A stretch of 64,000 nucleotides of DNA from Leptolyngbya sp. Heron Island J (GTDB taxonomy: Bacteria; Cyanobacteriota; Cyanobacteriia; Phormidesmidales; Phormidesmidaceae). A program made the position numbers and the translations under genes. Position 1 is the stretch's first letter; the number at the start of each line of letters is the position of its first letter. Below are positions 1-64,000 of the stretch, one piece after another. Where the stretch lies: contig NZ_AWNH01000005.1 in the NCBI RefSeq assembly GCF_000482245.1, forward strand, positions 1 through 64,000, read 5' to 3'. Under the pieces are notes generated by a model. It did not search any database. It saw only the letters and a program-made list of their open reading frames with translations, and had not been told where the DNA came from.

Positions 1-892
1 GGCCGATACCCTGATTGGGTTAGCGGAGTATATGCCGGGGGAGTTGATGAGTGAGGCGTTGGCGTTGGCGCGCACGATTCAGTCTGCGTCTGACCGGTCC
101 AGAGCCCTGAGTAAGTTAGCGGAGTATATGCCGGGGGAGTTGATGAGTGAGGCGTTGGCGGTGGCGCGGACGATCCCGTCTGCGTCTGATCGGGCCAGAG
201 CCCTGAGTGGGTTAGCTAAGTATGTGCCGGAGGTGGTGAGTGAGGCGTTGGCGGTGGTGCGGACGATTCAGTCTGCGTCTGACCGGTCCAGAGCCCTGAG
301 TAAGTTAGCGGAGTATATGCCGGGGGAGTTGATGAGTGAGGCGTTGGCGTTGGTGCGCACGATTCAGGATGAGTATTACCGGTCCAGAGCCCTAATTGGG
401 TTAGCTAAGTATGTGCCGGGGGAGTTGATGAGTGAGGCGTTGGCGTTGGCGCGCACGATCCAGGATGAGTCTGACCAAGCCTATGCCCTGATTGAGTTAG
501 CTAAGTATGTGCCGGGGGAGTTGATGAGTGAGGCGTTGGCGTTGGCGCGCACGATCCCGTCTGGGTATTTCCGGTCCATAGCCCTAATTGGGTTAGCTAA
601 GTATGTGCCGAGGGAGTTGATGAGTGAGGCGTTGGCGTTGGTGCGCACGATTCAGGATGAGTCTAACCGGACCGATGCCCTGAGTGGCTTAATGCGTCAG
701 CTCAAAACAATTGAGGCAGATATTTTGCTTTGGAAAGACGCTTTTCACACATTGACTTATCAAGGTCGCAACTACTTCATTACCAATATCCCCAATCTCG
801 CACCAGCTACGATCAGCTTAGCTGGCGGAGATAAAGCGGTTTTGACCTTAGTGGCTGAAGCAATGAGAGATGTGTGCCGTCAATGGCCATAG
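1..892 (+). CDS. 32-residue helical-repeat protein, C-terminal part (5' end outside window)
   Basis: The frame is open to the left edge (first full codon at base 2), so only the C-terminus is seen. It holds seven full units of about 32 residues, each with the pattern PGELMSEALAL-ARTI-(Q/P)-ALS-LA-Y. The third unit is one residue shorter. The units are nearly identical at DNA level (96-bp period). A non-repeat tail of about 60 residues follows and ends in VCRQWP. From family knowledge, such alpha-helical HEAT/TPR-like units occur at the C-terminus of large cyanobacterial signalling ATPases and CHAT-type proteins, where they probably act as sensors or scaffolds. The N-terminal effector domain is not visible, so the role is unknown. 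It lies just inside the presumed tRNA-Phe attachment scar at 986-1027, so it is probably cargo of an integrated element. Confidence 0.8.
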   Translation, partial: ADTLIGLAEYMPGELMSEALALARTIQSASDRSRALSKLAEYMPGELMSEALAVARTIPSASDRARALSGLAKYVPEVVSEALAVVRTIQSASDRSRALSKLAEYMPGELMSEALALVRTIQDEYYRSRALIGLAKYVPGELMSEALALARTIQDESDQAYALIELAKYVPGELMSEALALARTIPSGYFRSIALIGLAKYVPRELMSEALALVRTIQDESNRTDALSGLMRQLKTIEADILLWKDAFHTLTYQGRNYFITNIPNLAPATISLAGGDKAVLTLVAEAMRDVCRQWP

Positions 893-985
893 CAAACAAG
901 GGTGAGATCGCAGAAAGTGATGTAAGCGAAACTGGACACTCCTGAATTCTAGGTCTTGCTATCGTTGCGATAACGCTTGAAAGCA

Positions 986-1027
986 CTGAAAATCCTCGTG
1001 TCGGCGGTTCAAGTCCGCCTCCTGGCA
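986..1027 (+). pseudogene. tRNA-Phe 3' half (truncated tRNA, probable att site)
   Basis: From the anticodon loop onward this matches a bacterial tRNA-Phe(GAA): loop CTGAAAA, 3' anticodon strand TCCTC, variable loop, T-arm GGCGG-TTCAAGT-CCGCC, acceptor strand TCCTGGC and discriminator A. The bases before 986 do not form the expected 5' acceptor, D-arm or GAGGA anticodon strand. It is therefore a clean 3' half, not a gene. Tyrosine recombinases commonly integrate in the anticodon or T-loop and leave the displaced 3' half at one border; this is the inference made here. Confidence 0.85.
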
Positions 1028-1049
1028 TCGCCGGAATACCGGCAAGTGT

Positions 1050-1134
1050 GGGTCGTTGCCCGAGTGGTTAATGGGGGCGGACTGTAAATCCGCTGGCTAC
1101 GCCTACGTTGGTTCGAATCCAACACGGCCCACCA
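1050..1134 (+). tRNA. tRNA-Tyr (GTA)
   Basis: Class II tRNA with a long variable arm. The acceptor stem GGGTCGT pairs with ACGGCCC, with one G-T pair. The anticodon GTA is at 1084-1086, and the T-arm GTTGG-TTCGAAT-CCAAC is intact. The genome encodes the CCA at 1132-1134. It is followed 3 bases later by tRNA-Thr, a pairing common in cyanobacteria. Confidence 0.97.
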
Positions 1135-1137
1135 CCA

Positions 1138-1209
<72 letters not shown>

Positions 1210-1234
1210 TTGCAATGTAAGGCATCCAGCGTTT

Positions 1235-1522
1235 ATGAGTGACTCAGAGCCTAAGCCTAAGCTGATTCAGCCCGATACTGTGGTCAACATTACTGAAACG
1301 AGTCAGGCTCCTAATATCGGTCAAACCTTTACGGGTAGCCAATTGGAGCAGGCTATGATTTCAATCGTAGGGAATCCAAAGCAGAACAGGCATTGGGTAT
1401 CTTCCGAAGGCGTAAAATGCCAGGTTTTATCGCCTGGAGGTTCGTGGACTCAAGGCACGGTAAAGTTTGTCATGGTCTTTACGCCTGATGAGCCGCCGTC
1501 TGATCAAAGCGTTGCCCAATAG
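1235..1522 (+). CDS. Small KGK-like protein (copy 1)
   Basis: 95 residues with no signal peptide or membrane segment. Residues 17-85 share a pattern with the next gene: a VV-[ND/RL] start, GQTF, then W-EGV-CQ, PGGSW, G-V, and a final hydrophobic strand ending in F-PDE. This resembles the cyanobacterial KGK domain family (about 90 residues, function unknown, named after a W-KGK-V stretch). Here the KGK position reads TQGTV, so membership is probable, not certain. It starts 26 bases after tRNA-Thr and ends 21 bases before its paralogue, so the two are probably one tandem-duplicated transcription unit. No function can be given. Confidence 0.7.
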   Translation: MSDSEPKPKLIQPDTVVNITETSQAPNIGQTFTGSQLEQAMISIVGNPKQNRHWVSSEGVKCQVLSPGGSWTQGTVKFVMVFTPDEPPSDQSVAQ

Positions 1523-1543
1523 AGGCGCTGCACACATATAAGT

Positions 1544-1807
1544 ATGAAAAAGAATCCAAGACTTCTCACTGCAGAGACGGTGGTCAGACTGGACGACCAG
1601 AATATGGGTCTAGGGAAAGGGCAAACCTTTCTGGCCAGTGAATCGACCGATTTCATCGGTCGCCACATCAGGAATTCTGCAACCCGCGATGCATGGGTTA
1701 AAGAGGGTGTCCCGTGTCAAGCTATGGCCCCTACTGGTAAGTGGATTAAGGGACGAGTGAGATACGCTCTGATTTTTGAGCCTGACTCAGCCAGTGAAAA
1801 GAGTTAA
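1544..1807 (+). CDS. Small KGK-like protein (copy 2)
   Basis: 87 residues, a diverged paralogue of the upstream gene. It shares GQTF, W-KEGVPCQ, P-GKW, KGRVRYALIFEPD. The KGRV here is closer to the KGK signature than in copy 1. Two neighbouring copies differing this much suggest an old tandem duplication with separate roles. Its 3' end overlaps the convergent HNH pseudogene by 21 bases. Function unknown. Confidence 0.7.
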   Translation: MKKNPRLLTAETVVRLDDQNMGLGKGQTFLASESTDFIGRHIRNSATRDAWVKEGVPCQAMAPTGKWIKGRVRYALIFEPDSASEKS

Positions 1808-2185
1808 TTGCCCCTTCCTTTCTAATTTCAATTGCCGTTTGACAAACATCGACGATGGCTGTAGGTCATAGCGGCAATGGCACGGTGCACACAGCGCTTT
1901 GAGGTTGGTGCGATCGCAATTTTCCGGCCTATGGTCAAGGTGAGCAACGGTCAATGTCCATCGCTGTGGGTGAGCCCTAACCTCTGATTCAGATACAGAT
2001 ATATCCTCTGGCCAGCCTGAGAACAGCTGGTTTATCGCATTAATACGAACCACAAAGTCATCAACTGACTCGCCAGATTTTCGGCATATTTTCCCGCAGT
2101 CATCGCATACTCATTTAGCCTCATTCTTAATTTTGAGTGCGATCGCATCCCAGTTATCGAGATATAAACTCCTATCCATCGGCAT
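1787..2185 (-). pseudogene. HNH endonuclease, interrupted by an in-frame TGA
   Basis: Read on the minus strand from ATG at 2185 (or ATG at 2200), the frame gives a 24-residue N-terminus (MPMDRSLYLDNWDAIALKI then KNEAK). It then hits TGA at 2113-2111, and continues in the same frame with VCDDCGKICRK and the HNH core: LTVAHLDH, about 9 residues, NLKALCAPCHCRYD. The two CxxC pairs and the H-N-H positions are intact. TGA lies where this family often has TGG (Trp), so one base change explains it. The distal part could still start at GTG 2053 but would then lack the first CxxC. It overlaps the convergent KGK-like gene. HNH proteins of this size act as homing or mobile nucleases, or restriction components. 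Confidence 0.8.
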
Positions 2186-2422
2186 AATCAAAATCTCCAT
2201 TAGGAATGTTTCTCAATTAGAAAATTAGACATCAAATAAGCTGAAACCCGCTCATAAGTTTTGTCGCTTGGTTTAGGCCTGCTCTAAATAGGTGAGAGAT
2301 ACTATAGGCAAGAGCAATCTCAAAATCCTGGAGCTTTGGTATCTAAGTTCTATGTGGCTTATGAATGCATTCTTAGCCAGTTAGAGGCTCTCCCTCAGGC
2401 AGAAAAAAGGAGGGGATGATCA

Positions 2423-3793
2423 ATGAAACGGGTAAAAATTGGTTTATTTCTGACAGTTTTGAGTATCTTACTTAGTTCTGAAATTGCCGATGCTAAAACT
2501 AACTTTATTGGTAACGGTCTGAACTCGTTTGATGCAGAGCAAATCAAGCGCTCTCAGATCAATACCGCGGAACTGATTGAACAACTTGAGCAAGAGGCTG
2601 AAGCCGCCTATCAATCTGGTAATTATGTCGAAGCTGAGAAAATCATACGGAGACTTCTACAACTCGACTTCGATAATGCGGATGCCTACTACCATCTGGG
2701 ACTTGTCTTAGGTAATCAAGGCCGTTACGAAGAAGCTGAAGCAGCTTATCGCCAAGCCATCGAACTTGACCCTAATAATGCGTTAGCATATACCGCTTTG
2801 GGAGTTGAATTGGAGTATCAGGGCCGGTATGCAGAAGCTGAAGCAGCTTACCGTCAAGCTATTGAACTTAACCCTGAAGATGCAAATACTTACTACAATC
2901 TGGGCGTCGCTTTAAGTTATCAAGGCCGGTATGTGGACGCTGAAGCGGCCTATCGCCAAGCCATCGAACTTAACCCTAATGACGATTATGCTTACAACAA
3001 CCTGGGCCTTGCCTTAGCGAACCAAGGCCGGTATATGGACGCTGAAGCGGCTTATCACCAAGCCATTGAGCTTAATCCCAATAATGCTGCTTATTACAAT
3101 AATCTGGGCCGTGTTCTAGGGCGCTTAGATCTCTACGAAGAAGCCGAAGTAGCTTATCGTCAAGCTATCATCCTAGAGCCCAGTCATGCAGATGCTTATA
3201 GCAATCTAGGTCATGTCTTAGTTGACCAAGGGCGATATGCAGAAGCTGAAGCCACTCTACGTCAAGCTATAGCTTTAGCCCCTAATGATATTTCTGTCAA
3301 CAATACCCTTGTTAGTTTGTTGATGAGTCAAGAACGATATGTATCAGCCGAAGTTGCTCACCGTCGGGCTCTTGAGCTTTACCCCGATGATGCTTACGGC
3401 AATTACATCTTGGCTAGTTTGTTAGAGAAGCAAGGCCGACCTCAAGAAGGCTTAGCTATTTTGCGTCAGGTGATCGCACGTAATCCTGATGATGTTTCTG
3501 CTTATTACTTACTAACGATTTTCTCAGAGAGTCAAGGGCAATATGAAGAAGCTGAGGTTGCCTTGCGTCAACTTATTGAACGCAAACCCGATGATGCTTC
3601 TTCCTATTACCTCCTGGCCAATTTGTTGGAGAGTCAAGGGCGACTTGAAGAAGCTGTAGCTGTTCAGCGCCAGGCTGCTGAACTAGACCCACAGCAATCC
3701 CCTCCTGTATTTTTTAGGAGCATGTTTACCTCTGTGTTTTTTGGGAGCACGTTTCCTTTTCAGGCAACGCCCTTAACTCCTAAGAACCAGTAA
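2423..3793 (+). CDS. Exported TPR-repeat protein
   Basis: 456 residues. A basic, hydrophobic N-terminus (MKRVKIGLFLTVLSILLSS then EIADA) looks like a signal peptide cleaved near residue 25. From about residue 55 to 430 there are about eleven TPR units with the usual W/Y-LG---G-Y-EAE-AYR-AIEL-P spacing of 34 residues. The tail contains a short internal duplication (FFRSMFTS, then FFGSTFPF), which is odd for a TPR protein. A strong ribosome site (AGGAGG) stands about 8 bases upstream. TPR arrays bind protein partners, so a periplasmic or membrane-associated scaffold is likely; the partner is unknown. It stands alone, with non-coding DNA on both sides. Confidence 0.9.
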   Translation: MKRVKIGLFLTVLSILLSSEIADAKTNFIGNGLNSFDAEQIKRSQINTAELIEQLEQEAEAAYQSGNYVEAEKIIRRLLQLDFDNADAYYHLGLVLGNQGRYEEAEAAYRQAIELDPNNALAYTALGVELEYQGRYAEAEAAYRQAIELNPEDANTYYNLGVALSYQGRYVDAEAAYRQAIELNPNDDYAYNNLGLALANQGRYMDAEAAYHQAIELNPNNAAYYNNLGRVLGRLDLYEEAEVAYRQAIILEPSHADAYSNLGHVLVDQGRYAEAEATLRQAIALAPNDISVNNTLVSLLMSQERYVSAEVAHRRALELYPDDAYGNYILASLLEKQGRPQEGLAILRQVIARNPDDVSAYYLLTIFSESQGQYEEAEVALRQLIERKPDDASSYYLLANLLESQGRLEEAVAVQRQAAELDPQQSPPVFFRSMFTSVFFGSTFPFQATPLTPKNQ

Positions 3794-4111
3794 AGAGGAA
3801 GCTAGGTTTGAAGTTGAGATCGCATAATCCTGAACTTATCGCAGCCTTTATTTAAATTTGCGATCGCAACCCAGCAAGCAAATTATTCTGTGACAGCTCG
3901 CTAATATTGGCACACTGTGCCAGTTGCCAAAAATTAATGGCCTATGTTTGGACTGATCAACAATGATTAGGGTATGTGCCAGATGCCTGAAACCCTTGAA
4001 AACTCCTTAGGTGCAGGTAACCCTTTGAAAACAGCTCTAGCCGTTACCTAACAATTCATTCAGCTGTTTATGCCCTTGTGAGTAGTTGCCTGCTGAGCAG
4101 TACATCACTAC
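3794..4111. other. Non-coding stretch
   Basis: 318 bases between the TPR gene and the recombinase relic. It contains a HIP1 site (GCGATCGC near 3861). I see no gene, tRNA or convincing terminator. Confidence 0.5.
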
Positions 4112-4339
4112 TCAGAACTCCGGTACGCTTACTTGTCTGGACTGGCTCGCATAGCACCGCTGAATCATGGCCACGCTGGTTCGACATAAATAAGAAATGT
4201 CTTGCTCATCCAGTTCTCTTTTAACTAGTTCGGTTATGAAGGTGTGCCTGGCAATGAATCGGCGATCGGATTTCGAGAAATCATTTCTTAGGCATTGATA
4301 TTTGCATAGTGATTTCCTGCGAGGCACACAACTCATCAA
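4112..4339 (-). pseudogene. Tyrosine recombinase (phage integrase) C-terminal relic
   Basis: About 75 residues that match only the end of a tyrosine recombinase: a RRFIARHTFITEL box (the conserved R-H region), then LCRTSVAMIQRCYA with the catalytic tyrosine. A complete integrase needs roughly 200 or more residues upstream, but two tandem TGA codons stop the frame just before this piece and no catalytic core can be found nearby. It is therefore a truncated remnant. It lies about 3 kb from the half tRNA-Phe. It may come from the same or an older integration. Confidence 0.65.
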
Positions 4340-4862
4340 TGTAGCTACAGCCTGTCATCAATCACTCTCAAGGAAACAATGAGGGTTTTTGTTGTGTGCA
4401 GTTGGCTCGTTGAGGTCGTTTGTAGTCCAGTTATTAAAAATCCGGAATCGACACCTTCTGTCAGCGCGTCACAGACGATAGCAAACTATGGGGCATAGTC
4501 TGTGGCTACACATAGTCCCAGGCCAAAGATTTGAGTGATCTGGGGCGCTTGTGAAGTATTAGGCTGATCATCAGCACGCCATACAATTTCTACATTTCTA
4601 AAAGCATATGTAGCTCGTCTAAACAATATATGGAATAAGGAACTAGGTATTTATAGTGCTTGTCTCCGAATGTATCGGACTGCAATTGCGTTGAGGCTTT
4701 TCCGATATTTCCATGGTAAGTGCATTTTTAACTCAGAATTTATAAGTGAAATACTTGTAAAAACCTACTAAGTTCGACATCAGGATGTTTCTTAATTTTG
4801 TCTATTAGCTAGCTAGAGGCTGGATAGCCTATATGTCTGCACCATAGTTATTAGGAATCATC
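4340..4862. other. AT-rich non-coding stretch
   Basis: 523 bases with many stops in all frames. It contains a small palindrome (ACTATG-GGG-CATAGT near 4483-4498). No trace of the missing integrase core could be read here. Probably decayed mobile DNA. Confidence 0.4.
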
Positions 4863-5432
4863 ATGTATAGGTCCTACGATGGCAATGTGAAGCTGCGAGC
4901 ACCAGCGCTTCAAATGCAAAAAGCAATGGTGTTTATTGATGGAACAAATTTTCGATACTGTATCAATGGGGCCACAATTAAAATCATTAAACCGATTCAT
5001 TGGATCGGAGAAATGTTTCTTGAAGGTCGCCAATTAGTCAGAACGTTTTTCTACACCTGTGAACCTCATCTAGCTTCGCTTGAAAGTGAACATGGTCAAG
5101 ACATATTGCAAACTTCAAAAATTATTTTAGGATATGCCATACCAACTGGAGATGGTAACTATACCGAGAAGGGTGTGGATGTTCATCTCGTTTCAGACAT
5201 GATTTATCATGCATCGATGAAAAACTATGATTACGCATTGCTAGTAACTACTGACCAGGAGTTTGTTCCTGTTATTGAACGTGTACAAGACTTGGGTGGT
5301 CAGATAGGTGTCTTATCGCTTTTTCGACCTGTTCCTAGAGAGTTACAGAATGTTTGTGATGAGGCTTTTTCTATCAGTAAGGAGCAACTTATTTCTAACA
5401 ATATTGGGATTTTAAACAGTCATTCTAAATAA
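4863..5432 (+). CDS. NYN-domain (LabA/PIN-like) ribonuclease
   Basis: 189 residues from the first ATG; a start at the internal Met of MQKAMVFIDG (residue 18) would fit the family better. It has the NYN/PIN acidic residues: VFIDGTNF (Asp 1), EKGVDVHLVSDMI (Asp 2) and YALLVTTDQEFVPVI (Asp 3, normally SGDxDF, here TTDQEF). The family consists of metal-dependent single-strand RNases, used in RNA turnover, toxin modules and defence. No partner gene is adjacent: 500-700 bases of AT-rich non-coding DNA lie on each side. The local base composition is poorer in GC than the housekeeping genes, which fits horizontal transfer. The specific target is unknown. Confidence 0.85.
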   Translation: MYRSYDGNVKLRAPALQMQKAMVFIDGTNFRYCINGATIKIIKPIHWIGEMFLEGRQLVRTFFYTCEPHLASLESEHGQDILQTSKIILGYAIPTGDGNYTEKGVDVHLVSDMIYHASMKNYDYALLVTTDQEFVPVIERVQDLGGQIGVLSLFRPVPRELQNVCDEAFSISKEQLISNNIGILNSHSK

Positions 5433-6121
5433 TTTTAGATTTTTAGTTAAATAATCTAATTAACATAATTTTATTCAGTAATTAATCATTGAATTAGTAC
5501 TTTTAGTGTTTCATGAATTTTACAGTTTCAAGAAGTATGAAATGGTCAGAATTCTGGGGTGATCACAACACCATATCCTAAATTAATATGAGCCAAACTG
5601 CATTTAGAGAACTGTGTCGGTTCAGGCTGCGTTCTTATTTTCAGTGTTAATAACTATCAGAATTTGGCTTGCTTTAGTTTGTTGTTCGCTAATGGCTGGG
5701 CACGCTGATGCCAACCGTGGTGACTATGCTGACGGGAGCTGATTGTATGGTCCGATGCGAGCGCATCGGACCAGTAGTGCAGTGAACATTACCTAAGTCT
5801 GTGAACAGCACGAGTTTTATCAGATAACTAAAGATAACAAGGCCCATTAAGGTCGTTTATATTTTGTGCAATGCTCTAAACGTTTATGAGAAAGCATCCT
5901 TAGCATTTGGTGAGAACCAAGTAGATTTACACAGCATTGATGGCCTCCAAACCCAAAATCTGCCTCTTTAGCTACCAAAATGCGATCGCTTTTGTAAATA
6001 AATGTCTCTTTGATTATTTATTGCTTGACAGGTTGACGCTCAGTTGCAGTGTCGTTAGAATTTTTGATAAGACAAGCGGCGAATAGCTTTGTCATCGACA
6101 GTGATTTTGGAGGAGTGATCC
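5433..6121. other. AT-rich non-coding stretch upstream of nblA
   Basis: 689 bases. It contains a perfect 12-bp inverted repeat at 5748-5773 and a HIP1 site near 5982. The last 100 bases presumably hold the nblA promoter, but I cannot single out a convincing box. No RNA gene was recognised. Confidence 0.45.
5748..5773. repeat. Perfect 12-bp inverted repeat (2-base loop)
   Basis: TGGTCCGATGCG (5748-5759), AG, CGCATCGGACCA (5762-5773). It is GC-rich compared with its AT-rich surroundings and lacks a T-run, so it is not a classic terminator. Confidence 0.8.
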
Positions 6122-6289
6122 ATGGAGATGCCAGGTCAACTAACCTTAGAACAGCAGTTTCAGCTACAAGTTTTGAAGGAGCAGGTGCGTAATCTTTCCC
6201 ATGAAGATGCGCAAAACTATGTTCTGGAGGTTATGCGTCAAATGATGGTGAAGGATAACCTAGTTAAGCATTTGCTCAAGAATGCCTAA
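6122..6289 (+). CDS. nblA: Phycobilisome degradation protein NblA
   Basis: 55 residues, typical NblA length (about 54-65). The core LTLEQQFQLQVLKEQVRNLS, then HEDAQ, then VMRQMMVKDNLVKHLLK matches the family pattern (LTLEQQF, EQV, SHEQAQ, RQMMV-NL-KHLLK). NblA is a small helical adaptor that binds phycobiliproteins and recruits the Clp protease to break down phycobilisomes under nitrogen or sulfur starvation or high light. A strong ribosome site (GGAGGAG) lies 6-7 bases before the ATG. A hairpin follows at 6317-6346. The gene is monocistronic, in the same direction as nothing close by. In other species it is induced by nutrient stress (NtcA/NblR); I could not identify those sites here. Confidence 0.93.
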   Translation: MEMPGQLTLEQQFQLQVLKEQVRNLSHEDAQNYVLEVMRQMMVKDNLVKHLLKNA

Positions 6290-6316
6290 GATTGCCATGG
6301 TAAATTGCATTAAAAG

Positions 6317-6346
6317 CATCCCCTTGACGTGATAGTTCAAGGGGAT
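6317..6346 (+). terminator. Hairpin after nblA
   Basis: CATCCCCTTGA paired with TCAAGGGGATG around an 8-base loop, 28 bases after the nblA stop. No long T-run follows, so it may terminate weakly or stabilise the 3' end. Confidence 0.6.
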
Positions 6347-6412
6347 GTTGCTAAAAGGGTATTCAAATTGAGTGGAGCAGGTGTTTGACCGCAAAGCCGT
6401 GGATTGCTGATG

Positions 6413-6688
6413 CTATCCAAAGGAATAATGTTTGCTTACAGCAGTGGCTATCTGCCATGTACAGCTCATCCCTGCCGGAAAAGTGACCAAATCCCCCTTA
6501 CCCATAGAAATCGGCTTACCATTCTCTGGAATGACAGTTACTTGTCCTGCCAAAAAGTAGCAAGTCTCTGTTTCGTCATAGTGCCAGGGAAACTCTGATG
6601 CTTCTTTTTGCCAAATAGGCCATGCAAAAACGCCCATCGTATCGAGCTCAGCTTGAGTGGGCTGGTGATTAACTTGAATTTTACTCAT
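6413..6688 (-). CDS. Cupin-domain protein (DUF861/EutQ-like)
   Basis: 91 residues from MSKIQVNHQPT. An upstream start at 6721 would overlap the subtilase gene, so the internal start is preferred. It is a single small cupin: WPIWQKEASEFPWHYDETE forms the first metal-box strand, followed by ETCYFLAGQVTVIPE, GKGDLVTFPAGMSC and W-I. The family folds as a beta barrel that often binds a metal. Substrates differ and cannot be predicted here. It lies directly downstream of the subtilase gene (25 bases), perhaps co-transcribed. Confidence 0.85.
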   Translation of the reverse strand: MSKIQVNHQPTQAELDTMGVFAWPIWQKEASEFPWHYDETETCYFLAGQVTVIPENGKPISMGKGDLVTFPAGMSCTWQIATAVSKHYSFG

Positions 6689-6713
6689 CCTGGTTTCTGC
6701 TAATGGTTTGTGC

Positions 6714-8390
6714 TTAGTCACTAACTCCCCACCAGGCTAGTGCATAAGCCTGGCGAGCTTCAGAAGTTATCTGTTGTGAATAGACAACTCTCAGTTTGTA
6801 GCGCCCAGTCTGAGGAATTTTGTGAAAGATATGCTCAACACTGTCGACGTCGCTGACCGAAGACCAGATGCTGTTGGCGATATCGTTTTCATCCGCGGGC
6901 ATTAGATAAAGGCTCAAATTGTTCAGCCCCTGATTGTCAAAGCTTTCTCCAATGTCATAGAGATCATTGTTATTGTCATCGATCAATGAAATTTGACGTT
7001 CCCATGCGAGGGTCGCAGCAAAATAGCTGTTTGCTCTCAGTGGGGTATCGATAGCATAGTCTGCGTATTGAGTTGCCTGAGCTGAACTTGATTCAGAATT
7101 TAAGGCCAAAGCGTTATAGTCCCATCCCCTGATGGCGACATTTCCAGGGCTCCATTGACCACCGTTAAACTGTTCATAGGCTCTGTAGGCATTGAGTTGC
7201 CCTGTGCCTAGTTCCACGTGTAGAGGGACTTTGGGATCACGATAGGCATCGGATTCAATCCAAGTCAGATTCGCTTCATCCAGCACGGTTTTTCCCATAC
7301 CCAAGTTTTGCCCATCACCTGTATCCATTAATTTATCGGCCGCATTGAGTAAAACGGCCTTCATGACCATGGGCTCACGGGAATCTAAGCTCCAGTTCGC
7401 GGTTCGAATTTGTCGATCACCCCATTCCTGTAACAGAGCCACAGTTGCTGCAACGTGGGGAGCTGCAAAACTAGAGCCACTACTAAAAATTGTCTGCCCA
7501 TCAGGATTCAACATCCTAATATCGTCGCCAGGGGCAATCAAATTAATAGAGCGCCGTGGACCGACATTAGATTCTGGTGCTGATGTCCCACGGGGGTTAA
7601 ATGTTGGCTCACTGCCAGCATTTGCGTAGTCAACTTTCACAAACTGTCCGTCGACCTGAGTTGAGTAGGCGACATTAATGCCATTAAAGTTATCAGTGGG
7701 GAGCGGAATTCCTCCACCGCCTTGATTCCCAGCGATCACATACAGTGCCTTATGAACACTGCTTGACCAATCAACGCATTGTGTCAGCAGGGCATTACCA
7801 TCAAGGCTAGCGTTGGGGCGTGGGTCACTGATTAAAGGTTCGCCAAAGCTAAAATTAATGGCTCGAACATCTCCACTGTTGCGCAGAGCAATATTCTGCG
7901 TGGTTAAACATTCTCGGGGTTGGCCGCTACGCTCACTTTCCAGTGGGCCAATAGCCGCAGAAAACAGTGTGGCATCAGGTGCTACACCCGTCAATTCTTT
8001 ATCCTGACTGATCATGACACTGGCCACATGATTGGCATGATTATCAACAAACTCATCCGCAACAGCAGCCCCATCAAGCTGCAAGACCTGATTAACGCTA
8101 ACTGGGTTGTTGGGACTGGCTACTTTATCGGTACCAAATAGTCCAGGGCGTCCACCTTCAACTTGACCAATGGCAATCTTTTTGCCTGTGAGATTATATG
8201 GAGCCTGATGTAAACGACGGGCATCAATTCCATTAGGACCAATGGACACAGAAAGTGCGAGGGCTGGCAGACTAGCTAATCCAATGAACACAGCTGTTGG
8301 TGGTAGCAGATGCTTGATTTCGATATTACCCATGGAGCTAGAACGGTCAAAGAGGTGCTGAAAGATTCCCATGAAAACTCCCATGAACAT
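6714..8390 (-). CDS. Exported subtilisin-like (S8) peptidase with atypical Asp site
   Basis: 558 residues. The first 45 hold a hydrophobic segment (HLLPPTAVFIGLASLPALALS) that looks like a signal peptide; a start at MGNIEIKHL (residue 20) is possible. His box HANHVASVMIS, oxyanion VIAGNQGGGG and serine box SSGSSFAAPHVAA match S8 enzymes. The Asp box normally reads V-DTG but here is IAIGQVEGG, so the usual Asp is missing and a Glu lies nearby. The C-terminal 150 residues look like a beta-sandwich appendix. The protein is probably periplasmic or secreted. Whether it is an active protease is uncertain. The gene begins about 80 bases from the divergent rpe gene. Confidence 0.85.
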   Translation of the reverse strand: MFMGVFMGIFQHLFDRSSSMGNIEIKHLLPPTAVFIGLASLPALALSVSIGPNGIDARRLHQAPYNLTGKKIAIGQVEGGRPGLFGTDKVASPNNPVSVNQVLQLDGAAVADEFVDNHANHVASVMISQDKELTGVAPDATLFSAAIGPLESERSGQPRECLTTQNIALRNSGDVRAINFSFGEPLISDPRPNASLDGNALLTQCVDWSSSVHKALYVIAGNQGGGGIPLPTDNFNGINVAYSTQVDGQFVKVDYANAGSEPTFNPRGTSAPESNVGPRRSINLIAPGDDIRMLNPDGQTIFSSGSSFAAPHVAATVALLQEWGDRQIRTANWSLDSREPMVMKAVLLNAADKLMDTGDGQNLGMGKTVLDEANLTWIESDAYRDPKVPLHVELGTGQLNAYRAYEQFNGGQWSPGNVAIRGWDYNALALNSESSSAQATQYADYAIDTPLRANSYFAATLAWERQISLIDDNNNDLYDIGESFDNQGLNNLSLYLMPADENDIANSIWSSVSDVDSVEHIFHKIPQTGRYKLRVVYSQQITSEARQAYALAWWGVSD

Positions 8391-8498
8391 AATTAGGGAT
8401 GTTGATTAGTCTCAGTTAGCGCAGTTTGTAACGAATTTGATACTAAGTTTTTGTTACGATAGTGACCATTAATGGTGATTACTCGAGGCAGCTTCCCC

Positions 8499-9200
8499 AT
8501 GACGCAATCAAAAAAGTCTGTTGTTATTTCCCCATCTATTTTATCGGCTGATTTTAGTCGTCTGGGCGATGAAATTCGTGCCGCAGATGAAGCTGGTGCA
8601 GATTGGATTCATGTCGATGTTATGGATGGTCGATTCGTGCCTAACATCACCATTGGTCCATTAATTGTTGAGGCAATTCGGCCAATTACGAAAAAGCCTC
8701 TTGATGTTCACCTAATGATTGTCGAGCCTGAGAAGTATATCGAAGGCTTTGCTAAAGCGGGGGCGGATATTATTTCTGTACATGCTGAGCATAATGCGTC
8801 ACCTCATTTGCATAGTACTCTAAGCCGTATTCGCGATATGGGTAAGCAAGCTGGTGTGGTGCTCAATCCATCTACACCTTTAGAGCTGATTGACTATGTT
8901 CTAGAACTTTGCGACCTAGTGTTGATTATGAGTGTTAACCCAGGATTCGGGGGACAGAAGTTTATTCCTGAAGTGTTACCTAAAATTCGTAAGCTGCGCC
9001 AGATGTGTGATGAGCGTGGTTTGGACCCATGGATCGAGGTTGATGGTGGTTTGAAAGCACACAATACTTGGCAAGTATTAGAAGCTGGTGCCAATGCTAT
9101 CGTAGCGGGTTCTGCTGTATTCAAAGCCCCAGATTATGCTGAAGCAATTAGCAACATCCGTAATAGTAAACGCCCTACTCCTGAGCTAGCGGCAGTGTAG
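8499..9200 (+). CDS. rpe: Ribulose-phosphate 3-epimerase
   Basis: 233 residues from [13 protein letters not shown], the start conserved in cyanobacterial homologues; an upstream in-frame start at 8472 exists but lacks support. It is a TIM barrel with [27 protein letters not shown] (metal-binding His/Asp), [23 protein letters not shown] and AGSAVF. It interconverts ribulose-5-phosphate and xylulose-5-phosphate in the Calvin cycle and pentose phosphate pathway, in the cytoplasm. It is a single gene ended by the terminator at 9299-9332. Confidence 0.97.
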
Positions 9201-9298
9201 CCTCAGTCTAGGGTCTTCTAGATAAAGGTTTTTCTCAGAAAACCCTCAAGATCTAGAGGATCAAATGGCGTTCACTGCTGATTTAAAGCATAGGTTTT

Positions 9299-9332
9299 GG
9301 CCTAGGTTGCTTTTTGCAATCTAGGCCTTTTA
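9299..9332 (+). terminator. Rho-independent terminator after rpe
   Basis: GGCCTAGGTTGC, TTTTT loop, GCAATCTAGGCC (one G-T pair), followed by TTTTATT. A 12-bp stem with a T-run about 100 bases after the rpe stop. Confidence 0.85.
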
Positions 9333-9477
9333 TTGTAATTGGGTGAGGGCTACTGATCAGTAAAGGGGTATCATGCACCCTGTATAAAGTTCTAATGAAT
9401 CACCTGGCTCTGGGGTGACAAGCTTTCTCAGAAAAATTACGGATACCCTCTGACAAAATCATCAAAGTTTTAAGGCA
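9333..9477 (+). other. Possible small-RNA gene body between two terminators
   Basis: No reading frame. Within it, GGGTATCATGCACCC (near 9367) could form a first small stem. The evidence is only positional: a second terminator without a gene to terminate. No known RNA family was recognised. Confidence 0.3.
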
Positions 9478-9510
9478 GCTCTCTGCAAATTATTTGCAGA
9501 GAGCGTTTTA
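9478..9510 (+). terminator. Second Rho-independent terminator, possible small-RNA end
   Basis: GCTCTCTGCAAAT, TA, TTTGCAGAGAGC, then GTTTTAT. It lies 150 bases beyond the rpe terminator with no protein gene in between, so it implies a separate transcript, probably a small RNA starting between 9333 and about 9420. Confidence 0.75.
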
Positions 9511-9838
9511 TGAGAAGTCTCTGTAGGCTTTGATATGACAAGTACAGCGACATATTTTGCAGAACTGATTAGTGATAATTTATCTGAATTCTCAGTATAT
9601 TTACGGCGTTCTTATACGTGAGCGTGCTCATTTAAAGAATTTGTGTGATGAGAGCATAATTACCTATCCCTGCACATAGGTTCCCCAATAATTGAAATAC
9701 TGAACATCACGGATGTAAGTCCGTAGCAGCCCCTTATAAATTAGGGTATATAAAAAACTGGGTTGTGTGTTTTTTTATACCTGTTCTTGGTCGCTTGGGC
9801 GCGATGCTGTCTCTCTGGATTTGTAGGTAAATCTTTTT
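9511..9838. other. Leader/promoter region of the small gene at 9839
   Basis: 328 bases without a gene. Near 9735-9755 it has TTATAAATTAGGGTATATAAAA, an AT-rich patch that could contain a -10 box, and then a T-tract (TTTTTTTAT near 9770). Confidence 0.35.
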
Positions 9839-10021
9839 ATGGCTATTCAATCGGTGGAAGAAATGGTTGCCAAAATCTTTGCGACTCGCCGTATCACGCG
9901 TGCTGATCAGAGCGTTCTGATGGCAATGTTTGCTGGCAACAATATTAGTGCTAATGACAAAATGTTAATTAATCAAATTTATGATGCCTTGAATCAAGGT
10001 CGTCTGCGGGTTGTTGAATAA
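9839..10021 (+). CDS. Small conserved cyanobacterial protein
   Basis: 60 residues: MAIQSVEEMVAKIFATRRIT, then RADQSVLMAMF, NDKMLINQIYDALNQGRLRV and VE. It is all-helical, soluble, with no cysteines. Short proteins of this layout (a helix-turn with DR/ADQ and a final RVV) are widespread in cyanobacteria. Some are annotated as PII-interacting PirA-like regulators; I cannot confirm that link. It is transcribed alone from an AT-rich leader and lies 88 bases from the convergent permease gene. Confidence 0.8.
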   Translation: MAIQSVEEMVAKIFATRRITRADQSVLMAMFAGNNISANDKMLINQIYDALNQGRLRVVE

Positions 10022-10109
10022 GACCCGTGTTCTGGCGTGTGTCTTGGGTGTTTAAGTTTTTTTGACGGGTAGGCGATGGATGGTTGCTCACGCCAGTCTC
10101 AACAGAGAA

Positions 10110-12326
10110 TTATTCCTTTTGCAGAAGTTCAGAAAAAGCTAGGTCTTCGGCTGCGAGTACAAAGATAGTGGGCGGTAAGTTCATGGTCTTGTTCTGTAAA
10201 GATGTGTAATACTCTGTGAACTCATCGTCTGGTGTTGCTAGACCCATCAGAATTAAGTCCGCTGTGGCAGATGAACTTCTCAAAATAGAATCAAATGGGC
10301 GACCTTCGGCAACGATGATTTTAGGTTGAGCGCCGATACTCAATGTGTCGATTAGCTTGTTGAGATTGGTCTGAGCTGCTTGGGCTGCTGCTTGGTTGGA
10401 AACCACAAGCTTGAGGAAAATATCGGCTGAACGCCAACGCATGCCTGTACGTAATAAATAGGCCAAAATCAGCATGAGTCCCCCGTTTGCCTGCAGACCA
10501 CCCCACCAAACGTCAATGCGCTTTGGAAACTGGGGCATTTGGCTAGGAGGATTTCTAAGGATGACGATGTTCCGTTTGGCTTGGTGACACTTGCTAATTA
10601 TTTGACAGTATCGCTCTCGTGCTTCGTGATCGTCGGTTTCAGTATCTCCTAACAGTACTGTATTGGGCATTAATGGACCGATGCCATAGGTGTCGATCAG
10701 CTGTTGGGCTCCGGTAGAGGTATCTCGTGCTTCAATCAATTTGACAAAAGCTTGAATGTCTCGCTTTTCTAGATAATCGCGAATGGTGCTACGCATTTGT
10801 TCTTGTTGTTTAAGATTACGAGCACCGGTTGGCAGAATACTGGCTAAAGTGATTAAGCCTCGGTTGTGGGTAAAGTCTGTGGCTAGTTCAATTAGATGCC
10901 ATCGTTTAGTTGGAGCGCCCGAGAGCACTAACAAGTGGGGCCGCCAATTTTTGGGGTCGGCGCTATCGGCAATATTGTTGAGACCAGCACGCACTAAGGA
11001 TAGCCAAATTCCCTGTCTGACATCTCCCCAGGTTGTGCGAATTTCACGTCTTTCTAACCACAGGTAAATAGTGAGGACGATAATGGCGGCTGCGACTGTG
11101 GCGGCTGGGTTGATCAAGAACATGATGGCAATACAGCCCAATGCTCCCAAAAGAGAGATATACCAAGGTATGCGAAATGTAGGGCGAAATGAGGGACTTT
11201 GCAGGAAGCCTTCAATGCCAGCGGCGACATTTAACACCATGTAAGTGGTGAGGAAAAACATGGTGAGTACGGGTGCGATCGCATCCAAGTCACCAATGCA
11301 AACTACCGCTAAAACAACACCCAGGGTAAATAAAGTGCCTAGTCTGGGTTCGTCCGTAGGACCATGCCCATGGCCTAGCCAACGCAGCCGCTTTGGCAAA
11401 ATGTTATCGCGGGCCAGTGCTTGTAAAACCCGAGGGGCTCCCAAAATACTGCCCAGGGCGCTAGATAAGGTGGCTCCCCATACCCCTAACAAAATGGCAT
11501 CGCCCCAAAACGCCATCCTGCGCATAATCAGCGGATCGGAAATCAGACTGGCAGAATCAGCACGATTGCTCAGTAGGAGAGGAATGGACATGTAGATGAC
11601 ATATCCGACTCCAACTGCTGCCAGCGTACCCATGGGAATAGATTTTTTAGGATCTTTTAGATCCCCAGACATATTGACCCCGGACATGATGCCAGTGACG
11701 GCCGGGAAGAAGACGGCTAAAACGGCCCAAAAACTCACACTTCCTGCTTCTTCGGTGGCTGGAATATCAGCGGGATTAACACTACTACCAAAGACCAAGC
11801 TGACCAAAGACAACACAATCGCGGCCATAATTACATATTGAGCCTTAATCGCAATGTCAGCTGACTTGAGCGCTAGAGCTGTAACGGCAATGGTTGTGAC
11901 CAAGGCCAGCACAGTGATTGTGATGGGAACATTAGGAAAAGCATTCTTGACGCTTTCTGCAAAACCAATGGTGTAGAGAGCCACTGACAATGCTTGGGCA
12001 AAGTAAAGGGGAATGCCGACAGCACCACCTGTTTCAATACCGAGGGATCGACTAATCATGTAGTATGCTCCGCCAGCTCGGACGACCTGGTCGGTTGCGA
12101 TCGCGCTGATAGATAACCCTGTAATAAAAGTAATAGACGTTGAAATAGTAACAATCAGTAGAGTGTTAACTAGCCCCATTTGACCCACTACCCAGCCAAA
12201 TCGGAGGTACATGATGACCCCCAAAATGGTCAGGATGGATGGTGTGAAGACACCGCCAAAGGTGCCTAGACCATTAGCGGTAGTTTCGATAACTTTAGAA
12301 GACGATTCAGAGGAACGTGACGTCAT
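10110..12326 (-). CDS. APC-superfamily permease, cation-chloride cotransporter type
   Basis: 738 residues. Residues about 20-460 hold around 12 membrane segments, starting with GTFGGVFTPSILTILGVIMY (the first-helix motif of SLC12/APC transporters). GAYYMISRSLG and SGVNMSGDLKDPKKSIPMG are further hallmarks. The last 270 residues are soluble and resemble the regulatory tail of Na-K-Cl or amino-acid permeases, with a universal-stress-like part (KIIVAEGRPFDSI then ATADLILMGLA). It probably moves ions or amino acids across the plasma membrane; the substrate cannot be read from sequence. It is monocistronic and convergent with the small gene at 9839. Confidence 0.88.
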   Translation of the reverse strand: MTSRSSESSSKVIETTANGLGTFGGVFTPSILTILGVIMYLRFGWVVGQMGLVNTLLIVTISTSITFITGLSISAIATDQVVRAGGAYYMISRSLGIETGGAVGIPLYFAQALSVALYTIGFAESVKNAFPNVPITITVLALVTTIAVTALALKSADIAIKAQYVIMAAIVLSLVSLVFGSSVNPADIPATEEAGSVSFWAVLAVFFPAVTGIMSGVNMSGDLKDPKKSIPMGTLAAVGVGYVIYMSIPLLLSNRADSASLISDPLIMRRMAFWGDAILLGVWGATLSSALGSILGAPRVLQALARDNILPKRLRWLGHGHGPTDEPRLGTLFTLGVVLAVVCIGDLDAIAPVLTMFFLTTYMVLNVAAGIEGFLQSPSFRPTFRIPWYISLLGALGCIAIMFLINPAATVAAAIIVLTIYLWLERREIRTTWGDVRQGIWLSLVRAGLNNIADSADPKNWRPHLLVLSGAPTKRWHLIELATDFTHNRGLITLASILPTGARNLKQQEQMRSTIRDYLEKRDIQAFVKLIEARDTSTGAQQLIDTYGIGPLMPNTVLLGDTETDDHEARERYCQIISKCHQAKRNIVILRNPPSQMPQFPKRIDVWWGGLQANGGLMLILAYLLRTGMRWRSADIFLKLVVSNQAAAQAAQTNLNKLIDTLSIGAQPKIIVAEGRPFDSILRSSSATADLILMGLATPDDEFTEYYTSLQNKTMNLPPTIFVLAAEDLAFSELLQKE

Positions 12327-12679
12327 GGGTGGGAAAACGGTAGATCACCTTAATTTAGCTGGCAACGGGACAGATATGCCACCGAATCTAGAGGTTAGCT
12401 CAACGGTATCAAATGTCTCGATTGATGCTTAAAAGCTCTGTAAAACCTAAGCTTGCATCAATTACTGTGGTAGCAAATAGCACCTCTATCATCGTCGTTT
12501 TGCCAATCATCATCTTTGTTAGGGCGGATACGGTCGATAAGTGCAATTAATAGTTGACCCATTAGAAGAGAACGGGCCTTTACTGCTTGCTCTGACGATG
12601 CTGAGAATTTTGAGATTGTGTTTCCTCACTTTATGCAGCTGATAGAAGAATAAGTTCTCCTACTATCTACTTGACTATC
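12327..12679. other. Non-coding stretch with a palindrome
   Basis: 353 bases upstream of the permease. CTATCTACTTGA, CTA, TCAAGTAGATAG at 12663-12689 is a perfect 12-bp inverted repeat which runs into the dispersed repeat at 12680. Confidence 0.5.
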
Positions 12680-12859
12680 AAGTAGATAGCCGCAAGTAAG
12701 CGCTCCTAACACCGCTGGTTTCGACTCCACTCAAACAGCTAGCTTAGAGAAATGAGGGTTGAGGCTTCGACGGTGAGGCTTCGACGGCGAGCTTAGCCGA
12801 ACCGCTCAGCCGAACTGTTTAGTCGAAGTCCGGATTGATGGATAGTTTTGTCCAGTCAC
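12680..12859. repeat. Dispersed 180-bp intergenic repeat, copy 1
   Basis: About 85 percent identical by eye to 49325-49504 and of equal length. Common blocks: AAGTAGATAGCCG, CTAACACCGCTGG, TTTCGACTCC, GAGAAATGAGGG, AGGCTTCGACGGTGAG, CCGAACCGCTCAGCCGAAC, GGATTGATGGATAGTTTTGT. Inner ends are inverted (TTTCGACTCC against GGAGTCGAA, the latter decayed to TTAGTCGAA in this copy). It ends at the stop codon of the LptF/G gene. It codes for nothing, so it is probably a MITE or a structured intergenic repeat. Confidence 0.8.
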
Positions 12860-14032
12860 TTATTTGGAAGCTTGAATAACCAGCAATCCGCCAACAGCGA
12901 GACCTAGTAACGGCGGTAGCCAGGCAGCAGCAACAGGGGTTAGGGTGCCCACTTTTCCTAAGGCATCGGCGATAAATCCGAGTAAGTAGTAGCCAAAGAT
13001 AATGACTACGCTAATACCAAAACTGGTAGCTTTACCGGTGCGCTGGGGACGGATGCCCACAGCTGACCCGACTATGCCAAACACAATGCAAACAAAGGGG
13101 AGGGCGTAGCGCTGCTGTAGTCTGAGTTCCCAAACACGAATGCTCCGTTCATTTCCAGACTTACGGACAATCTTATTAAGATGCTGTCTGGTTTCAGCAA
13201 TATTCATTTCATCGTCTTCTTTGCTGCGAGAAGCCAAGTCTAGAGGTGTACGAGGTAAATCCAGTTCTTGACGATCAAACTTGACGATGTGGCCAAAGGA
13301 GCCATCGGGTGAAATCGCGTAAATGGTGCCGTTGAAAAATGTCCAAACGTTATCTAGAAAATTCCATGTAGCGGTTTCTGCACTGACGACCTGCTCCAAA
13401 CCAGTTTGGGAAAAGTCTAGGATTGTTAGACCCTGCATTTCTTCGCCATTAAACCTGCGAGCATAAAATAAGCGTCCTAATTCGTTACCACTGCCGTCTG
13501 CGGCCTTTTGATACTCCTGGTACATGATGTTGCGCTCCCGAAAAGGAGGCTTTTCAGAGTTAAAGGCCTGCTCTAGCATGATCTTGGCCCGGTAGTTAGC
13601 CGCTGGGGTAATCACCTCGTTAAAAACAAAGGTGAGGCCAGTGATGAGCATGCTTAGGATCAGAGCTGGAGCAATAATGCGGCGTACACTCACACCACAA
13701 CTCCGTAGAGCAGTCAGTTCACTATCGCTAGAAAAGCGACTGTAAGTCATCATGCTGGCTAGCAACGTTGACATGGGGAAGGCCAACACCACAAACTCTG
13801 GCATCTTGAGGACGAACACCTGCATGGCCAGACTGATTTCCAAGCCTGATTCGGTGATTTTACGAATCAGGTCAAAGAGGGCACCCACAGATACCAAAAT
13901 TGATGAAAATGCGCCGACGCCGAAGAGAAAGGGCAATGCTAATTCCTTGGCAATATATCGATCCATAATCGATATGGATGGCCACCGGGGCAGACCAGAG
14001 ATGGGGGAAGGAGATGAGGATGTGGTAGCCAT
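12860..14032 (-). CDS. LptF/LptG-family permease (YjgP/YjgQ)
   Basis: 390 residues. Three membrane segments near the N-terminus (around residues 35-55, 78-100, 118-140) and three at the C-terminus, separated by a periplasmic jellyroll domain (about 150-290), the classic YjgP/YjgQ layout. It pairs with LptB to draw lipopolysaccharide from the inner membrane toward the LptC/A bridge. Cyanobacteria usually have only one F/G-type permease. It is in the same direction as lptB and lptA upstream, separated by 79 bases, so an export operon is likely. Confidence 0.92.
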   Translation of the reverse strand: MATTSSSPSPISGLPRWPSISIMDRYIAKELALPFLFGVGAFSSILVSVGALFDLIRKITESGLEISLAMQVFVLKMPEFVVLAFPMSTLLASMMTYSRFSSDSELTALRSCGVSVRRIIAPALILSMLITGLTFVFNEVITPAANYRAKIMLEQAFNSEKPPFRERNIMYQEYQKAADGSGNELGRLFYARRFNGEEMQGLTILDFSQTGLEQVVSAETATWNFLDNVWTFFNGTIYAISPDGSFGHIVKFDRQELDLPRTPLDLASRSKEDDEMNIAETRQHLNKIVRKSGNERSIRVWELRLQQRYALPFVCIVFGIVGSAVGIRPQRTGKATSFGISVVIIFGYYLLGFIADALGKVGTLTPVAAAWLPPLLGLAVGGLLVIQASK

Positions 14033-14111
14033 AAATGATGGTTACGGAATGGATATGAATGCTAAAGGCTGTGGTACCTGAGATGACAGAGGGTGTTTAA
14101 AATCTGATGCA

Positions 14112-14891
14112 TCATAGTTTAAAGCCGTCACCCAGATAGTGTTCGCGCACCAGAGGATTGTTGGCAAGATCCTCGGCAGTACCGTAGGCTAAGATGCGAC
14201 CATCACTCATGATGTAGGCTCGATCAATAATCCGCAGTGTCTCACGGACATTGTGGTCAGTGATTAGAATACCCATTTTGCGATCGCGCAGTTGAGACAC
14301 AATATTCTGAATTTCTGAGACAGCGATCGGGTCCACACCAGCAAAGGGTTCATCGAGAAAAAGAAAGGTAGGACCTTGTTCACCAGAAGCAAGTGCCCGC
14401 GCCAGTTCAGTCCGGCGACGTTCTCCGCCTGATACCTGGATACCTAGGGTATTTGCCACTTTTTCCAGTCGGAACTCTCTCATCAAGTGCTCCAAACGTT
14501 CAGAGCGTTCTTTACGAGGCACCCTCGTTTGCTCCATCACCAACTGAATGTTGTCTTTGACCGTGAGATTCCGAAAAATGCTAGCTTCCTGGGCTAAATA
14601 ACCAATCCCCAGGCGGGCGCGTTCGTGAATGGATAAAGACGTAATTTCCCGGTCATTTAAGCGTACAGAGCCTTGATCCGGATACTCTAGCCCGGTGGCC
14701 ATATAAAAGGTAGTGGTTTTACCAGCTCCATTAGGACCCAGCAACCCCACAATTTCTCCCTGGGTTACCGACAAACTCACACCACGTACAATGGTTCGTC
14801 TGCCATAAGCCTTGTGAACATTTTCCAGGGCAATCACAGCGCCGGGTGTTGTCAATGTTTTAGCAGTGGGGTCAACAGCAGGGGACAGCAT
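14112..14891 (-). CDS. lptB: Lipopolysaccharide export ABC ATPase LptB
   Basis: 259 residues. Walker A GPNGAGKTT, Q-loop at GYLAQEASIFRNLTV, signature VSGGERRRTELARAL, Walker B FLFLDEPFAGVDP, H-loop ITDHNVRET. The last three are LptB-typical. It drives lipopolysaccharide extraction from the inner membrane with the LptF/G permease downstream. It begins directly after the LptA-like gene (its ATG follows that stop by no more than a base), indicating translational coupling. Confidence 0.95.
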   Translation of the reverse strand: MLSPAVDPTAKTLTTPGAVIALENVHKAYGRRTIVRGVSLSVTQGEIVGLLGPNGAGKTTTFYMATGLEYPDQGSVRLNDREITSLSIHERARLGIGYLAQEASIFRNLTVKDNIQLVMEQTRVPRKERSERLEHLMREFRLEKVANTLGIQVSGGERRRTELARALASGEQGPTFLFLDEPFAGVDPIAVSEIQNIVSQLRDRKMGILITDHNVRETLRIIDRAYIMSDGRILAYGTAEDLANNPLVREHYLGDGFKL

Positions 14892-15467
14892 TTATTCATC
14901 AGTGGGGATGGCAAATTCGGGGAGTTCCTCAGGCAATGTTGGGAGAGGTGTTGAGGGTTCTTCAGGCTGAGGAGCAGCAGCTGGTTCTTCGGTTGGTTCT
15001 GGAATCACATAAACAGATTCCACCTGTTCGTCCGCATTGGGAGTGGCTACAAATCGCCCTTCATCAATTAGATAGGTAACAACTTCAGCCTGTAATGTGT
15101 TGGCTTCTTGTTGTACAAACACATTGCCAGTCAGTATGATACGCCGTTCACGACTGTAATACTGAGCCTGAGCTGATGTTGCATACATTTCTTCTTCAGG
15201 ATAATCAATCCTGACATTACCTCGAGCGGTAATAATGCCGGTATTGGCATCAGCTTCTTGCACATCAGCTCGCAGTGTAATCGAGCCTCCAGATTGAGCG
15301 TTGGATGACGTTGCTAAGCCACTAGCTACTAGCAGTAAACCTAGTATCCCAGCGCTAAGACGCTGAATTGGTTGGCTTAAAGAAGCTTGCAAAATTTTTC
15401 CTTGCCGTATAACCATGCCTCGCCTTTTAATACCACCCTTACCTAATCTAACCATTGATAGCTTCAT
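14892..15467 (-). CDS. lptA: LptA/OstA-like periplasmic lipopolysaccharide carrier
   Basis: 191 residues. An N-terminal signal segment (residues about 38-57: LSAGILGLLLVASGLATSS) precedes an OstA/LptA beta-jellyroll: ITLRADVQEADANTGIITAR, GNVRIDYPEEEMYATSAQAQ, YYSRERRIILTGNV, then NTLQAEVVTYLIDEGRFVAT. The last 35 residues are a proline/glutamate-rich tail (EEPAAAPQPEEP), not seen in E. coli LptA. It carries lipopolysaccharide across the periplasm. It leads the lptA-lptB-lptF/G cluster. Confidence 0.88.
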   Translation of the reverse strand: MKLSMVRLGKGGIKRRGMVIRQGKILQASLSQPIQRLSAGILGLLLVASGLATSSNAQSGGSITLRADVQEADANTGIITARGNVRIDYPEEEMYATSAQAQYYSRERRIILTGNVFVQQEANTLQAEVVTYLIDEGRFVATPNADEQVESVYVIPEPTEEPAAAPQPEEPSTPLPTLPEELPEFAIPTDE

Positions 15468-15689
15468 AGAAGTTAGTCTTAGCCCAGTTAGACGACTGGT
15501 TTTGTTGGCTAAGTTCTATTTATGACCCATTTTGCAGATCACCTCTTATTCAAAAATGTATGTCATGTCAGGAATAACTTAAACTTCCCTGATTTGGGGA
15601 GCGCCATAGCACCAACGTACTTTAGAGATGAGTGTTGACAAATTTGGTGAGTGGTTCCATTGCGTTGGTGTGCAATGTACCTTGCTGCC

Positions 15690-16142
15690 CTACACCCTAT
15701 GTATACAGGGCCTCATTAACGTATTCCCATTGCTAATTACATATTTCATGGTCTCGGGTGATTCATCTAACAAAGCGGGGGCCAGATGTTGTATGTGATC
15801 AGGTCCTGTTGCTTGTAAGGCAGTGAGCCAGTCTGTTGCTTGGTCAATGAGATCCGAAACATCGATACCACCGTGGTTTGCCTCATAAGTGAGCAACCGG
15901 TGACTGCCCTCCCCTAGCAAAATGGCAGCTCCTTTCCAGTTGAGATTAGTTAGATGATAAAGCCCAACAGCAATTTGAAGAATTCCCTGATAGAACGCTT
16001 GCTCGTGTGGATTAGCTTCCAACCAAATAGCTTCTAACGTATCGTGGCAGGCATAGTATTCACCCTGGTTAAATTGCTCAATTCCTACCCAAAAATCAAC
16101 AGGTTGATGGCTACTGCTTAGAGAATTAGAGGCATTGATCAT
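15690..16142 (-). CDS. DUF309 protein
   Basis: 150 residues, all-helical, soluble. Central [20 protein letters not shown], then [17 protein letters not shown], then [12 protein letters not shown] match DUF309, a family widespread in cyanobacteria and plastids with conserved H-E and Y-G-LQ motifs. Biochemical function is unknown. It is divergent from glmM, 84 bases apart, so the two share a promoter region. Confidence 0.85.
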
Positions 16143-16226
16143 GGGCAGACTACAGCAATCTTTAATCTACATAAACTTACTGATGTTATCCTCCACTTTG
16201 AGTGTGTGTTGTTTGGAGTGTCAAGT

Positions 16227-17651
16227 ATGGTAATGTCCCTTAAATCTCAGCAGGCTAATTTTGGAACCGGCTGGCAGCCTTTTGATTTGCCAACAACTCC
16301 CCTATTCGGAACTGACGGAATTCGTAGTCGCGTAGGGGAGTTACTGACCGCCCCTTTAGCCCTACAAATTGGGTTTTGGGCGGGACAGATACTGCGTCAG
16401 CAGGAGTCTGGACCGATTGTTCTAGGACAGGACTCACGTAATTCTAGCCCAATGATTGCAGCGGCTTTAGCTGCAGGTCTAACCTCAGCAGGGTTAGAAG
16501 TTTGGGATATGGGATTGTGTCCGACGGCTGCTGTTGCCTACATGGCAGCAGCTCCTGAGACTGCTGGCGGTATTATGATCTCAGCAAGTCATAATCCACC
16601 GGCGGATAACGGAATTAAATTTTTTGGGGCCAACGGCACCAAGTTAGCGAAAGTTATACAGGCACAGATTGAACAGGCGCTGCGTCAAGGTTCCTGCCCT
16701 GATGCGTTTAATCCCGGTAATCAGTGGGGAAAAACGTATCAACGTCCTGAATTGGTGGCTCGCTATGTAGAGTTCTTGCATCAGCCGTTTCCGTTTCCCC
16801 AATATCTGAGCGGCATGCGAATTGTATTAGATCTTGCCTGGGGAGCTGCTGCACAAGTGGCTCAGCCTATTTTTGAGGCTACAGGGGCAGAAGTAATTGT
16901 CATCCATGGTCTTGCCGATGGCGATCGCATCAATGTCAATGGCGGATCTACTCATTTGGAGCCGCTCAAAGCAGCTGTTAGTGAGCATGGCGCTGACATT
17001 GGATTTGCCTTTGATGGTGATGCTGATCGAGTCATGGCTGTAGATGGTCATGGTCGTGTCGTCAATGGTGATTACATCTTGTATTTTTGGGGACAAACCC
17101 TAAGACAGCAGGGACAGTTGCCTGACGATACGATTATTTCGACAGTTATGGCCAATCTTGGGTTTGAGCGGGCTTGGGCACGTTTGGGGGGCAAGCTGGT
17201 GCGTACTAAAGTTGGCGATCAATACGTGCACGCTGAAATGGTTGCGCAGGGAGCTATGCTTGGCGGCGAACAATCAGGACATATTCTTTGCCATCACTAC
17301 AGTTTGACTGGGGATGGCATTCTGACCGCACTGCATCTCGCTGATTGGCTCAAACGCGCTGAGTGTTGCTTACCTGATCTGATTGATCAGAGCTTTGAGC
17401 CATATCCTCAACGTCTAAAGAACGTGCAGGTTGATAGCCGTGAAAAGCGTCGTCAGTGGGCTGAATGTGGGCCGGTTCAACAGGCTATTGCCAAAGCCGA
17501 GTCAGCTATGGGTGATCAAGGCCGAGTTTTGGTACGGGCATCGGGTACGGAGCCGGTCATCCGCGTCATGGTAGAAGCTGCTAGTGTCGATCTTGTGGAC
17601 CATTGGACCAATGCTTTGGCAGATGTTGTGTCCATGCATTTGGCTAGCTAG
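16227..17651 (+). CDS. glmM: Phosphoglucosamine mutase
   Basis: 474 residues from ATG 16227, chosen because GGAG stands about 9 bases before it; a GTG at 16206 has no such site. Catalytic phosphoserine loop [20 protein letters not shown], metal loop FAFDGDADR, sugar-binding GGEQSGH and phosphate-binding [12 protein letters not shown] are all present. It converts glucosamine-6-phosphate to glucosamine-1-phosphate for peptidoglycan and lipopolysaccharide precursors. It is a single gene. A very stable hairpin at 17700-17750 follows. Confidence 0.96.
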
Positions 17652-17699
17652 CTGACTTGCGCTTAAAGAGTGGTTAGCTTCCAGATAGCTCAATCAAGA

Positions 17700-17750
17700 C
17701 AATGTCCCCTGATATGGTTGTTAAGTTTGCGACCATATCAGGGGACATTG
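17700..17750. repeat. Perfect 19-bp hairpin between glmM and rpmG
   Basis: CAATGTCCCCTGATATGGT (17700-17718), 13-base loop, ACCATATCAGGGGACATTG (17732-17750). It lacks a T-run. It could serve as a bidirectional terminator, an mRNA stabiliser or a relic of a mobile repeat. Confidence 0.85.
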
Positions 17751-17862
17751 ATATTGTCACATCCAGACTACTAAAACTTGTCGACTAAACCTTGCGTCTG
17801 TCTATGTTGGTGTGACATCATAGATCCCCTGTGTCAATATTTGCTAGCTAGCACCATCAATC

Positions 17863-18051
17863 ATGGCTAAAGGCGTTCGCATTATTATTACGTTGGAATG
17901 CACGGAGTGTCGTAGCAATCCGAATAAGCGTTCCAAAGGGGTTTCCCGTTATACCACCCAAAAAAATCGGCGGAATACTACTGGCCGACTAGAGCTGAAA
18001 AAGTTCTGCCCCTATTGCAATACTCACACTGTTCACAAAGAGATTAAGTAG
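17863..18051 (+). CDS. rpmG: Ribosomal protein L33
   Basis: 62 residues: [19 protein letters not shown] then C-YC at the end ([11 protein letters not shown]), i.e. the two CxxC pairs of zinc-binding L33. It belongs to the large ribosomal subunit. It sits 8 bases before rpsR; rpmG-rpsR order is conserved from cyanobacteria to chloroplasts. Confidence 0.97.
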
Positions 18052-18059
18052 AGAGCACC

Positions 18060-18275
18060 ATGGCCTATTTTCGCCGTCGGGTATCACCGATTAAGCCCGA
18101 AGAAAAGATTGACTATAAGGATGTTGACCTGTTGCGTAAGTTTATTACTGAGCGAGGCAAAATCCTACCTCGCCGTATAACTGGTTTAACCGCAAAGCAA
18201 CAGCGTGACTTAACTGTTGCCATCAAGCGTGCCCGCACGTTAGCACTGCTCCCCTATGTCAACCGTGAAGGTTAG
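18060..18275 (+). CDS. rpsR: Ribosomal protein S18
   Basis: 71 residues with the S18 core [47 protein letters not shown]. It binds near S6 in the small subunit. It is co-transcribed with rpmG and probably with the downstream ribonuclease gene, as in many cyanobacteria. Confidence 0.97.
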
Positions 18276-18423
18276 TAGTTGGTGAGCGGTTGAGGGCTAG
18301 GTCAGCGTATAGTTTCTTAGCTTATCAATACGTAGCGATTCTTTAAAAGGAGTCCAGCTAGGTAGGGCTTGTTGAGCTACTGTGAAACCAACGATAAAAC
18401 CATACAGGTAAGGATCTAGGTTG

Positions 18424-20484
18424 GTGGAAAAGGGAACTCTGATTGAGTTTAAGGTGCAGGGAAACCCTCGTTTGGGGGTAGCTGATCGCCTAGAGGGTAA
18501 AAAAAATTGGGTAGTGATTGATGGTAATGGTCAATCCCACATTTTGCATCCTCGTCAGATTACCTACACCGTTGAAGGCGGTAGCTATGAAGCTTCGGAC
18601 ATTGCTGTTTTTTTAGCTGAAGCAGAGCCTAATATTGACCCCGACAACTTAGAAGTTGCCTGGGAGTTTTTGCAGGAAGCTGGAGAGTCTACTAATCCAG
18701 CTTCTTTGGCCTCATTACTATTTTCGGAGCAATCGCCACCATTATGTTATGCGGCCTATTGCCTGTTAAGTAATGACAAAATCTTTTTCAAACGAAAAGG
18801 CGATCGCTATGAACCTCGTTCGCTTAAGCAGGTGGAAGAAGTCCGCCACCAGCAGGCTCGTGAAGCGGCTCGCAAGCTGGAGTGGGAAGGGTTTTTGTCG
18901 AGGGCTCGTCAGACGCTTACATTGCAGCAGTCTAACGCATCTGAACCAGAAGACGCCTCACCTTCTGTAGAATGGGAAAAAGCGGATCAAACTCGCTTGG
19001 ATGTATTGGAGCGCTATGCAACCTTGGGTGAAGACTGCTCCCAAAAAGCGTCAGCCCACGAGATTTTAACTGCTTTAGATCGTCGGACATCTGCTGAAGA
19101 TGCTTTTCAGCTGCTAGTTGATTTAGGACTGTGGAGTCCTCATGAAAACCTGGCGCTACGGCGTAGCCAAATTCCCATCCAAATTCCAGATGAGATTAGT
19201 GCCATGGTGCAGCATCGTATCGACAATCCGCCACCTGATGCAGATGCTAACCGATTAGATTTGACTCATTTAAAGGTTTATACCATTGATGATGAGAGCA
19301 CTCGTGAAATCGATGATGGTTTAAGCTTAGAAATCCTTGAGGAGGGTCGTCATCGCATCTGGGTTCATATTGCGGATCCTACTCGATGGCTGTTACCAGG
19401 GGACGATATTGATTTAGAGGCTCGACGTCGGTGTACGACGGTTTATTTGCCGACTGGGATGATTCCCATGTTCCCTGAGGCACTGGCCACTGGTCCTATG
19501 AGCCTGCGGCAGGGTGAGATTTGCTGCGCTTTGAGCTTTGGCATTGTGTTAGATGAACTGGGAGCAGTTGAAAAGTATGACATTAGGGCTAGCTTGATTA
19601 AGCCTACCTATCGACTGACCTACGATGATGTCGATGAAATGTTAGAGCTAGGTCTTAAGGCTGAACCTGAACTGAATGCAATTGCTGATTGTGCTAAGGG
19701 CCGTCGAGAGTGGCGCAAGTCCCAGGGGGCAATTTCTATTAATATGCCAGAGTCGTCAATTAAGGTGATTGACGAAGAAATCACTATTGATGTTTTAGAA
19801 AATTCTCAGTCGCGTCAGACAGTGGCAGAAATGATGATTCTGGCTGGCGAAGTTGCGGCTCGTTACGGTGAGGCGCATGAGCTGGCCATCCCGTTCCGGA
19901 GTCAGCCAGAGCCAGAGCTGCCCTCGGATAACGAATTACTCCAGCTACCGTCGGGTTGGGTGCGTGATTCTGCTATTCGGCGCTGTATGCCTCGTAGTGA
20001 AATGGGGATTAGCCCTGCACGTCACGCTACTCTGGGGTTGGATTATTACAGTCAAGTAACCTCGCCAATTCGTCGCTATACCGACCTTTTAGTGCATTTT
20101 CAGCTGAAAGCTCACTTAAGGGGAGAGAGCTTGCCTTTTTCGCCAGCAGAAATGACGGAATTAACCCAAGGGGTGGCTACTGCGGCTTATGAGGCTGTGA
20201 CCGTAGAACGTCAAACCAAACGCTATTGGGCCTTAGAGTTTTTGCGTCGTGAGGCTAATTGTGCATGGCCAGTGATGCTGCTGCGTTGGCTGCGGGAACA
20301 TGAAAACTTAGGATTGGTGATAATTGAGGATTTGGGGTTGGAGTTGCCCATGCGATTTGAAACGCCTCCGGCTCTGGGGGAACGTTTTGATGTTCGAGTT
20401 GTTCACGCCAATCCGCGTCAGGACTTTATTCGACTAGAGGTGGTTTCGGATGAGGTGGTTGCTGCGAGTGAAGCTGTGGCATGA
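18424..20484 (+). CDS. RNase II/R-family exoribonuclease (Zam-like)
   Basis: 686 residues from GTG 18424 (MEKGTLIEFKV in homologues); a TTG directly upstream could also start it. The RNB domain lies at about 255-560: REIDDGLSLEIL (metal-binding Asp), HIADPTRWL, and TSPIRRYTDLLVH. An N-terminal OB-like region precedes it. It degrades RNA 3' to 5'. In Synechocystis the homologue is named Zam after acetazolamide resistance. It follows rpsR at about 145 bases and overlaps the next gene by 4 bases (ATGA), so the two are translationally coupled. Confidence 0.92.
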   Translation: MEKGTLIEFKVQGNPRLGVADRLEGKKNWVVIDGNGQSHILHPRQITYTVEGGSYEASDIAVFLAEAEPNIDPDNLEVAWEFLQEAGESTNPASLASLLFSEQSPPLCYAAYCLLSNDKIFFKRKGDRYEPRSLKQVEEVRHQQAREAARKLEWEGFLSRARQTLTLQQSNASEPEDASPSVEWEKADQTRLDVLERYATLGEDCSQKASAHEILTALDRRTSAEDAFQLLVDLGLWSPHENLALRRSQIPIQIPDEISAMVQHRIDNPPPDADANRLDLTHLKVYTIDDESTREIDDGLSLEILEEGRHRIWVHIADPTRWLLPGDDIDLEARRRCTTVYLPTGMIPMFPEALATGPMSLRQGEICCALSFGIVLDELGAVEKYDIRASLIKPTYRLTYDDVDEMLELGLKAEPELNAIADCAKGRREWRKSQGAISINMPESSIKVIDEEITIDVLENSQSRQTVAEMMILAGEVAARYGEAHELAIPFRSQPEPELPSDNELLQLPSGWVRDSAIRRCMPRSEMGISPARHATLGLDYYSQVTSPIRRYTDLLVHFQLKAHLRGESLPFSPAEMTELTQGVATAAYEAVTVERQTKRYWALEFLRREANCAWPVMLLRWLREHENLGLVIIEDLGLELPMRFETPPALGERFDVRVVHANPRQDFIRLEVVSDEVVAASEAVA

Positions 20485-21188
20485 CGGTTCAGCCCTTTTT
20501 GCACACCACACCTGATGAGGCATTGGTAGATACGGTTGAACAGTTGGTGGTGATTCCTTTTAAGCAAGGAAACGTCACGCGGCAGTTTAGGTTGATATTG
20601 CCGACCAGCATTGATGCGTTGCTGGATCATCCGGCTACCTATGAGGCGTTTGCTCAGGATGAATATATGCCCTACTGGGCGGAGCTGTGGCCGTCGGCGC
20701 TGATGTTAGGACGTGCGATCGCACAGCGCGTTTGGCCTACAAAGATGCGGGTTTTAGAGGTAGGCTGTGGGCTAGGGCTGTCGGGGCTGGTGGCATTAGC
20801 ACTGGGTATGGATGTGGTGTTTAGTGATTACGACATTGCGGCTTTGGACTTTGCTGCGCGTAACGCTAGACGGAATGGGTTTGAGCAGTTTCGCACCTTG
20901 CCTTTAGACTGGCGCTGTCCACCTGAGGGATTGCAGGTGCCCCTGATGTTGGCAGCTGATGTGATTTACGAAGCGCGTAATATTAATCCGTTGATACGAC
21001 TGATGTCGACAGTGTTGGCATCCGGTGGAGAATGTTGGCTGTCTGATCCTGATCGGCCCCATCGGCAAGATTTTCAAGTGGCCCTGACAGCTCAAGGATT
21101 TGATTTTGATATGATGCCCATGACCCTAGAACGTCCTGATCAACCCACGGTTAAAGGGACGGTGTATCGGATTTGGGCTACAGATTAA
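20481..21188 (+). CDS. SAM-dependent methyltransferase (METTL-type)
   Basis: 235 residues. SAM site VLEVGCGLGLSGLVALALGM, then FSDYDIAALDFAARNARRNG, then ADVIYEARN. The helix-rich N-terminus (EYMPYWAELWPSALMLGR) is typical of the METTL20/21-like family that methylates lysines in proteins. The substrate is unknown. Its ATG overlaps the ribonuclease stop, so it is the last gene of the rpmG-rpsR-RNase unit. Confidence 0.85.
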   Translation: MTVQPFLHTTPDEALVDTVEQLVVIPFKQGNVTRQFRLILPTSIDALLDHPATYEAFAQDEYMPYWAELWPSALMLGRAIAQRVWPTKMRVLEVGCGLGLSGLVALALGMDVVFSDYDIAALDFAARNARRNGFEQFRTLPLDWRCPPEGLQVPLMLAADVIYEARNINPLIRLMSTVLASGGECWLSDPDRPHRQDFQVALTAQGFDFDMMPMTLERPDQPTVKGTVYRIWATD

Positions 21189-21221
21189 TTCTTGCAGTTG
21201 AAGCCTTCTATTGATGGAGCC

Positions 21222-22160
21222 TTAGTTGACGGTGGCACCTTGCGATCTCAACCAATCTTTTTCACGCATTGACAGACCAAGCGGCTGACAAAAATGTGCT
21301 CCTTTAACAGACGCTTGATGCCAGCAAACATTGCGCAGATGGCAGCTATGTAGCGTGGCGTTGTCTAATCTGGCATTTTGCAAATTAGCATCTGAAAAAT
21401 TTGCGTCCATCAGCGTGGTGCCAGCCATAACAACATGCTGTAGATCAGCTGAACTCAAATTGGTATGGTTAAGAATAGCCCCGGTCAAATTAACTTGCCT
21501 CAGGGTGGCATTTTGCCCATTAACCCCTGTGAGATTAGCCTGATTCAGATTGGCCTGATTCAGAACGGCTGCAGTGAGATCGGCTTGGGTAAGATTTGCT
21601 TGACGTAAATCACATCCCTGCAGTTGAGCCTCGGTGAGTTGGGTGCCAGTGCCGTTAATCCCATAGAGCTCAGCACCATTGGCATTTACCTGCTGCATGC
21701 GTGCCCAACTCAGATTGGATTCGACAAGACTTGCTCGCCGCAGCATCGTATGACTGAGATCGGCTTCAGTAAGATTGACGTTATAGAGTTCCGCTTCAGT
21801 CAAATTAGCGCCTGTCAAATTCGCCTGAGATAGAGTTGCTTGATCAAGGGTTGCAGCCATTAAAACTGCGCCTATTAATTTAGCGTGTCTAAGATTTGCA
21901 GCAGTTAAATTTGTCTGGGTCAAGCTGGCTCCGCTGAGATTGACGTCTGCCATTTGAGCATCAATTAACTGGGTTCTATCTAGCTTTGCGCCACTTAAAT
22001 CTGCCCGTGTAAAATCCACCCGCTCCAGAGTTTTTCCACTTAGATCCGCACCCCGAAGATTCACACCAGCTCTGCTAAGTTGGCTCGCTGGAGCATATTG
22101 TCTGGGCAGAATTAACTCTGTTGGAATGTCGATTGGGGGTTCTCCCCAGCCATCGGCCAT
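21222..22160 (-). CDS. Pentapeptide-repeat protein
   Basis: 312 residues. From about residue 32 to 295 it is almost pure A(D/N)L-X-X repeats (GADLSGKTLERVDFTRADLS and so on, around 50 pentapeptides), forming a right-handed quadrilateral beta-helix. A short proline-rich start and a charged end (SMREKDWLRSQGATVN) flank it. Pentapeptide proteins can mimic DNA or act as scaffolds; no target is visible. No signal peptide. It is on the same strand as the membrane pentapeptide gene and ATPase beyond the DnaA-box region. Confidence 0.9.
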   Translation of the reverse strand: MADGWGEPPIDIPTELILPRQYAPASQLSRAGVNLRGADLSGKTLERVDFTRADLSGAKLDRTQLIDAQMADVNLSGASLTQTNLTAANLRHAKLIGAVLMAATLDQATLSQANLTGANLTEAELYNVNLTEADLSHTMLRRASLVESNLSWARMQQVNANGAELYGINGTGTQLTEAQLQGCDLRQANLTQADLTAAVLNQANLNQANLTGVNGQNATLRQVNLTGAILNHTNLSSADLQHVVMAGTTLMDANFSDANLQNARLDNATLHSCHLRNVCWHQASVKGAHFCQPLGLSMREKDWLRSQGATVN

Positions 22161-22476
22161 AGTTCCCGTAGGTGAGTGAGGGATGCAAGCTAGAGAAATA
22201 ATTTTTTCTCTGGAAGTAGGTATATCTAATTAATTGTCACCACAGTTTGTTGATCCGTGTCACTGAGGGTTAGACCATCTTTATGCAAATTTTTTACATT
22301 TATGCTTGGATGATGAACGACCCATAGATGCTTCTATCCGCGACTAGACAATTAAAAGGCCATTTTCCACAAAGCTTTCCACAGGTTTTCCACATTTCCA
22401 AGGGTGTTTTCCACAGGCTTTAACCGGAGTTCAAAGTTTGCGCAACTCCTGTGGAAAATTATCAAGGTTCTGTAGC
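22161..22476. promoter_or_regulatory. Cluster of five DnaA boxes, candidate oriC-like region
   Basis: Between two pentapeptide genes. TTTTCCACA at 22363-22371, 22386-22394 and 22407-22415, CTTTCCACA at 22375-22383, and the reverse TGTGGAAAA at 22450-22458. TTTTCCACA is a known cyanobacterial DnaA-box form. Five in 96 bases is far above chance. AT-rich DNA lies about 130-170 bases upstream (AATAATTTTTTC, TATATCTAATTAATTG around 22198-22236). No dnaA or dnaN gene is nearby in this window, so whether this is the chromosomal origin, a DnaA-titration site or a regulatory site is open. Confidence 0.6.
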
Positions 22477-23232
22477 TCAATGAATGCTGGATTCGCAATC
22501 CCGGTCCAGTTGTTCACCATTGGGCATGATCGTCCGGCAAAGATATGCCCCTTCAAGATCTTCAATGTGTATATCTGCCCACCAAAGTTCTGCTTCACTG
22601 AGATCTGCATCCCACCATTTGGCTTCCCACAGTTCGGCATTGCGGAGATTGGCCCCCTGTAAATTGCAGCCCTGTAGATTAGCGCCTCTCAGGTTAGCAT
22701 GTTGTAAATCAGCTGCTCGTAAATCAGCGCCTTGCAGGTTCGCTCCCTTCAGGTTGGCCTGCCGGAGATTAGCCATGCTGAGGTTACAGTAACTTAAATC
22801 TGCTTGAGGGAGTTGGATTTCGGCTAAGTTGGCATTGGCAGCTTCTAAGCCTTGGAGTGATAACCCATCTCTGTGCAAATCTTCTAAGGCTTGATACCGA
22901 GCATAGCTGACAGCCATTTTGGCAGAGGCGGCCATATCAACGACTTGCCAGGCTTCATAATGACGTTGGGCACGGCGCTCAGGTGCGCCTTTGATGTACA
23001 AAATGACGGCAATAACAGCGGCAATTGATTCAACATCACTCAGCAGGGTGCTGATCACGTTCCAGTGATGGGTCGGGATATTCAAGGGAAATGAGTCTTG
23101 AATTTCTGGGACCGCTGCCAGAATTTTAATAGCTAACAAGGTGATGACTGCCATGGATGCGACTAGCCATGTCGGTACTGACTGCATCCAGCGTTCAATT
23201 GGGTGGACCGGGCGGGTTGCTCTCCATTTCAT
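22477..23232 (-). CDS. Membrane-anchored pentapeptide-repeat protein
   Basis: 251 residues. Two N-terminal membrane segments (about 19-40 and 58-82) are followed by a charged helix (APERRAQRHYEAWQVVDMAA) and then about 20 pentapeptides from residue 130 (ANLAEIQLPQADLSYCNLSM onward). It is likely anchored in the plasma membrane with the beta-helix in the cytoplasm. The gene begins 22 bases after the P-loop ATPase gene ends, so the two are probably one operon. This architecture is common in cyanobacteria and its role is unknown. Confidence 0.9.
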   Translation of the reverse strand: MKWRATRPVHPIERWMQSVPTWLVASMAVITLLAIKILAAVPEIQDSFPLNIPTHHWNVISTLLSDVESIAAVIAVILYIKGAPERRAQRHYEAWQVVDMAASAKMAVSYARYQALEDLHRDGLSLQGLEAANANLAEIQLPQADLSYCNLSMANLRQANLKGANLQGADLRAADLQHANLRGANLQGCNLQGANLRNAELWEAKWWDADLSEAELWWADIHIEDLEGAYLCRTIMPNGEQLDRDCESSIH

Positions 23233-23254
23233 AGGGTGATTGTACAGGGTAGGG

Positions 23255-24730
23255 CTAGGGGGAGGTCTCCTTTAAGTGCAAAAAACTGGTACAGGCGGGA
23301 TGAATGCGAAATTTTTCGATGTTTTCGAGATTAATGGTGGGAAGTTCGTAGTGACCCAGATAGGCCCCTGCCAAGCTGGTGCGACGGTTAGTGTAGCGAG
23401 GAACCCAGGCTTTTAGAAAACCAATCTTCCAGAGGATTTGTTTCAGTTCCAAATAATCCATGTCGAGAACCCAGGCAGAGGCTTGCTCGACGTCATACTC
23501 ACCACAGACAATTGCCAGTAGCAGATAATCCAGTTCTTCTTTGGCATAGTGGCTGCGTTTGCCGCGAAAGATTTCAAATACGTCTAGCAGGTAGGGATAT
23601 TGGAAACGATATTCTGAAGCGAGGTCGCGGGTCTTTTGTTCGGAGTAGGAGTCTTCAGCGGCGGCGATCGCAGCTTCATCAATGCGTCTGTCAACCAGAG
23701 AATACTCAATCCGCTCAGCACAGAGTTTACAAAATTGCAGCAGTTCACGTGGACGTAACTGAGTACGGTCAATAATATAGTCCAGTGTTTCGATGCCACT
23801 GGACTTCATCTGGGCCACAAAAATTGACTGCCAGAGTTTTTGGGCATCTAGCCGAGTAGCTTGTGGAAAAGAGTGCACAATGCGGCGACCAATCAGCTCA
23901 AGTAGTTCGTTTTTTCCCCAGCGAATGACCTCAACGTCTTCACGAATTTTTTGAGCATCCTCATAAATCTGAGGAATGTTGTCAAATAGCTCCTGGCGAA
24001 TTGAAATATAAACTCGTAAATTGGGGCTGATTAGATTTAGCTTTTGAGTTGCCTGAAAAAGTCCGGCAATGAAGAATTTTGCATCTTCTGAATTGTCCCA
24101 ACCTTTGTCAAGCTCATCTATCAAAATCTTAATCTTGGTGTTTTTCAGAACGCTTTGCAGACTGGGCAACAACGTTCTAATTTCATCCAAACTGTAGAGC
24201 GCTTGTAATTCTTGACTGCGAAGACCGCCAGTTCCCCCACTGGTTTTTACCTGTTCAATGCGTTTGAGATAGTCAACTAGTGTAATGATGGAGCTGGTTT
24301 GCTGGCATAAATTTTGCGTGGCAACATAGTCATAAATATTCTTGGTCGCGCCCAATAACAGCCCGCGTTTTGTTTGAGCAATGGTCTTGAACACCAGCGT
24401 GTAGAGCAAATATTGCCAGGCTACTGAGTAGGCGCTTTGCTTACGCCAAAACCCATCTTCTTCACTGGTGAGATGATCGGACAGGAGTTCGTAGGAATAT
24501 TCTTCTGGAGAAAGCTCTAAAACCAGATGCCCCTTACGAGTTTCGGTGGTGGCGATGTACTTGAAGATGGCGCTTTTGCCAGTCCCGCGATTCCCGACCA
24601 AAATTGTCTTGCGGCCACTCAGAAACTTTTGATATGTAGTGTTGGGGTAAAAATATTCTGCTAGCCCGACATTAATGTCACGCTCGGCGGAGTCTGACCC
24701 TAGGTTGAGTTCCTTGATATTTAGCCGCAT
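23255..24730 (-). CDS. P-loop ATPase, Sll1717-type
   Basis: 491 residues. The N-terminal part reads SAERDINVGLAEYFYPNTTY, then Walker A ILVGNRGTGKSAIF (around residues 43-56). Walker B KIKILIDELDKGW lies near 208. An arginine-rich segment (DRTQLRPRELLQFCK, a STAND/ORC-like sensor helix) and a winged-helix-like C-terminus follow. It resembles the cyanobacterial Sll1717-family P-loop proteins, which are related to AAA/STAND ATPases and have no assigned function. It precedes the membrane pentapeptide gene by 22 bases. It begins 23 bases from the end of the ABC ATPase gene upstream. Confidence 0.85.
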   Translation of the reverse strand: MRLNIKELNLGSDSAERDINVGLAEYFYPNTTYQKFLSGRKTILVGNRGTGKSAIFKYIATTETRKGHLVLELSPEEYSYELLSDHLTSEEDGFWRKQSAYSVAWQYLLYTLVFKTIAQTKRGLLLGATKNIYDYVATQNLCQQTSSIITLVDYLKRIEQVKTSGGTGGLRSQELQALYSLDEIRTLLPSLQSVLKNTKIKILIDELDKGWDNSEDAKFFIAGLFQATQKLNLISPNLRVYISIRQELFDNIPQIYEDAQKIREDVEVIRWGKNELLELIGRRIVHSFPQATRLDAQKLWQSIFVAQMKSSGIETLDYIIDRTQLRPRELLQFCKLCAERIEYSLVDRRIDEAAIAAAEDSYSEQKTRDLASEYRFQYPYLLDVFEIFRGKRSHYAKEELDYLLLAIVCGEYDVEQASAWVLDMDYLELKQILWKIGFLKAWVPRYTNRRTSLAGAYLGHYELPTINLENIEKFRIHPACTSFLHLKETSP

Positions 24731-24753
24731 GGAAGTTGCTACTACGAATACGC

Positions 24754-26652
24754 CTAGGATGCGATCGCACTCCTGGCCATTTGCAATTCCTGGATGCGCT
24801 CCAGCGTACCAGCCGGAATAGCCGAGATCAGCTGTTTAGTGTAATCCTGTTGCGGATCGTTATAAATGTCATCAGCGGGGCCTAGCTCTTCTAGACGACC
24901 TTGATTCATCACCATGATGCGATCGCTCATAAATTTGACCACACCCAGATCGTGGGAGATAAACACATAGGTGAGGCCAAACTCTGCCTGCAGCTCCTTG
25001 AGCAGGTTGAGTACCTGAGCCTGCACCGAGACATCCAGGGCAGACACTGACTCATCACAGATAATAAATTTAGGATTGAGCGCTAAAGCACGAGCAATAC
25101 AGATACGCTGCCGCTGTCCACCCGAAAATTCATGGGGGAAACGATTCACACAGCCAGGATCAATATCCACCCGTTCTAACAGATAGGCCACTCGTTCTTG
25201 CAGATTACGGCGACTGCGAATTACCTTGTGGATCTTTAATGGTTCTGCAATAGCCTTGCCGATGCTCATCCGTGGATCAAGCGAGCTAAACGGATCTTGG
25301 AAGATGACCTGCATTTCACGACGCAGTTTGCGCATCTCTCCTCTAGATAGCTGGCGAATATTGCGGCCCTCGAAAAAGATATTGCCTGCCATCGGTTCAA
25401 TCAACCGCAGCAGGACCCGCCCAAGGGTGGTTTTGCCGCAGCCCGATTCACCCACTAGACCAAAAGTTTCGCCTTTGTACACGTCAAACGACACATCGTC
25501 TACAGCCATAAAGGTGCGGGTAGTTTGGCCAAACACGCCTTTTACTGGATAACCTACCTTGAGGTTCTGCACAGTGATCAGGGGTGTTTCTCTGCTAAGT
25601 TGCTCTAAACGACTGGCGGTTTCTGCTGCGGTAACTTCGGCCATGAGGTCAGCAGCCTCGTCATTGTCAAAGTGACGCGCAAAAATCTTAAACTCACCAT
25701 CAGGTTCATCTTGAACCTGCATGTAGTCAGCCACTGTGGGCAGCTTTCGCAAGCGTTGTTCGGGCCGAGGACGACAGGCTAACAGCCCCTTAGTGTAAGG
25801 ATGTTCTGGATGGGCAAAAATTTGATCCACGGCACCATATTCAACAATCTTGCCCCGATACATCACCGCTACATCGTCGGCAATTTCGGCGATGGTGCCC
25901 AGGTCGTGGGTGATAAAAATCATGGACATGGACCGGCGATCCCGCAGATCCCTGAGCAAATCTAGAATCAGGGCTTGAACGGTAACATCCAGGGCGGTGG
26001 TGGGTTCGTCGGCAATAAGTAAGGCTGGATCGCAGGCCATGGCCATTGCGATCATCACCCGTTGAAGCTGACCACCAGAAAGCTGATGGGGATAGCGTTT
26101 GAGAATAGCTCTCTTACGTTGTTGGACCGCACGGGCAATGGCATTACGGTCCGTAAGTTGCTGTTCTTGAACGACCAGGTTGCCGAGGTCTTCATCCCTG
26201 GGTAGCAGCTTGACCTCTTGTAGCCGATCAATAACTTTTTTTTCGGCTTCTGCTTTAGTGACACTGTGATGCTGCTGGATCGCTTCAATTAGCTGAAATC
26301 CGCAGGTATAAACCGGGTTTAAGGAACTCATCGGTTCCTGAAAAATCATTGAAATTTGACTGCCCCGATAGTCCTGCATCTGCTTGGGTGAAGCCTGACA
26401 TAGGTCAACCGGTTGAGTATCTGCTGTCGCTGAAAAAAGAATTTCGCCGCTGGTAATTCGTCCCGGTGGATTGGGCACTAGCCCCATGACCGAGAGGGAT
26501 GTGACGGATTTGCCTGAGCCTGACTCACCGACAATACCCAGGGTTCTACCTCGTTTGACCTGAAAAGAAATACCATCAACTGCCTTGATCACGCCGTTGG
26601 CAGTATCAAATTCGACCTTTAAGTTACGGACATCAAGGATGGTTTCGCTCAT
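24754..26652 (-). CDS. Fused peptide/nickel-type ABC transporter ATPase (two domains)
   Basis: 632 residues with two complete ATPases of the DppD/OppD and DppF/OppF kind. Domain 1: [11 protein letters not shown] (about 40-50), [26 protein letters not shown]. Domain 2: [14 protein letters not shown] (about 396-410), [29 protein letters not shown]. Each ends in the oligopeptide-type C-terminal tail ([20 protein letters not shown]). It energises peptide or cation uptake across the plasma membrane. The permease and binding-protein genes are not beside it, so they lie elsewhere. The domains resemble YejF/GsiA-type fusions. Confidence 0.93.
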
Positions 26653-26996
26653 GGCTATTTAGTGAGGATTTAGAGGTGAAAGCGGGCAAAACTGTTGCAA
26701 GATTGGCAAATATTTGCGACTTAAACTTAATTATTAACGATGTTCGAAAACCTGTGGTTACCTATGTATTTATTTGGAGTCAGCCAACTATAGTTAGAGA
26801 TAGAGTCAGCCATTGAAACTTCGGCAAATCCGCGTTAGTGCCAGCATGCAAAGGATCGGTATTGTGAGTTAGCCACTGATTTTGCCAAGTGCCCATCCTT
26901 GTGGGTAAAACGCGTATCAGGCGTTGTGTACGCTTAGTCCAGCATCATAGCAAGCCTTCGCCGTTGACTATTAGTTATGTTGTCTCTATTCCCATC
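26653..26996. other. Divergent intergenic region
   Basis: 344 bases between the ABC ATPase and the CNNM/CBS gene. No RNA gene or terminator recognised. It must hold promoters for both directions. Confidence 0.4.
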
Positions 26997-28055
26997 ATGG
27001 CCCAACTTGCGATCGCAGTTTTGATCGTTCTGATCGGTTCCGCTATCTGTTCAGGTACCGAGGTTGCACTGCTGTCCATTCCCCTACTCAAAGCTCGTCA
27101 GCTTGCCCAAAATCGTAATCCGGCCACCGTTGCTTTATTAGCCATTCGAGAAAAGATTAACCGACCGATTGCCACCATCGTTATTCTCAATAACATCTTT
27201 AATATTGTTGGTAGTTTTGTCATCAGTCGGATTGCTGCGGACCTTTTTGGCAATCTAATGCTGGGCATTTTTTCTGGCCTGCTCACATTTTTAATTATTT
27301 TATTTGCCGAAATTGTTCCCAAAACCATCGGCGAGCGCTATGCCGAACAGTTTGCCTTATTAGTGGCAATTCCCGTCCGTAGCCTCACCTGGCTGATGAC
27401 GCCGATTATTCTAGTACTAGAAAGATTGACAGCACCACTGTTGCAAGGGCACGAGCGCCCTGTCACTAATGAAGCTGAGATCAAACTGTTAGCCATGTTG
27501 GGTTATCAAGAAGGTTTGATCGAAGATGATGAAGCCGAAATGATTCAAAAAGTCTTTCGGATGAACGATATTGCTGCAGAGGACATTATGACGCCGCGGG
27601 TGGCCATTACCTACATCCAGGGTAATCAGTCCCTGGAGTCGGCCCAGCAAGAAATCATGCAGTCGCAGCATAGTCGCATCATTGTGACGGGTGAAGAGCT
27701 TGATGATGTCCTCGGGGTGGCCCTCAAGGCTGAACTGTTGGCGGCCCTGGTGCAGGGACGCGGTCAAGACCCGGTTACCAGTTGTATGCGTCAGGCCCGC
27801 TATATTCCAGCAACAGAGCGCTCCGATAAGCTACTAAAAACCTTCCAAACTGCCCGTGAGCACCTAATGATTGTGGTTGATGAGTATGGCGGTGTCTCCG
27901 GGGTCGTTACTCTAGAAGATGTCTTGGAAGTGCTAATTGGCGAAATCGTTGATGAAACGGACCGGAATGTTGACCTCCAGGCTTTGGCCCGACAGCGTCG
28001 TCGCCGCTTATTACAGCGCCAGGGATTTCAGACCGATTTAAAACGCCATCGGTAA
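26997..28055 (+). CDS. CNNM/hemolysin-C-type membrane protein with CBS pair
   Basis: 352 residues from MAQLAIAVLIVLIGSAICSG, the usual DUF21 beginning; a longer frame from 26889 adds 36 unlikely residues. Three to four membrane helices (residues 5-150: SAICSGTEVALLS is the DUF21 hallmark) are followed by two CBS domains (EDIMTPRVAITYIQGNQSLE; LMIVVDEYGGVSGVVTLEDV). No CorC/HlyC C-terminal domain is present. The family relates to magnesium or metal-ion efflux (CNNM/MpfA); the actual substrate is not shown. Confidence 0.9.
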   Translation: MAQLAIAVLIVLIGSAICSGTEVALLSIPLLKARQLAQNRNPATVALLAIREKINRPIATIVILNNIFNIVGSFVISRIAADLFGNLMLGIFSGLLTFLIILFAEIVPKTIGERYAEQFALLVAIPVRSLTWLMTPIILVLERLTAPLLQGHERPVTNEAEIKLLAMLGYQEGLIEDDEAEMIQKVFRMNDIAAEDIMTPRVAITYIQGNQSLESAQQEIMQSQHSRIIVTGEELDDVLGVALKAELLAALVQGRGQDPVTSCMRQARYIPATERSDKLLKTFQTAREHLMIVVDEYGGVSGVVTLEDVLEVLIGEIVDETDRNVDLQALARQRRRRLLQRQGFQTDLKRHR

Positions 28056-28075
28056 GGATGTACAGCTATAGGCCC

Positions 28076-28573
28076 TTATGAAGGGTGCAAAGCCGACTGC
28101 AGGTGCTTGATACAAAGCTTTACATCATCCGTCATGTAAAACTGTCCGGGTGCTAAATATTCAAAAAACTCCTGAGTCAGGGAGCTATAGGGCATGAGCA
28201 CGACTGGCTTCTGGGCCTTTAAAGCCAGAGCGATCTCAGAAACGGTCCCTAACCCCAGACCACAGGCAATGATCCCATGGCTAGAAAGGACATTAATGGC
28301 ATTGCGAGCATGGCCCATGCCAGTGACGATGGGTAGAGTGACCCCGTGGGCAATATCGATGCCTTTGTCGTCCGGTAAAATTCCTAGTACGGTGCCGCCA
28401 ACGGAGGCTGCGCCCTGACTGGCGGCCTCCATCACGCCTGCAGGACGCCCTCCTGTCAGTAATATCCAACCTTGCTGAGCGACAGCCTTTCCGAGTGCAT
28501 AGGCCAGCTCTCGCTCAGCAGCTAACGCGTTATTTCCTGGTCCCATGATGCCAATGATGCTTTGGATGGTCAT
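28076..28573 (-). CDS. LOG/TIGR00725-type protein (SLOG fold)
   Basis: 165 residues. The Rossmann-like SLOG fold shows GIMGPGNNALAAERELAYAL, GWILLTGGRPAGVMEAASQG, GLGLGTVSEIALALKAQKPV. The usual PGG-GT--E motif of lysine-decarboxylase-like phosphoribohydrolases appears as GLGLGTVSE. Members bind nucleotides or act as cytokinin-type phosphoribohydrolases; this short subfamily has no proven role. It is convergent with the CNNM/CBS gene, 20 bases apart. Confidence 0.85.
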   Translation of the reverse strand: MTIQSIIGIMGPGNNALAAERELAYALGKAVAQQGWILLTGGRPAGVMEAASQGAASVGGTVLGILPDDKGIDIAHGVTLPIVTGMGHARNAINVLSSHGIIACGLGLGTVSEIALALKAQKPVVLMPYSSLTQEFFEYLAPGQFYMTDDVKLCIKHLQSALHPS

Positions 28574-28789
28574 TATTGGGTAGCTTCCGGCATTGAGGCC
28601 ATTTCATATGAAGTAACGTATGAGTTCTTATTTAAGTCCTACCAGTTGGCTACATTAGCAACCGATAACATCTGATTTTGGTTGCTATGTTAGGTAATGG
28701 TTTGGCGATTTTATAGCTATTGGTAAAACCGTGTCTCCGTGGTTTGGAGATTCCTTTTCCTTCGTTCGATTATCCTCGTTCATTCAATT

Positions 28790-30673
28790 ATGATCCATTC
28801 TGCTCGTTCGGCGGCTCAATCGCTTTGGCTTGCCCAGGTCGTGTTGTCTTTAAGCGGCTTAAAGCTGAGGCAGTTAAAGCGATGGCGGTCAGTGTTATGG
28901 GCCGGTGCTGTAGCGGTGGGTGTGGTGATAAGCACCCCAGTGCAGGCGGCAGAAAGGGTCAATATTCAAGTCGGTCCGATTAAACAAACGCTTTATGTAA
29001 GCGATTTAGAAGAATTTGCGAGAACAGGGCAAGTGCCGTCTCGTTTGCAGCTGTACCAGTCAATCTTGACGCCTGAGCTGCGGACGATGCTCAATAATCG
29101 AGTGGTCCTTGATCCAGACATGGCCGATCGCATGGTCGCTGATATTTTGGCATCGCCCAATGGTGAGTTGCTGCTGGATTCGTTGTCTCGGGTAGCTCCT
29201 GACCTGACGGTAGAGCAAATTCGTGAGGCTATTCGGTTAGCGGCTAAACAGACTAATGGGCTTAGTATGCTGGGTGTGTTGCGAGCAGTCCCGCAGGAAA
29301 CGTTAGATATCGATTTGACAGCGGCCCTGGCCCTGGCCTCCCAGCTAAATCTGTCGCGATTAGAGGGAGATGCCCTCAGTAGTGTGCTGGAGCAGGAGCT
29401 GCTGGTGAGCGATGATCTCAAGCTACCGACTGACATTGATCCTACACAGGGGGGGCCATTTGAAGTCACTCAGCGCTCATTTCGGTTTGTAGATAGCGAT
29501 CGCAACCGGCTCATCCCCCTAGACATGTATGTGCCTGCTGCGGCTGTTGTAGAAGATGCACCGCTGGTGGTCTTATCCCATGGGTTTGCCGCCGATCGGC
29601 GTTTTTTAACCTATATCGGCCAGCATCTGGCCTCCTATGGCTTGACGGTGGTTGCCTTAGAACACGTCGGCAGTAATGTGGATGCCCTCAACAATACTCC
29701 CTTAGATCCTGCAGCTATCGAGGAACCTAGCCGCATTTTGCCAGCCAGTGAATTTCTGGATCGGCCCCGTGATGTTACCTATCTGCTAGACCGCTTGGCA
29801 TGGATGGAGCAGGTTTCACCTATGTTGAGAGGCAAGTTTGATACTGACCAAGTTGTCCTAATTGGTCATTCCCTTGGTGGCTATACCGGATTTGCCCTGG
29901 CAGGAGCCCAGCTAGATTTGTCGGCTTTACCCTCTTTTTGTGCCAGTCTGACCCCGGTGGGGCTGTCACCAGCGGACTGGCTACAGTGTGCAGCCGTAAA
30001 ACTGCCCGAAGTCACGGCTGATCTCAGCGATCCACGGATTACTCAAGTCATTGCGATGAACCCTTTAATCGGTCGATTATTTGGTCGCAAAGGGTTAGCA
30101 GATGTAGCGGTACCCAGTATTATTCTGACTGGCACGAAAGACGGAGTAACCCCCACTCTGGCCCAGCAGTTAGGACCGTTTAATCAGCTTTCGGGACCAG
30201 ATAATCATTTGATTGCGGTGATTGGTGGTACCCATCTAAGCGTGGGCGATCCCGAGAATGTTAACGTAGCCCTGACTCAGATTCCGTTTATGCCAGAGCT
30301 ATCGGGTGAGCAATCGGCTACTCTACGTGAATATCTGAGGGCACTTTCCTTAAGTGTGGCGATGCAGCAGACGGACCAAGCAGAGGTCTTCCGTGTTTTT
30401 CTGGAGCCAGCCTATGCCCAGCAGTTTTCTACGGGGTTGATGCCCCTCAGAATGACCCAAAGGCTACCCGAAAGTGTGCAGACCTGGCTTAGAACCGTGG
30501 CACCTGAGCAAGCGCGTGCTGAAGGGGAGACTCTGTGGTCCTGGATGCATTTAAAGACTCTGGATGCCCGGAAGTCGATTGGCGGCGTGCAGCGTCGGAT
30601 GATGGCTTATCTACGACAAGAGCAGGTGTCGATTACGGTGCTGTATTGGCCAATGGGATTGCCGTGGATTTAA
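28790..30673 (+). CDS. Exported DUF1400 plus alpha/beta hydrolase protein
   Basis: 627 residues from ATG 28790. Its true start is uncertain: GTG 28739 lies upstream, and a GTG close to the hydrophobic segment is also possible. The segment WRSVLWAGAVAVGVVISTPV, then QAAE, looks like a signal peptide. A DUF1400 domain follows (about 60-210). Then comes an alpha/beta hydrolase similar to platelet-activating-factor acetylhydrolase: VVLSHGFAADRRF, nucleophile VVLIGHSLGGYTGFALAG, and an acid and His (IGGTHLSVGDPE). The family is a cyanobacterial exported esterase/lipase-like group. Its 3' end overlaps the convergent oxidoreductase gene by 4 bases. Confidence 0.85.
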   Translation: MIHSARSAAQSLWLAQVVLSLSGLKLRQLKRWRSVLWAGAVAVGVVISTPVQAAERVNIQVGPIKQTLYVSDLEEFARTGQVPSRLQLYQSILTPELRTMLNNRVVLDPDMADRMVADILASPNGELLLDSLSRVAPDLTVEQIREAIRLAAKQTNGLSMLGVLRAVPQETLDIDLTAALALASQLNLSRLEGDALSSVLEQELLVSDDLKLPTDIDPTQGGPFEVTQRSFRFVDSDRNRLIPLDMYVPAAAVVEDAPLVVLSHGFAADRRFLTYIGQHLASYGLTVVALEHVGSNVDALNNTPLDPAAIEEPSRILPASEFLDRPRDVTYLLDRLAWMEQVSPMLRGKFDTDQVVLIGHSLGGYTGFALAGAQLDLSALPSFCASLTPVGLSPADWLQCAAVKLPEVTADLSDPRITQVIAMNPLIGRLFGRKGLADVAVPSIILTGTKDGVTPTLAQQLGPFNQLSGPDNHLIAVIGGTHLSVGDPENVNVALTQIPFMPELSGEQSATLREYLRALSLSVAMQQTDQAEVFRVFLEPAYAQQFSTGLMPLRMTQRLPESVQTWLRTVAPEQARAEGETLWSWMHLKTLDARKSIGGVQRRMMAYLRQEQVSITVLYWPMGLPWI

Positions 30674-32214
30674 GTCTGAGTTCCAGGCTGGTTAATGGAT
30701 TGCGATCGCTGCAGGTCGAGTAAGGCTGCCGATTCCCGTGGACTGACGAGGCTGTTGGCACAAAGAATGCCGGAGGCAGCGACGGCGGGAACACCGATGC
30801 CAGGAAGGGTGCTATCGCCTACTCGGTAGAGTCCTTTGATGGGTGTCTTGCAGCTGGGAAATAGACCTTGACCAGCGGCAATGGCAGGACCATAGGTGCC
30901 CTGATGACGGCGGAGAAATCGTTGGTGGGTGAGGGGTGTGCCGATGAGTTTGAGGGTGATGCGATCGCAAATATCCGGTATCACTTTCTGCAAGGCTCGA
31001 ATCAAGGGTTGAGCCTTAGCCTCTTTCTTGGTGGCATAGTCTGGATCTCGCTGCCAGCCTGACCAAGGTTCAAGGGTGTAAGCATGAACTACATGGTGAC
31101 CTGCCGGTGCTAGCGAGGGATCTAGCACCGATGGAATAGAGATCATGCAAGTATTGCCAGGGGTGGTGATATCTTTATCCGTATCGTGAACCACCACATG
31201 ATGGATGGTTAAATCTTCCAGTCCTTCAGCTCGAATGCCCAGATGCAGGTGCATAAAGCTATCAACCGCTGGCGTATCCAATGACTTTTGTCGATAGCTA
31301 GCTGGCAGTTCAGAGTAATCCAGTAGGTGATTGTAGGTGTCCCACAGGGTGGCGTTGGAAATGACGGTATCGGCGCGAATCCGTTCGCCAGTTTTGAGGA
31401 CCACCCCCTGTGCCCGATTGTGTTCTGTCCAAATCTTGCTGACATGGGTGCCCAAGCGAAGTTGGCCACCCCAGCGCTTTAATCCCCGAATCAGTGCATC
31501 CACTAAGGCCCCACTGCCGCCAATTGGATAGTCAATCACAGATTCAGTTCGCTCCCCAAACATAAAGGCCATTTCAGGGGCAACGGTTTGGTGGGCTTTC
31601 ATCCCCGATAGCAAAAAGCATTCGAGATCAATCAGCTGCCGCAGCCAGGGATCTTGGACAGTGGCAGCGACAAAGTCTCCCATAGAACGCCCTAAACCCT
31701 TCAAATGAGGTAGCAGCTGTAACATGGCTTTGGGGAAACGCTGGATCAGTAGCGGTAATAGCCAACTATCTGCACGTAGTGCCAAGGTGGGAATTGACCC
31801 CAGAGGACGGTAAATAGCTAGCATCTTCTTGGTCAGTGTCTGCAGTTCTTGGGCTGCTTGAGGGCTGACCTCTGCCAACGATGCCTGATAACGTTTGGCA
31901 TCACCATAAATAGCCAAGGTCCGCTCAGGAAAATGATAATAACCCAGCGGCTCATAGGTGATGGCATCAACCGTTTCACCTAGGGCGTTCAGCACCTCCC
32001 GCAGTGGATTACAGGATTTAGGGTCGGCTAGACCACAATAAAAAGACGGTCCAGAATCAAAGGTAAATCCTTGACGCTTAAACCCATGGGCTGCGCCGCC
32101 AGGCAGGGTGTGACTTTCGCACACTAAAACTTGCCGACCATAGCGAGCGAGTAAGCCAGCAGCTACCAGGCCACCGATACCGCTACCAATGACGACGACG
32201 TCAAACGATTCCAT
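30670..32214 (-). CDS. FAD-dependent oxidoreductase, carotenoid isomerase/phytoene-desaturase-like
   Basis: 514 residues. FAD site DVVVIGSGIGGLVAAGLLA (residues 5-23), ESHTLPGGAAHGFKRQGFTF, and a C-terminal GLYRVGDSTLPGIGVPAVAA FAD-closing motif. This is the amine-oxidase-like layout shared by carotenoid isomerase (CrtISO), phytoene desaturase CrtI and retinol saturases. It is shorter in pattern identity to CrtH itself, so the substrate (carotenoid or other isoprenoid) is inferred only. It is transcribed alone. Confidence 0.85.
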   Translation of the reverse strand: MESFDVVVIGSGIGGLVAAGLLARYGRQVLVCESHTLPGGAAHGFKRQGFTFDSGPSFYCGLADPKSCNPLREVLNALGETVDAITYEPLGYYHFPERTLAIYGDAKRYQASLAEVSPQAAQELQTLTKKMLAIYRPLGSIPTLALRADSWLLPLLIQRFPKAMLQLLPHLKGLGRSMGDFVAATVQDPWLRQLIDLECFLLSGMKAHQTVAPEMAFMFGERTESVIDYPIGGSGALVDALIRGLKRWGGQLRLGTHVSKIWTEHNRAQGVVLKTGERIRADTVISNATLWDTYNHLLDYSELPASYRQKSLDTPAVDSFMHLHLGIRAEGLEDLTIHHVVVHDTDKDITTPGNTCMISIPSVLDPSLAPAGHHVVHAYTLEPWSGWQRDPDYATKKEAKAQPLIRALQKVIPDICDRITLKLIGTPLTHQRFLRRHQGTYGPAIAAGQGLFPSCKTPIKGLYRVGDSTLPGIGVPAVAASGILCANSLVSPRESAALLDLQRSQSINQPGTQT

Positions 32215-32295
32215 AGGTATTCCCTGCCCATACGTAGAGACGTTCAGCGGAACGCTTCTACATTTTCCTATGATTTGTGTTGTCCTATGGTCTGT

Positions 32296-32751
32296 TTATC
32301 GGATCAAAACTTGCTCAATTTGAGGAAGACACTCACGCACAGCCGTTTCTTCTTCAGGATGAATATCCTTGAGTTGGCTAATCCGCCAGTGCGTAGAGCT
32401 TTCTAGCTCCTGAGCCTCTTGCTGTAGACGGAGATATTCGTCCGTAGCTTCAGGCTGATTACTGATTTGATTGAGACGTTGGGTAATGGCGTCTCGTTCA
32501 CGGTCTCGATACTCATGCGCTGCTTGAATCTGCGCTGCAGCACCCCCAGATTTAACCACGGCATAGACATCCATTAGCCGTTGGTATTTGTCTAAATACT
32601 TAGAATCCACATTTTGAACAACAGGATTGCTAAGCACGTTCCCAGAGGTGGCGAGACGTTTGCGCCGACTCCACCAATGTAGAATCACGGGAATGGATGT
32701 TTGACTGATTAATGTCTTTTCGGAAAGCAGATGCATAGTTACAAACCTCAT
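32296..32751 (-). CDS. Hypothetical coiled-coil protein
   Basis: 151 residues; a start at MHLLSEKTLI (residue 6) is equally likely. After a basic N-terminus (HWWSRRKRLATSGNV), residues 50-140 are highly charged and helical (ERDAITQRLNQI, EYLRLQQEAQELESS), probably a coiled coil. No signal peptide or known motif recognised. It lies between the oxidoreductase and a divergent HAD-family gene. Confidence 0.6.
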   Translation of the reverse strand: MRFVTMHLLSEKTLISQTSIPVILHWWSRRKRLATSGNVLSNPVVQNVDSKYLDKYQRLMDVYAVVKSGGAAAQIQAAHEYRDRERDAITQRLNQISNQPEATDEYLRLQQEAQELESSTHWRISQLKDIHPEEETAVRECLPQIEQVLIR

Positions 32752-32934
32752 GGACTAACCCGGAAGGTCGAAGCTAATTCCCCAAGGGGTAATATTTAAT
32801 ACTAAAGCGTTATTGGCACACCTGGTGTCTTATTTACGGACATCTTTAATATTGTTAGCTTGGCGTAGTTAGAGCGTCAGGTTCACCCTCTCTCAGGGTA
32901 TTTGTCAAGATCTCTAATCGCTTAATTTGGCACA

Positions 32935-33675
32935 ATGCTCAAGGCAATATTTTTTGGTTTTCACGGTGTCATCATTAATGACGACGCCATTCATCCACAG
33001 CTGATTTCCCAGCTGTTGTTGGCAGAAAATCTGCGATTTGATCCAGATGAGTATCAGGAAAGATATCTCGGCCGTAGCGATCGCGCACGGCTAACGTCAA
33101 TTTTGCAGACACGCGGGCGTTTTGTGCAGGATGATTATTTGGATGGGCTGCTGCGAAAAAAGGCGGCAGGCTATAGTGAATGGCTGCGATCTCAACCTAA
33201 GCTCGCCCTTTATCCAGGGTTAGACGACTTGTTGTATCAAATTCGCAGCAGACACTACATAACAGCCATTGTGACTGGAGCCCAGCGGGCTGACGTAGAG
33301 GAAGTTTTGGCAACAGCTAAGCTGACTGATCAATTTTCCTTGGTGGTGTCTGCCAGTGATATGCCTGTGGCAGCCAGTAAGCCAGCTCCCGACAGCTATC
33401 TTGCCGCAATTGATCAATTGAACCTGCTGAATCCTGAGCTGGTTCTGACTCCCCAAAATTGCTTGGCGATTGAGGCTTGCTTTGCTGGCATCGAAGCGGC
33501 TAAAGCAGCTAATGTTCCTGTGGTTGGTGTGGCTCAAATTTATCCATATCACATGATTCAGCGCTGTGCGACCTGGGCGGTCGACTACTTGAACGAAATT
33601 GACTTTGATTGGATTGCTCCACGTTATGAACAGGGATCGAATGCCGCTACCATGGAGGAAAAGCCAGCTGTGTAA
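32935..33675 (+). CDS. HAD-superfamily protein lacking catalytic residues (pseudo-enzyme)
   Basis: 246 residues with the fold of cyanobacterial beta-phosphoglucomutase-like HAD proteins (MLKAIFFGFHGVIINDDAIH, then ...GLDDLLYQI, IVTGAQR, ASKPAPDSYLAAI). But motif I, usually DFDG or DFNG, reads GFHG. The nucleophile Asp is Gly (codon GGT, one base from GAT) and the second acid is His. Motif IV, normally EDS, reads EAC. Motif II Thr and motif III Lys remain. It therefore probably lacks phosphatase activity, although the fold is intact and the reading frame is clean. It precedes the TIGR01777 gene by 21 bases. Confidence 0.88.
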   Translation: MLKAIFFGFHGVIINDDAIHPQLISQLLLAENLRFDPDEYQERYLGRSDRARLTSILQTRGRFVQDDYLDGLLRKKAAGYSEWLRSQPKLALYPGLDDLLYQIRSRHYITAIVTGAQRADVEEVLATAKLTDQFSLVVSASDMPVAASKPAPDSYLAAIDQLNLLNPELVLTPQNCLAIEACFAGIEAAKAANVPVVGVAQIYPYHMIQRCATWAVDYLNEIDFDWIAPRYEQGSNAATMEEKPAV

Positions 33676-33696
33676 CCGTTCCAGGGGAGTGTTTGG

Positions 33697-34623
33697 ATGA
33701 TGAAAGTGGCAGTGACTGGAGCAACCGGTTTTGTGGGATCGCGTTTAGTTCAGCGGCTCCATGAGTTGGGCCATCAGGTCAAAGTATTTACCCGTAACCC
33801 TGAGCGGGCCAGAAAAGTCTTCCCAGAGTCTGTGTTCAAGCAGGTAGAGATTGTCGGATATACCCCTCAAGAGTCAGGCGATTGGCAGGCTGAAGTGTCT
33901 GGTTGTGATGGGGTAATCAATCTGGCAGGAGAGGCGATTTCAGAACGCTGGACGCCTGAGCGCAAGCAGGAAATCATGAACAGCCGTGTCATGGGCACTG
34001 AGAAAATTGTCGAGGCTATTAGTAAGGCTGATGTCAAACCCAAGGTACTGGTTAGTGCTTCAGCGATTGGTTTCTATGGCACTAGCGAAACGGCTGAATT
34101 CTATGAGACGAGTGAGCCCATCAAGCAGGATTTTTTATCACAAGTGTGTCAGAGATGGGAAAAAGCTGCAGATAAGGTAACGGACCATGGGACACGGCTA
34201 GTAATTGTGCGGATTGGGATTGTGCTGGGGATGGGGGGGGCGATCGCAAAAATGGTCACACCCTTCAGACTCTATGCCGGTGGTCCCATTGGCAGCGGCA
34301 AACAATGGTTTTCCTGGGTCCATCGCGACGATCTAGTCAGCCTATTTATCCAAGGCCTTACTGATGAAACTATGGCTGGTGTTTACAATGGCACAGCGCC
34401 CCACCCCGTGCGTATGTCTGAGTTATGCGAAGCTCTAGGCAAAGTTATGAACCGCCCCTCATGGCTGCCTGTTCCTGACTTTGTCATTGAGACCCTATTA
34501 GGAGACGGTGCGATCGTTGTCCTCGAAGGGCAAAAAGTCCTCCCAGAACGCACCCAATCCACCGGGTTTTCCTTTACTTACCCCAAGGTAGAGCCTGCCC
34601 TGCGAGAAATAGTTGTCGAATAA
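33697..34623 (+). CDS. TIGR01777-family NAD(P)-binding protein
   Basis: 308 residues; ATG ATG start, with GGGGAG about 9 bases upstream. Extended SDR with GATGFVGSRLVQRL (NAD(P) binding), NLAGEAISERWTPERK, VSASAIGFYG and a C-terminal DUF1731-like part (TQSTGFSFTYP-VEPALREI). Related to plant/cyanobacterial cell-division-linked proteins (Giant Chloroplast 1/SulA-like). The link to division is family knowledge. It is probably co-transcribed with the HAD gene. Confidence 0.92.
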   Translation: MMKVAVTGATGFVGSRLVQRLHELGHQVKVFTRNPERARKVFPESVFKQVEIVGYTPQESGDWQAEVSGCDGVINLAGEAISERWTPERKQEIMNSRVMGTEKIVEAISKADVKPKVLVSASAIGFYGTSETAEFYETSEPIKQDFLSQVCQRWEKAADKVTDHGTRLVIVRIGIVLGMGGAIAKMVTPFRLYAGGPIGSGKQWFSWVHRDDLVSLFIQGLTDETMAGVYNGTAPHPVRMSELCEALGKVMNRPSWLPVPDFVIETLLGDGAIVVLEGQKVLPERTQSTGFSFTYPKVEPALREIVVE

Positions 34624-34627
34624 TCTG

Positions 34628-35203
34628 CTACTGCACCACCTGGGCTCCATGGCTACGTGGATCAGCGGTTGACCCTGACGATGGTTCCAAAGCAGTTTCC
34701 ACATCCGAAGTCTGTCCTGCTGCCTGAGCGTAGGGCAGTTCTTCCCCTGCTACTAAAGCCGTTAAATTCTGTGCCAGCACTGCCCGTGGTACCTCACCAA
34801 TGGCTGAACCAGCATCATCACCACCCTGATCTAGAAATGCAAAATGCGGAATCCCATCTACCCGATAGTGCAGCATTTCCGGTAACCACTTGGTATTGTC
34901 CACGTTCAGCATGACAAAATTCACATCCTGCTGATACTCATTTTTGAGCTGTTGCAAGTCCCCAGCCATTGCCTGACAGCTTGTGCACCAATTTGCATAA
35001 AACTCCACCAGCGTAGGTTTGCCATTAGTGAGCGCCTGTTCTAACGGCACTGCTGCCTTGGCCATATCAGAAAGTGAAGCAGAAGGCGTGCGAGTTTGCA
35101 AGCCTAAAACTACCGCTACACTCAGTACGACAGCCACAGTCACCACCACAAAATTTCGTAATCGTTGCCCTAGACCACCAGATTCAGAGGAGTTAACCAA
35201 CAT
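34628..35203 (-). CDS. Membrane-anchored thioredoxin-like protein (TxlA/HCF164-like)
   Basis: 191 residues from MLVNSSESGG; an upstream ATG at 35230 would add nine. One membrane helix near residues 16-40 (NFVVVTVAVVLSVAVVLGL), then a thioredoxin fold with active site YANWCTSCQAM, partner loop DGIPHFAF (cis-Pro), and a low-complexity tail. HCF164-type proteins sit in the thylakoid membrane with the active site in the lumen and supply reducing power for cytochrome b6f assembly and cytochrome c maturation. It is divergent from the ferredoxin gene. Confidence 0.9.
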   Translation of the reverse strand: MLVNSSESGGLGQRLRNFVVVTVAVVLSVAVVLGLQTRTPSASLSDMAKAAVPLEQALTNGKPTLVEFYANWCTSCQAMAGDLQQLKNEYQQDVNFVMLNVDNTKWLPEMLHYRVDGIPHFAFLDQGGDDAGSAIGEVPRAVLAQNLTALVAGEELPYAQAAGQTSDVETALEPSSGSTADPRSHGAQVVQ

Positions 35204-35256
35204 AGAATAAAAAAGCGCCCATAGCGTCACTACAGCATCTTCTTCAGTCTAACGGA

Positions 35257-35661
35257 ATGAAAAAGCGCGTTACCCTGACATTTCCAAAACAGACGGTGAA
35301 TATGCCAATCACCTATCGATTGGCTAAGGATTTCAACGTAGCAGCCAATATTATTCGCGCCCAGGTAGCACCTAATCAGGTAGGAAAAGGTGTAATCGAA
35401 CTATCTGGTGATATTGATCAACTAGATGAAGCAATAGAGTGGATGCGTAACCAGGGGATTGGCGTTTCCCTATCCAGCCGCGAAATTTTGATTGATGAAG
35501 ATCTATGCGTTCACTGCGGGCTGTGTACTGGGGTCTGTCCAACGACAGCACTGAGGTTAGACCCCGATAGCTTCAAGCTAGTTTTTAATCGGGCCCAGTG
35601 CATTGTCTGTGAGCAATGTATTCCGACCTGCCCGGTACAAGCAATTTCAACTAACCTCTGA
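35257..35661 (+). CDS. NIL-domain 4Fe-4S ferredoxin
   Basis: 134 residues. Residues 1-70 form a NIL domain (KRVTLTFPKQTVNMPITYRL, ending in VSLSSREI). Residues 75-130 form a dicluster 4Fe-4S ferredoxin with CVHCGLCTGVCPTTAL and CIVCEQCIPTCPVQAI. Such proteins link sulfur or methionine metabolism-type NIL sensors to electron transfer; the cyanobacterial homologue is known as a nitrate- or sulfur-related ferredoxin. The precise partner is unknown. The next gene follows at 9 bases, so they are co-transcribed. Confidence 0.93.
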   Translation: MKKRVTLTFPKQTVNMPITYRLAKDFNVAANIIRAQVAPNQVGKGVIELSGDIDQLDEAIEWMRNQGIGVSLSSREILIDEDLCVHCGLCTGVCPTTALRLDPDSFKLVFNRAQCIVCEQCIPTCPVQAISTNL

Positions 35662-35669
35662 AGGCCCTG

Positions 35670-36134
35670 ATGAAGCAATTACCCTGGCTATCATCATTAC
35701 TGTTACTCCTGGCCTACATGGGGTTTGGTGCTTTTTTGCATTCTCGGCACAGCCCTGACTTTATGTGGTGGCTAGCCTTGGGCTATGCCGTACTTGAAGC
35801 GGCGTTACTAACTATTGTTTGGAAGCCCTTACGTAACTTCTTTTTACTTGGGTTTCAATCCGATGTGGGCTATACGGTTATGGCCTTGGTGCTTGCTTCT
35901 CTCGCTGTAGTGATAGTTTCCTGGATTCAGATTTTCATTTACTTCCTGGTAATGCTGGCGGCAGCCCTATTACTACGGGTAGAACTCTTAATTCGCAATG
36001 TCGGGAACAATTTGGCCTTTGTCACAATCCTTTTGCTGTCCCTAATGGGGTTAGGACTGAGTCGGGTAACGACAGAACTAGTGATGACACTTAGGCCAAC
36101 AGTACAGGCTGTAATAAGCCTATGGACACTATAG
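35670..36134 (+). CDS. Four-helix membrane protein of unknown function
   Basis: 154 residues with four hydrophobic segments (about 5-25, 33-53, 67-92, 98-125) and few charged residues: LLLLLAYMGFGAFLHS, MALVLASLAVVIVSWIQIFIY, LVMLAAALLLRVE. It follows the NIL ferredoxin by 9 bases. The promoter of the first tandem small-RNA unit appears to overlap its last codons (TATAGG at 36130-36135). Function unknown. Confidence 0.75.
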   Translation: MKQLPWLSSLLLLLAYMGFGAFLHSRHSPDFMWWLALGYAVLEAALLTIVWKPLRNFFLLGFQSDVGYTVMALVLASLAVVIVSWIQIFIYFLVMLAAALLLRVELLIRNVGNNLAFVTILLLSLMGLGLSRVTTELVMTLRPTVQAVISLWTL

Positions 36135-36247
36135 GAATCGGCATAGGCCAAACCGCGTAGGTTTTCTTTTAGGTGATGCTAATGAAAGCACAAGCGTTTA
36201 ACTGTTGCCCCTACCTCGTGAACTTCAGGTTCTCGGGGTACTTTTTT
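36121..36247 (+). ncRNA. Tandem small-RNA unit 1
   Basis: TATGGACACTATAGGAATCG (-10-like TATAGG) opens the unit. A variable part follows, then the invariant AATGAAAGCACAAGCGTTTA continuing through ACTGTTGCCCC (36181-36211), and a terminator hairpin ACCTCGTGAAC/GTTCTCGGGGT with TTTTTT at 36242-36247. No reading frame is shared between units. The 3' two thirds is identical or nearly so in four copies, so a family of small RNAs is inferred. It resembles in layout the multi-copy Yfr2/Cyano-1 RNAs, but I cannot verify the family. Confidence 0.75.
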
Positions 36248-36323
36248 GTTTATTTTACTTTCAACAAATAGAAATAGAAAGCCAGTGAGCCATACACCGT
36301 AACAAACTTAACGATGATGAAGT

Positions 36324-36450
36324 TATGGACGCTGCAGAAATCGGCACAAAAATTACCGTTTAGCCAGCTTCCTGAGCGATGCTAATGAAAGCACAAGCGT
36401 TTAACTGTTGCCCCTACCTCGTGAACTTCAGGTTTGCGAGGTACTTTCTT
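36324..36450 (+). ncRNA. Tandem small-RNA unit 2
   Basis: It opens with TATGGACGCTGCAGAAATCG, where the TATAGG is lost, so the promoter may differ. The invariant block is at 36384-36414. Its terminator stem is TACCTCG/CGAGGTA, then TTTC. The stem differs from unit 1 at two positions by paired changes (CGGGGT to CGAGGT), which restores Watson-Crick pairing. Confidence 0.7.
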
Positions 36451-36599
36451 ATTTAAAGGAAAACGATTCAATTTTAGGTGAGTTTAACATTAACTAACCC
36501 ACTAGAACCGATTAACTTCACTAAGCGACAACTATGAGTGGTAGATGCACTGTATGCGTATAATAGCGCACATAGCTGCTCCCCAGGCTGTAAATAAAT

Positions 36600-36727
36600 T
36601 ATGGACACTATAGGAATCGGCATAGGCCAAATCGCGTAGATAGGTTTTTTAAGCGAATCTAATGAAAGCACAAGCGTTTAACTGTTGCCCCTACCTCGTG
36701 AACTTCAGGTTCTCGGGGTACTTTTTT
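36600..36727 (+). ncRNA. Tandem small-RNA unit 3
   Basis: The first 45 bases match unit 1 almost exactly (TATGGACACTATAGGAATCG, GCATAGGCCAAA). The invariant block is at 36661-36691 and the terminator is identical to unit 1, with TTTTTT at 36722-36727. Units 1 and 3 are probably recent duplicates. Confidence 0.75.
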
Positions 36728-36749
36728 ATCTAAAGCCTTTATTTACTAG

Positions 36750-36775
36750 CTGTTAGCTTCATCTGAAGCTAACAG
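36750..36775. repeat. Perfect 12-bp inverted repeat
   Basis: CTGTTAGCTTCA, TC, TGAAGCTAACAG, between units 3 and 4. No T-run. It may be a spacer structure or a small terminator. Confidence 0.7.
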
Positions 36776-36923
36776 TGTGATCAGTAAGCTGTGTTCAGTG
36801 CCCATATGTCTACGGTTGGCCTTGTTCAAGATGACCGGCCTTGGCTTGGTCAAGTGTCTTGGTATTCTAGAACCTGCTGTTGATGGTGCATTGCCAAAAC
36901 AACAGAGTCGAAAACCTTAGAAG

Positions 36924-37055
36924 TATGGACAATCTAAAAATCGACACAAAATGGAAGTGTCTAGCCGTTCTTCTGAGCGAATTTAGTGAAAGCACAAGCG
37001 TTTAACTGTTGCCCCTACCCTGTGAGACATCTTGGTGTTTCCGGGGTACTTTTTT
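36924..37055 (+). ncRNA. Tandem small-RNA unit 4 (diverged)
   Basis: TATGGACAATCTAAAAATCG, then the invariant block AGTGAAAGCACAAGCGTTTA continuing through ACTGTTGCCCC (36985-37015). The terminator is rewritten: ACCCTG-GAGAC paired with GTTTC-GGGGT, then TTTTTT at 37050-37055. Stem sequence differs but pairing is kept, a covariation that supports an RNA. Confidence 0.7.
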
Positions 37056-37133
37056 GGGTATTAAGCAGTGAAGGCGAAGAGACGTTAAACACGCCTATAT
37101 ACTCAAAGGGGGCAGCGGCTCAGCTACATCCTT

Positions 37134-38033
37134 TTAGACTAAGCTGGTTGCCGCCTTCCTTTGCACCCATTCGGTAATCAGTGGATTCACCAGTTCGGGT
37201 GCTTCATCCTGGGGGCAATGACCCACTCCTTCGAGTGGTATAAATTGTTCGACGACGCTATGTTGACTGAGTTCCCGACCAAGTGCGATGGGTTCCCACG
37301 GATCGGCTTCACCCCACAGCATCAGTACCGGGCAGGTGAGCTGCGGCAACAAGTCTTCAGGTAGTGGTCCCTGGGAGTAACTGATAAATGCGATAAAGAC
37401 ATCTACCGCTGTGGGGTCGCAGGCAGGGGCCAGCAGTAGGTCAATGAGTTCGTCAGTGACGGCTTCCTTACGACCGTAGGCCTGACGCAGAACATTTTTT
37501 AGGGTTTTGGGCTTGGCTAGCCTTGAGAAAAAGAACTTGCCGATAGGCTTGTAGTTGAGGATAGCCTGGAGTAATGGTGTGGGCGCGCTGCGGTACCAGG
37601 GTAGGGTAGCGCGTTTGCGATCGTGGAGTAAGCGTAAAGAACAGTCCAGGACAATCAGACCTAGCACTTGGTCGGGGGCCATGGTGGCAGCTTGCATCGC
37701 GACGATGCAGCCAATGGAGTTGCCAACTAGAAAGATAGGCTCACCAATAATCTCTTGGCAGAAGTCAATAACCTGCTGGCCCCAGGTTTCGAAGGTGTAA
37801 TTGATGGGATCACCGGGGATGGGTTTCGCGGACTGACCATAGCCAATCAGGTCAATGGCGTAGACACGATGGGCCTGGCCCAGATCGGGCAGATTCTTTC
37901 GCCAGTGGTCACTGTGGGCTCCGAAACCATGGATCAGCAGTAGCGGTGGTCCTTGGAGCCCTGCAGTTTGATAACGAATAGGAAAGCCTTGCCAGGTCCA
38001 GAAGTGATTTTGTGTCGATGCTAGTTGAGTCAT
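37134..38033 (-). CDS. Alpha/beta hydrolase
   Basis: 299 residues. Oxyanion LLLIHGFGAHSDHWRKNL, nucleophile elbow FLVGNSIGCIVAMQAATMAP (Ser), Asp in VLMLWGEADPWEP and His in GVGHCPQDEAPE form the triad. Cytoplasmic, no signal peptide. It resembles the haloalkane-dehalogenase/chlorophyllase-like hydrolases common in cyanobacteria; the substrate is unknown. The tail faces the tandem small-RNA array. Confidence 0.92.
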   Translation of the reverse strand: MTQLASTQNHFWTWQGFPIRYQTAGLQGPPLLLIHGFGAHSDHWRKNLPDLGQAHRVYAIDLIGYGQSAKPIPGDPINYTFETWGQQVIDFCQEIIGEPIFLVGNSIGCIVAMQAATMAPDQVLGLIVLDCSLRLLHDRKRATLPWYRSAPTPLLQAILNYKPIGKFFFSRLAKPKTLKNVLRQAYGRKEAVTDELIDLLLAPACDPTAVDVFIAFISYSQGPLPEDLLPQLTCPVLMLWGEADPWEPIALGRELSQHSVVEQFIPLEGVGHCPQDEAPELVNPLITEWVQRKAATSLV

Positions 38034-38666
38034 GGAAGCGGCAAGCCATTAAATACTTCTGGATAAAGTATTACGTAATATTTGCTGTTCTGCTTTTTGG
38101 GTTGAGATACCGCAATGATCAGTTTGGCTTCATTTGGAAGCTGCAGACACATAAACCGAGATATTGAACATCATTGAGGATCCTGAAAATGGTGTTGTAG
38201 AGCCACACAGTGATCGGTTCAATCAGATGATAAATGACTGTTGCTTGTTGGTCATGAGCTGATTGAGAAAAGATGCTTTGTAATGGACTGATTGTTCTTA
38301 CGTCCTGAGCTGATGTGATGGATATGGATTTTTCTTCAGCTATTCAGTTTGCCACCAATGGTGATTTCCAGAAGATGACTTTTTTGTTCCCTACAAGGGA
38401 AGAGATACTTTGAGATAATGATCATGGCTGTTGCTGATCCAGAGATAGGCTATATCGTCTTAGAGAAGTTGTTGAAATAACCACTCTCGCCTTATTGCAA
38501 AGCTATTTCTATTATTCAACGTACAGCCACTGCAAACGTTGATATCAAAAGAAGCTTATATGGTGTGTTTAGAGCAAACAGCTACAATCAAAAAACATGT
38601 CGTAGCCCCCAAACCTGTTTATCAGGTGCGATGAGCTGTCCCCTCTGAGGGGGATGGCTCAAAATT
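38034..38666. other. Non-coding stretch
   Basis: 633 bases between the hydrolase start and the M16 gene end. Small inverted repeats TTCCC-TAC-AAGGGAA near 38388 and GAGC-TCCCC/GGGGGA-GCTC near 38632-38662. The second lies just after the M16 stop and could be a terminator without a T-run. No RNA gene recognised. Confidence 0.4.
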
Positions 38667-39938
38667 TTATCTTAATGGTTCTACGGCTGTTGCTGGTCCT
38701 AAAATTGAAATGTAGGAGTCGACAAAACAGCGCTTTGCAGCGGCCTGAGCTTCTTCAATGGTGACTGCTGTGACGTTCGTTTGAAACTGTTCGTCATACT
38801 CAGTGCCCAGGCCCAAAATCTCATACCAGCCTAACAGCTGAGCAATTTGACCGTTGGTCTGTTTGCCTAAGGCATATTGTCCCAAGATTTTGTTCTTGGC
38901 TACCTGTAACTCATGGGCGGTGAGTGGTATTTCACATAGACGTCTGAGTTCGCTCTGCAGTCCATCTAGGGCTACAGATGTATTTTCTGGAGCAGTGCCA
39001 ATGTATGAGACAAACTGTGATGGTCCTAGACGAGTTGGGTAAAAAGCTGAGACATCATAGGCAAGCCCTTGTTTCTCTCGTAGTTCGACAAATAGGCGAC
39101 TGGATAAACCGTTGCCCAAATGGGTGCTTAACAGCTTAAGGGCGGCGAAGTCTGGATGCTTTACTGATGCTGCTAGATAACCAATAATTACAAACGCTTG
39201 GTTGGTTTCTTGAGGGGTGACAATGCGATAAGCATGGGACTCTAGAGGGGGCAGTTGTGCCTCAGGTGCGGCATAGTCGGGTGCTTTCCAATCGCCTAGC
39301 AGTTTATCTACTAAGGCAACGGCTTTTTCGGGGTCAATACGCCCGACAATGATAACTACCATGTTGTCAGGGCGGAAATACTTGCTATGGGCCTCCAATA
39401 GGTGATCGCGCTGTATGGCCATAACGTTTTCTTCTGTCCCCATGCTTGAAAAGCCATAGGGATGGCTGCCATACATGCCTTCACGAAAATACTTATAAGC
39501 CACACTAAAGGGCTGCTCTTGCATGGAGCGCAGCCCCTGAATCGTTAATTTGCGTTCGAGCTCAATTTCGTTTTCAGGAAAGCTAGGCTCGCGAATAATT
39601 TCGGTAGCTAGGGTAAAAATTTCTTCAAAGTCAGCGGATACAGTTTTAACACTCACTACGCTGTAATCTGAGGCACTGTCAGCGCCTACGCTTGCGCCTA
39701 CATATTCTACTGCTTCTGCGATATCCAGGGAATTGCGGTGAGTCGTTCCTCGAGTGAGTAATGATGTTAATAGACTGAGTATGCCGGCATTCTCAGGGGT
39801 TTCATGACCCTGGCCAACTGGTAAAAACAATCTGGCTGAAACGATATCAGCGGCTGAATTTTCGATAGCAATAACTTTCAAGCCATTGCCCAGATGGGTC
39901 GTGATGGAGTTTTGTTTCGGGGCAGTGGATACAGTCAC
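38667..39938 (-). CDS. M16-family peptidase subunit, non-catalytic
   Basis: 423 residues. M16 fold, but the zinc motif HxxEH is absent: at that point the sequence reads ENAGILSLLTSLLTRG. The C-terminal arginine/tyrosine pair region (ELREKQGLAYDVSAFYPTR) that closes on substrate is kept. This is the R/Y half-subunit, which works with a catalytic partner. The partner lies immediately upstream, transcribed first, 62 bases away. Confidence 0.9.
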   Translation of the reverse strand: MTVSTAPKQNSITTHLGNGLKVIAIENSAADIVSARLFLPVGQGHETPENAGILSLLTSLLTRGTTHRNSLDIAEAVEYVGASVGADSASDYSVVSVKTVSADFEEIFTLATEIIREPSFPENEIELERKLTIQGLRSMQEQPFSVAYKYFREGMYGSHPYGFSSMGTEENVMAIQRDHLLEAHSKYFRPDNMVVIIVGRIDPEKAVALVDKLLGDWKAPDYAAPEAQLPPLESHAYRIVTPQETNQAFVIIGYLAASVKHPDFAALKLLSTHLGNGLSSRLFVELREKQGLAYDVSAFYPTRLGPSQFVSYIGTAPENTSVALDGLQSELRRLCEIPLTAHELQVAKNKILGQYALGKQTNGQIAQLLGWYEILGLGTEYDEQFQTNVTAVTIEEAQAAAKRCFVDSYISILGPATAVEPLR

Positions 39939-40000
39939 AGGTATTGTGGTTAGAGGTAGTAGTGAAGGTTAATCAGGAGGTAAAACCCAGCCGCATTGAT

Positions 40001-41308
40001 TCAAGCAGGGGTGAGGGCCAGGGTCCCGCAGTGGTGAGGGGATAAATATTGCTTGGCCAGGGGGAGCAGTTGCTCAGCGGTATAGGCTCTGACGTAATCG
40101 GGATAGGCTAGGGACAGCTCAGGGGCGGCTAAAGTTCCATAATACCCGTATAGTCCGGCTAGTTGGCCTGGGGTTTCCATTGAAAATGCATAATCATTGC
40201 ATAAGACCCGCTGTGCACGTTCTAACTCCTGTGTGCTAATCGGGATGGTAGCTAGGGAGGCAATGCGATCGCAAATGACCTGTTTTACCTCCTTAATATG
40301 GTGCGGCGCTAACCAAGCTGACAACACAAACAAACTACAATCCTGCTGAACGGAAAAACTACTCGCGATATCATCTACCCACTGCCGATCTTCGCGCAGC
40401 TCCCTCACCAGACGAGACATACGCCCCTCGGCCAAAACTGTCGCTAGAACATCTAGGCCGCAGGCCGCTTCTAAATTATCAATACCAGGTCCCAGCCAAG
40501 CCATTAACAAACGCCCGTGCTCCAGACGAGGTAGCGATAGCGTATGACTAGGATTAGTCATTAAACGAGGGGGAGAAAGCAACCCTGCTGATGGACACGA
40601 TTCCCGCTGTGCAAATGTTCGAAATGTCGCTTGGATAAGCTCTAATACCCGCTCCAGGGAGACGCCCCCTGTAATCACCACTTGCATATTGTCGGGCTGG
40701 TAGTAAGTCCGATGAAACTGGCGCATTTCTTCTGGAGAACGCTCCTGCAAAATCTCAGGAGACCCTAGCACCGAGCGCCCATAGGGATGATCCCCATAAA
40801 TCATCTCTGAAAGAGTCTGAAATCCAATCCAATCTGGATCGTCCCATGACTGATGAATCTCTTCGATGACGACGTGCCGTTCTCGCACAAACTCATCTGC
40901 TGGGATGGCCGCATGGAGCAAAAGTTCCGCCAGATAAGGCAGGGCATCAGCCAGATCAGCCGTCGCTACGGTCATATAAAAATGAGCATAATCATGGCTA
41001 GTAGCTGCGTTTGTCAGTCCTCCTCGACTTTCAATCGCGGCATCAAACATCCCCGGTAAAATCTGCTCAGTGCCCTTAAACACCATATGTTCTAAAAAAT
41101 GAGCCATGCCAGTCCAGCCATTAGGCTCATAGCGTGCTCCTGCCTTGATCCAAACGTCTACAACGACTACAGGGGTGGCTGTAATTTCTTGGTGGATTAC
41201 GGTTAAGCCGTTATCTAATGGAATAACGTTGGCAGGAAATGGAGAGCAGTGCTTACCACTGTTGCTATCAGACGTGTTGGAGGCAAAAAGGTCGGGAACT
41301 GAACTCAA
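40001..41308 (-). CDS. M16-family zinc peptidase subunit, catalytic
   Basis: 435 residues. The zinc motif is intact: HFLEHMVFKGTEQ (HxxEH) around residues 68-80, with the distant Glu in the following helix (IEEIHQSWDD). The protein resembles mitochondrial processing peptidase-beta/PqqL-type proteases which act with an inactive half. The non-catalytic partner follows downstream in the same direction. Substrate (small peptides or transit peptides) is unknown. Confidence 0.92.
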   Translation of the reverse strand: MSSVPDLFASNTSDSNSGKHCSPFPANVIPLDNGLTVIHQEITATPVVVVDVWIKAGARYEPNGWTGMAHFLEHMVFKGTEQILPGMFDAAIESRGGLTNAATSHDYAHFYMTVATADLADALPYLAELLLHAAIPADEFVRERHVVIEEIHQSWDDPDWIGFQTLSEMIYGDHPYGRSVLGSPEILQERSPEEMRQFHRTYYQPDNMQVVITGGVSLERVLELIQATFRTFAQRESCPSAGLLSPPRLMTNPSHTLSLPRLEHGRLLMAWLGPGIDNLEAACGLDVLATVLAEGRMSRLVRELREDRQWVDDIASSFSVQQDCSLFVLSAWLAPHHIKEVKQVICDRIASLATIPISTQELERAQRVLCNDYAFSMETPGQLAGLYGYYGTLAAPELSLAYPDYVRAYTAEQLLPLAKQYLSPHHCGTLALTPA

Positions 41309-41451
41309 ATTACTGGTTGCCTACTGTGCAAAACTTGTGTACATGCTATCGCTCTACGTTGTTTTCGGGAATACATTCCTGGCTGAAGTTGCAAACATGA
41401 AATAAATCACAAAGATCAGGGAAATTAAGTGACTTAGCGCTGTAAATGTTC

Positions 41452-41495
41452 GGATAAAACAAACAATGGCCTAGCCACATTAGTAGCTAAGCCAT
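41452..41495 (-). terminator. Terminator on the minus strand
   Basis: On the minus strand ATGGCTTAGC, 10-base loop, GCTAGGCCAT, then TGTTTGTTTTATC. A ten-pair stem (one or two mismatches) with a T-rich tail. It would end a transcript of the small gene at 41599-41721. Confidence 0.6.
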
Positions 41496-41598
41496 CAGTT
41501 GAAAATAAACATAGATTAAAAAACTCTACTTATTAAATCGAAGGTTGGGATCAAGGATAAACGACTCAGAAGAACCGTTACCCGTTACCCACCATCGA

Positions 41599-41721
41599 TC
41601 ACTTCAACATTTGTTCTCGACTTCTTACAAACCGCTGGATAGCTGTAAAGGCAACATAGACCATTAGTAAGTAACTAGTCGCAAATAGCAACATGAGCAG
41701 GGGGGTAAAGGGGTGAGTCAT
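41599..41721 (-). CDS. Possible small single-span membrane protein
   Basis: 40 residues from ATG 41721: MTHPFTPLLMLLFATSYLLM, then VYVAFTAIQRFVRSREQMLK. One membrane helix (residues 6-28) and a basic tail (RFVRSREQ). Such short single-helix proteins are typical photosynthetic or NDH-1 subunits, but I recognise no specific one. A terminator lies about 100 bases downstream on the same strand. No good ribosome site is visible. Confidence 0.4.
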   Translation of the reverse strand: MTHPFTPLLMLLFATSYLLMVYVAFTAIQRFVRSREQMLK

Positions 41722-42404
41722 AGACGTAGCGGGGGTGAGAGGAGCAACAAGGACGATTCGCCTGCTTAAAAGCAAGCAGCAGGAATTGACAGCACGAAGC
41801 TGGTTCAAATCAACTTGAGATGCTCAATAGTCAAAAAGCTCTAATACCAGGATCACCCAGCACAATACGCGTTGCAGTATCGCTCGTCACTCCGTACGCA
41901 CTTAAGTGTGTACATGCACCGATAAACTCTTTAACCAATCGTCTGCTTGAGGCCTGACTAAGCTGACCTAGCTGTGGGTTAAGTCAGATAAGTTGGTATG
42001 CTCTCTAGACATAGGTTGGCCGCGGATAACAACGCATCCTAAGCCATCGCAACACCTTGGCGAACAATCCCAGTAGCTCCAAATGCCGTAAGTGGCACCA
42101 GAACAAAGCTACTAGTAGCAATCATCAAGCTTGCTTATGAAATTTTTCAATTCCTACTATTAGACTAACATAAGCATTTGTTATTTACATAGCCTGAATC
42201 AAAAAAATGAAATAGAAATATCTAATCAATACTGGCCAGAACGTGCGCTTTGTGGGGTGCCAGACTTAGAGGGCTTCAAAGTGCTGAGGGAACAGGTGTT
42301 TCCAGATTTTCTAAATGGATTTACGACACCAATTGAGTCGTTAGCTTAGAATGAATGTGGATTACTTAAAATTTCGTAATCAAGCCGTCTGAGCATTTTC
42401 TCCC

Positions 42405-43376
42405 ATGACTTCAACAACATCGCTGTTTGCCCCCGTCGAAGCCGATCTTAGGCTCCTGACGGATAATCTAAAGCAGCTGGTCGGTGCTCGGCATCCTATT
42501 CTCTACGCTGCTGCGGAGCATCTGTTCGGGGCTGGAGGAAAGCGCATTCGACCTGCGATTGTTCTGCTGCTATCACGCGCCACGGTGATGGAGGCAGAGA
42601 TTCCAGCTCGACATTTTCGCCTGGCTGAAATTACTGAGATGATTCACACCGCTAGTCTTGTGCATGATGATGTGGTAGATGAATCATCCCTAAGACGAGG
42701 GGTGCCTACGGTTCACAGTAGTTTTAATAATCGGGTCGCGGTTTTGGCTGGTGATTTTTTGTTCGCTCAGTCATCCTGGCACCTGGCAAACTTGGATAAT
42801 CTAACGGTGGTCAAGCTGCTTTCCCGCGTGATTATGGATTTAGCGGAAGGTGAGATTCAGCAAGGTTTGAACCGCTTTGATACGACTCTTTCGATTGATG
42901 CCTACCTGATGAAGAGCTACTACAAAACGGCATCGCTGATTGCTAATAGCTGTAAGTCGGTTGGTGTGTTGAGTCAGGTGTCTGACACGCTAACCGAGGC
43001 GCTATATCAGTATGGGCGTAATTTGGGATTAGCGTTTCAAATTGTGGATGACATTCTCGACTTCACGGGCTCTGAGGAGGTGCTGGGTAAGCCTGCTGGT
43101 TCTGATTTGCTGAGCGGTAACCTGACGGCTCCGGTGCTTTATGCTATGGAAGAAACTCCCTATTTGACTACGCTAATTGAACGTGAGTTTGCTCAAGGTG
43201 GGGACTTTGATGAGGCCATTGCCTTGGTCAGAGCCAGTCGTGGTATTGAGCGCTCACGGGAACTGGCTTCGCAGCATGTTGAGAAGGCTGTGGAGAATTT
43301 AGCGGGTCTGTCTGCGTCAGAGCCAAAACGAGCTTTGGAAGCGTTGTCCAGCTATGTGCTCAGCCGGTTGTACTAG
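42405..43376 (+). CDS. sds: Solanesyl-type polyprenyl diphosphate synthase
   Basis: 323 residues. Substrate motif 1 LVHDDVVDESSLRRG, motif 2 FQIVDDILDFTG, and GGKRIRPAIVLLLSR and SYYKTASLIAN. The pattern matches cyanobacterial Sds, which makes the C45 side chain of plastoquinone from isopentenyl diphosphate. It is cytoplasmic or thylakoid-peripheral. A single gene, 112 bases before the sugar kinase. Confidence 0.94.
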   Translation: MTSTTSLFAPVEADLRLLTDNLKQLVGARHPILYAAAEHLFGAGGKRIRPAIVLLLSRATVMEAEIPARHFRLAEITEMIHTASLVHDDVVDESSLRRGVPTVHSSFNNRVAVLAGDFLFAQSSWHLANLDNLTVVKLLSRVIMDLAEGEIQQGLNRFDTTLSIDAYLMKSYYKTASLIANSCKSVGVLSQVSDTLTEALYQYGRNLGLAFQIVDDILDFTGSEEVLGKPAGSDLLSGNLTAPVLYAMEETPYLTTLIEREFAQGGDFDEAIALVRASRGIERSRELASQHVEKAVENLAGLSASEPKRALEALSSYVLSRLY

Positions 43377-43488
43377 ACTGTTGACACGGTTTGGGAATAG
43401 ATGCTTGCAGAACTAGGCTGTTGCCATATACTCTCGGCTGAGAGCCTACATCGGCTTTCTTGCTGTGTCGGAGTAAGCAAAGGCAGGG

Positions 43489-44451
43489 ATGGAGCATCCG
43501 GTGAGTCCAGTGGTGTGTCTAGGAGAAATTCTGGTTGATAGCTTTTGGCTAGGTAACCAGGATCAGAAGATGTCGTTGCCTGGTGGTGCGCCTGCTAATG
43601 TTGCGTGTGGGCTGGCAAAATTGGGGATATCGGTTGAGTTTGTCGGGGCAGTGGGGGTTGATGCTTGGGGGCAGGCGTTAACCAGGCTCCTGCCAGACTT
43701 GCAGGTTGGATCGCGTGGGCTGCAACGGCATCCAACGGCTCCTACCCGTGAGGTTTTTGTGTTGACGGATGAAGCGGGGGAGCGTTCTTTTGCGGGTTTC
43801 TCTTTACCTGATCCTGCAGGGTTTGCGGATGCTCATTTGATTTGCGATCGCATCGATCCCCACTTATTTAATGGCATAAAGTATTTAGTACTCGGCACCC
43901 TGGGGCTTGCCTATCCTCAAACGCGAGAGTCGATTCTGCAAGCGGTGGAGTGGAGCCACCAGTACAATAGTCGAGTCGTATTGGATGTTAACTGGCGACC
44001 GATGTTTTGGGAAAATCCAGCCCAGGCCACAGGATTGGTTATGGATTTACTCAAGCATGTGTCCTTTCTAAAATTATCGGATACTGAGGCACAGTGGCTG
44101 TTGGATACGACGGACCCGGTTGAGATCGCGGCCCAACGTCCCTATTTGGAAGGGGTGATGGTGACGGCAGGGGCAGCTGGCTGTCGTTATTATCTCGGTG
44201 GCCACAGTGGCTATGTGTCTGGGTTTGATGTTGATGTGGAAGATACAACTGGCGCGGGAGATGCCTTTGTGGCTGGGTTTTTGCATCAGCTTTGTACCCG
44301 TGGTCGTAGCTGTCTATTAGATGCTGAGTGTGCTCATGAGGTGGTGCGGTATGCCAGTGCGGTGGCAGCGCTGACGACGACACGGTCAGGTGCGATCGCA
44401 GGACAACCCACACCGAGAGAAGTGGATGCGTTTTTGTTTCTGAGAAACTAA
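43489..44451 (+). CDS. PfkB-family sugar kinase (fructokinase-like)
   Basis: 320 residues. N-terminal VCLGEILVDSF and SLPGGAPANVACGLAKLG, a C-terminal VEDTTGAGDAFVAGFLHQL (anion hole and catalytic Asp). The family phosphorylates sugars such as fructose. It ends in TAATG, overlapping the CYTH gene by one base, hence translational coupling. Confidence 0.92.
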   Translation: MEHPVSPVVCLGEILVDSFWLGNQDQKMSLPGGAPANVACGLAKLGISVEFVGAVGVDAWGQALTRLLPDLQVGSRGLQRHPTAPTREVFVLTDEAGERSFAGFSLPDPAGFADAHLICDRIDPHLFNGIKYLVLGTLGLAYPQTRESILQAVEWSHQYNSRVVLDVNWRPMFWENPAQATGLVMDLLKHVSFLKLSDTEAQWLLDTTDPVEIAAQRPYLEGVMVTAGAAGCRYYLGGHSGYVSGFDVDVEDTTGAGDAFVAGFLHQLCTRGRSCLLDAECAHEVVRYASAVAALTTTRSGAIAGQPTPREVDAFLFLRN

Positions 44452-44924
44452 TGGCTAAGGAGATCGAACGTAAATTTCTGGTGCAGGGCGATGCTTGGCG
44501 TGACCTGGCGGAGGGGCGTTACTACTGTCAGGGATATGTTCCTACCCAAGGGACGCCGACGGTGCGAGTCAGAATCATTGGGGAGCAGGGATATCTAACC
44601 CTGAAGGGACCGGTGAAGGGGATCAGCCGCTCTGAGTTTGAGTATGAGATTCCCGTGGCAGATGCCCAGACAATGCTAGTTGAGCTCTGCCAAACCCCGT
44701 TTATTGAAAAATATCGCTACCGTATCCAACTAGAGGATTGGATTTGGGAGGTGGATGAGTTTTTAGGAGATAACCAGGGGCTGATTTTGGCTGAGGTAGA
44801 ACTCACCCATGCTGAGCAAACAGTTGATTTGCCCGCTTGGATTGGTAAAGAGGTGACTGGAGATCCGCGCTATTACAATTCGAACTTGGTGCAGAATCCG
44901 TTTAAGAATTGGGGACTGGGTTGA
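44451..44924 (+). CDS. CYTH-domain triphosphate tunnel protein
   Basis: 157 residues starting MAKEIERKFLV, the ExExK signature. TVRVRIIGEQGYLTLKGPVK and ...FEYEIPVAD continue the beta tunnel with alternating basic and acidic residues. Members act as inorganic triphosphatases or adenylate cyclases; bacterial stand-alone ones are mostly tripolyphosphatases. Translationally coupled to the sugar kinase. Confidence 0.93.
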   Translation: MAKEIERKFLVQGDAWRDLAEGRYYCQGYVPTQGTPTVRVRIIGEQGYLTLKGPVKGISRSEFEYEIPVADAQTMLVELCQTPFIEKYRYRIQLEDWIWEVDEFLGDNQGLILAEVELTHAEQTVDLPAWIGKEVTGDPRYYNSNLVQNPFKNWGLG

Positions 44925-45016
44925 ATTTTTACCCTTTCTTTAAGCTATTGGGTTGTTGTAGAGCTTTGCTTTTAAGTGATAGAAGTCGATGGGAGCGTAA
45001 CCCAACTACGTTGTGG

Positions 45017-45748
45017 TTAATTATATGAGCCCTTGAAGATTCTTTGGGACTGTCCTCGACCCAGGCGCTGTTCCCCCGGCATTTGATAGGGGACATGGCC
45101 GTTGCCATTGCTAGAGGGTTTATTGAGATCGCTGAAGGGGGGGACAAAGGCGTGACGATCAGAGTCGTAGGCGAGGATGCTGCCATCATTAATATTGTAG
45201 ATCCAGCCATGGAGAGATAGGTCACCTCGGTGAAGCATGGAACGAACAGCTGGATAGGTGCGCAGATTTTCAATCTGAGTTAGCACATTTTCAGCGACTA
45301 GCATATCCAGCTTGTCAGATTTTTCTAGGTCGCCATAGTTGTCTTCAACCAACTGGCGAGTTGCTTCTGTATGGATCAGCCAGTTGTAAACCAAGGGCAT
45401 TTTTTCTTCCAGCTTCCCAATCTGTAGTAAACCCTTCATGGCACCACAGCTGGAATGACCACAAACAATAATGTGGTCAACGTTCAAAGATTTGACAGCG
45501 TATTCAATGGTGGCTCCCTCACCGCCATTAGTTGCGCCAAATGGGGGGACAATGTTGCCCGCATTGCGAATGACAAATAGTTCACCCAACTCGGCTTGAG
45601 TGATTAATTCTGGCTGTACCCGCGAATCGGAACAGGTAATGAATAAGACAGTGGGGCTTTGACCCTTGGCCAGCGTGGCCATCAATTTTTTGTGGGAAGG
45701 AACGTAGGTATCTTGAAACTGACGCAGCCCCCGCATTAACTTTTTCAT
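45017..45748 (-). CDS. Beta-carbonic anhydrase
   Basis: 243 residues. Zinc and proton-relay residues: FITCSDSRVQPELI (Cys, Asp-Arg), HIIVCGHSSCGAMKGLL (His, Cys). Helical N-terminus and a low-complexity C-terminal tail (KPSSNGNGHVPYQMP). It interconverts CO2 and bicarbonate; in cyanobacteria the beta class includes the carboxysomal IcfA/CcaA, but that one is longer and has a C-terminal extension, so this may be a second, cytoplasmic or carboxysome-linked type. Convergent with the CYTH gene. Confidence 0.94.
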   Translation of the reverse strand: MKKLMRGLRQFQDTYVPSHKKLMATLAKGQSPTVLFITCSDSRVQPELITQAELGELFVIRNAGNIVPPFGATNGGEGATIEYAVKSLNVDHIIVCGHSSCGAMKGLLQIGKLEEKMPLVYNWLIHTEATRQLVEDNYGDLEKSDKLDMLVAENVLTQIENLRTYPAVRSMLHRGDLSLHGWIYNINDGSILAYDSDRHAFVPPFSDLNKPSSNGNGHVPYQMPGEQRLGRGQSQRIFKGSYN

Positions 45749-45998
45749 TGCCGTTGGTCCTCAATACCTGTTCCTGTGGGTGGGAAATGTAAATACCCCT
45801 TAATTTTTATCCCATATCTTTAGAGTGCTGAGTGCAAAGTTTTGCTTATCAATGTGATTAAGAGTGATGAGCAGTGGGCAATCGGCAGTGGGGGATTGCT
45901 TTAACGATTTTTCTCTAGATGGAATGTTTTTGTGGTGATGGGTATCGCTACAAATCATCGCTATGATGCATAAGCCTTTGTTTCTATAGTGAAATGCT

Positions 45999-46871
45999 AT
46001 GACTGATGATGTGCCTGAGATTAAGGCGATATATACAGACGGTGCTTGTTCAGGAAACCCTGGTCCAGGGGGCTGGGGGACGGTGATTTATTTTGTAGAT
46101 GGTCAGATCCACGAGCTGGGCGGTTATGAGCCGGGGACAACTAATAATCGGATGGAGATGCAGGCTGCGATCGCAGCCCTCCAATTTCTTCAACAGCACG
46201 ATTACCACACTCCCATCGAACTCAATACCGATAGCAAATACCTGATCCACGGCATCACCCAATGGATGCGTGGTTGGAAGCGCAAAGGCTGGAAAACAGC
46301 GGCAGGTAAAGCGGTTCTAAATAAAGATCTGTGGTTAGCGCTAGATGAACTCACCCAGACTCTGAACGCAGAGCAAAAGGTTGCAATTGATTGGAACTAT
46401 GTCAAAGGCCATGCAGGCAATGTGGGCAACGAACGCTGCGACGAAATTGCTCGTGCCTTTTCTCAAAAACGCACCATCAGCCTAAAAAAATCAGTTGATG
46501 CCAACGCTGGCAATAGTTCTAACCCAGCGGCAGGTGCTGTGGTCAAGCCAAATCCCAAATCCCGCACTCCAAAAAACGTTGACCCACAAACAAAAATCCC
46601 CTTACCCACCATCGATACGACCCTGAGCGATATGTCCGACACTCGAATTAACCGCGTTAGCAATATGCTGAAACTGCTGCAAACGGCTGACGAACTTGCC
46701 AAGCAGGGATATCTGATCACGACATCGGAACTTGTGGTGTTAACTGGAGTATCTGCTATTGAACTGGCCAAGCGAGGAGATGATTGGACCTGGCGTAATT
46801 GGACGGTTTCCTGTGTTAGTAGCGAGTCTGATCAAGAGAAATTCTGGCAATTGGAGAGAATTGGTGAATAG
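45999..46871 (+). CDS. rnhA: Ribonuclease HI with C-terminal extension
   Basis: 290 residues. Catalytic D-E-D-D set: IYTDGACSGNPGPGGWGT, NNRMEMQAAIAA, ELNTDSKYLIHG, GNERCDEIARAF. Residues 1-155 make the nuclease. A linker (K-PNPKSRTPKN) and a C-terminal domain (about 215-290: LLQTADELAKQGYLITTSEL) follow, about 130 residues longer than E. coli RNase HI. It removes RNA from RNA-DNA hybrids. Confidence 0.94.
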   Translation: MTDDVPEIKAIYTDGACSGNPGPGGWGTVIYFVDGQIHELGGYEPGTTNNRMEMQAAIAALQFLQQHDYHTPIELNTDSKYLIHGITQWMRGWKRKGWKTAAGKAVLNKDLWLALDELTQTLNAEQKVAIDWNYVKGHAGNVGNERCDEIARAFSQKRTISLKKSVDANAGNSSNPAAGAVVKPNPKSRTPKNVDPQTKIPLPTIDTTLSDMSDTRINRVSNMLKLLQTADELAKQGYLITTSELVVLTGVSAIELAKRGDDWTWRNWTVSCVSSESDQEKFWQLERIGE

Positions 46872-46899
46872 GCGAACTCCCTGCTGAATAGAGCATGTT

Positions 46900-47007
46900 A
46901 TACCAAATCCAAATTCATCAAACCCGATTAAAAATAGACAGTTCTGTAGGGAGCATCTCCTTGTGGGTGCCCTTAGGTATCGGACGCTATCAGTCAGGAT
47001 TTCGTAT
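46900..47007. repeat. Candidate MITE with imperfect terminal inverted repeats
   Basis: Ends ATACCAAATCC (46900-46910) and GGATTTCGTAT (46997-47007) are inverted with one mismatch. The interior includes GGGAGCATCTCCTTGTGGGT, a type of sequence common in cyanobacterial intergenic repeats. No coding capacity. Confidence 0.45.
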
Positions 47008-47034
47008 TAGCCTTATCGAGATGGGTAGATAGAA

Positions 47035-47078
47035 GCAAAAAAAGAAGGACTCCTCGAACGAGGAATCCTTCTTTTTTT
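47035..47078 (-). terminator. Terminator of psbA
   Basis: AAGAAGGA-TCCTCG, short loop, CGAGGA-TCCTTCTT with T-runs on both strands, so it can act both ways. It lies 36-80 bases after the psbA stop. Confidence 0.9.
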
Positions 47079-47113
47079 GAACTAAGCCTTACAACTTAGC
47101 CGTAACTAAAGCA

Positions 47114-48196
47114 CTAGCCGTTGATTGCAGGAGCGCTCAAAGCAACAGGTACTTCAGCACCGGCAGCCAAGTCGAGCGGGAAGTTGTGAGCATTACGCTC
47201 GTGCATGACTTCCATACCCAGGTTGGCGCGGTTGATCACGTCAGCCCAAGTACTTACTACACGACCCTGGGAATCCAAAATGGACTGGTTAAAGTTAAAC
47301 CCGTTCAAGTTGAATGCCATGGTGCTGATGCCCAGTGCAGTGAACCAAATGCAAACCACCGGCCAAGCGCCCAAGAAGAAGTGCAAGGAACGGCTGTTGT
47401 TGAAGGAGGCGTACTGGAAGATCAAACGACCGAAGTAGCCGTGGGCTGCAACGATGTTGTAAGTCTCTTCTTCTTGACCAAACTTGTAACCATAGTTCTG
47501 GGACTCAGTCTCAGTGGTCTCACGAACCAAGGAGGAAGTTACCAGAGAACCATGCATCGCGGAGAACAAGGAACCACCAAATACACCCGCCACACCAAGC
47601 ATGTGGAAGGGGTGCATCAGGATGTTGTGCTCAGCCTGGAAGACAAGCATGAAGTTGAACGTACCGGAGATACCCAGAGGCATACCATCAGAGAAGGAAC
47701 CCTGACCAATGGGGTAGATCAAGAACACTGCAGTTGCAGACGCCAAAGGAGCGGAGTAAGCAACACAGATCCAAGGACGCATACCCAAGCGGTAGCTCAA
47801 TTCCCACTGACGTCCCATGTAGGCAAAGCAGCCTAGGAGGAAGTGGAAAATGACCAGCTGGTAAGGGCCACCGTTGTACAACCACTCATCTAAGGAAGCA
47901 GCTTCCCAGATGGGGTAGAAGTGAAGACCGATAGCGTTGGAAGAAGGAATTACAGCACCGGAGATGATGTTGTTGCCAAGTAGCAACGAACCAGCAACGG
48001 GCTCACGGATACCGTCAATATCAACGGGAGGAGCAGCGATGAATGCAATGACGAAGCAAGCAGTGGCAGCCAGCAGCGTAGGAATCATCAGCGTACCGAA
48101 CCAACCAACATAAATGCGGTTGTCAGTGCTGGTGACCCAATTGCAATACTGATCCCACATGCTAGCCCGATCACGGGATTGCAAAGTAGAAGTCAT
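47114..48196 (-). CDS. psbA: Photosystem II D1 protein
   Basis: 360 residues from [16 protein letters not shown]; the longer frame starting at 48229 is not used. Functional residues are all present: Asp170, Glu189, His190, His198, His215, His272, His332, Glu333, Asp342, Ala344 (the C-terminal processing site, followed by a 16-residue tail). Ser264 in QYASFN keeps herbicide sensitivity. Residue 130 is Gln, as in the low-light D1:1 form, so this copy is probably the basal or low-light gene. Five membrane helices in the thylakoid. Other psbA copies may lie elsewhere. Terminator at 47035-47078. Confidence 0.98.
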
Positions 48197-48392
48197 AGTG
48201 ATGATGAAGTTATGAACACGAGTCAACACTACCGTGAAGGCCTACAGAGTCAAATGATTAATCTCTGTAGCAAATGAGTATGTGAAGACTCGTTTATAAG
48301 ATTAGTAAATGTGCTTAGCGGATTGTAGGGGTACGATACGAAACTTGCAGGATTGATACATTTCTACGTAAAAAATGAGTGATTGCTCATCG

Positions 48393-48737
48393 TTAGCCAG
48401 GAGGCCAGCTGAGTGAACGACCGCCTAGCAAGTGCATGTGAAGGTGGAAGACGGTTTGGCCCCCATCTTCGTCGGTATTAATCACGACCCGATAGCCATT
48501 GCTCAAGCCTTCTTTTTCAGCAATTGACTTTACAGTTAGCAACATATGACCTAGTAATTCTTTGTCCTGGTCTGCTATGTCTGCAAGTCTTGGAATTGTT
48601 TTTTTAGGAATAACTAGTATGTGGGTCGGTGCTTGGGGGTTGATATCTCTAAACGCCAGGCATAGTTCATCTTCATAAATGATGTCTGCTGGAATTTCTT
48701 TGCGGATGATTTTGCCAAAAATTGTGTCTTCACTCAT
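48393..48737 (-). CDS. HIT-family nucleotide-binding protein
   Basis: 114 residues. Histidine triad [15 protein letters not shown] near the end; N-terminal [20 protein letters not shown], then [13 protein letters not shown]. The HINT branch hydrolyses AMP-linked substrates. Small, cytoplasmic, single gene. Confidence 0.94.
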
Positions 48738-48844
48738 AGTGCGTTGATGGGCATAACGCTCTGCATTGTAAGTGTTAGACCGTTCTCAAGCGGCTAATAC
48801 TTTCTTTGTTTTGCAGCGATGGCAACAGTCAATAAAGCTGGAGT

Positions 48845-49192
48845 TTATTTGCCGACTGGTGGCTGAGGAAACTGAACTTGGGAATAGAGCCAATTAGCGA
48901 TTAATTTTGGGCAGTTTTTCTTTGACCAGCGCACAGCTAAGGAATGGAATACGGGTTTGGTCAAGCGAGCAATCCACTTCATCATGCGGTTGAGTGGACG
49001 GGGCTTAACACGATAATTGATCAGATTATTGGAACCAATGTCATAGAGCCGATCTAAGACAAGTTGCAGTGTGGCTTCTTCTCGGCTAAACATATTTTCT
49101 AGTAAAAGTTCCACATCCTTCATGTGCTCATCGGCCAGCTGTTTTTCACGGATGGTGATGGCGACCTCGGAGGATTTGGAAATTGTCAGCAT
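48845..49192 (-). CDS. Small conserved hypothetical protein
   Basis: 115 residues, mostly helical, basic C-terminal half (KPRPLNRMMKWIARLTKPVF, then SLAVRWSKKNCPKLIANWL). A motif of this W-ARLTKPVF kind is seen in cyanobacterial proteins of unknown role. It lies upstream of the 180-bp repeat at 49325-49504. No function inferred. Confidence 0.65.
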   Translation of the reverse strand: MLTISKSSEVAITIREKQLADEHMKDVELLLENMFSREEATLQLVLDRLYDIGSNNLINYRVKPRPLNRMMKWIARLTKPVFHSLAVRWSKKNCPKLIANWLYSQVQFPQPPVGK

Positions 49193-49324
49193 GGTTTTTT
49201 TAAGATCGTTTTCTATAGGTGATTTGACTACGACTTGCTGATTTGTCGAGGATTAATCTGAGAAAGATTTGAGCTAATTAGGAAGTTTTGATTTTAGACT
49301 ACCTGGCCTGATTTCATCAGTAAT

Positions 49325-49504
49325 AAGTAGATAGCCGAGAGTAAACGTCCCTAACACCGCTGGTTTCGACTCCGCTCAACCAGCTAATTTAGAGAAATGA
49401 GGGCTGAGGCTTCGATGGTAAGGCTTCGACGGTGAGCTCAGCCGAACCGCTCAGCCGAACCGTGGAGTCGAAGCCCGGATTGATGGATAGTTTTGTCTAT
49501 TCAC
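49325..49504. repeat. Dispersed 180-bp intergenic repeat, copy 2
   Basis: Partner of 12680-12859. In this copy the inverted inner ends are well kept: GGTTTCGACTCC (near 49362) against GGAGTCGAAGCC (near 49464), one mismatch. Repeats of TTCGAC/CCGAACCG motifs within suggest several stem-loops. Sits in a 548-base gap before comM. Confidence 0.8.
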
Positions 49505-49740
49505 GTTAGCAACGATTATGAATCCATCAGCGACTACTAGCGATTAACAAAGCGCTGAAGATTGTGCATTTAACTCTCTAACATCCAAATACGATACTTT
49601 AGGATTTGAGCGTGTGATTCTCGTCGTGTTGGTGGGTTGCTGGCAAGAGGTGACTGTCAGTTTCTGCCGACAAATCTAACCACCACATAGCGCTCTAATT
49701 ATGAGCTTGGGCATGCTACGTAAACATGTAGGAGGCCATC

Positions 49741-51270
49741 ATGCTGGCTAGAATTTGGAGTGCATCGCTAATTGGTATTGATGCTCTAAAAGTTGGTGTG
49801 GAGGTGGATCTGTCGGGAGGTTTACCGAGTGTAGTGGTGGTAGGCTTGCCCGATACGGCTGTCCAAGAGTCCCGTGAACGGGTGAAGGCAGCCCTAAAAA
49901 ATGCAGGTTTTCCGTTTCCTATGCGGAAAGTGGTGGTGAACCTGACCCCTGCCGATGTACGTAAAGAAGGGCCAATTTACGATTTGCCGATTGCCATTGG
50001 CATTTTGGCGGCAGCCGATCTGGTGAACCAAACATGTTTAGATGAGTATCTGCTATTAGGTGAACTTTCGTTAGATGGCAGTCTGAGACCTGTTGCCGGT
50101 GTAATGGCGATGGCGGCTGCAGCACCCCAGTTGGGTATTAAAGGGCTGCTGGTGCCAGAGGATAATGCGCAGGAAGCAGCGGTGGTGCCTGGTCTTTCAG
50201 TCTATGGCTTTAAGTCAGTCACGGATGTGGTCGATTTTCTGAATAGCCCTAGCGATCGCACACCGCTAACAATTAACGGGAATGAAGCCCTGGCCCAGGC
50301 TACCCCCCATGCCGTAGACCTACGAGACGTTAAAGGCCAAGCTCAGGCCAGACGGGCGCTGGAAATTGCCGCAGCCGGAGGCCATAACCTAATTTTTGTG
50401 GGACCGCCAGGTAGTGGCAAAACAATGCTGGCGCGGCGGCTATCAACTATTCTGCCGCCGCTAAATTTCCAAGAAGCCCTGGAGGTTACCCAAATTCATT
50501 CGGTAGCCGGTTTGCTAAAAGATAAAGGCACACTGGTCACCGAGCGACCGTTTCGGAGCCCCCATCACTCCGCCTCGGGGCCTGCCCTGGTCGGTGGGGG
50601 TAGTTTTCCCAAGCCAGGGGAAATTTCCTTAGCCCATCGCGGCATTCTTTTCCTGGATGAACTGACCGAATTTAATCGCAAGGTGCTGGAGTTTTTACGT
50701 CAGCCGCTGGAAGATGGGTATGTCAGTATTGCTCGGACCAGGCAGTCGGTTGAATTCCCGGCTCAGTTTACCCTGGTGGCTAGTACCAATCCCTGTCCCT
50801 GTGGTTTCTTTGGCGATAGCGTTCAGCCTTGTACCTGTAATCCTCGCAGCCGCGAACTCTATTGGGCTAAGCTCTCAGGTCCCCTGATGGACCGCATTGA
50901 TCTACAGGTGGTGGTTAGCCGGTTAAAACCCGAAGAAATTACCCAACATCAGCCTGGAGAGCCTTCAAAACCCGTGCGTCATCGGGTAGAACTAGCACGT
51001 CAGCGAGCCCAGTCTCGGTTTGCAAATGAGCCCAAGCTGCAGTGTAATGCAGATTTAGAAAGCCGCCATCTGCGTCAGTGGTGTCAGCTAGATGACACTT
51101 CACGCACATTATTGGAAACAGCCGTCCGTAAACTAGGATTGTCGGCTCGTGCGACTGACCGGATTTTAAAGGTAGCCCGTACCATTGCTGATTTAGCGGC
51201 TGTGGATAGCTTGGAATCAGGACATATTGCTGAAGCGATTCAGTATCGTACGATCGACCGTATGCAATAA
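49741..51270 (+). CDS. ComM/YifB-type AAA ATPase (Mg-chelatase-like)
   Basis: 509 residues. N-terminal Lon-like domain (VEVDLSGGLPSVVVVGLPDT), Walker A GPPGSGKTMLARRL near 218-231, Walker B GILFLDELTEFNR, and a Zn-ribbon-like CPCGFFGDSVQPCTCNPR, then a Mg-chelatase C-terminal domain. ComM is a DNA helicase that drives branch migration during natural transformation; cyanobacterial homologues are expected to do the same. It starts with ATG; GGAGG stands about 6 bases upstream. Confidence 0.93.
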   Translation: MLARIWSASLIGIDALKVGVEVDLSGGLPSVVVVGLPDTAVQESRERVKAALKNAGFPFPMRKVVVNLTPADVRKEGPIYDLPIAIGILAAADLVNQTCLDEYLLLGELSLDGSLRPVAGVMAMAAAAPQLGIKGLLVPEDNAQEAAVVPGLSVYGFKSVTDVVDFLNSPSDRTPLTINGNEALAQATPHAVDLRDVKGQAQARRALEIAAAGGHNLIFVGPPGSGKTMLARRLSTILPPLNFQEALEVTQIHSVAGLLKDKGTLVTERPFRSPHHSASGPALVGGGSFPKPGEISLAHRGILFLDELTEFNRKVLEFLRQPLEDGYVSIARTRQSVEFPAQFTLVASTNPCPCGFFGDSVQPCTCNPRSRELYWAKLSGPLMDRIDLQVVVSRLKPEEITQHQPGEPSKPVRHRVELARQRAQSRFANEPKLQCNADLESRHLRQWCQLDDTSRTLLETAVRKLGLSARATDRILKVARTIADLAAVDSLESGHIAEAIQYRTIDRMQ

Positions 51271-51404
51271 ATACCTGAGCTGACGGAACTTCCCCTAGGA
51301 ATTTGTCGACAGGTGATTGAGGCGTCAACAGTTTATCTGGGTTCCTAAGGTGACAGGCGCTATATCATGGATGTTCGTAGATGCGTGGGATGCTTCACTC
51401 AATT

Positions 51405-51776
51405 ATGGCCATCGATGCGGCTAAACTCCAGACGGCTCTGCATAATTTCGTCAGTGGTACTAGTGACATTGAAGGTGTGGCTTTAGTGACCCCAGATGGG
51501 TTGCCCATTGTTGCCGTACTCCCGAGCTACATGGATGAGGAACGAGTATCTGCTATGGCAGCGGCTCTGGTGTCTTTGGGGGAAAGAATTGGTAGTGAGT
51601 TGCTCCGAGGCAACGTTAATCAAATTGCTATTGATGGTGAAGAAGGCTATTGCATTTTGAGTAACTGTGGTGAAGAGGCTGTTTTTTTGGTCCTGGCGAC
51701 CCGCATGGTCAAAAAAGGAATTTTGAACCTGGAAGTGAAACGGGCTGTGGATGAAATTCAGTCGCTGTTGATGTAG
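51405..51776 (+). CDS. Roadblock/LC7-domain protein
   Basis: 123 residues from MAIDAAKLQTAL; an ATG at 51381 adds eight unlikely residues. Roadblock fold: VALVTPDGLPIVAVLPSYMD, EERVSAMAAALVSLGERI and EEGYCILSNCGEEAVFLVLA. The family regulates small GTPases and motility (MglB) or taxis. It precedes the PATAN gene by about 100 bases; together they may form a regulator pair. Confidence 0.88.
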   Translation: MAIDAAKLQTALHNFVSGTSDIEGVALVTPDGLPIVAVLPSYMDEERVSAMAAALVSLGERIGSELLRGNVNQIAIDGEEGYCILSNCGEEAVFLVLATRMVKKGILNLEVKRAVDEIQSLLM

Positions 51777-51879
51777 CCTGCTGTCGTCAACCTGGGGCCT
51801 GGGTGCCTATGGTAAGACTGAGCAGGTGTCTCAAATGGCTGAAGTTAAAGCAATTCTCCAGAACAATTCGGGTTGATAT

Positions 51880-52767
51880 ATGCTGTTAGAACAGCGCCAA
51901 CTATCGCCGCTACCCTGCAGTATGTCCCTTAAAGGTTATCTCTCAGATTGTTCACTGCCAGAGGTTTTCCAGCTTTTACAAGATGGAAAGAAAACGGGGC
52001 TTCTTTCCATTCAGGGATTAACAGCTCCTGGTCAAACCCAGTCGAAGTATTATTTTATTTGGCTGCATCGGGGGCGTATTGTCACGGTTACGTGTCGGTT
52101 AGATAGTCGAGGCTTGGCGGCTCTTATTAGTCATCGGCGCTATCTCGGTAGGGCCATGGTTGAGCGCTTGATTCGTCGCTGCCCGTTAGACGAACCCTTA
52201 GGTAGATTTTTGCGCTCTCAGGGGGTACTGACCACTAAGCAATTAGAAATTTTGTTTGCGGCTCAGGTAATTCGTCAAATTTCTGAGCTGTTTCAACTGC
52301 CAGATGCTTACTTTGCCTTTGATGCTGATGCGCCATTGCCCAAGGTGGAAATGACGGGGTTGAGTGTGGTGGCAACTGAGGTGATTTTGCCAGGGTTGAG
52401 GATTCTAAAGGATTGGAGTGGCTTTAAGGATAAGTTACCTCATCCTCAATCGGCTTTGGATAGTTTGATTCGAGGGCAGCCCAATGTGCGAATTAACCAG
52501 GCAGAATGGAGTGTCTGGCGATTAATGGATGAAGAAACCTCGCTAAAACAAATGTCAATTCGTCTGAGTTTGCCAATTGAAGAGGTGCAGCGGATTGCAT
52601 TTCGTTTGATTTTTGTAGGGCTGGCTGAAGAAGTGCCGATGATGCTGTCCGAACAGACAGCAGGTATGCCTGAATCTATATTCTCGGGCGAGGCTGGTGA
52701 GCCGCTGAGCCCTAAGTTTTTTCGCAACCTGATTGGATTTTTACGTCAGGTGCCTAAGTCATCTTGA
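51880..52767 (+). CDS. PATAN (DUF4388)-domain protein
   Basis: 295 residues; a start at MSLKGYLSDCS (residue 15) is plausible. The N-terminal part is PATAN/DUF4388: SLKGYLSDCSLPEVFQLLQ, DGKKTGLLSIQ, HRGRIVTV. The rest is helical, ending in a winged-helix-like region. PATAN domains occur in response regulators controlling phototaxis and pili, as PatA/PixG types; here the REC domain is missing. Likely interacts with the roadblock protein upstream, by inference. Confidence 0.88.
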   Translation: MLLEQRQLSPLPCSMSLKGYLSDCSLPEVFQLLQDGKKTGLLSIQGLTAPGQTQSKYYFIWLHRGRIVTVTCRLDSRGLAALISHRRYLGRAMVERLIRRCPLDEPLGRFLRSQGVLTTKQLEILFAAQVIRQISELFQLPDAYFAFDADAPLPKVEMTGLSVVATEVILPGLRILKDWSGFKDKLPHPQSALDSLIRGQPNVRINQAEWSVWRLMDEETSLKQMSIRLSLPIEEVQRIAFRLIFVGLAEEVPMMLSEQTAGMPESIFSGEAGEPLSPKFFRNLIGFLRQVPKSS

Positions 52768-52806
52768 TGGGCATGGGATGGGGAAACGGTGCTATGCTAG
52801 TAAATG

Positions 52807-52898
52807 ACTCGGATCTATGCGATCGCGACGCCCAAATCTTGTCAGGACCGGAAGGTAGCAGCAATACGGGATGCTTGTGATAGGCGTAGTCTCCGGGT
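52807..52898 (+). ncRNA. ffs: Signal recognition particle RNA (small type)
   Basis: 92 bases. Contains the universal SRP motif GTCAGGACCGGAAGGTAGCA (52841-52860). Ends pair: ACTCGGA (52807-52813) with TCCGGGT (52892-52898), then CTATGC with GCGTAG. It is the RNA core of the Ffh particle that targets membrane proteins. It contains a HIP1 octamer within its distal helix. It is followed by a T-rich stretch. Confidence 0.93.
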
Positions 52899-53038
52899 CT
52901 CTTGTGTTTTTATGGTGTATCCGCTCCACATCAGGTACGGCTATCCGACAGGTAAACGCGCTGCAAACTGTCTCGATCCGCTGTTAAAACGGAAAGTATG
53001 AGGTGACGTCACCCGATATTTTTGGAGGAGCATAGGTC

Positions 53039-53407
53039 GTGGCAGACTTTAGCCAATTAGTGCAAAAGGCATTTTATCTGGGCGTGGGTTTAGCATCCTA
53101 TGCTACTGAAAAAGCCGGTGATGGGTTTAGCGATTTACGACAGCAGGCTCAAAAGCTAGTGAATGAGCTGGTTGAACGGGGTGAAATCACTGCTGAGGAA
53201 GCTCAAAAAATGGTCAACGATATGGTGGATCGGGCCCAAAGTGCTGCCCCATCTGCGGCCTCAAAGCCTCCCGCAGAGTCTGGTCCGCGGAAGATTGAAA
53301 TCATTGAAGATGATGAGCCCGACGATCGTGCCGCAACCGATGCTCTACGTCAGGAGATTGAGGAGCTTCAAGCTGAGTTACAACGTCTCAAGGAAGAGGA
53401 CAGTTGA
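53039..53407 (+). CDS. Phasin-like small helical protein
   Basis: 122 residues; GTG start with GGAGGAG 7-8 bases before. Residues 1-75 form an amphipathic helix (FSQLVQKAFYLGVGLASYAT then DLRQQAQKLVNELVERGEIT), with E-ITAEEAQKMVNDMVD. A flexible acidic middle and a leucine-zipper end (LRQEIEELQAELQRLKEE) follow. Resembles the small phasin-like proteins that coat PHB granules or membranes in cyanobacteria. The gene follows the SRP RNA. Confidence 0.8.
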   Translation: MADFSQLVQKAFYLGVGLASYATEKAGDGFSDLRQQAQKLVNELVERGEITAEEAQKMVNDMVDRAQSAAPSAASKPPAESGPRKIEIIEDDEPDDRAATDALRQEIEELQAELQRLKEEDS

Positions 53408-53533
53408 TTTGAGTTCTTCAGCTTGAGTTTGAATGAGTTGATGCTGGCTAGTGAACTGTGTCTTTACTTTCTACATTCCTCACTCTGCTGAGATTGCATC
53501 TTTTTCCGATCGATTCCTTTACTCTCCAGCATC

Positions 53534-53989
53534 ATGGACGACTGGCTAAAACAACTCCAGGAAGACCTGCAAACGGCGGTCTACAGAACTCTAGAACAGA
53601 CGGAACAGTGTTTGGATGTTCTTGCTGACCAGGCTGTGGAAGCCGTTAGCCCAATTTTGGATGCAGCGGATGAGCTAGCGGATGAATTGGCGGAGCAAGT
53701 GACCGAAAATATCTCTCCGCCCTTATCCCAGGCACTTGATGAATTAGAAACTCAGATTGATCCATTGGTTGGCTCGATGGTGACCTGGTGTGAGCAGACC
53801 ATGGCCCCGATTCATCAAACGCTGACTCCCTGGCTGCAGAACCATCCTAAATGTGCCGGTTGCTCTTACTACCATGGTGAAAGTTACAACGGCCAGATGT
53901 TAGTTTGTGCCCTACATCCTAATGGCCCCGAAGGCTACGACGAGTGCCCAGATTGGGAGAGTGTTTGGCCACGGCCAGACGATAATTGA
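53534..53989 (+). CDS. Conserved cyanobacterial protein with Cys motif
   Basis: 151 residues. N-terminal 100 residues are acidic and helical (YRTLEQTEQCLDVLADQAVE). The C-terminus reads KCAGCSYYHGESYNGQMLVC, then ALHPNGPEGYDECPDWE: four cysteines that could bind a metal or iron-sulfur cluster. No family with a function recognised. Convergent with thiD downstream. Confidence 0.8.
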   Translation: MDDWLKQLQEDLQTAVYRTLEQTEQCLDVLADQAVEAVSPILDAADELADELAEQVTENISPPLSQALDELETQIDPLVGSMVTWCEQTMAPIHQTLTPWLQNHPKCAGCSYYHGESYNGQMLVCALHPNGPEGYDECPDWESVWPRPDDN

Positions 53990-54030
53990 TAATTAAGGCA
54001 TAGATCTAGGGGCGTACAAGCTGTGTGCCC

Positions 54031-54831
54031 TTAGGCAAGTAATGGATAAAAGTGACCCACAGGCCCCTGGCCTTTGCCAATTCGGAGTGCGTACTCTAGG
54101 GCCTTAGTGACATAGTTTTTACCAAGGGTAGCGGCTTTTAGTGGGCTATGACCTAAGGCCAGGTTGGCTGCAATGGCTGCTGAGAAGGTACAGCCGGTAC
54201 CGTGAGTGTCATTGGTGTCGATGCAGCGGGTTGTTAGTTGGGTCAATGTGGTGCCGTCATACCAGACATCAACACCGCGTAGCTCATTCTCAAAACCACC
54301 CCCTTTGATGATGACGGCCTGAGCGCCTAGGCCATGGATTGCCTGAGCGGCGGTTTGCATATCTTCAGGGGTCTGGATGGATTGACCACTCAGAATTTCG
54401 GCTTCGTAGCGGTTGGGGGTGATGACGGTGGCGAGGGGAATAAGCTGCTTGAGAGCTGCGATCGCATCATCATCAATCAGCTGGGCACCTGTGCGCGATA
54501 CCATCACCGGATCAATCACACAGCCAACATTAGACAGCCCCTGAAGATAATCAGTCACGGCTGCGATAATCGGCTGATTGAGCAACATCCCCGTTTTTAG
54601 AGCCTGAATACCAATATCATTGACCACTGCCTCGATTTGAGCAATAACAGCCTCAGGTGCCAAGGCATCCACCCTCGACACACCTTGAGTATTTTGGGCC
54701 GTAATACAGGTCAGAGCACTGGTCCCATGGACAGCATGGAATGAAAACGTGCGCAAGTCGGCCTGAATACCAGCTCCGCCACCACTATCTGAACCAGCGA
54801 TGGTCAAAGCCACTGGTGGAGTATTAACCAT
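54031..54831 (-). CDS. thiD: Hydroxymethylpyrimidine/phosphomethylpyrimidine kinase
   Basis: 266 residues. ALTIAGSDSGGGAGIQADLR, GMLL, VIKGGG and DTHGTGCTFSAAIAANLA (ribokinase-fold closing with GTGC) identify ThiD. It phosphorylates HMP and then HMP-P to feed thiamine synthesis. It follows ftsZ by 13 bases on the same strand, so it is likely co-transcribed; this is unusual for thiamine genes and has no THI-box riboswitch nearby. Confidence 0.93.
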   Translation of the reverse strand: MVNTPPVALTIAGSDSGGGAGIQADLRTFSFHAVHGTSALTCITAQNTQGVSRVDALAPEAVIAQIEAVVNDIGIQALKTGMLLNQPIIAAVTDYLQGLSNVGCVIDPVMVSRTGAQLIDDDAIAALKQLIPLATVITPNRYEAEILSGQSIQTPEDMQTAAQAIHGLGAQAVIIKGGGFENELRGVDVWYDGTTLTQLTTRCIDTNDTHGTGCTFSAAIAANLALGHSPLKAATLGKNYVTKALEYALRIGKGQGPVGHFYPLLA

Positions 54832-54844
54832 AGAAAGCTAACGC

Positions 54845-56089
54845 CTATCGAGACTGACGCCGCCGCTGCAGGAAATCTGGAATATCCAGATCCGGTGCGA
54901 TGCTGGGTCGGTTACTTGGAATACTGGGCGGTAAATCAGACGGGGTTGCACTAATTGAAGATGGTCGCTTCAACGGTGCAATCCGCGATGGTGGAGCAAC
55001 CGTGGTCGCACTGCTACTACCAAATTCGGTACTCGCATTAAACCCAGTAGCAATCACAGTAATACGAACTTCACCCTGCATCCGTTCATCAATGACTGCC
55101 CCAAAAATAATGTTGGCATTGGGATCAACAGCCTCGTAGATAATCTCAGCCGCCGCATTGACCTCATGTAAGGTCATATCATTACCACCGGTAATGTTGA
55201 GAACAGCGCCGGTTGCTCCATCAATAGATGTTTCTAGCAACGGTGATGAGATTGCCGCGATGGCTGCTTCACGAGCGCGGGATTTACCAGACCCTACACC
55301 AATGCCCATCAGTGCCGATCCCGCATCGGCCATCACTGCCCGAACATCGGCAAAGTCGACATTGACCAGACCCGAAATAGTAATAATGTCGGAGATGCCT
55401 TGCACACCTTGACGCAAAATATCATCAGCAAACCGAAAGGCCTCTTGTACGGGGGTTTGCTCAGAAATTACCGATAGTAGTTTGTCGTTAGGAATAATAA
55501 TCAGCGTATCGACAGATTCTTGCAGGGCCATGATCCCCTCTTCTGACTGGGATGTACGTCGCCGACCTTCAAAGGTAAATGGCCGAGTGACAACGCCGAT
55601 GGTCAGTGCGCCTGCTTCTTTCGCGGCTTCTGCGACAACGGGAGCTGCACCAGTGCCAGTGCCGCCACCCATACCAGCGGTGATAAAGACTAGGTCTGCC
55701 CCCTCGATGGCCGTAGAAATTTCATCTCGCGATTCTTCAGCGGCTTTTTGGCCAATGGCAGGATTCCCGCCTGCACCCAAACCACGGGTAAGCTTTTGAC
55801 CCAACTGCAATGGATTGGCGTCAGTTGCCTTAGTTAAGGCTTGAGCATCGGTGTTTAAGGCCCAAAACTCAATACCGGCCACACCACTATCGATCATGCG
55901 ACTGACCGCGTTACAGCCGCCACCGCCGACGCCGACGACTTTAATCCTCGCCATACTCCCTGGCACAATATCACTCCCCATAGCCGTGCTACTCAACGAA
56001 GATTCATTACGATGATTATTATTCATATCAGACATGTTGAGGCCCAAGCCCGAATTTCCGTGAGAGTTTTGTGAGGATAAGTTAGACAT
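54845..56089 (-). CDS. ftsZ: Cell division protein FtsZ
   Basis: 414 residues. Tubulin signature [28 protein letters not shown], and T7 loop [19 protein letters not shown]. Flexible C-terminal linker ([17 protein letters not shown]) followed by the conserved [11 protein letters not shown] peptide that binds membrane anchors. It polymerises into the Z ring. Longer N-terminus ([20 protein letters not shown]) than E. coli, as usual for cyanobacteria. FtsQ lies upstream about 460 bases away. Confidence 0.97.
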
Positions 56090-56549
56090 AGGGCGAATGT
56101 AATACGAGAAATCAGCTAGCTATTGACCTAATCAGTCACAGAACACACGTGACTGCCATAATAAAAGTAAGAACTAACTATATAGCAATTACAAACTCAG
56201 CAGGGCAGCTCTCTGTCAATTGAAGACGCAGGGTCATTCAAACTATACAGAGAAAGCTTGAAGTACGCCCCCTCACAGCTTCACAGAGATTTTGAAGATT
56301 GATTTCGAACACTACGGGTCATGTTCTAGTCAACTATACGGGAACTTGCTTTAAAAACCAACTGACCCTACCAATTAATTCAAGAATTTCAGTAGGTAAG
56401 AACTTACGTCAAAAAAATGTGGGCTAAATGTTTGGATGAGAAATAAAAGATAGCCGTTATAACTAACAATTGAATGTCAGTATTTAGGTTTGGAGATCAT
56501 TGTATAAGAGCATGTTTGGCGATATTAGGTAGTGTTACTCTCGACTTAC
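56090..56549. other. Intergenic region upstream of ftsZ
   Basis: 460 bases between ftsQ end and ftsZ start. Probably the ftsZ promoter. No RNA gene recognised. Confidence 0.4.
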
Positions 56550-57389
56550 TTAGGGGTCTGGAGTGTTAGTTGCTTGTAATATTTCTAAGGTGGGATTGTC
56601 GGGATTTCGCAGGTCAATGAAGGCAATTTCTTCAATATCCATTTTGGCGTTCAAATTTCGTATTCGATCCAGTGCGGTTAACTGTTTAGAAAAATTTGGT
56701 CCATAGGGGCCTACATGCACAGTGCCAAGTTCGGTGTGCAGGATCAAGTTGGCCGGATCGCGCCAATCAAGGCGAACAATAGCAACTGGATTGGTTTGTA
56801 ACATTTGATAGATGGTGGGCCAGTCTTTTTGATAAGCGGGTCGCATGCCTTGCACCTGGAGTTTGGGTTCCTGGGAGCCGAGTTGAGTGAAGCTGCTGTA
56901 GGGCATCCAATAGCCCTGGGCATCTAATAGCCCTAACTGAGAAAAGCTTTGGGGATCGTCATCTAAAGACTTGATGGCAACGTCGGTGTTGGGGAGCGAG
57001 ATCGCAACGGGAGTTCGTTCTTGAATGCGAACATTGAGCCCCGGTGGTAACAGGCGTCGCCTCACAATTGCATTAGCAATGGGGCCTGCTGCAATCAAAT
57101 TATTTTCCAAATCCAGGGGGCGCACCTTGAGCAGGGATTGGGGATAGTCAATCGCCATTAGCTCATGAACCTCCTCATCCGGCATTAGCCGATTCCCACT
57201 GAGGCTAATCTGTCCAACAGACTGAATCTGCCAGCGGTTGGAAGTTGCCAAACTCAGACAGCCTACAGTAAGCCCCACCATGGCTGTTTGCCGCCATAGC
57301 TGCTGCCAGAAAAGCTGATGACGTCTGCGTTTAAGACCTTTTCGTCGCGCTTTGAGGCTTTCTTGGGAGAATTCAGTAATATCTGGCAT
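56550..57389 (-). CDS. ftsQ: Cell division protein FtsQ/DivIB
   Basis: 279 residues. Basic cytoplasmic tail (ESLKARRKGLKRRRHQLFWQ), one membrane helix (about 34-50), POTRA domain (ISLSGNRLMPDEEVHELMAI) and a beta domain ending in LDRIRNLNAKMDIEEIAFID, then LRNPDNP. The POTRA domain recruits FtsB/L and FtsI to the divisome. It is on the same strand as ftsZ. Confidence 0.93.
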   Translation of the reverse strand: MPDITEFSQESLKARRKGLKRRRHQLFWQQLWRQTAMVGLTVGCLSLATSNRWQIQSVGQISLSGNRLMPDEEVHELMAIDYPQSLLKVRPLDLENNLIAAGPIANAIVRRRLLPPGLNVRIQERTPVAISLPNTDVAIKSLDDDPQSFSQLGLLDAQGYWMPYSSFTQLGSQEPKLQVQGMRPAYQKDWPTIYQMLQTNPVAIVRLDWRDPANLILHTELGTVHVGPYGPNFSKQLTALDRIRNLNAKMDIEEIAFIDLRNPDNPTLEILQATNTPDP

Positions 57390-57723
57390 GGGAACAAGGA
57401 GAAATGAATGTAAGGAGTGCCAGGGGGAACTTAAACGGACAGGGAAGATAAACTGGGGGCTGTTTGATTGGGGAAACTAACGTTGTCTGAGAATGCTGAA
57501 GAGTATATTCAAGCATCCAGAACTTGCCAATAGGGCCTTATTCTGACACTTCTTTGAAAAAAAGTATTGTCCCGGATGATCTGCTGATCAGGACAGGGTT
57601 GGTAAATCATCGGTTTCGAGTTGATCACCTTGACTGAGACCTGATGCAGACAAACGGGAGCCAATGGCAGCTTCAGCACTTACACCCGATGCGGTCTGCT
57701 GGCTCTAGCTGGTTTTTGATCAC
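57390..57723. other. Non-coding stretch
   Basis: 334 bases between the hypothetical gene at 57724 and ftsQ. No feature recognised. Confidence 0.4.
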
Positions 57724-58155
57724 TTAGGATACGTTGTCAGTGGTTGCCAATGCCTGTACCAAAAAAGAGTGCCACTGTTTTGCCAGGTCTGTGTCGGTAA
57801 ATGGAATCTGGGGGGTATTACCGTTTTCCAAATTCAATTTGAGGACGGCTTCACTTTTTTTGGCGGTGTCCGTCACTGTTTGGGTAAATGTGTCGTCGCC
57901 TTTGGTTAATAAATCTATAGTGCAAATTTGATCGAGTTGAGCTGTCTGTAGTTCAACGACACCTTTGCGAGTCGGTAGTCCCCAGGTAAGGGTGCGGTCT
58001 TTTTGGCCGAGAGCAGCGTAGATGTCGTACTTCGCTCGCTCAAATTGAGTAGCCCACTGTTGGTAGGTTTCTAATTTTTGGTATTCGTTCCAACCCGCCC
58101 AGGTGATCCAGAAAAAGAAAACCAGCAGGGGGAGCCAAAGTAAGCCGTGAATCAT
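57724..58155 (-). CDS. Single-span membrane protein, unknown
   Basis: 143 residues. One hydrophobic N-terminal segment (LLWLPLLVFFFWITWAGWNE, residues 5-20) and a soluble domain (WGLPTRKGVVELQTAQLDQI, then LNLENGNTPQIPFTDTDLA). Conserved in cyanobacteria, perhaps with photosynthetic membranes; no motif recognised. It is divergent from psaK. Confidence 0.75.
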   Translation of the reverse strand: MIHGLLWLPLLVFFFWITWAGWNEYQKLETYQQWATQFERAKYDIYAALGQKDRTLTWGLPTRKGVVELQTAQLDQICTIDLLTKGDDTFTQTVTDTAKKSEAVLKLNLENGNTPQIPFTDTDLAKQWHSFLVQALATTDNVS

Positions 58156-58317
58156 AGGTCATGTAGCTAGGTATTTATGCTCCCATTGTAAATTCTTGCA
58201 ACGAGGCGGTCGTGAATCTTTCGCATTGATGAAAGATGATGTCAAGGTTTGTACTTAGTTTGCGCTAAGTCAGCCTACAGCTTTCAAAACCTATTATTTC
58301 TGAGAGGAGACGGTAAA

Positions 58318-58581
58318 TTGCTTTACTTACCTTCTTTATTGGCGGTTACTCCTAGCACCGTTGCATGGAGCCCCAAAGTTGGTCTTGTGATGATTATTTG
58401 CAATGTGATTGCGATCGCAATCGGCAACTACGGTATCAAGCACAAGAACGTTGGTCTGGGTCTACCTTCCCCCGAGTTCTTTGGCGGTATGGGCCACGGT
58501 GCCATGCTAGCGTGCACTAGCCTAGGTCACGTTATCGGTATAGGTGCCATTCTTGGCCTGTCCACCATCGGTGTTCTCTAG
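58318..58581 (+). CDS. psaK: Photosystem I subunit PsaK
   Basis: 87 residues from TTG 58318, chosen because GAGGAG stands 7-9 bases upstream, and PsaK N-termini are short. Two membrane helices (about 16-33 and 60-82) with the loop NYGIKHKNVGLGLPSPEFFG, the PsaK pattern, and SLGHVIGIGAILGL. PsaK sits at the periphery of PSI and helps trimer-antenna contacts and state transitions. It is followed by two terminators. Confidence 0.94.
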   Translation: MLYLPSLLAVTPSTVAWSPKVGLVMIICNVIAIAIGNYGIKHKNVGLGLPSPEFFGGMGHGAMLACTSLGHVIGIGAILGLSTIGVL

Positions 58582-58601
58582 GGCTAACTAAAAAGCTTGA
58601 T

Positions 58602-58638
58602 CAGGCTATTGACCTCCTCTGGTCAGATAGCCTGTTTT
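58602..58638 (+). terminator. Terminator after psaK
   Basis: CAGGCTATTGACC, 6-base loop, GGTCAGATAGCCTG, then TTTTC. Long stem with one mismatch, 20 bases after the psaK stop. Confidence 0.9.
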
Positions 58639-58687
58639 CAGGCATCTTCAGATAACATTTCACTCTTTAAAATCCATCATATATAGG

Positions 58688-58717
58688 AGCTGGCAGGGGT
58701 AACCGCCAGCTTTTTTA
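58688..58717 (+). terminator. Second terminator downstream of psaK
   Basis: AGCTGGC, loop, GCCAGCT, then TTTTTTA. May end a read-through psaK transcript or a small RNA between 58640 and 58687. Confidence 0.8.
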
Positions 58718-58812
58718 TTTATTGGGTAGCCCATGTAGTCAGCACTCAGGGGATCACAAGTTTGATGCAGCCTGTGATCCAGGGCTGCTTGCTTGATGTT
58801 GATTTGAGCGAT

Positions 58813-59118
58813 CTAACCAATTACTGCCTGGAGGCGTTTGCGAAACTCCCCTTTCGGATGCCCCCCTTTAACCTCGCCTAAAACCGCGAATTCCCCTTCA
58901 GGATTTTCACAAATAATATAGGTGGGCCATCCCATATCAGCTTTATCAGGATATTGCGTCAGCAGGATTTGGCGATATTTGCGATAAGTGGCTGTGTCCT
59001 GCATTTTGATATCCACAAAATCCAAACCTAGCTCAGCTGAGACCTTCGCGTCATAAAACGACATTTTGTGGCAAATACCGCAGTCTTCGGAGGAGAACTT
59101 TAAAACAGCTTTAGACAT
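58813..59118 (-). CDS. Thioredoxin-fold protein with CxxC
   Basis: 101 residues. FSSEDCGICHKMSFYDAKVS carries the CxxC (CGIC) and the cis-Pro loop reads MGWPTYIIC. No signal peptide, so cytoplasmic. It is close to thioredoxin-like proteins annotated as thiol-disulfide isomerase-like in cyanobacteria. Substrate unknown. Confidence 0.88.
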   Translation of the reverse strand: MSKAVLKFSSEDCGICHKMSFYDAKVSAELGLDFVDIKMQDTATYRKYRQILLTQYPDKADMGWPTYIICENPEGEFAVLGEVKGGHPKGEFRKRLQAVIG

Positions 59119-59166
59119 GAGGGGTTTCTAGAGACTGATGTTGTATGTCACGTCACTACCCTCATT

Positions 59167-61497
59167 CTAAAACTGTGCTGTCTCTTTCTGGCGCATAAAC
59201 TGCCCTAAGACTGTTAATACTGGGCAGGGATCAGCCTCCTGCAGATTCTCAGGATTACTCCAGGCAAAGGGGGCTTGTTTGGCTGCACTCATCCAGAGCA
59301 GGCGTTTGGCTCGGGTCATCGCAACGTAGAGCAAGCGAAATTCTTCGGCTTGTTTGAGTTGGTTGGCACGTTGCCAGGCGGTAGGAATGTCGGGAATGGT
59401 TGGCTTGCTATGAACGTAGGCCCGGATTTGGGCTCGGGCGACATCGGGTAGGGAAAGGTGGCCTAGAAATTCGCCCTGGGGTGGCACCCAAGATTCGCCG
59501 GGGATCATTTTGGCGTGCAGAAATGGTAGAAAAACGGCATCCCAATCTAGACCTTTGGCTTTGTGCATAGTGATAATGGTGAGCTGGCCCGGTCGGGTGT
59601 ATCGGGCCTCGGTGTCTTCGGCTTCGATGGCGTCAAAGCGTTCAGAGCTGACAATTTCTTGCAATGCGCCGATCATGGCACTAAGGCTGCTGTCTTCCGA
59701 CGTTTGTTGGCTAATGCGAGCAGCCAGCTTGTCGGCGGTGGCCAGTTCGCTTTGGTTGTAGTTGAGGGTGGTGCCTAGAAACGGAATCAGGTGATACGGC
59801 GGCAGGTCAAAGCGAGCACGCAACAGGCTAGTGCAATAATGACGCGCACTCAAGGCGGCTTCAGTGGTGAGAGGGGGATCAAGGGGGCCAGGGTAGAGGA
59901 ATTGTTCAGGATTGGTGGTCAGAGGGTTAAGGTCTTGGGTGGGAATACGCTGGCGGTCTACCAGGACGCGGAGGGCTGCTTTGAGATAGTCGGGAGAATG
60001 GGGCCGTTCGATCAACTGCAGCAGTTGCAGCATTTCAAGGGGAACTTGGGTGTTGCGATCGCGACTACCCACATCATAAATTTTCAGCCCAGTCGTTTCG
60101 ACAAAATCAAATCCTAGCTGTTCAGGATCTTCCAGCAGTTCTCGAATAAATCGACCCTGTCGATTTTCTCGCACCAATATTGCCAGGGTAGGCGGTTTGG
60201 AGTTGACTTCTGGAGTATCTTTCTCGTCTGTCCAAGCATCAATGAGCGCCTTGACCCGTTGTGCAATTTTCTGGACGGAGGCGTTAATGTCAGCTGGTTT
60301 TATCAGCTCTACCCCCTGACCCAGGGGCACAGGATTGGCATCCGGTTGCGGATCATCGGGTGGCACGGGCATGATCGCCTGCGCTCGAAAGGGTGGTTCT
60401 GCACGGGGGAACTGCTGGTTGACCCACTGCAGCACAAAATTAGCTGCATCCATAATTTTGGGACTGCTGCGACCAGCCTGGGCGATAGTGGCTAGACGCT
60501 CAGGTCGGTTAGCGTCGCAGAATTGGTTAAAGAAGACGGGGTCGGCAGGAGTAAAGGTAGAGTTGATCGCCTGGTTGGGGTCACCAACGCGGACGAGATT
60601 GGGGGAGGCTGGATTTTTAATTGACTCATGGTCAGAATCTGGTGCTGCTGCCAACTTCTCCAATAACCTTGTTTGCAAAGGCGATGAATCCTGTGCTTCA
60701 TCCTCAAAGACAGCAAAGAATTGGCTTTGCCACCGACGGCAGATATCTGGATCGTCTAAGGTCTTCAGCGCCGCCAAAATCATGTCATCGTAGTCGATCA
60801 GCCCGCGCTGACTGAGCAGAGTTTGGTACTGCTGGTAGAGTCCGGCAGCAACATCTAAAAGTTGATAAACATTAGGCGGTGCCTGCTGGCCAATGTGTTG
60901 CAGGTCAGTCGGCTGTAATCCTGAACTTTTGGCTTCATGGATAGCGGTATAGGCCAGCTCCGGTAATACTTCAGTCCGCAGCACGGACTGTCGCCTGAGA
61001 CGTTCGGTTTCTTCGCCGTCAAAGCTTTGACCTTCCACGAGGCGCTGATAAGGTTCTGGTGCTTCATGAATCCAGGCTTCTACAGCCGTGCGGATGAGAC
61101 GATTGCTCTGGTTAGGCGAAACCAGGGTGGTGGTTTCAAGGTTGATACCGGAAATTTCGGGGTTATGGGTGGCAATGTTGAGGGCTAACCCGTGCAGTGT
61201 CTGAACGATAAAGCTGTTGTAGGGGAGTTTGAGGGTTTTGAGATGGTGGCGGACTTTCGCCTTCAAATTGGCTGCTGCTGAACGGGTGAAGGTGACTAGA
61301 ATTAGCTGTTTGCGGGCATGGAGTTGGAAATGGGAAATTGCGATCGCAGCCCCAGCCGCCATACCTGTAGACTTACCCGACCCCGGTACCGCTGATACAG
61401 CCAGCGGTCCACCACGCCAGTCAGCCAGACGACGTTGGCCAGGGCGCAGGCTATTGCGCAGTTGCTGAAGTTGTACGTTGCGATCGGATACGGTCAT
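59167..61497 (-). CDS. UvrD/Rep-family (SF1) helicase
   Basis: 776 residues. Motif I AVPGSGKSTGMAAG, motif Ia HGLALNIATHNP, motif II FAVFEDEAQDSSPLQ, motif IV-VI region GQLTIITMHKAKGLDWDAVF and FRLLYVAMTRAKRLLW. It unwinds DNA for repair or replication restart. Cyanobacteria have several; no specific name is assigned. It is a single gene. Confidence 0.92.
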   Translation of the reverse strand: MTVSDRNVQLQQLRNSLRPGQRRLADWRGGPLAVSAVPGSGKSTGMAAGAAIAISHFQLHARKQLILVTFTRSAAANLKAKVRHHLKTLKLPYNSFIVQTLHGLALNIATHNPEISGINLETTTLVSPNQSNRLIRTAVEAWIHEAPEPYQRLVEGQSFDGEETERLRRQSVLRTEVLPELAYTAIHEAKSSGLQPTDLQHIGQQAPPNVYQLLDVAAGLYQQYQTLLSQRGLIDYDDMILAALKTLDDPDICRRWQSQFFAVFEDEAQDSSPLQTRLLEKLAAAPDSDHESIKNPASPNLVRVGDPNQAINSTFTPADPVFFNQFCDANRPERLATIAQAGRSSPKIMDAANFVLQWVNQQFPRAEPPFRAQAIMPVPPDDPQPDANPVPLGQGVELIKPADINASVQKIAQRVKALIDAWTDEKDTPEVNSKPPTLAILVRENRQGRFIRELLEDPEQLGFDFVETTGLKIYDVGSRDRNTQVPLEMLQLLQLIERPHSPDYLKAALRVLVDRQRIPTQDLNPLTTNPEQFLYPGPLDPPLTTEAALSARHYCTSLLRARFDLPPYHLIPFLGTTLNYNQSELATADKLAARISQQTSEDSSLSAMIGALQEIVSSERFDAIEAEDTEARYTRPGQLTIITMHKAKGLDWDAVFLPFLHAKMIPGESWVPPQGEFLGHLSLPDVARAQIRAYVHSKPTIPDIPTAWQRANQLKQAEEFRLLYVAMTRAKRLLWMSAAKQAPFAWSNPENLQEADPCPVLTVLGQFMRQKETAQF

Positions 61498-61645
61498 CAG
61501 AGCAGTAGAAAACTCTCAGCCATAGGGTACTGCACAAAACCCTATCAAGGCTGAAACTCGACGTTTTCCTCTATAAACCCTCTACAGTTCTGGGCATAAA
61601 CCAGATAACGTCGAGAATTCCGTAAAAAACGGTCTGCCTTCTACA

Positions 61646-61843
61646 ATGATCTCTAGATGCTTTCAGGTACTGCCTATGATGAACCTTTCTGAACGAATGA
61701 TCGCAATCTTGGGCAGTGTCATGTTTGGGATTGGTTTGTTGTTTACAGCGATTAGCCTGATTCCCAATCGTGAGGTATCTGGGGTGGCGGCACTGCTGAT
61801 GGGTGGTGGCGTAGGTCTGATTACGATGGCAGCCAGGGAGTAA
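61646..61843 (+). CDS. Small membrane protein
   Basis: 65 residues (or 55 from MMNLSERMIAILG). Two hydrophobic segments (about 22-38 and 45-60: GSVMFGIGLLFTAISLI; AALLMGGGVGLITMAA). No family recognised. It is 4 bases before the next small gene. Confidence 0.6.
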   Translation: MISRCFQVLPMMNLSERMIAILGSVMFGIGLLFTAISLIPNREVSGVAALLMGGGVGLITMAARE

Positions 61844-61847
61844 ATCT

Positions 61848-62117
61848 ATGAATGGTAAGCAGTTAAAACGTCGAGAACCGACGATGCAAAAGTCATCTAT
61901 TCAGACACAATATGCTGATGGTAGACGATATACTCTCGGCAAAGGCATTGGTCTTTGTCTCATAGCATTTGTGTTGATTGTTGCAGCGAGTAACAATTCT
62001 GGCCGGTTGATCGGCTCGTCAGAACCATTGATAGATTCTCATCCAGGACAATTCGCAGCCTATTTCTTTGCTGGGTTTGCAGGCATCTGCGGCTTGGATT
62101 TGATTCGGAGAAGTTAA
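61848..62117 (+). CDS. Small membrane protein
   Basis: 89 residues: basic N-terminus, one strong segment (GIGLCLIAFVLIVAASNN) and a second (FAAYFFAGFAGICGLDL). Adjacent to the previous gene, so they are probably a two-gene unit. Unknown function. Confidence 0.55.
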   Translation: MNGKQLKRREPTMQKSSIQTQYADGRRYTLGKGIGLCLIAFVLIVAASNNSGRLIGSSEPLIDSHPGQFAAYFFAGFAGICGLDLIRRS

Positions 62118-62464
62118 GCCTAGGAGCTTATTGATGGCAACAATTATCTCAACACATTTGCCATTGAAGATACCTCGTAGGTTGGTGTTGAGGTACGAAA
62201 CCCAACATGCAAATAGGCACCCCCTACCAATGGATTGGCATCCACCGTATTCGTGAGAGAATTTTGGAGTGTCGTCAGAAAAATAAATATTGGCAATACT
62301 GTCGAAGTTCAACGGCTCCATAGGTTGACAACGTTGGGTTTTACTAGAGGAGAAATGTCGGCAATAGACATAAGTCTAAGGCAGCTCAACGCCAGCCTAC
62401 GTTGTGACGGCAGGAGCTACCTTGAATTGTTTCGTTAAAATGAGCTTGATTTAGCTGATCGCTC
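62118..62464. repeat. Intergenic region with cyanobacterial palindromic repeat
   Basis: 347 bases. GTTGGTGTT...AAACCCAAC at 62181-62206 forms a stem of the widespread GGTTGGGTT/AACCCAAC type, and GTTGGGTTTTAC at 62333-62344 is inverted to it. Probably a decayed MITE. Not coding. Confidence 0.4.
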
Positions 62465-62524
62465 TTGTGGGGTGGAGTATGCTTGGAATATGTCATTGAG
62501 TATGGCAAAGCCGTGCAGTCCGTT

Positions 62525-63130
62525 ATGACCTATACGCCCACTCAAATCCTAACCTTCGATGGCTTTATTGAACAATACAGCGCAGACTCTCGTTATGAGC
62601 TAGCTGATGGGGAGCTGATTGATATGGAGCCGACTGGTCCTCATGAAACGGTGGCGGGCAAGCTGACCAGCAAGCTGAATATTGAGATTGACAAACAACA
62701 GCTTCCCTGGGTGATACCCACACGTGCTATTTTGCGACCGTTTGCAAATGTTGCGACGGCGCGTCGTCCGGATGTAATTGTTTTAGATGAGCTGGCTCTG
62801 TCTCAGGAGTCACTTTGGCAGAGAGAGCCAGTGATAACGTTAGCGACTTCTGTGAAGTTGGTGGTTGAGGTAGTCAGTACCAATTGGGAAACAGATTATG
62901 CCCGTAAGGTAGAAGAGTATTCTCTCTTTGGTATTGCGGAATATTGGATCGTGGATTATCTTGGCTTAGGTGGAATTGCGTTCATTGGTCGACCTAAACA
63001 ACCTACGATTACGGTTTGTGAGTTGGTAGGTGATGAGTATCAGCAACAACAGTTTCGGTTAGGAGAGAAAATTGTCTCACGCATGTTTCCAGAGCTAATA
63101 ATGCGACTAGATGATGTTTTACCCCGCTGA
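62525..63130 (+). CDS. Uma2-family (DUF820) PD-(D/E)XK nuclease-like protein
   Basis: 201 residues from MTYTPTQIL; an upstream GTG/ATG frame from 62465 adds 20 doubtful residues. ADGELIDMEPTGPHETVAGK, RRPDVIVLDELALS, and KLVVEVVSTNWETDYARKVE, EYSLFGIAEYWIVD are the DUF820 hallmarks, including the D and E-K nuclease-like residues. These proteins are abundant in cyanobacteria and may be inactive nucleases linked to mobile elements or defence; the role is unproven. Confidence 0.9.
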   Translation: MTYTPTQILTFDGFIEQYSADSRYELADGELIDMEPTGPHETVAGKLTSKLNIEIDKQQLPWVIPTRAILRPFANVATARRPDVIVLDELALSQESLWQREPVITLATSVKLVVEVVSTNWETDYARKVEEYSLFGIAEYWIVDYLGLGGIAFIGRPKQPTITVCELVGDEYQQQQFRLGEKIVSRMFPELIMRLDDVLPR

Positions 63131-63348
63131 TTTCTAGGGCGATTGCTTGCAGAACATCGGACTGTGAACCAGGCATATGTTTATCATCTGGTAACAATGT
63201 TGTCGTATTCGGCATACGAAAATGACATACCCATCAAGGCTTACTCTGAGCTAGATCTGGAAGTAGGAATATGGTGGGCAACTCTGGTGCAACCGCTATG
63301 GTGATTTTCTAGACTGACTGTTTGCCCACCATGCTGGAGTAAGTAAAC

Positions 63349-63606
63349 TTACAGTCGCCTTACCAACATGCTGATCACCTCATCAGGCAGGGGTCTCAAT
63401 ATCAGTCGGTTTTCGGGCACTTCGATCAGCGGGCTCCACTGGCTGGTTTCTGTATACCGCAGATTGTGCAGTAGATGAATGGTCTGACGGATGTGGCTGG
63501 GGTGGCCAAGCAAAATATGACGGATGGAACCGCCGGTCGGTAGACTGCTGGAAAAGTCGGCAGGCAGACCGGGCGGCACCTCAGGTGCCTGATTTGAGAA
63601 AGTCAT
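63349..63606 (-). CDS. Small conserved cyanobacterial protein
   Basis: 85 residues: proline-rich start (NQAPEVPPGLPADFSSSLPT) then HILLGHPSHIRQTIHLLHNL and LIEVPENRLILRPLPDEVIS. Small proteins of this pattern with H-HIRQTI and L-RPLP occur in cyanobacteria near photosynthetic genes. No function inferred. Confidence 0.65.
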   Translation of the reverse strand: MTFSNQAPEVPPGLPADFSSSLPTGGSIRHILLGHPSHIRQTIHLLHNLRYTETSQWSPLIEVPENRLILRPLPDEVISMLVRRL

Positions 63607-63944
63607 AGGGGCGTTTTCCTTTGGTTTTTACTGCGAAACGACAGGGAGGAAAGCCCCCAAAAAGTTAGCCACCCTGCAACTAAAATCAGGGTGGCTGTAA
63701 AATGCTCACAGCTCACCAACTGCTAGTTCCAGTTGGAAGGGTTAGCGGGGTGGCAGTGTTGGCGCACTACCATCTCGCGCAGCTAAATTTTTGGGTGCAG
63801 AAAGACAGCTGTTATCAGTTGCCTATTGTGTAGGCTATCAGGCACAGATTGTTGAGTCAAGCAGGTCCTGACAAGACTGCCATATCCATATACATTGCTA
63901 AACTTCAGCATCAATCCAAGGTTAGCAATGTATATGGTCATTTG
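63607..63944. other. Intergenic region with long hairpin
   Basis: 338 bases. CCATATACATTGCTAAAC (63886-63903), loop, GTTAGCAATGTATATGG (63921-63937): a 17-bp stem with one bulge. It lies just downstream of the minus-strand gene at the window edge and could be its terminator, although no clear T-run follows. Confidence 0.6.
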
Positions 63945-64000
63945 TTAGTCACCACAATTATCACAATGACCACATTGCATACCTTTGGCTTCTGCCTCGC
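63945..64000 (-). CDS. Cys-rich protein C-terminus, metallothionein-like (partial)
   Basis: Only the last 18 codons are inside the window: EAEAKGMQCGHCDNCGD then stop TAA (63945-63947). Three Cys and one His in CGHCDNC resemble the metal-binding end of a prokaryotic metallothionein or a small zinc protein. It could also be a different zinc-ribbon end. The rest lies to the right of the window. Confidence 0.4.
   Translation of the reverse strand, partial: EAEAKGMQCGHCDNCGD

Follow-up and report, generated by a model that had tools for sequence, protein, structure and literature searches.

Yfr2/Cyano-1 is a small RNA (sRNA) of cyanobacteria with a conserved unpaired element. Another short cyanobacterial sRNA, Yfr1, carries the fully conserved and presumably unpaired motif CACUCCUCACACC, as stated in the sections of PMC4734099 cited here. 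The same paper, a catalogue of Nostoc sRNAs, describes an unnamed sRNA of Nostoc PCC 7120, 4547237r, which is 51 nt in length, was verified by Northern blotting and is given there as exclusive to heterocystous strains. NsiR1, an RNA of about 60 nt, is encoded in 12 tandem copies with individual promoters, according to the part of PMC9045159 that deals with it. The locus reported here lies in a stretch of 64,000 nucleotides from Leptolyngbya sp. Heron Island J (hereafter the window), and consists of four tandem units which an earlier note, made from the sequence alone, had taken for a cluster of small-RNA genes similar in kind to Yfr2/Cyano-1. In layout the closest known system is NsiR1 (RF02399): as far as it is described in the cited source, it shares with the array a length of about 60 nt, a conserved 5' core, a terminator hairpin and tandem copies with promoters of their own. 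This likeness is one of layout, which on the side of the array is read from sequence, and the array sRNA differs from NsiR1 in its core, in the upstream sequence of the loci seen, in being mostly single copy and in leaving the NsiR1 model unmatched.

When all 4227 families of Rfam 15, which we take to include Yfr1, Yfr2 and Cyano-1, were searched, none of them reached its gathering threshold on the units, and no family matched the sRNA in 20 related loci; at E ≤ 10 the array gave four matches, which belong to unrelated families and are all far under their cut-offs. Membership in Yfr2/Cyano-1 was rejected by these model searches, and the kinship proposed in the earlier note was given up: the array sRNA is likewise cyanobacterial and has a conserved core, but differs from Yfr2/Cyano-1 in having no Rfam match. 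It also differs from Yfr1, with which it shares no Rfam match either, since it reads AGCGUUUAACUGU and the motif CACUCCUCACACC is absent from the units. A literature search by the core sequence and sRNA family terms, with supplementary tables outside its reach, found no description of the RNA, and none such is named in the part of PMC3610870 that was available; it is likely that an unnamed entry for the family stands in a published start-site table. The RNA 4547237r, a small sRNA with few reads in the portion of its source cited above, is near in length to the prediction for members from family f32 (probably the Nostocaceae) and could be the Nostoc member of the array sRNA family. As judged from these searches, the array sRNA forms a new family that is absent from the catalogues, without a match in Rfam 15, though the kind of sRNA to which it belongs is known.

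The array spans positions 36124-37055 and is composed of four units, in each of which a common core precedes a hairpin and a T-rich tail (Table 1). The conserved blocks start at 36181, 36384, 36661 and 36985, as had been reported, and exact GAAAGCACAAGCGTTTAACTGTTGCCCC occurs 4 times in the window against 0 expected from 100 shuffles, which is far beyond chance. The 31-base block that had been called invariant is identical in three units, but unit 4 differs from it once (AGTGAAAG for AATGAAAG); the stretch without change in all four units is the 33-base TGAAAGCACAAGCGTTTAACTGTTGCCCCTACC of the unit alignment. The blocks are present as described, but the repeated part is larger than the earlier note had it, for each unit has a second conserved block 47-48 nt upstream of the core (starts at 36124, 36327, 36603 and 36927), which in the unit alignment reads TATGGAC...AATCGRCA. 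In the genome of the strain (8.06 Mb, with the array on contig C5) only these four copies were found at E ≤ 0.001.

Table 1. Features of the array and its flanks (positions in the window; -10-like elements and sRNA starts are predicted)
Feature	Position	Strand	Remarks
NIL-domain 4Fe-4S ferredoxin gene	35257..35661	+	Syntenic upstream neighbour
Small membrane-protein gene	35670..36134	+	Syntenic, directly upstream of array; no Pfam match, 'membrane' label from hydrophobic sequence
Unit 1 upstream box	36124..36145	+	12/13 consensus letters; overlaps stop codon of membrane-protein ORF
Unit 1 -10-like hexamer GATGCT	36175..36180	+	29 nt after box; assigned by the spacing rule
Unit 1 sRNA	36188..36247	+	Predicted start about 7 nt after -10; core AGCGTTTAACTGT 36193-36205; hairpin 36212-36240; T-run 36242-36247
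Unit 2 upstream box	36327..36348	+	12/13 consensus letters
Unit 2 -10-like hexamer GATGCT	36378..36383	+	29 nt after box
Unit 2 sRNA	36391..36450	+	Core 36396-36408; hairpin 36415-36443; interrupted T-rich tail
Unit 3 upstream box	36603..36624	+	12/13 consensus letters
Unit 3 -10-like hexamer GAATCT	36655..36660	+	30 nt after box; scorer favoured TCTAAT (36658-36663, spacer 33)
Unit 3 sRNA	36668..36727	+	Core 36673-36685; hairpin 36692-36720
Unit 4 upstream box	36927..36948	+	13/13 consensus letters
Unit 4 -10-like hexamer GAATTT	36979..36984	+	30 nt after box; scorer favoured TTTAGT (spacer 33)
Unit 4 sRNA	36992..37055	+	Longer inner stem; core 36997-37009; hairpin 37016-37048; T-run 37050-37055
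Alpha/beta-hydrolase gene	37134..38033	-	Convergent downstream neighbour

A hairpin with a T-rich tail follows the core in all four units, in agreement with the terminator that had been placed after each of them, but in unit 2 the tail has an interruption (CTTTCTT), and a simple terminator scan reported two of the four, namely units 2 and 4. Compared with shuffled sequences, units 1 and 3 had unremarkable folding energies (z -0.87 and -1.49) and units 2 and 4 had better ones (z -2.58 and -1.79); these modest single-unit z-scores count against reading the units as sRNA genes. Where the stem differs between units the pairing is indeed kept, but within the window the changes that had been called compensatory are mainly one-sided (U-G to U-A, G-C to G-U, plus the longer inner stem of unit 4), and two-sided compensation was seen in the comparison across genomes. 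In an alignment of 56 sequences, which was not model-fitted to structure and in which the structure tested was the alignment's own consensus, a choice that favours the hairpin, the nine hairpin pairs were formed in 92.4% of cells versus 79.6% after shuffling, and 92 cells were two-sided versus 22.5; on each of five measures none of 500 shuffles was as high. Versions of the hairpin slid along the alignment were lower on all five measures, their maxima (50.7% paired cells, 31 two-sided cells and a covariation score of 0.196) being clearly lower.

The 13-base core AGCGTTTAACTGT ahead of the hairpin is invariant in all 56 aligned sequences, most of which were obtained by searches requiring or favouring the core. 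Covariance-model searches, which do not require it, gave the core as AGTGCTTAACTGT or AGCGCTTAACTGT in most f32 loci seen and as AGCGCTTAACTGT in family f25. In an alignment of 38 sequences RNAalifold added a 5-pair helix around the core with almost no two-sided change; this helix is absent from the consensus of the 56 sequences, and folds of longer stretches pair the core with upstream sequence. On full single-strandedness of the core the alignment consensuses thus disagree, and the core may be partly paired.

When the relatives were searched with unit 1, matching arrays were found within the genus, and other members of the family gave shorter matches. The 23-base core, with up to 3 mismatches allowed, was found in 17 of 63 family genomes, every match being exact: all 8 genomes of the genus have 2-4 copies (in G007 a contig end truncates the array), and a single exact-core copy is present in 9 of the remaining 55. 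The same array is present in Leptolyngbya sp. PCC 7375 (L146), Adonisia turfae (L194), Leptothoe kymatousa (L177) and Leptolyngbya cf. ectocarpi (L160), and the genus of the window appears to be of the Leptothoe/Adonisia type. A named pattern scan returned 59 stretches, 53 of them titled cyanobacteria and 6 from other organisms. Two covariance models were employed, R1 from the 38-sequence alignment of the family and R2 with members from other families (56 sequences). R1 matched 87 of the 388 genomes of the class and R2 160 of them at E ≤ 0.01; at E ≤ 1e-6 R2 matched 120 of the 388, from 12 families by our own count of the table. The remaining 40 of the 160, above 1e-6, are mostly doubtful, except for a few in f32 and family f24. 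Two candidate loci were rejected, L223, where the weak model match covers a terminator only, and L098, where the R1 match belongs to an NsiR1-like gene. Outside the genus the sRNA is mostly single copy.

Upstream of the core lies a 22-bp box, GGACAN7AANCGNCACA. In unit 1 it covers the stop codon (36132-36134) of the membrane-protein gene, which bears out the earlier observation that the promoter of this unit overlaps the end of that gene. Scored with a consensus derived from part of the same loci, at least 10 of the 13 box letters were present within 150 nt upstream at 111 of the 124 core occurrences in the DNA fetched by then. Of the 13 occurrences without the box, 6 are in non-cyanobacterial stretches, whose score of 7/13 serves as a background, another 4 are stray matches to the core, and 3 belong to the second copies of tandem pairs. 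As a control the reversed box is of little use, for it has CACA-like stretches too and scores 12 in two loci. When the -10-like hexamer was located with a scorer of our own, 81 of 110 loci, many of them related, had it 29-31 nt after the box, versus a mean of 29.7 and a maximum of 40 in 300 shuffles; the other 29 loci fall outside this spacing. The standard deviation of the box-to-hexamer distance is 2.0, below all of 1000 permutations (minimum 3.1), and the distance from hexamer to core varies, mostly from 6 to 12. An exact search for the box in 59 genomes gave 20 sites, 17 of which are at the sRNA gene, and the reversed pattern gave 3 sites. In five non-family genomes (G041, G042, G051, G052 and G058) the box search and the R2 search coincide, and conservation drops to background within a few bases on either side of the box.

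The fixed spacing, the genome-wide box search, its coincidence with the covariance model and the sharp edges of the box argue that the box works with the promoter at the DNA level. The box seems to be reserved for the sRNA gene, and the fixed distance to the -10-like element suggests a box-bound activator that recruits RNA polymerase. A scan of the array with the sigma-70 consensus found no promoter. Sites of known regulators were rejected as an explanation of the box: in the 200 nt upstream at 99 thinned loci, the NtcA pattern GTAN8TAC occurred 2 times versus a shuffled mean of 5.0 and its relaxed form GTN10AC 53 versus 49.7, and the counts for HLR1-like (RpaB), Pho-box-like and LexA-like sites were 0 versus 0.0, 2 versus 2.6 and 0 versus 0.2, respectively. 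In L114, L120 and L163 a short second copy of the sRNA, with the core and a smaller hairpin, lies between 94 nt and about 0.5 kb behind the first; these second copies have no convincing box (8-9 of 13) and may be duplicates that are decaying or co-transcribed.

In the window the gene order is a thioredoxin-like gene (reverse), the NIL-domain ferredoxin gene, the small membrane-protein gene, the sRNA array and the alpha/beta-hydrolase gene (reverse). Elsewhere in the window Rfam and ARAGORN located an SRP small RNA at 52806-52902 (+) and a tRNA-Tyr/tRNA-Thr pair at 1050-1210 (+). By tblastn with nine neighbour proteins, at least one of them is kept in 78 of 109 loci, some of which are duplicated between collections. 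The membrane protein was found at 49 of the 109, a DUF4870 gene at 35, the ferredoxin at 34, the hydrolase at 33 (that in L221 being a distant paralogue elsewhere in the locus), prfC at 19 and hemB at 7; none of the queried neighbours is present at 31 loci, eight of them from f24. In L101 the membrane protein precedes the sRNA and DUF4870 and prfC follow it, and in L132 ferredoxin, membrane protein, hydrolase and prfC occur together. These mixed loci connect the arrangements and indicate that a large part of the family occupies a single inherited locus. The gene hemB adjoins the sRNA of f32 in 19 of 19 loci of one set and in 7 of the 8 genomes of the tblastn set.

We consider it probable that the array is a tandem of four separately transcribed sRNA genes of one family, whose 5' core pairs with mRNAs. 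The conserved core, the covarying terminators and the promoter-like element in front of each unit support the notion of a small-RNA gene cluster put forward in the earlier note. Each unit would comprise the 22-bp box and, some 30 bp beyond it, a -10-like element, and would yield an RNA of about 60 nt with a terminating hairpin. An activator on the box would recruit RNA polymerase, the transcript would start close to (GC)ACAAGCGUUUAACUGU, about 7 nt after the -10, and the covarying hairpin with its U-rich tail would end transcription. The 5' core, largely unpaired in this model, would most likely pair with mRNAs in trans, and the extra copies would increase the dose and allow the units to diverge.

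The position of unit 1 directly after the membrane-protein gene and the terminator-like hairpins would also suit cis-acting terminators, leaders or attenuators, or 3' ends of the membrane-protein gene. The hydrolase gene behind the array is convergent, and the array in the window is therefore not the leader of a following gene; the recognised downstream neighbours elsewhere, DUF4870, hydrolase and shikimate kinase, are convergent as well. In L117 and L218, however, the sRNA is followed at about 0.1 kb by an ORF of the same orientation, so that orientation alone is insufficient against a leader role everywhere, although by inspection these two ORFs are unrelated. Each unit has its own box and -10-like element, the upstream neighbour in f32 is the divergent hemB, and termination does not require four copies; a cis-acting role is accordingly rated as very improbable. 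Still less probable is that the units are genes of the NsiR1 type, the known tandem sRNA of heterocyst formers. The same layout of tandem units of about 60 nt with individual promoters (in the cited part of PMC9045159) speaks for this, as do the 7 matches at E ≤ 0.01 that the NsiR1 model has in the genome of the window (both of those listed are over the cut-off and on other contigs) and an 11-nt partial match to its core between units 2 and 3. Against it, RF02399 reached its cut-off of >39 bits nowhere in the window and had no match in the array even at E ≤ 10, so that NsiR1 membership was rejected; the NsiR1 consensus core UGGUAGAUGCACCCUGAU is absent from the units, whose core differs; and in L102 an NsiR1 match (2526-2581) lies about 0.4 kb from an array-type sRNA, the two being separate genes. 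The matches in L102 and elsewhere in the genome of the window indicate that the model works on such DNA. The partial match, GGTAGATGCAC at 36539-36549 (+), has no recognised terminator behind it and is found at the corresponding array position also in the genus members L006 and L008. That the units are a simple repeat or a mobile element with no function as RNA, which the near-identical tandem copies might suggest, has hardly any probability left: the array occupies one place per genome in the genus, the sRNA is mostly single copy elsewhere with conserved neighbours, the stem covaries, the promoter spacing is fixed, and copies at unrelated sites with target duplications were not seen.

The main rival to mRNA pairing is a role in protein binding, in which the sRNA would act as a decoy or sponge, with the near-invariant core as the protein site and the tandem copies multiplying the sites. 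It draws on the fact that the core is little changed over 12 families and yet no conserved mRNA complement was found. No conserved target emerged when 60 family genomes were searched for the complement of the core, allowing up to 2 mismatches, 8 genomes of the genus for the 13-mer complement, allowing up to 1 mismatch (21 of the matches listed being read in context), and 60 genomes for exact GGGGCAACAGTT (20 of the matches listed being read in context); among the sites read in context, those recurring in at least two genomes lie inside or antisense to ORFs and none at starts. GGGGCAACAGTT is commoner than its reversed control also in genera without this variant of the sRNA, and composition can therefore explain the excess. 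Single sites near ORF starts were observed in G007 (L329), where an ORF of 208 aa has an exact 13-nt complement immediately behind its start codon, in the genome of the window at distances of 18 and 5 nt upstream of predicted starts (L324 and L325), in L366 at about codon 22 of a gene which we take to be petC-like, and in G005 (L376) 30 nt before an ORF. Duplex energies at the 53 ORF starts of the window were no better for the core than for shuffled versions, 97 of 100 being at least as good. Protein binding would also fit the copy number, which rises in one genus while the core is unchanged. No candidate protein is at hand, however, the core is short and without a hairpin of its own in all clades, as is usual for seed regions, and f32 alters two of its letters. 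We therefore regard protein binding as unlikely, though worth keeping in mind, and prefer pairing of the 5' core with mRNAs.

Beyond this locus, we see an even chance that the array belongs to an undescribed regulatory RNA module of much of the filamentous cyanobacteria and Nostocales, with a dedicated activator and a single RNA output, as is implied by a box that occurs almost nowhere else in the genome, and with amplification to as many as four copies in the Leptothoe/Adonisia group. With its near-invariant core present in f32, for which 170 of 192 genomes gave a match at E ≤ 0.01, as well as in 11 other families, the sRNA is a strong candidate for a central regulatory role in the physiology of cyanobacteria, and with the arrangement of box plus sRNA both the activator and the targets should be directly findable. 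The array would be a second case, besides NsiR1, of tandem multiplication of a cyanobacterial sRNA, and as such useful for the question of why copy number grows. As for NsiR1 itself, RF02399 was over its cut-off in 79 of 95 genomes from the relatives of the window and the class, often several times per genome, and the lineages with this RNA, which is known from heterocyst formers, include some that are probably non-heterocystous.
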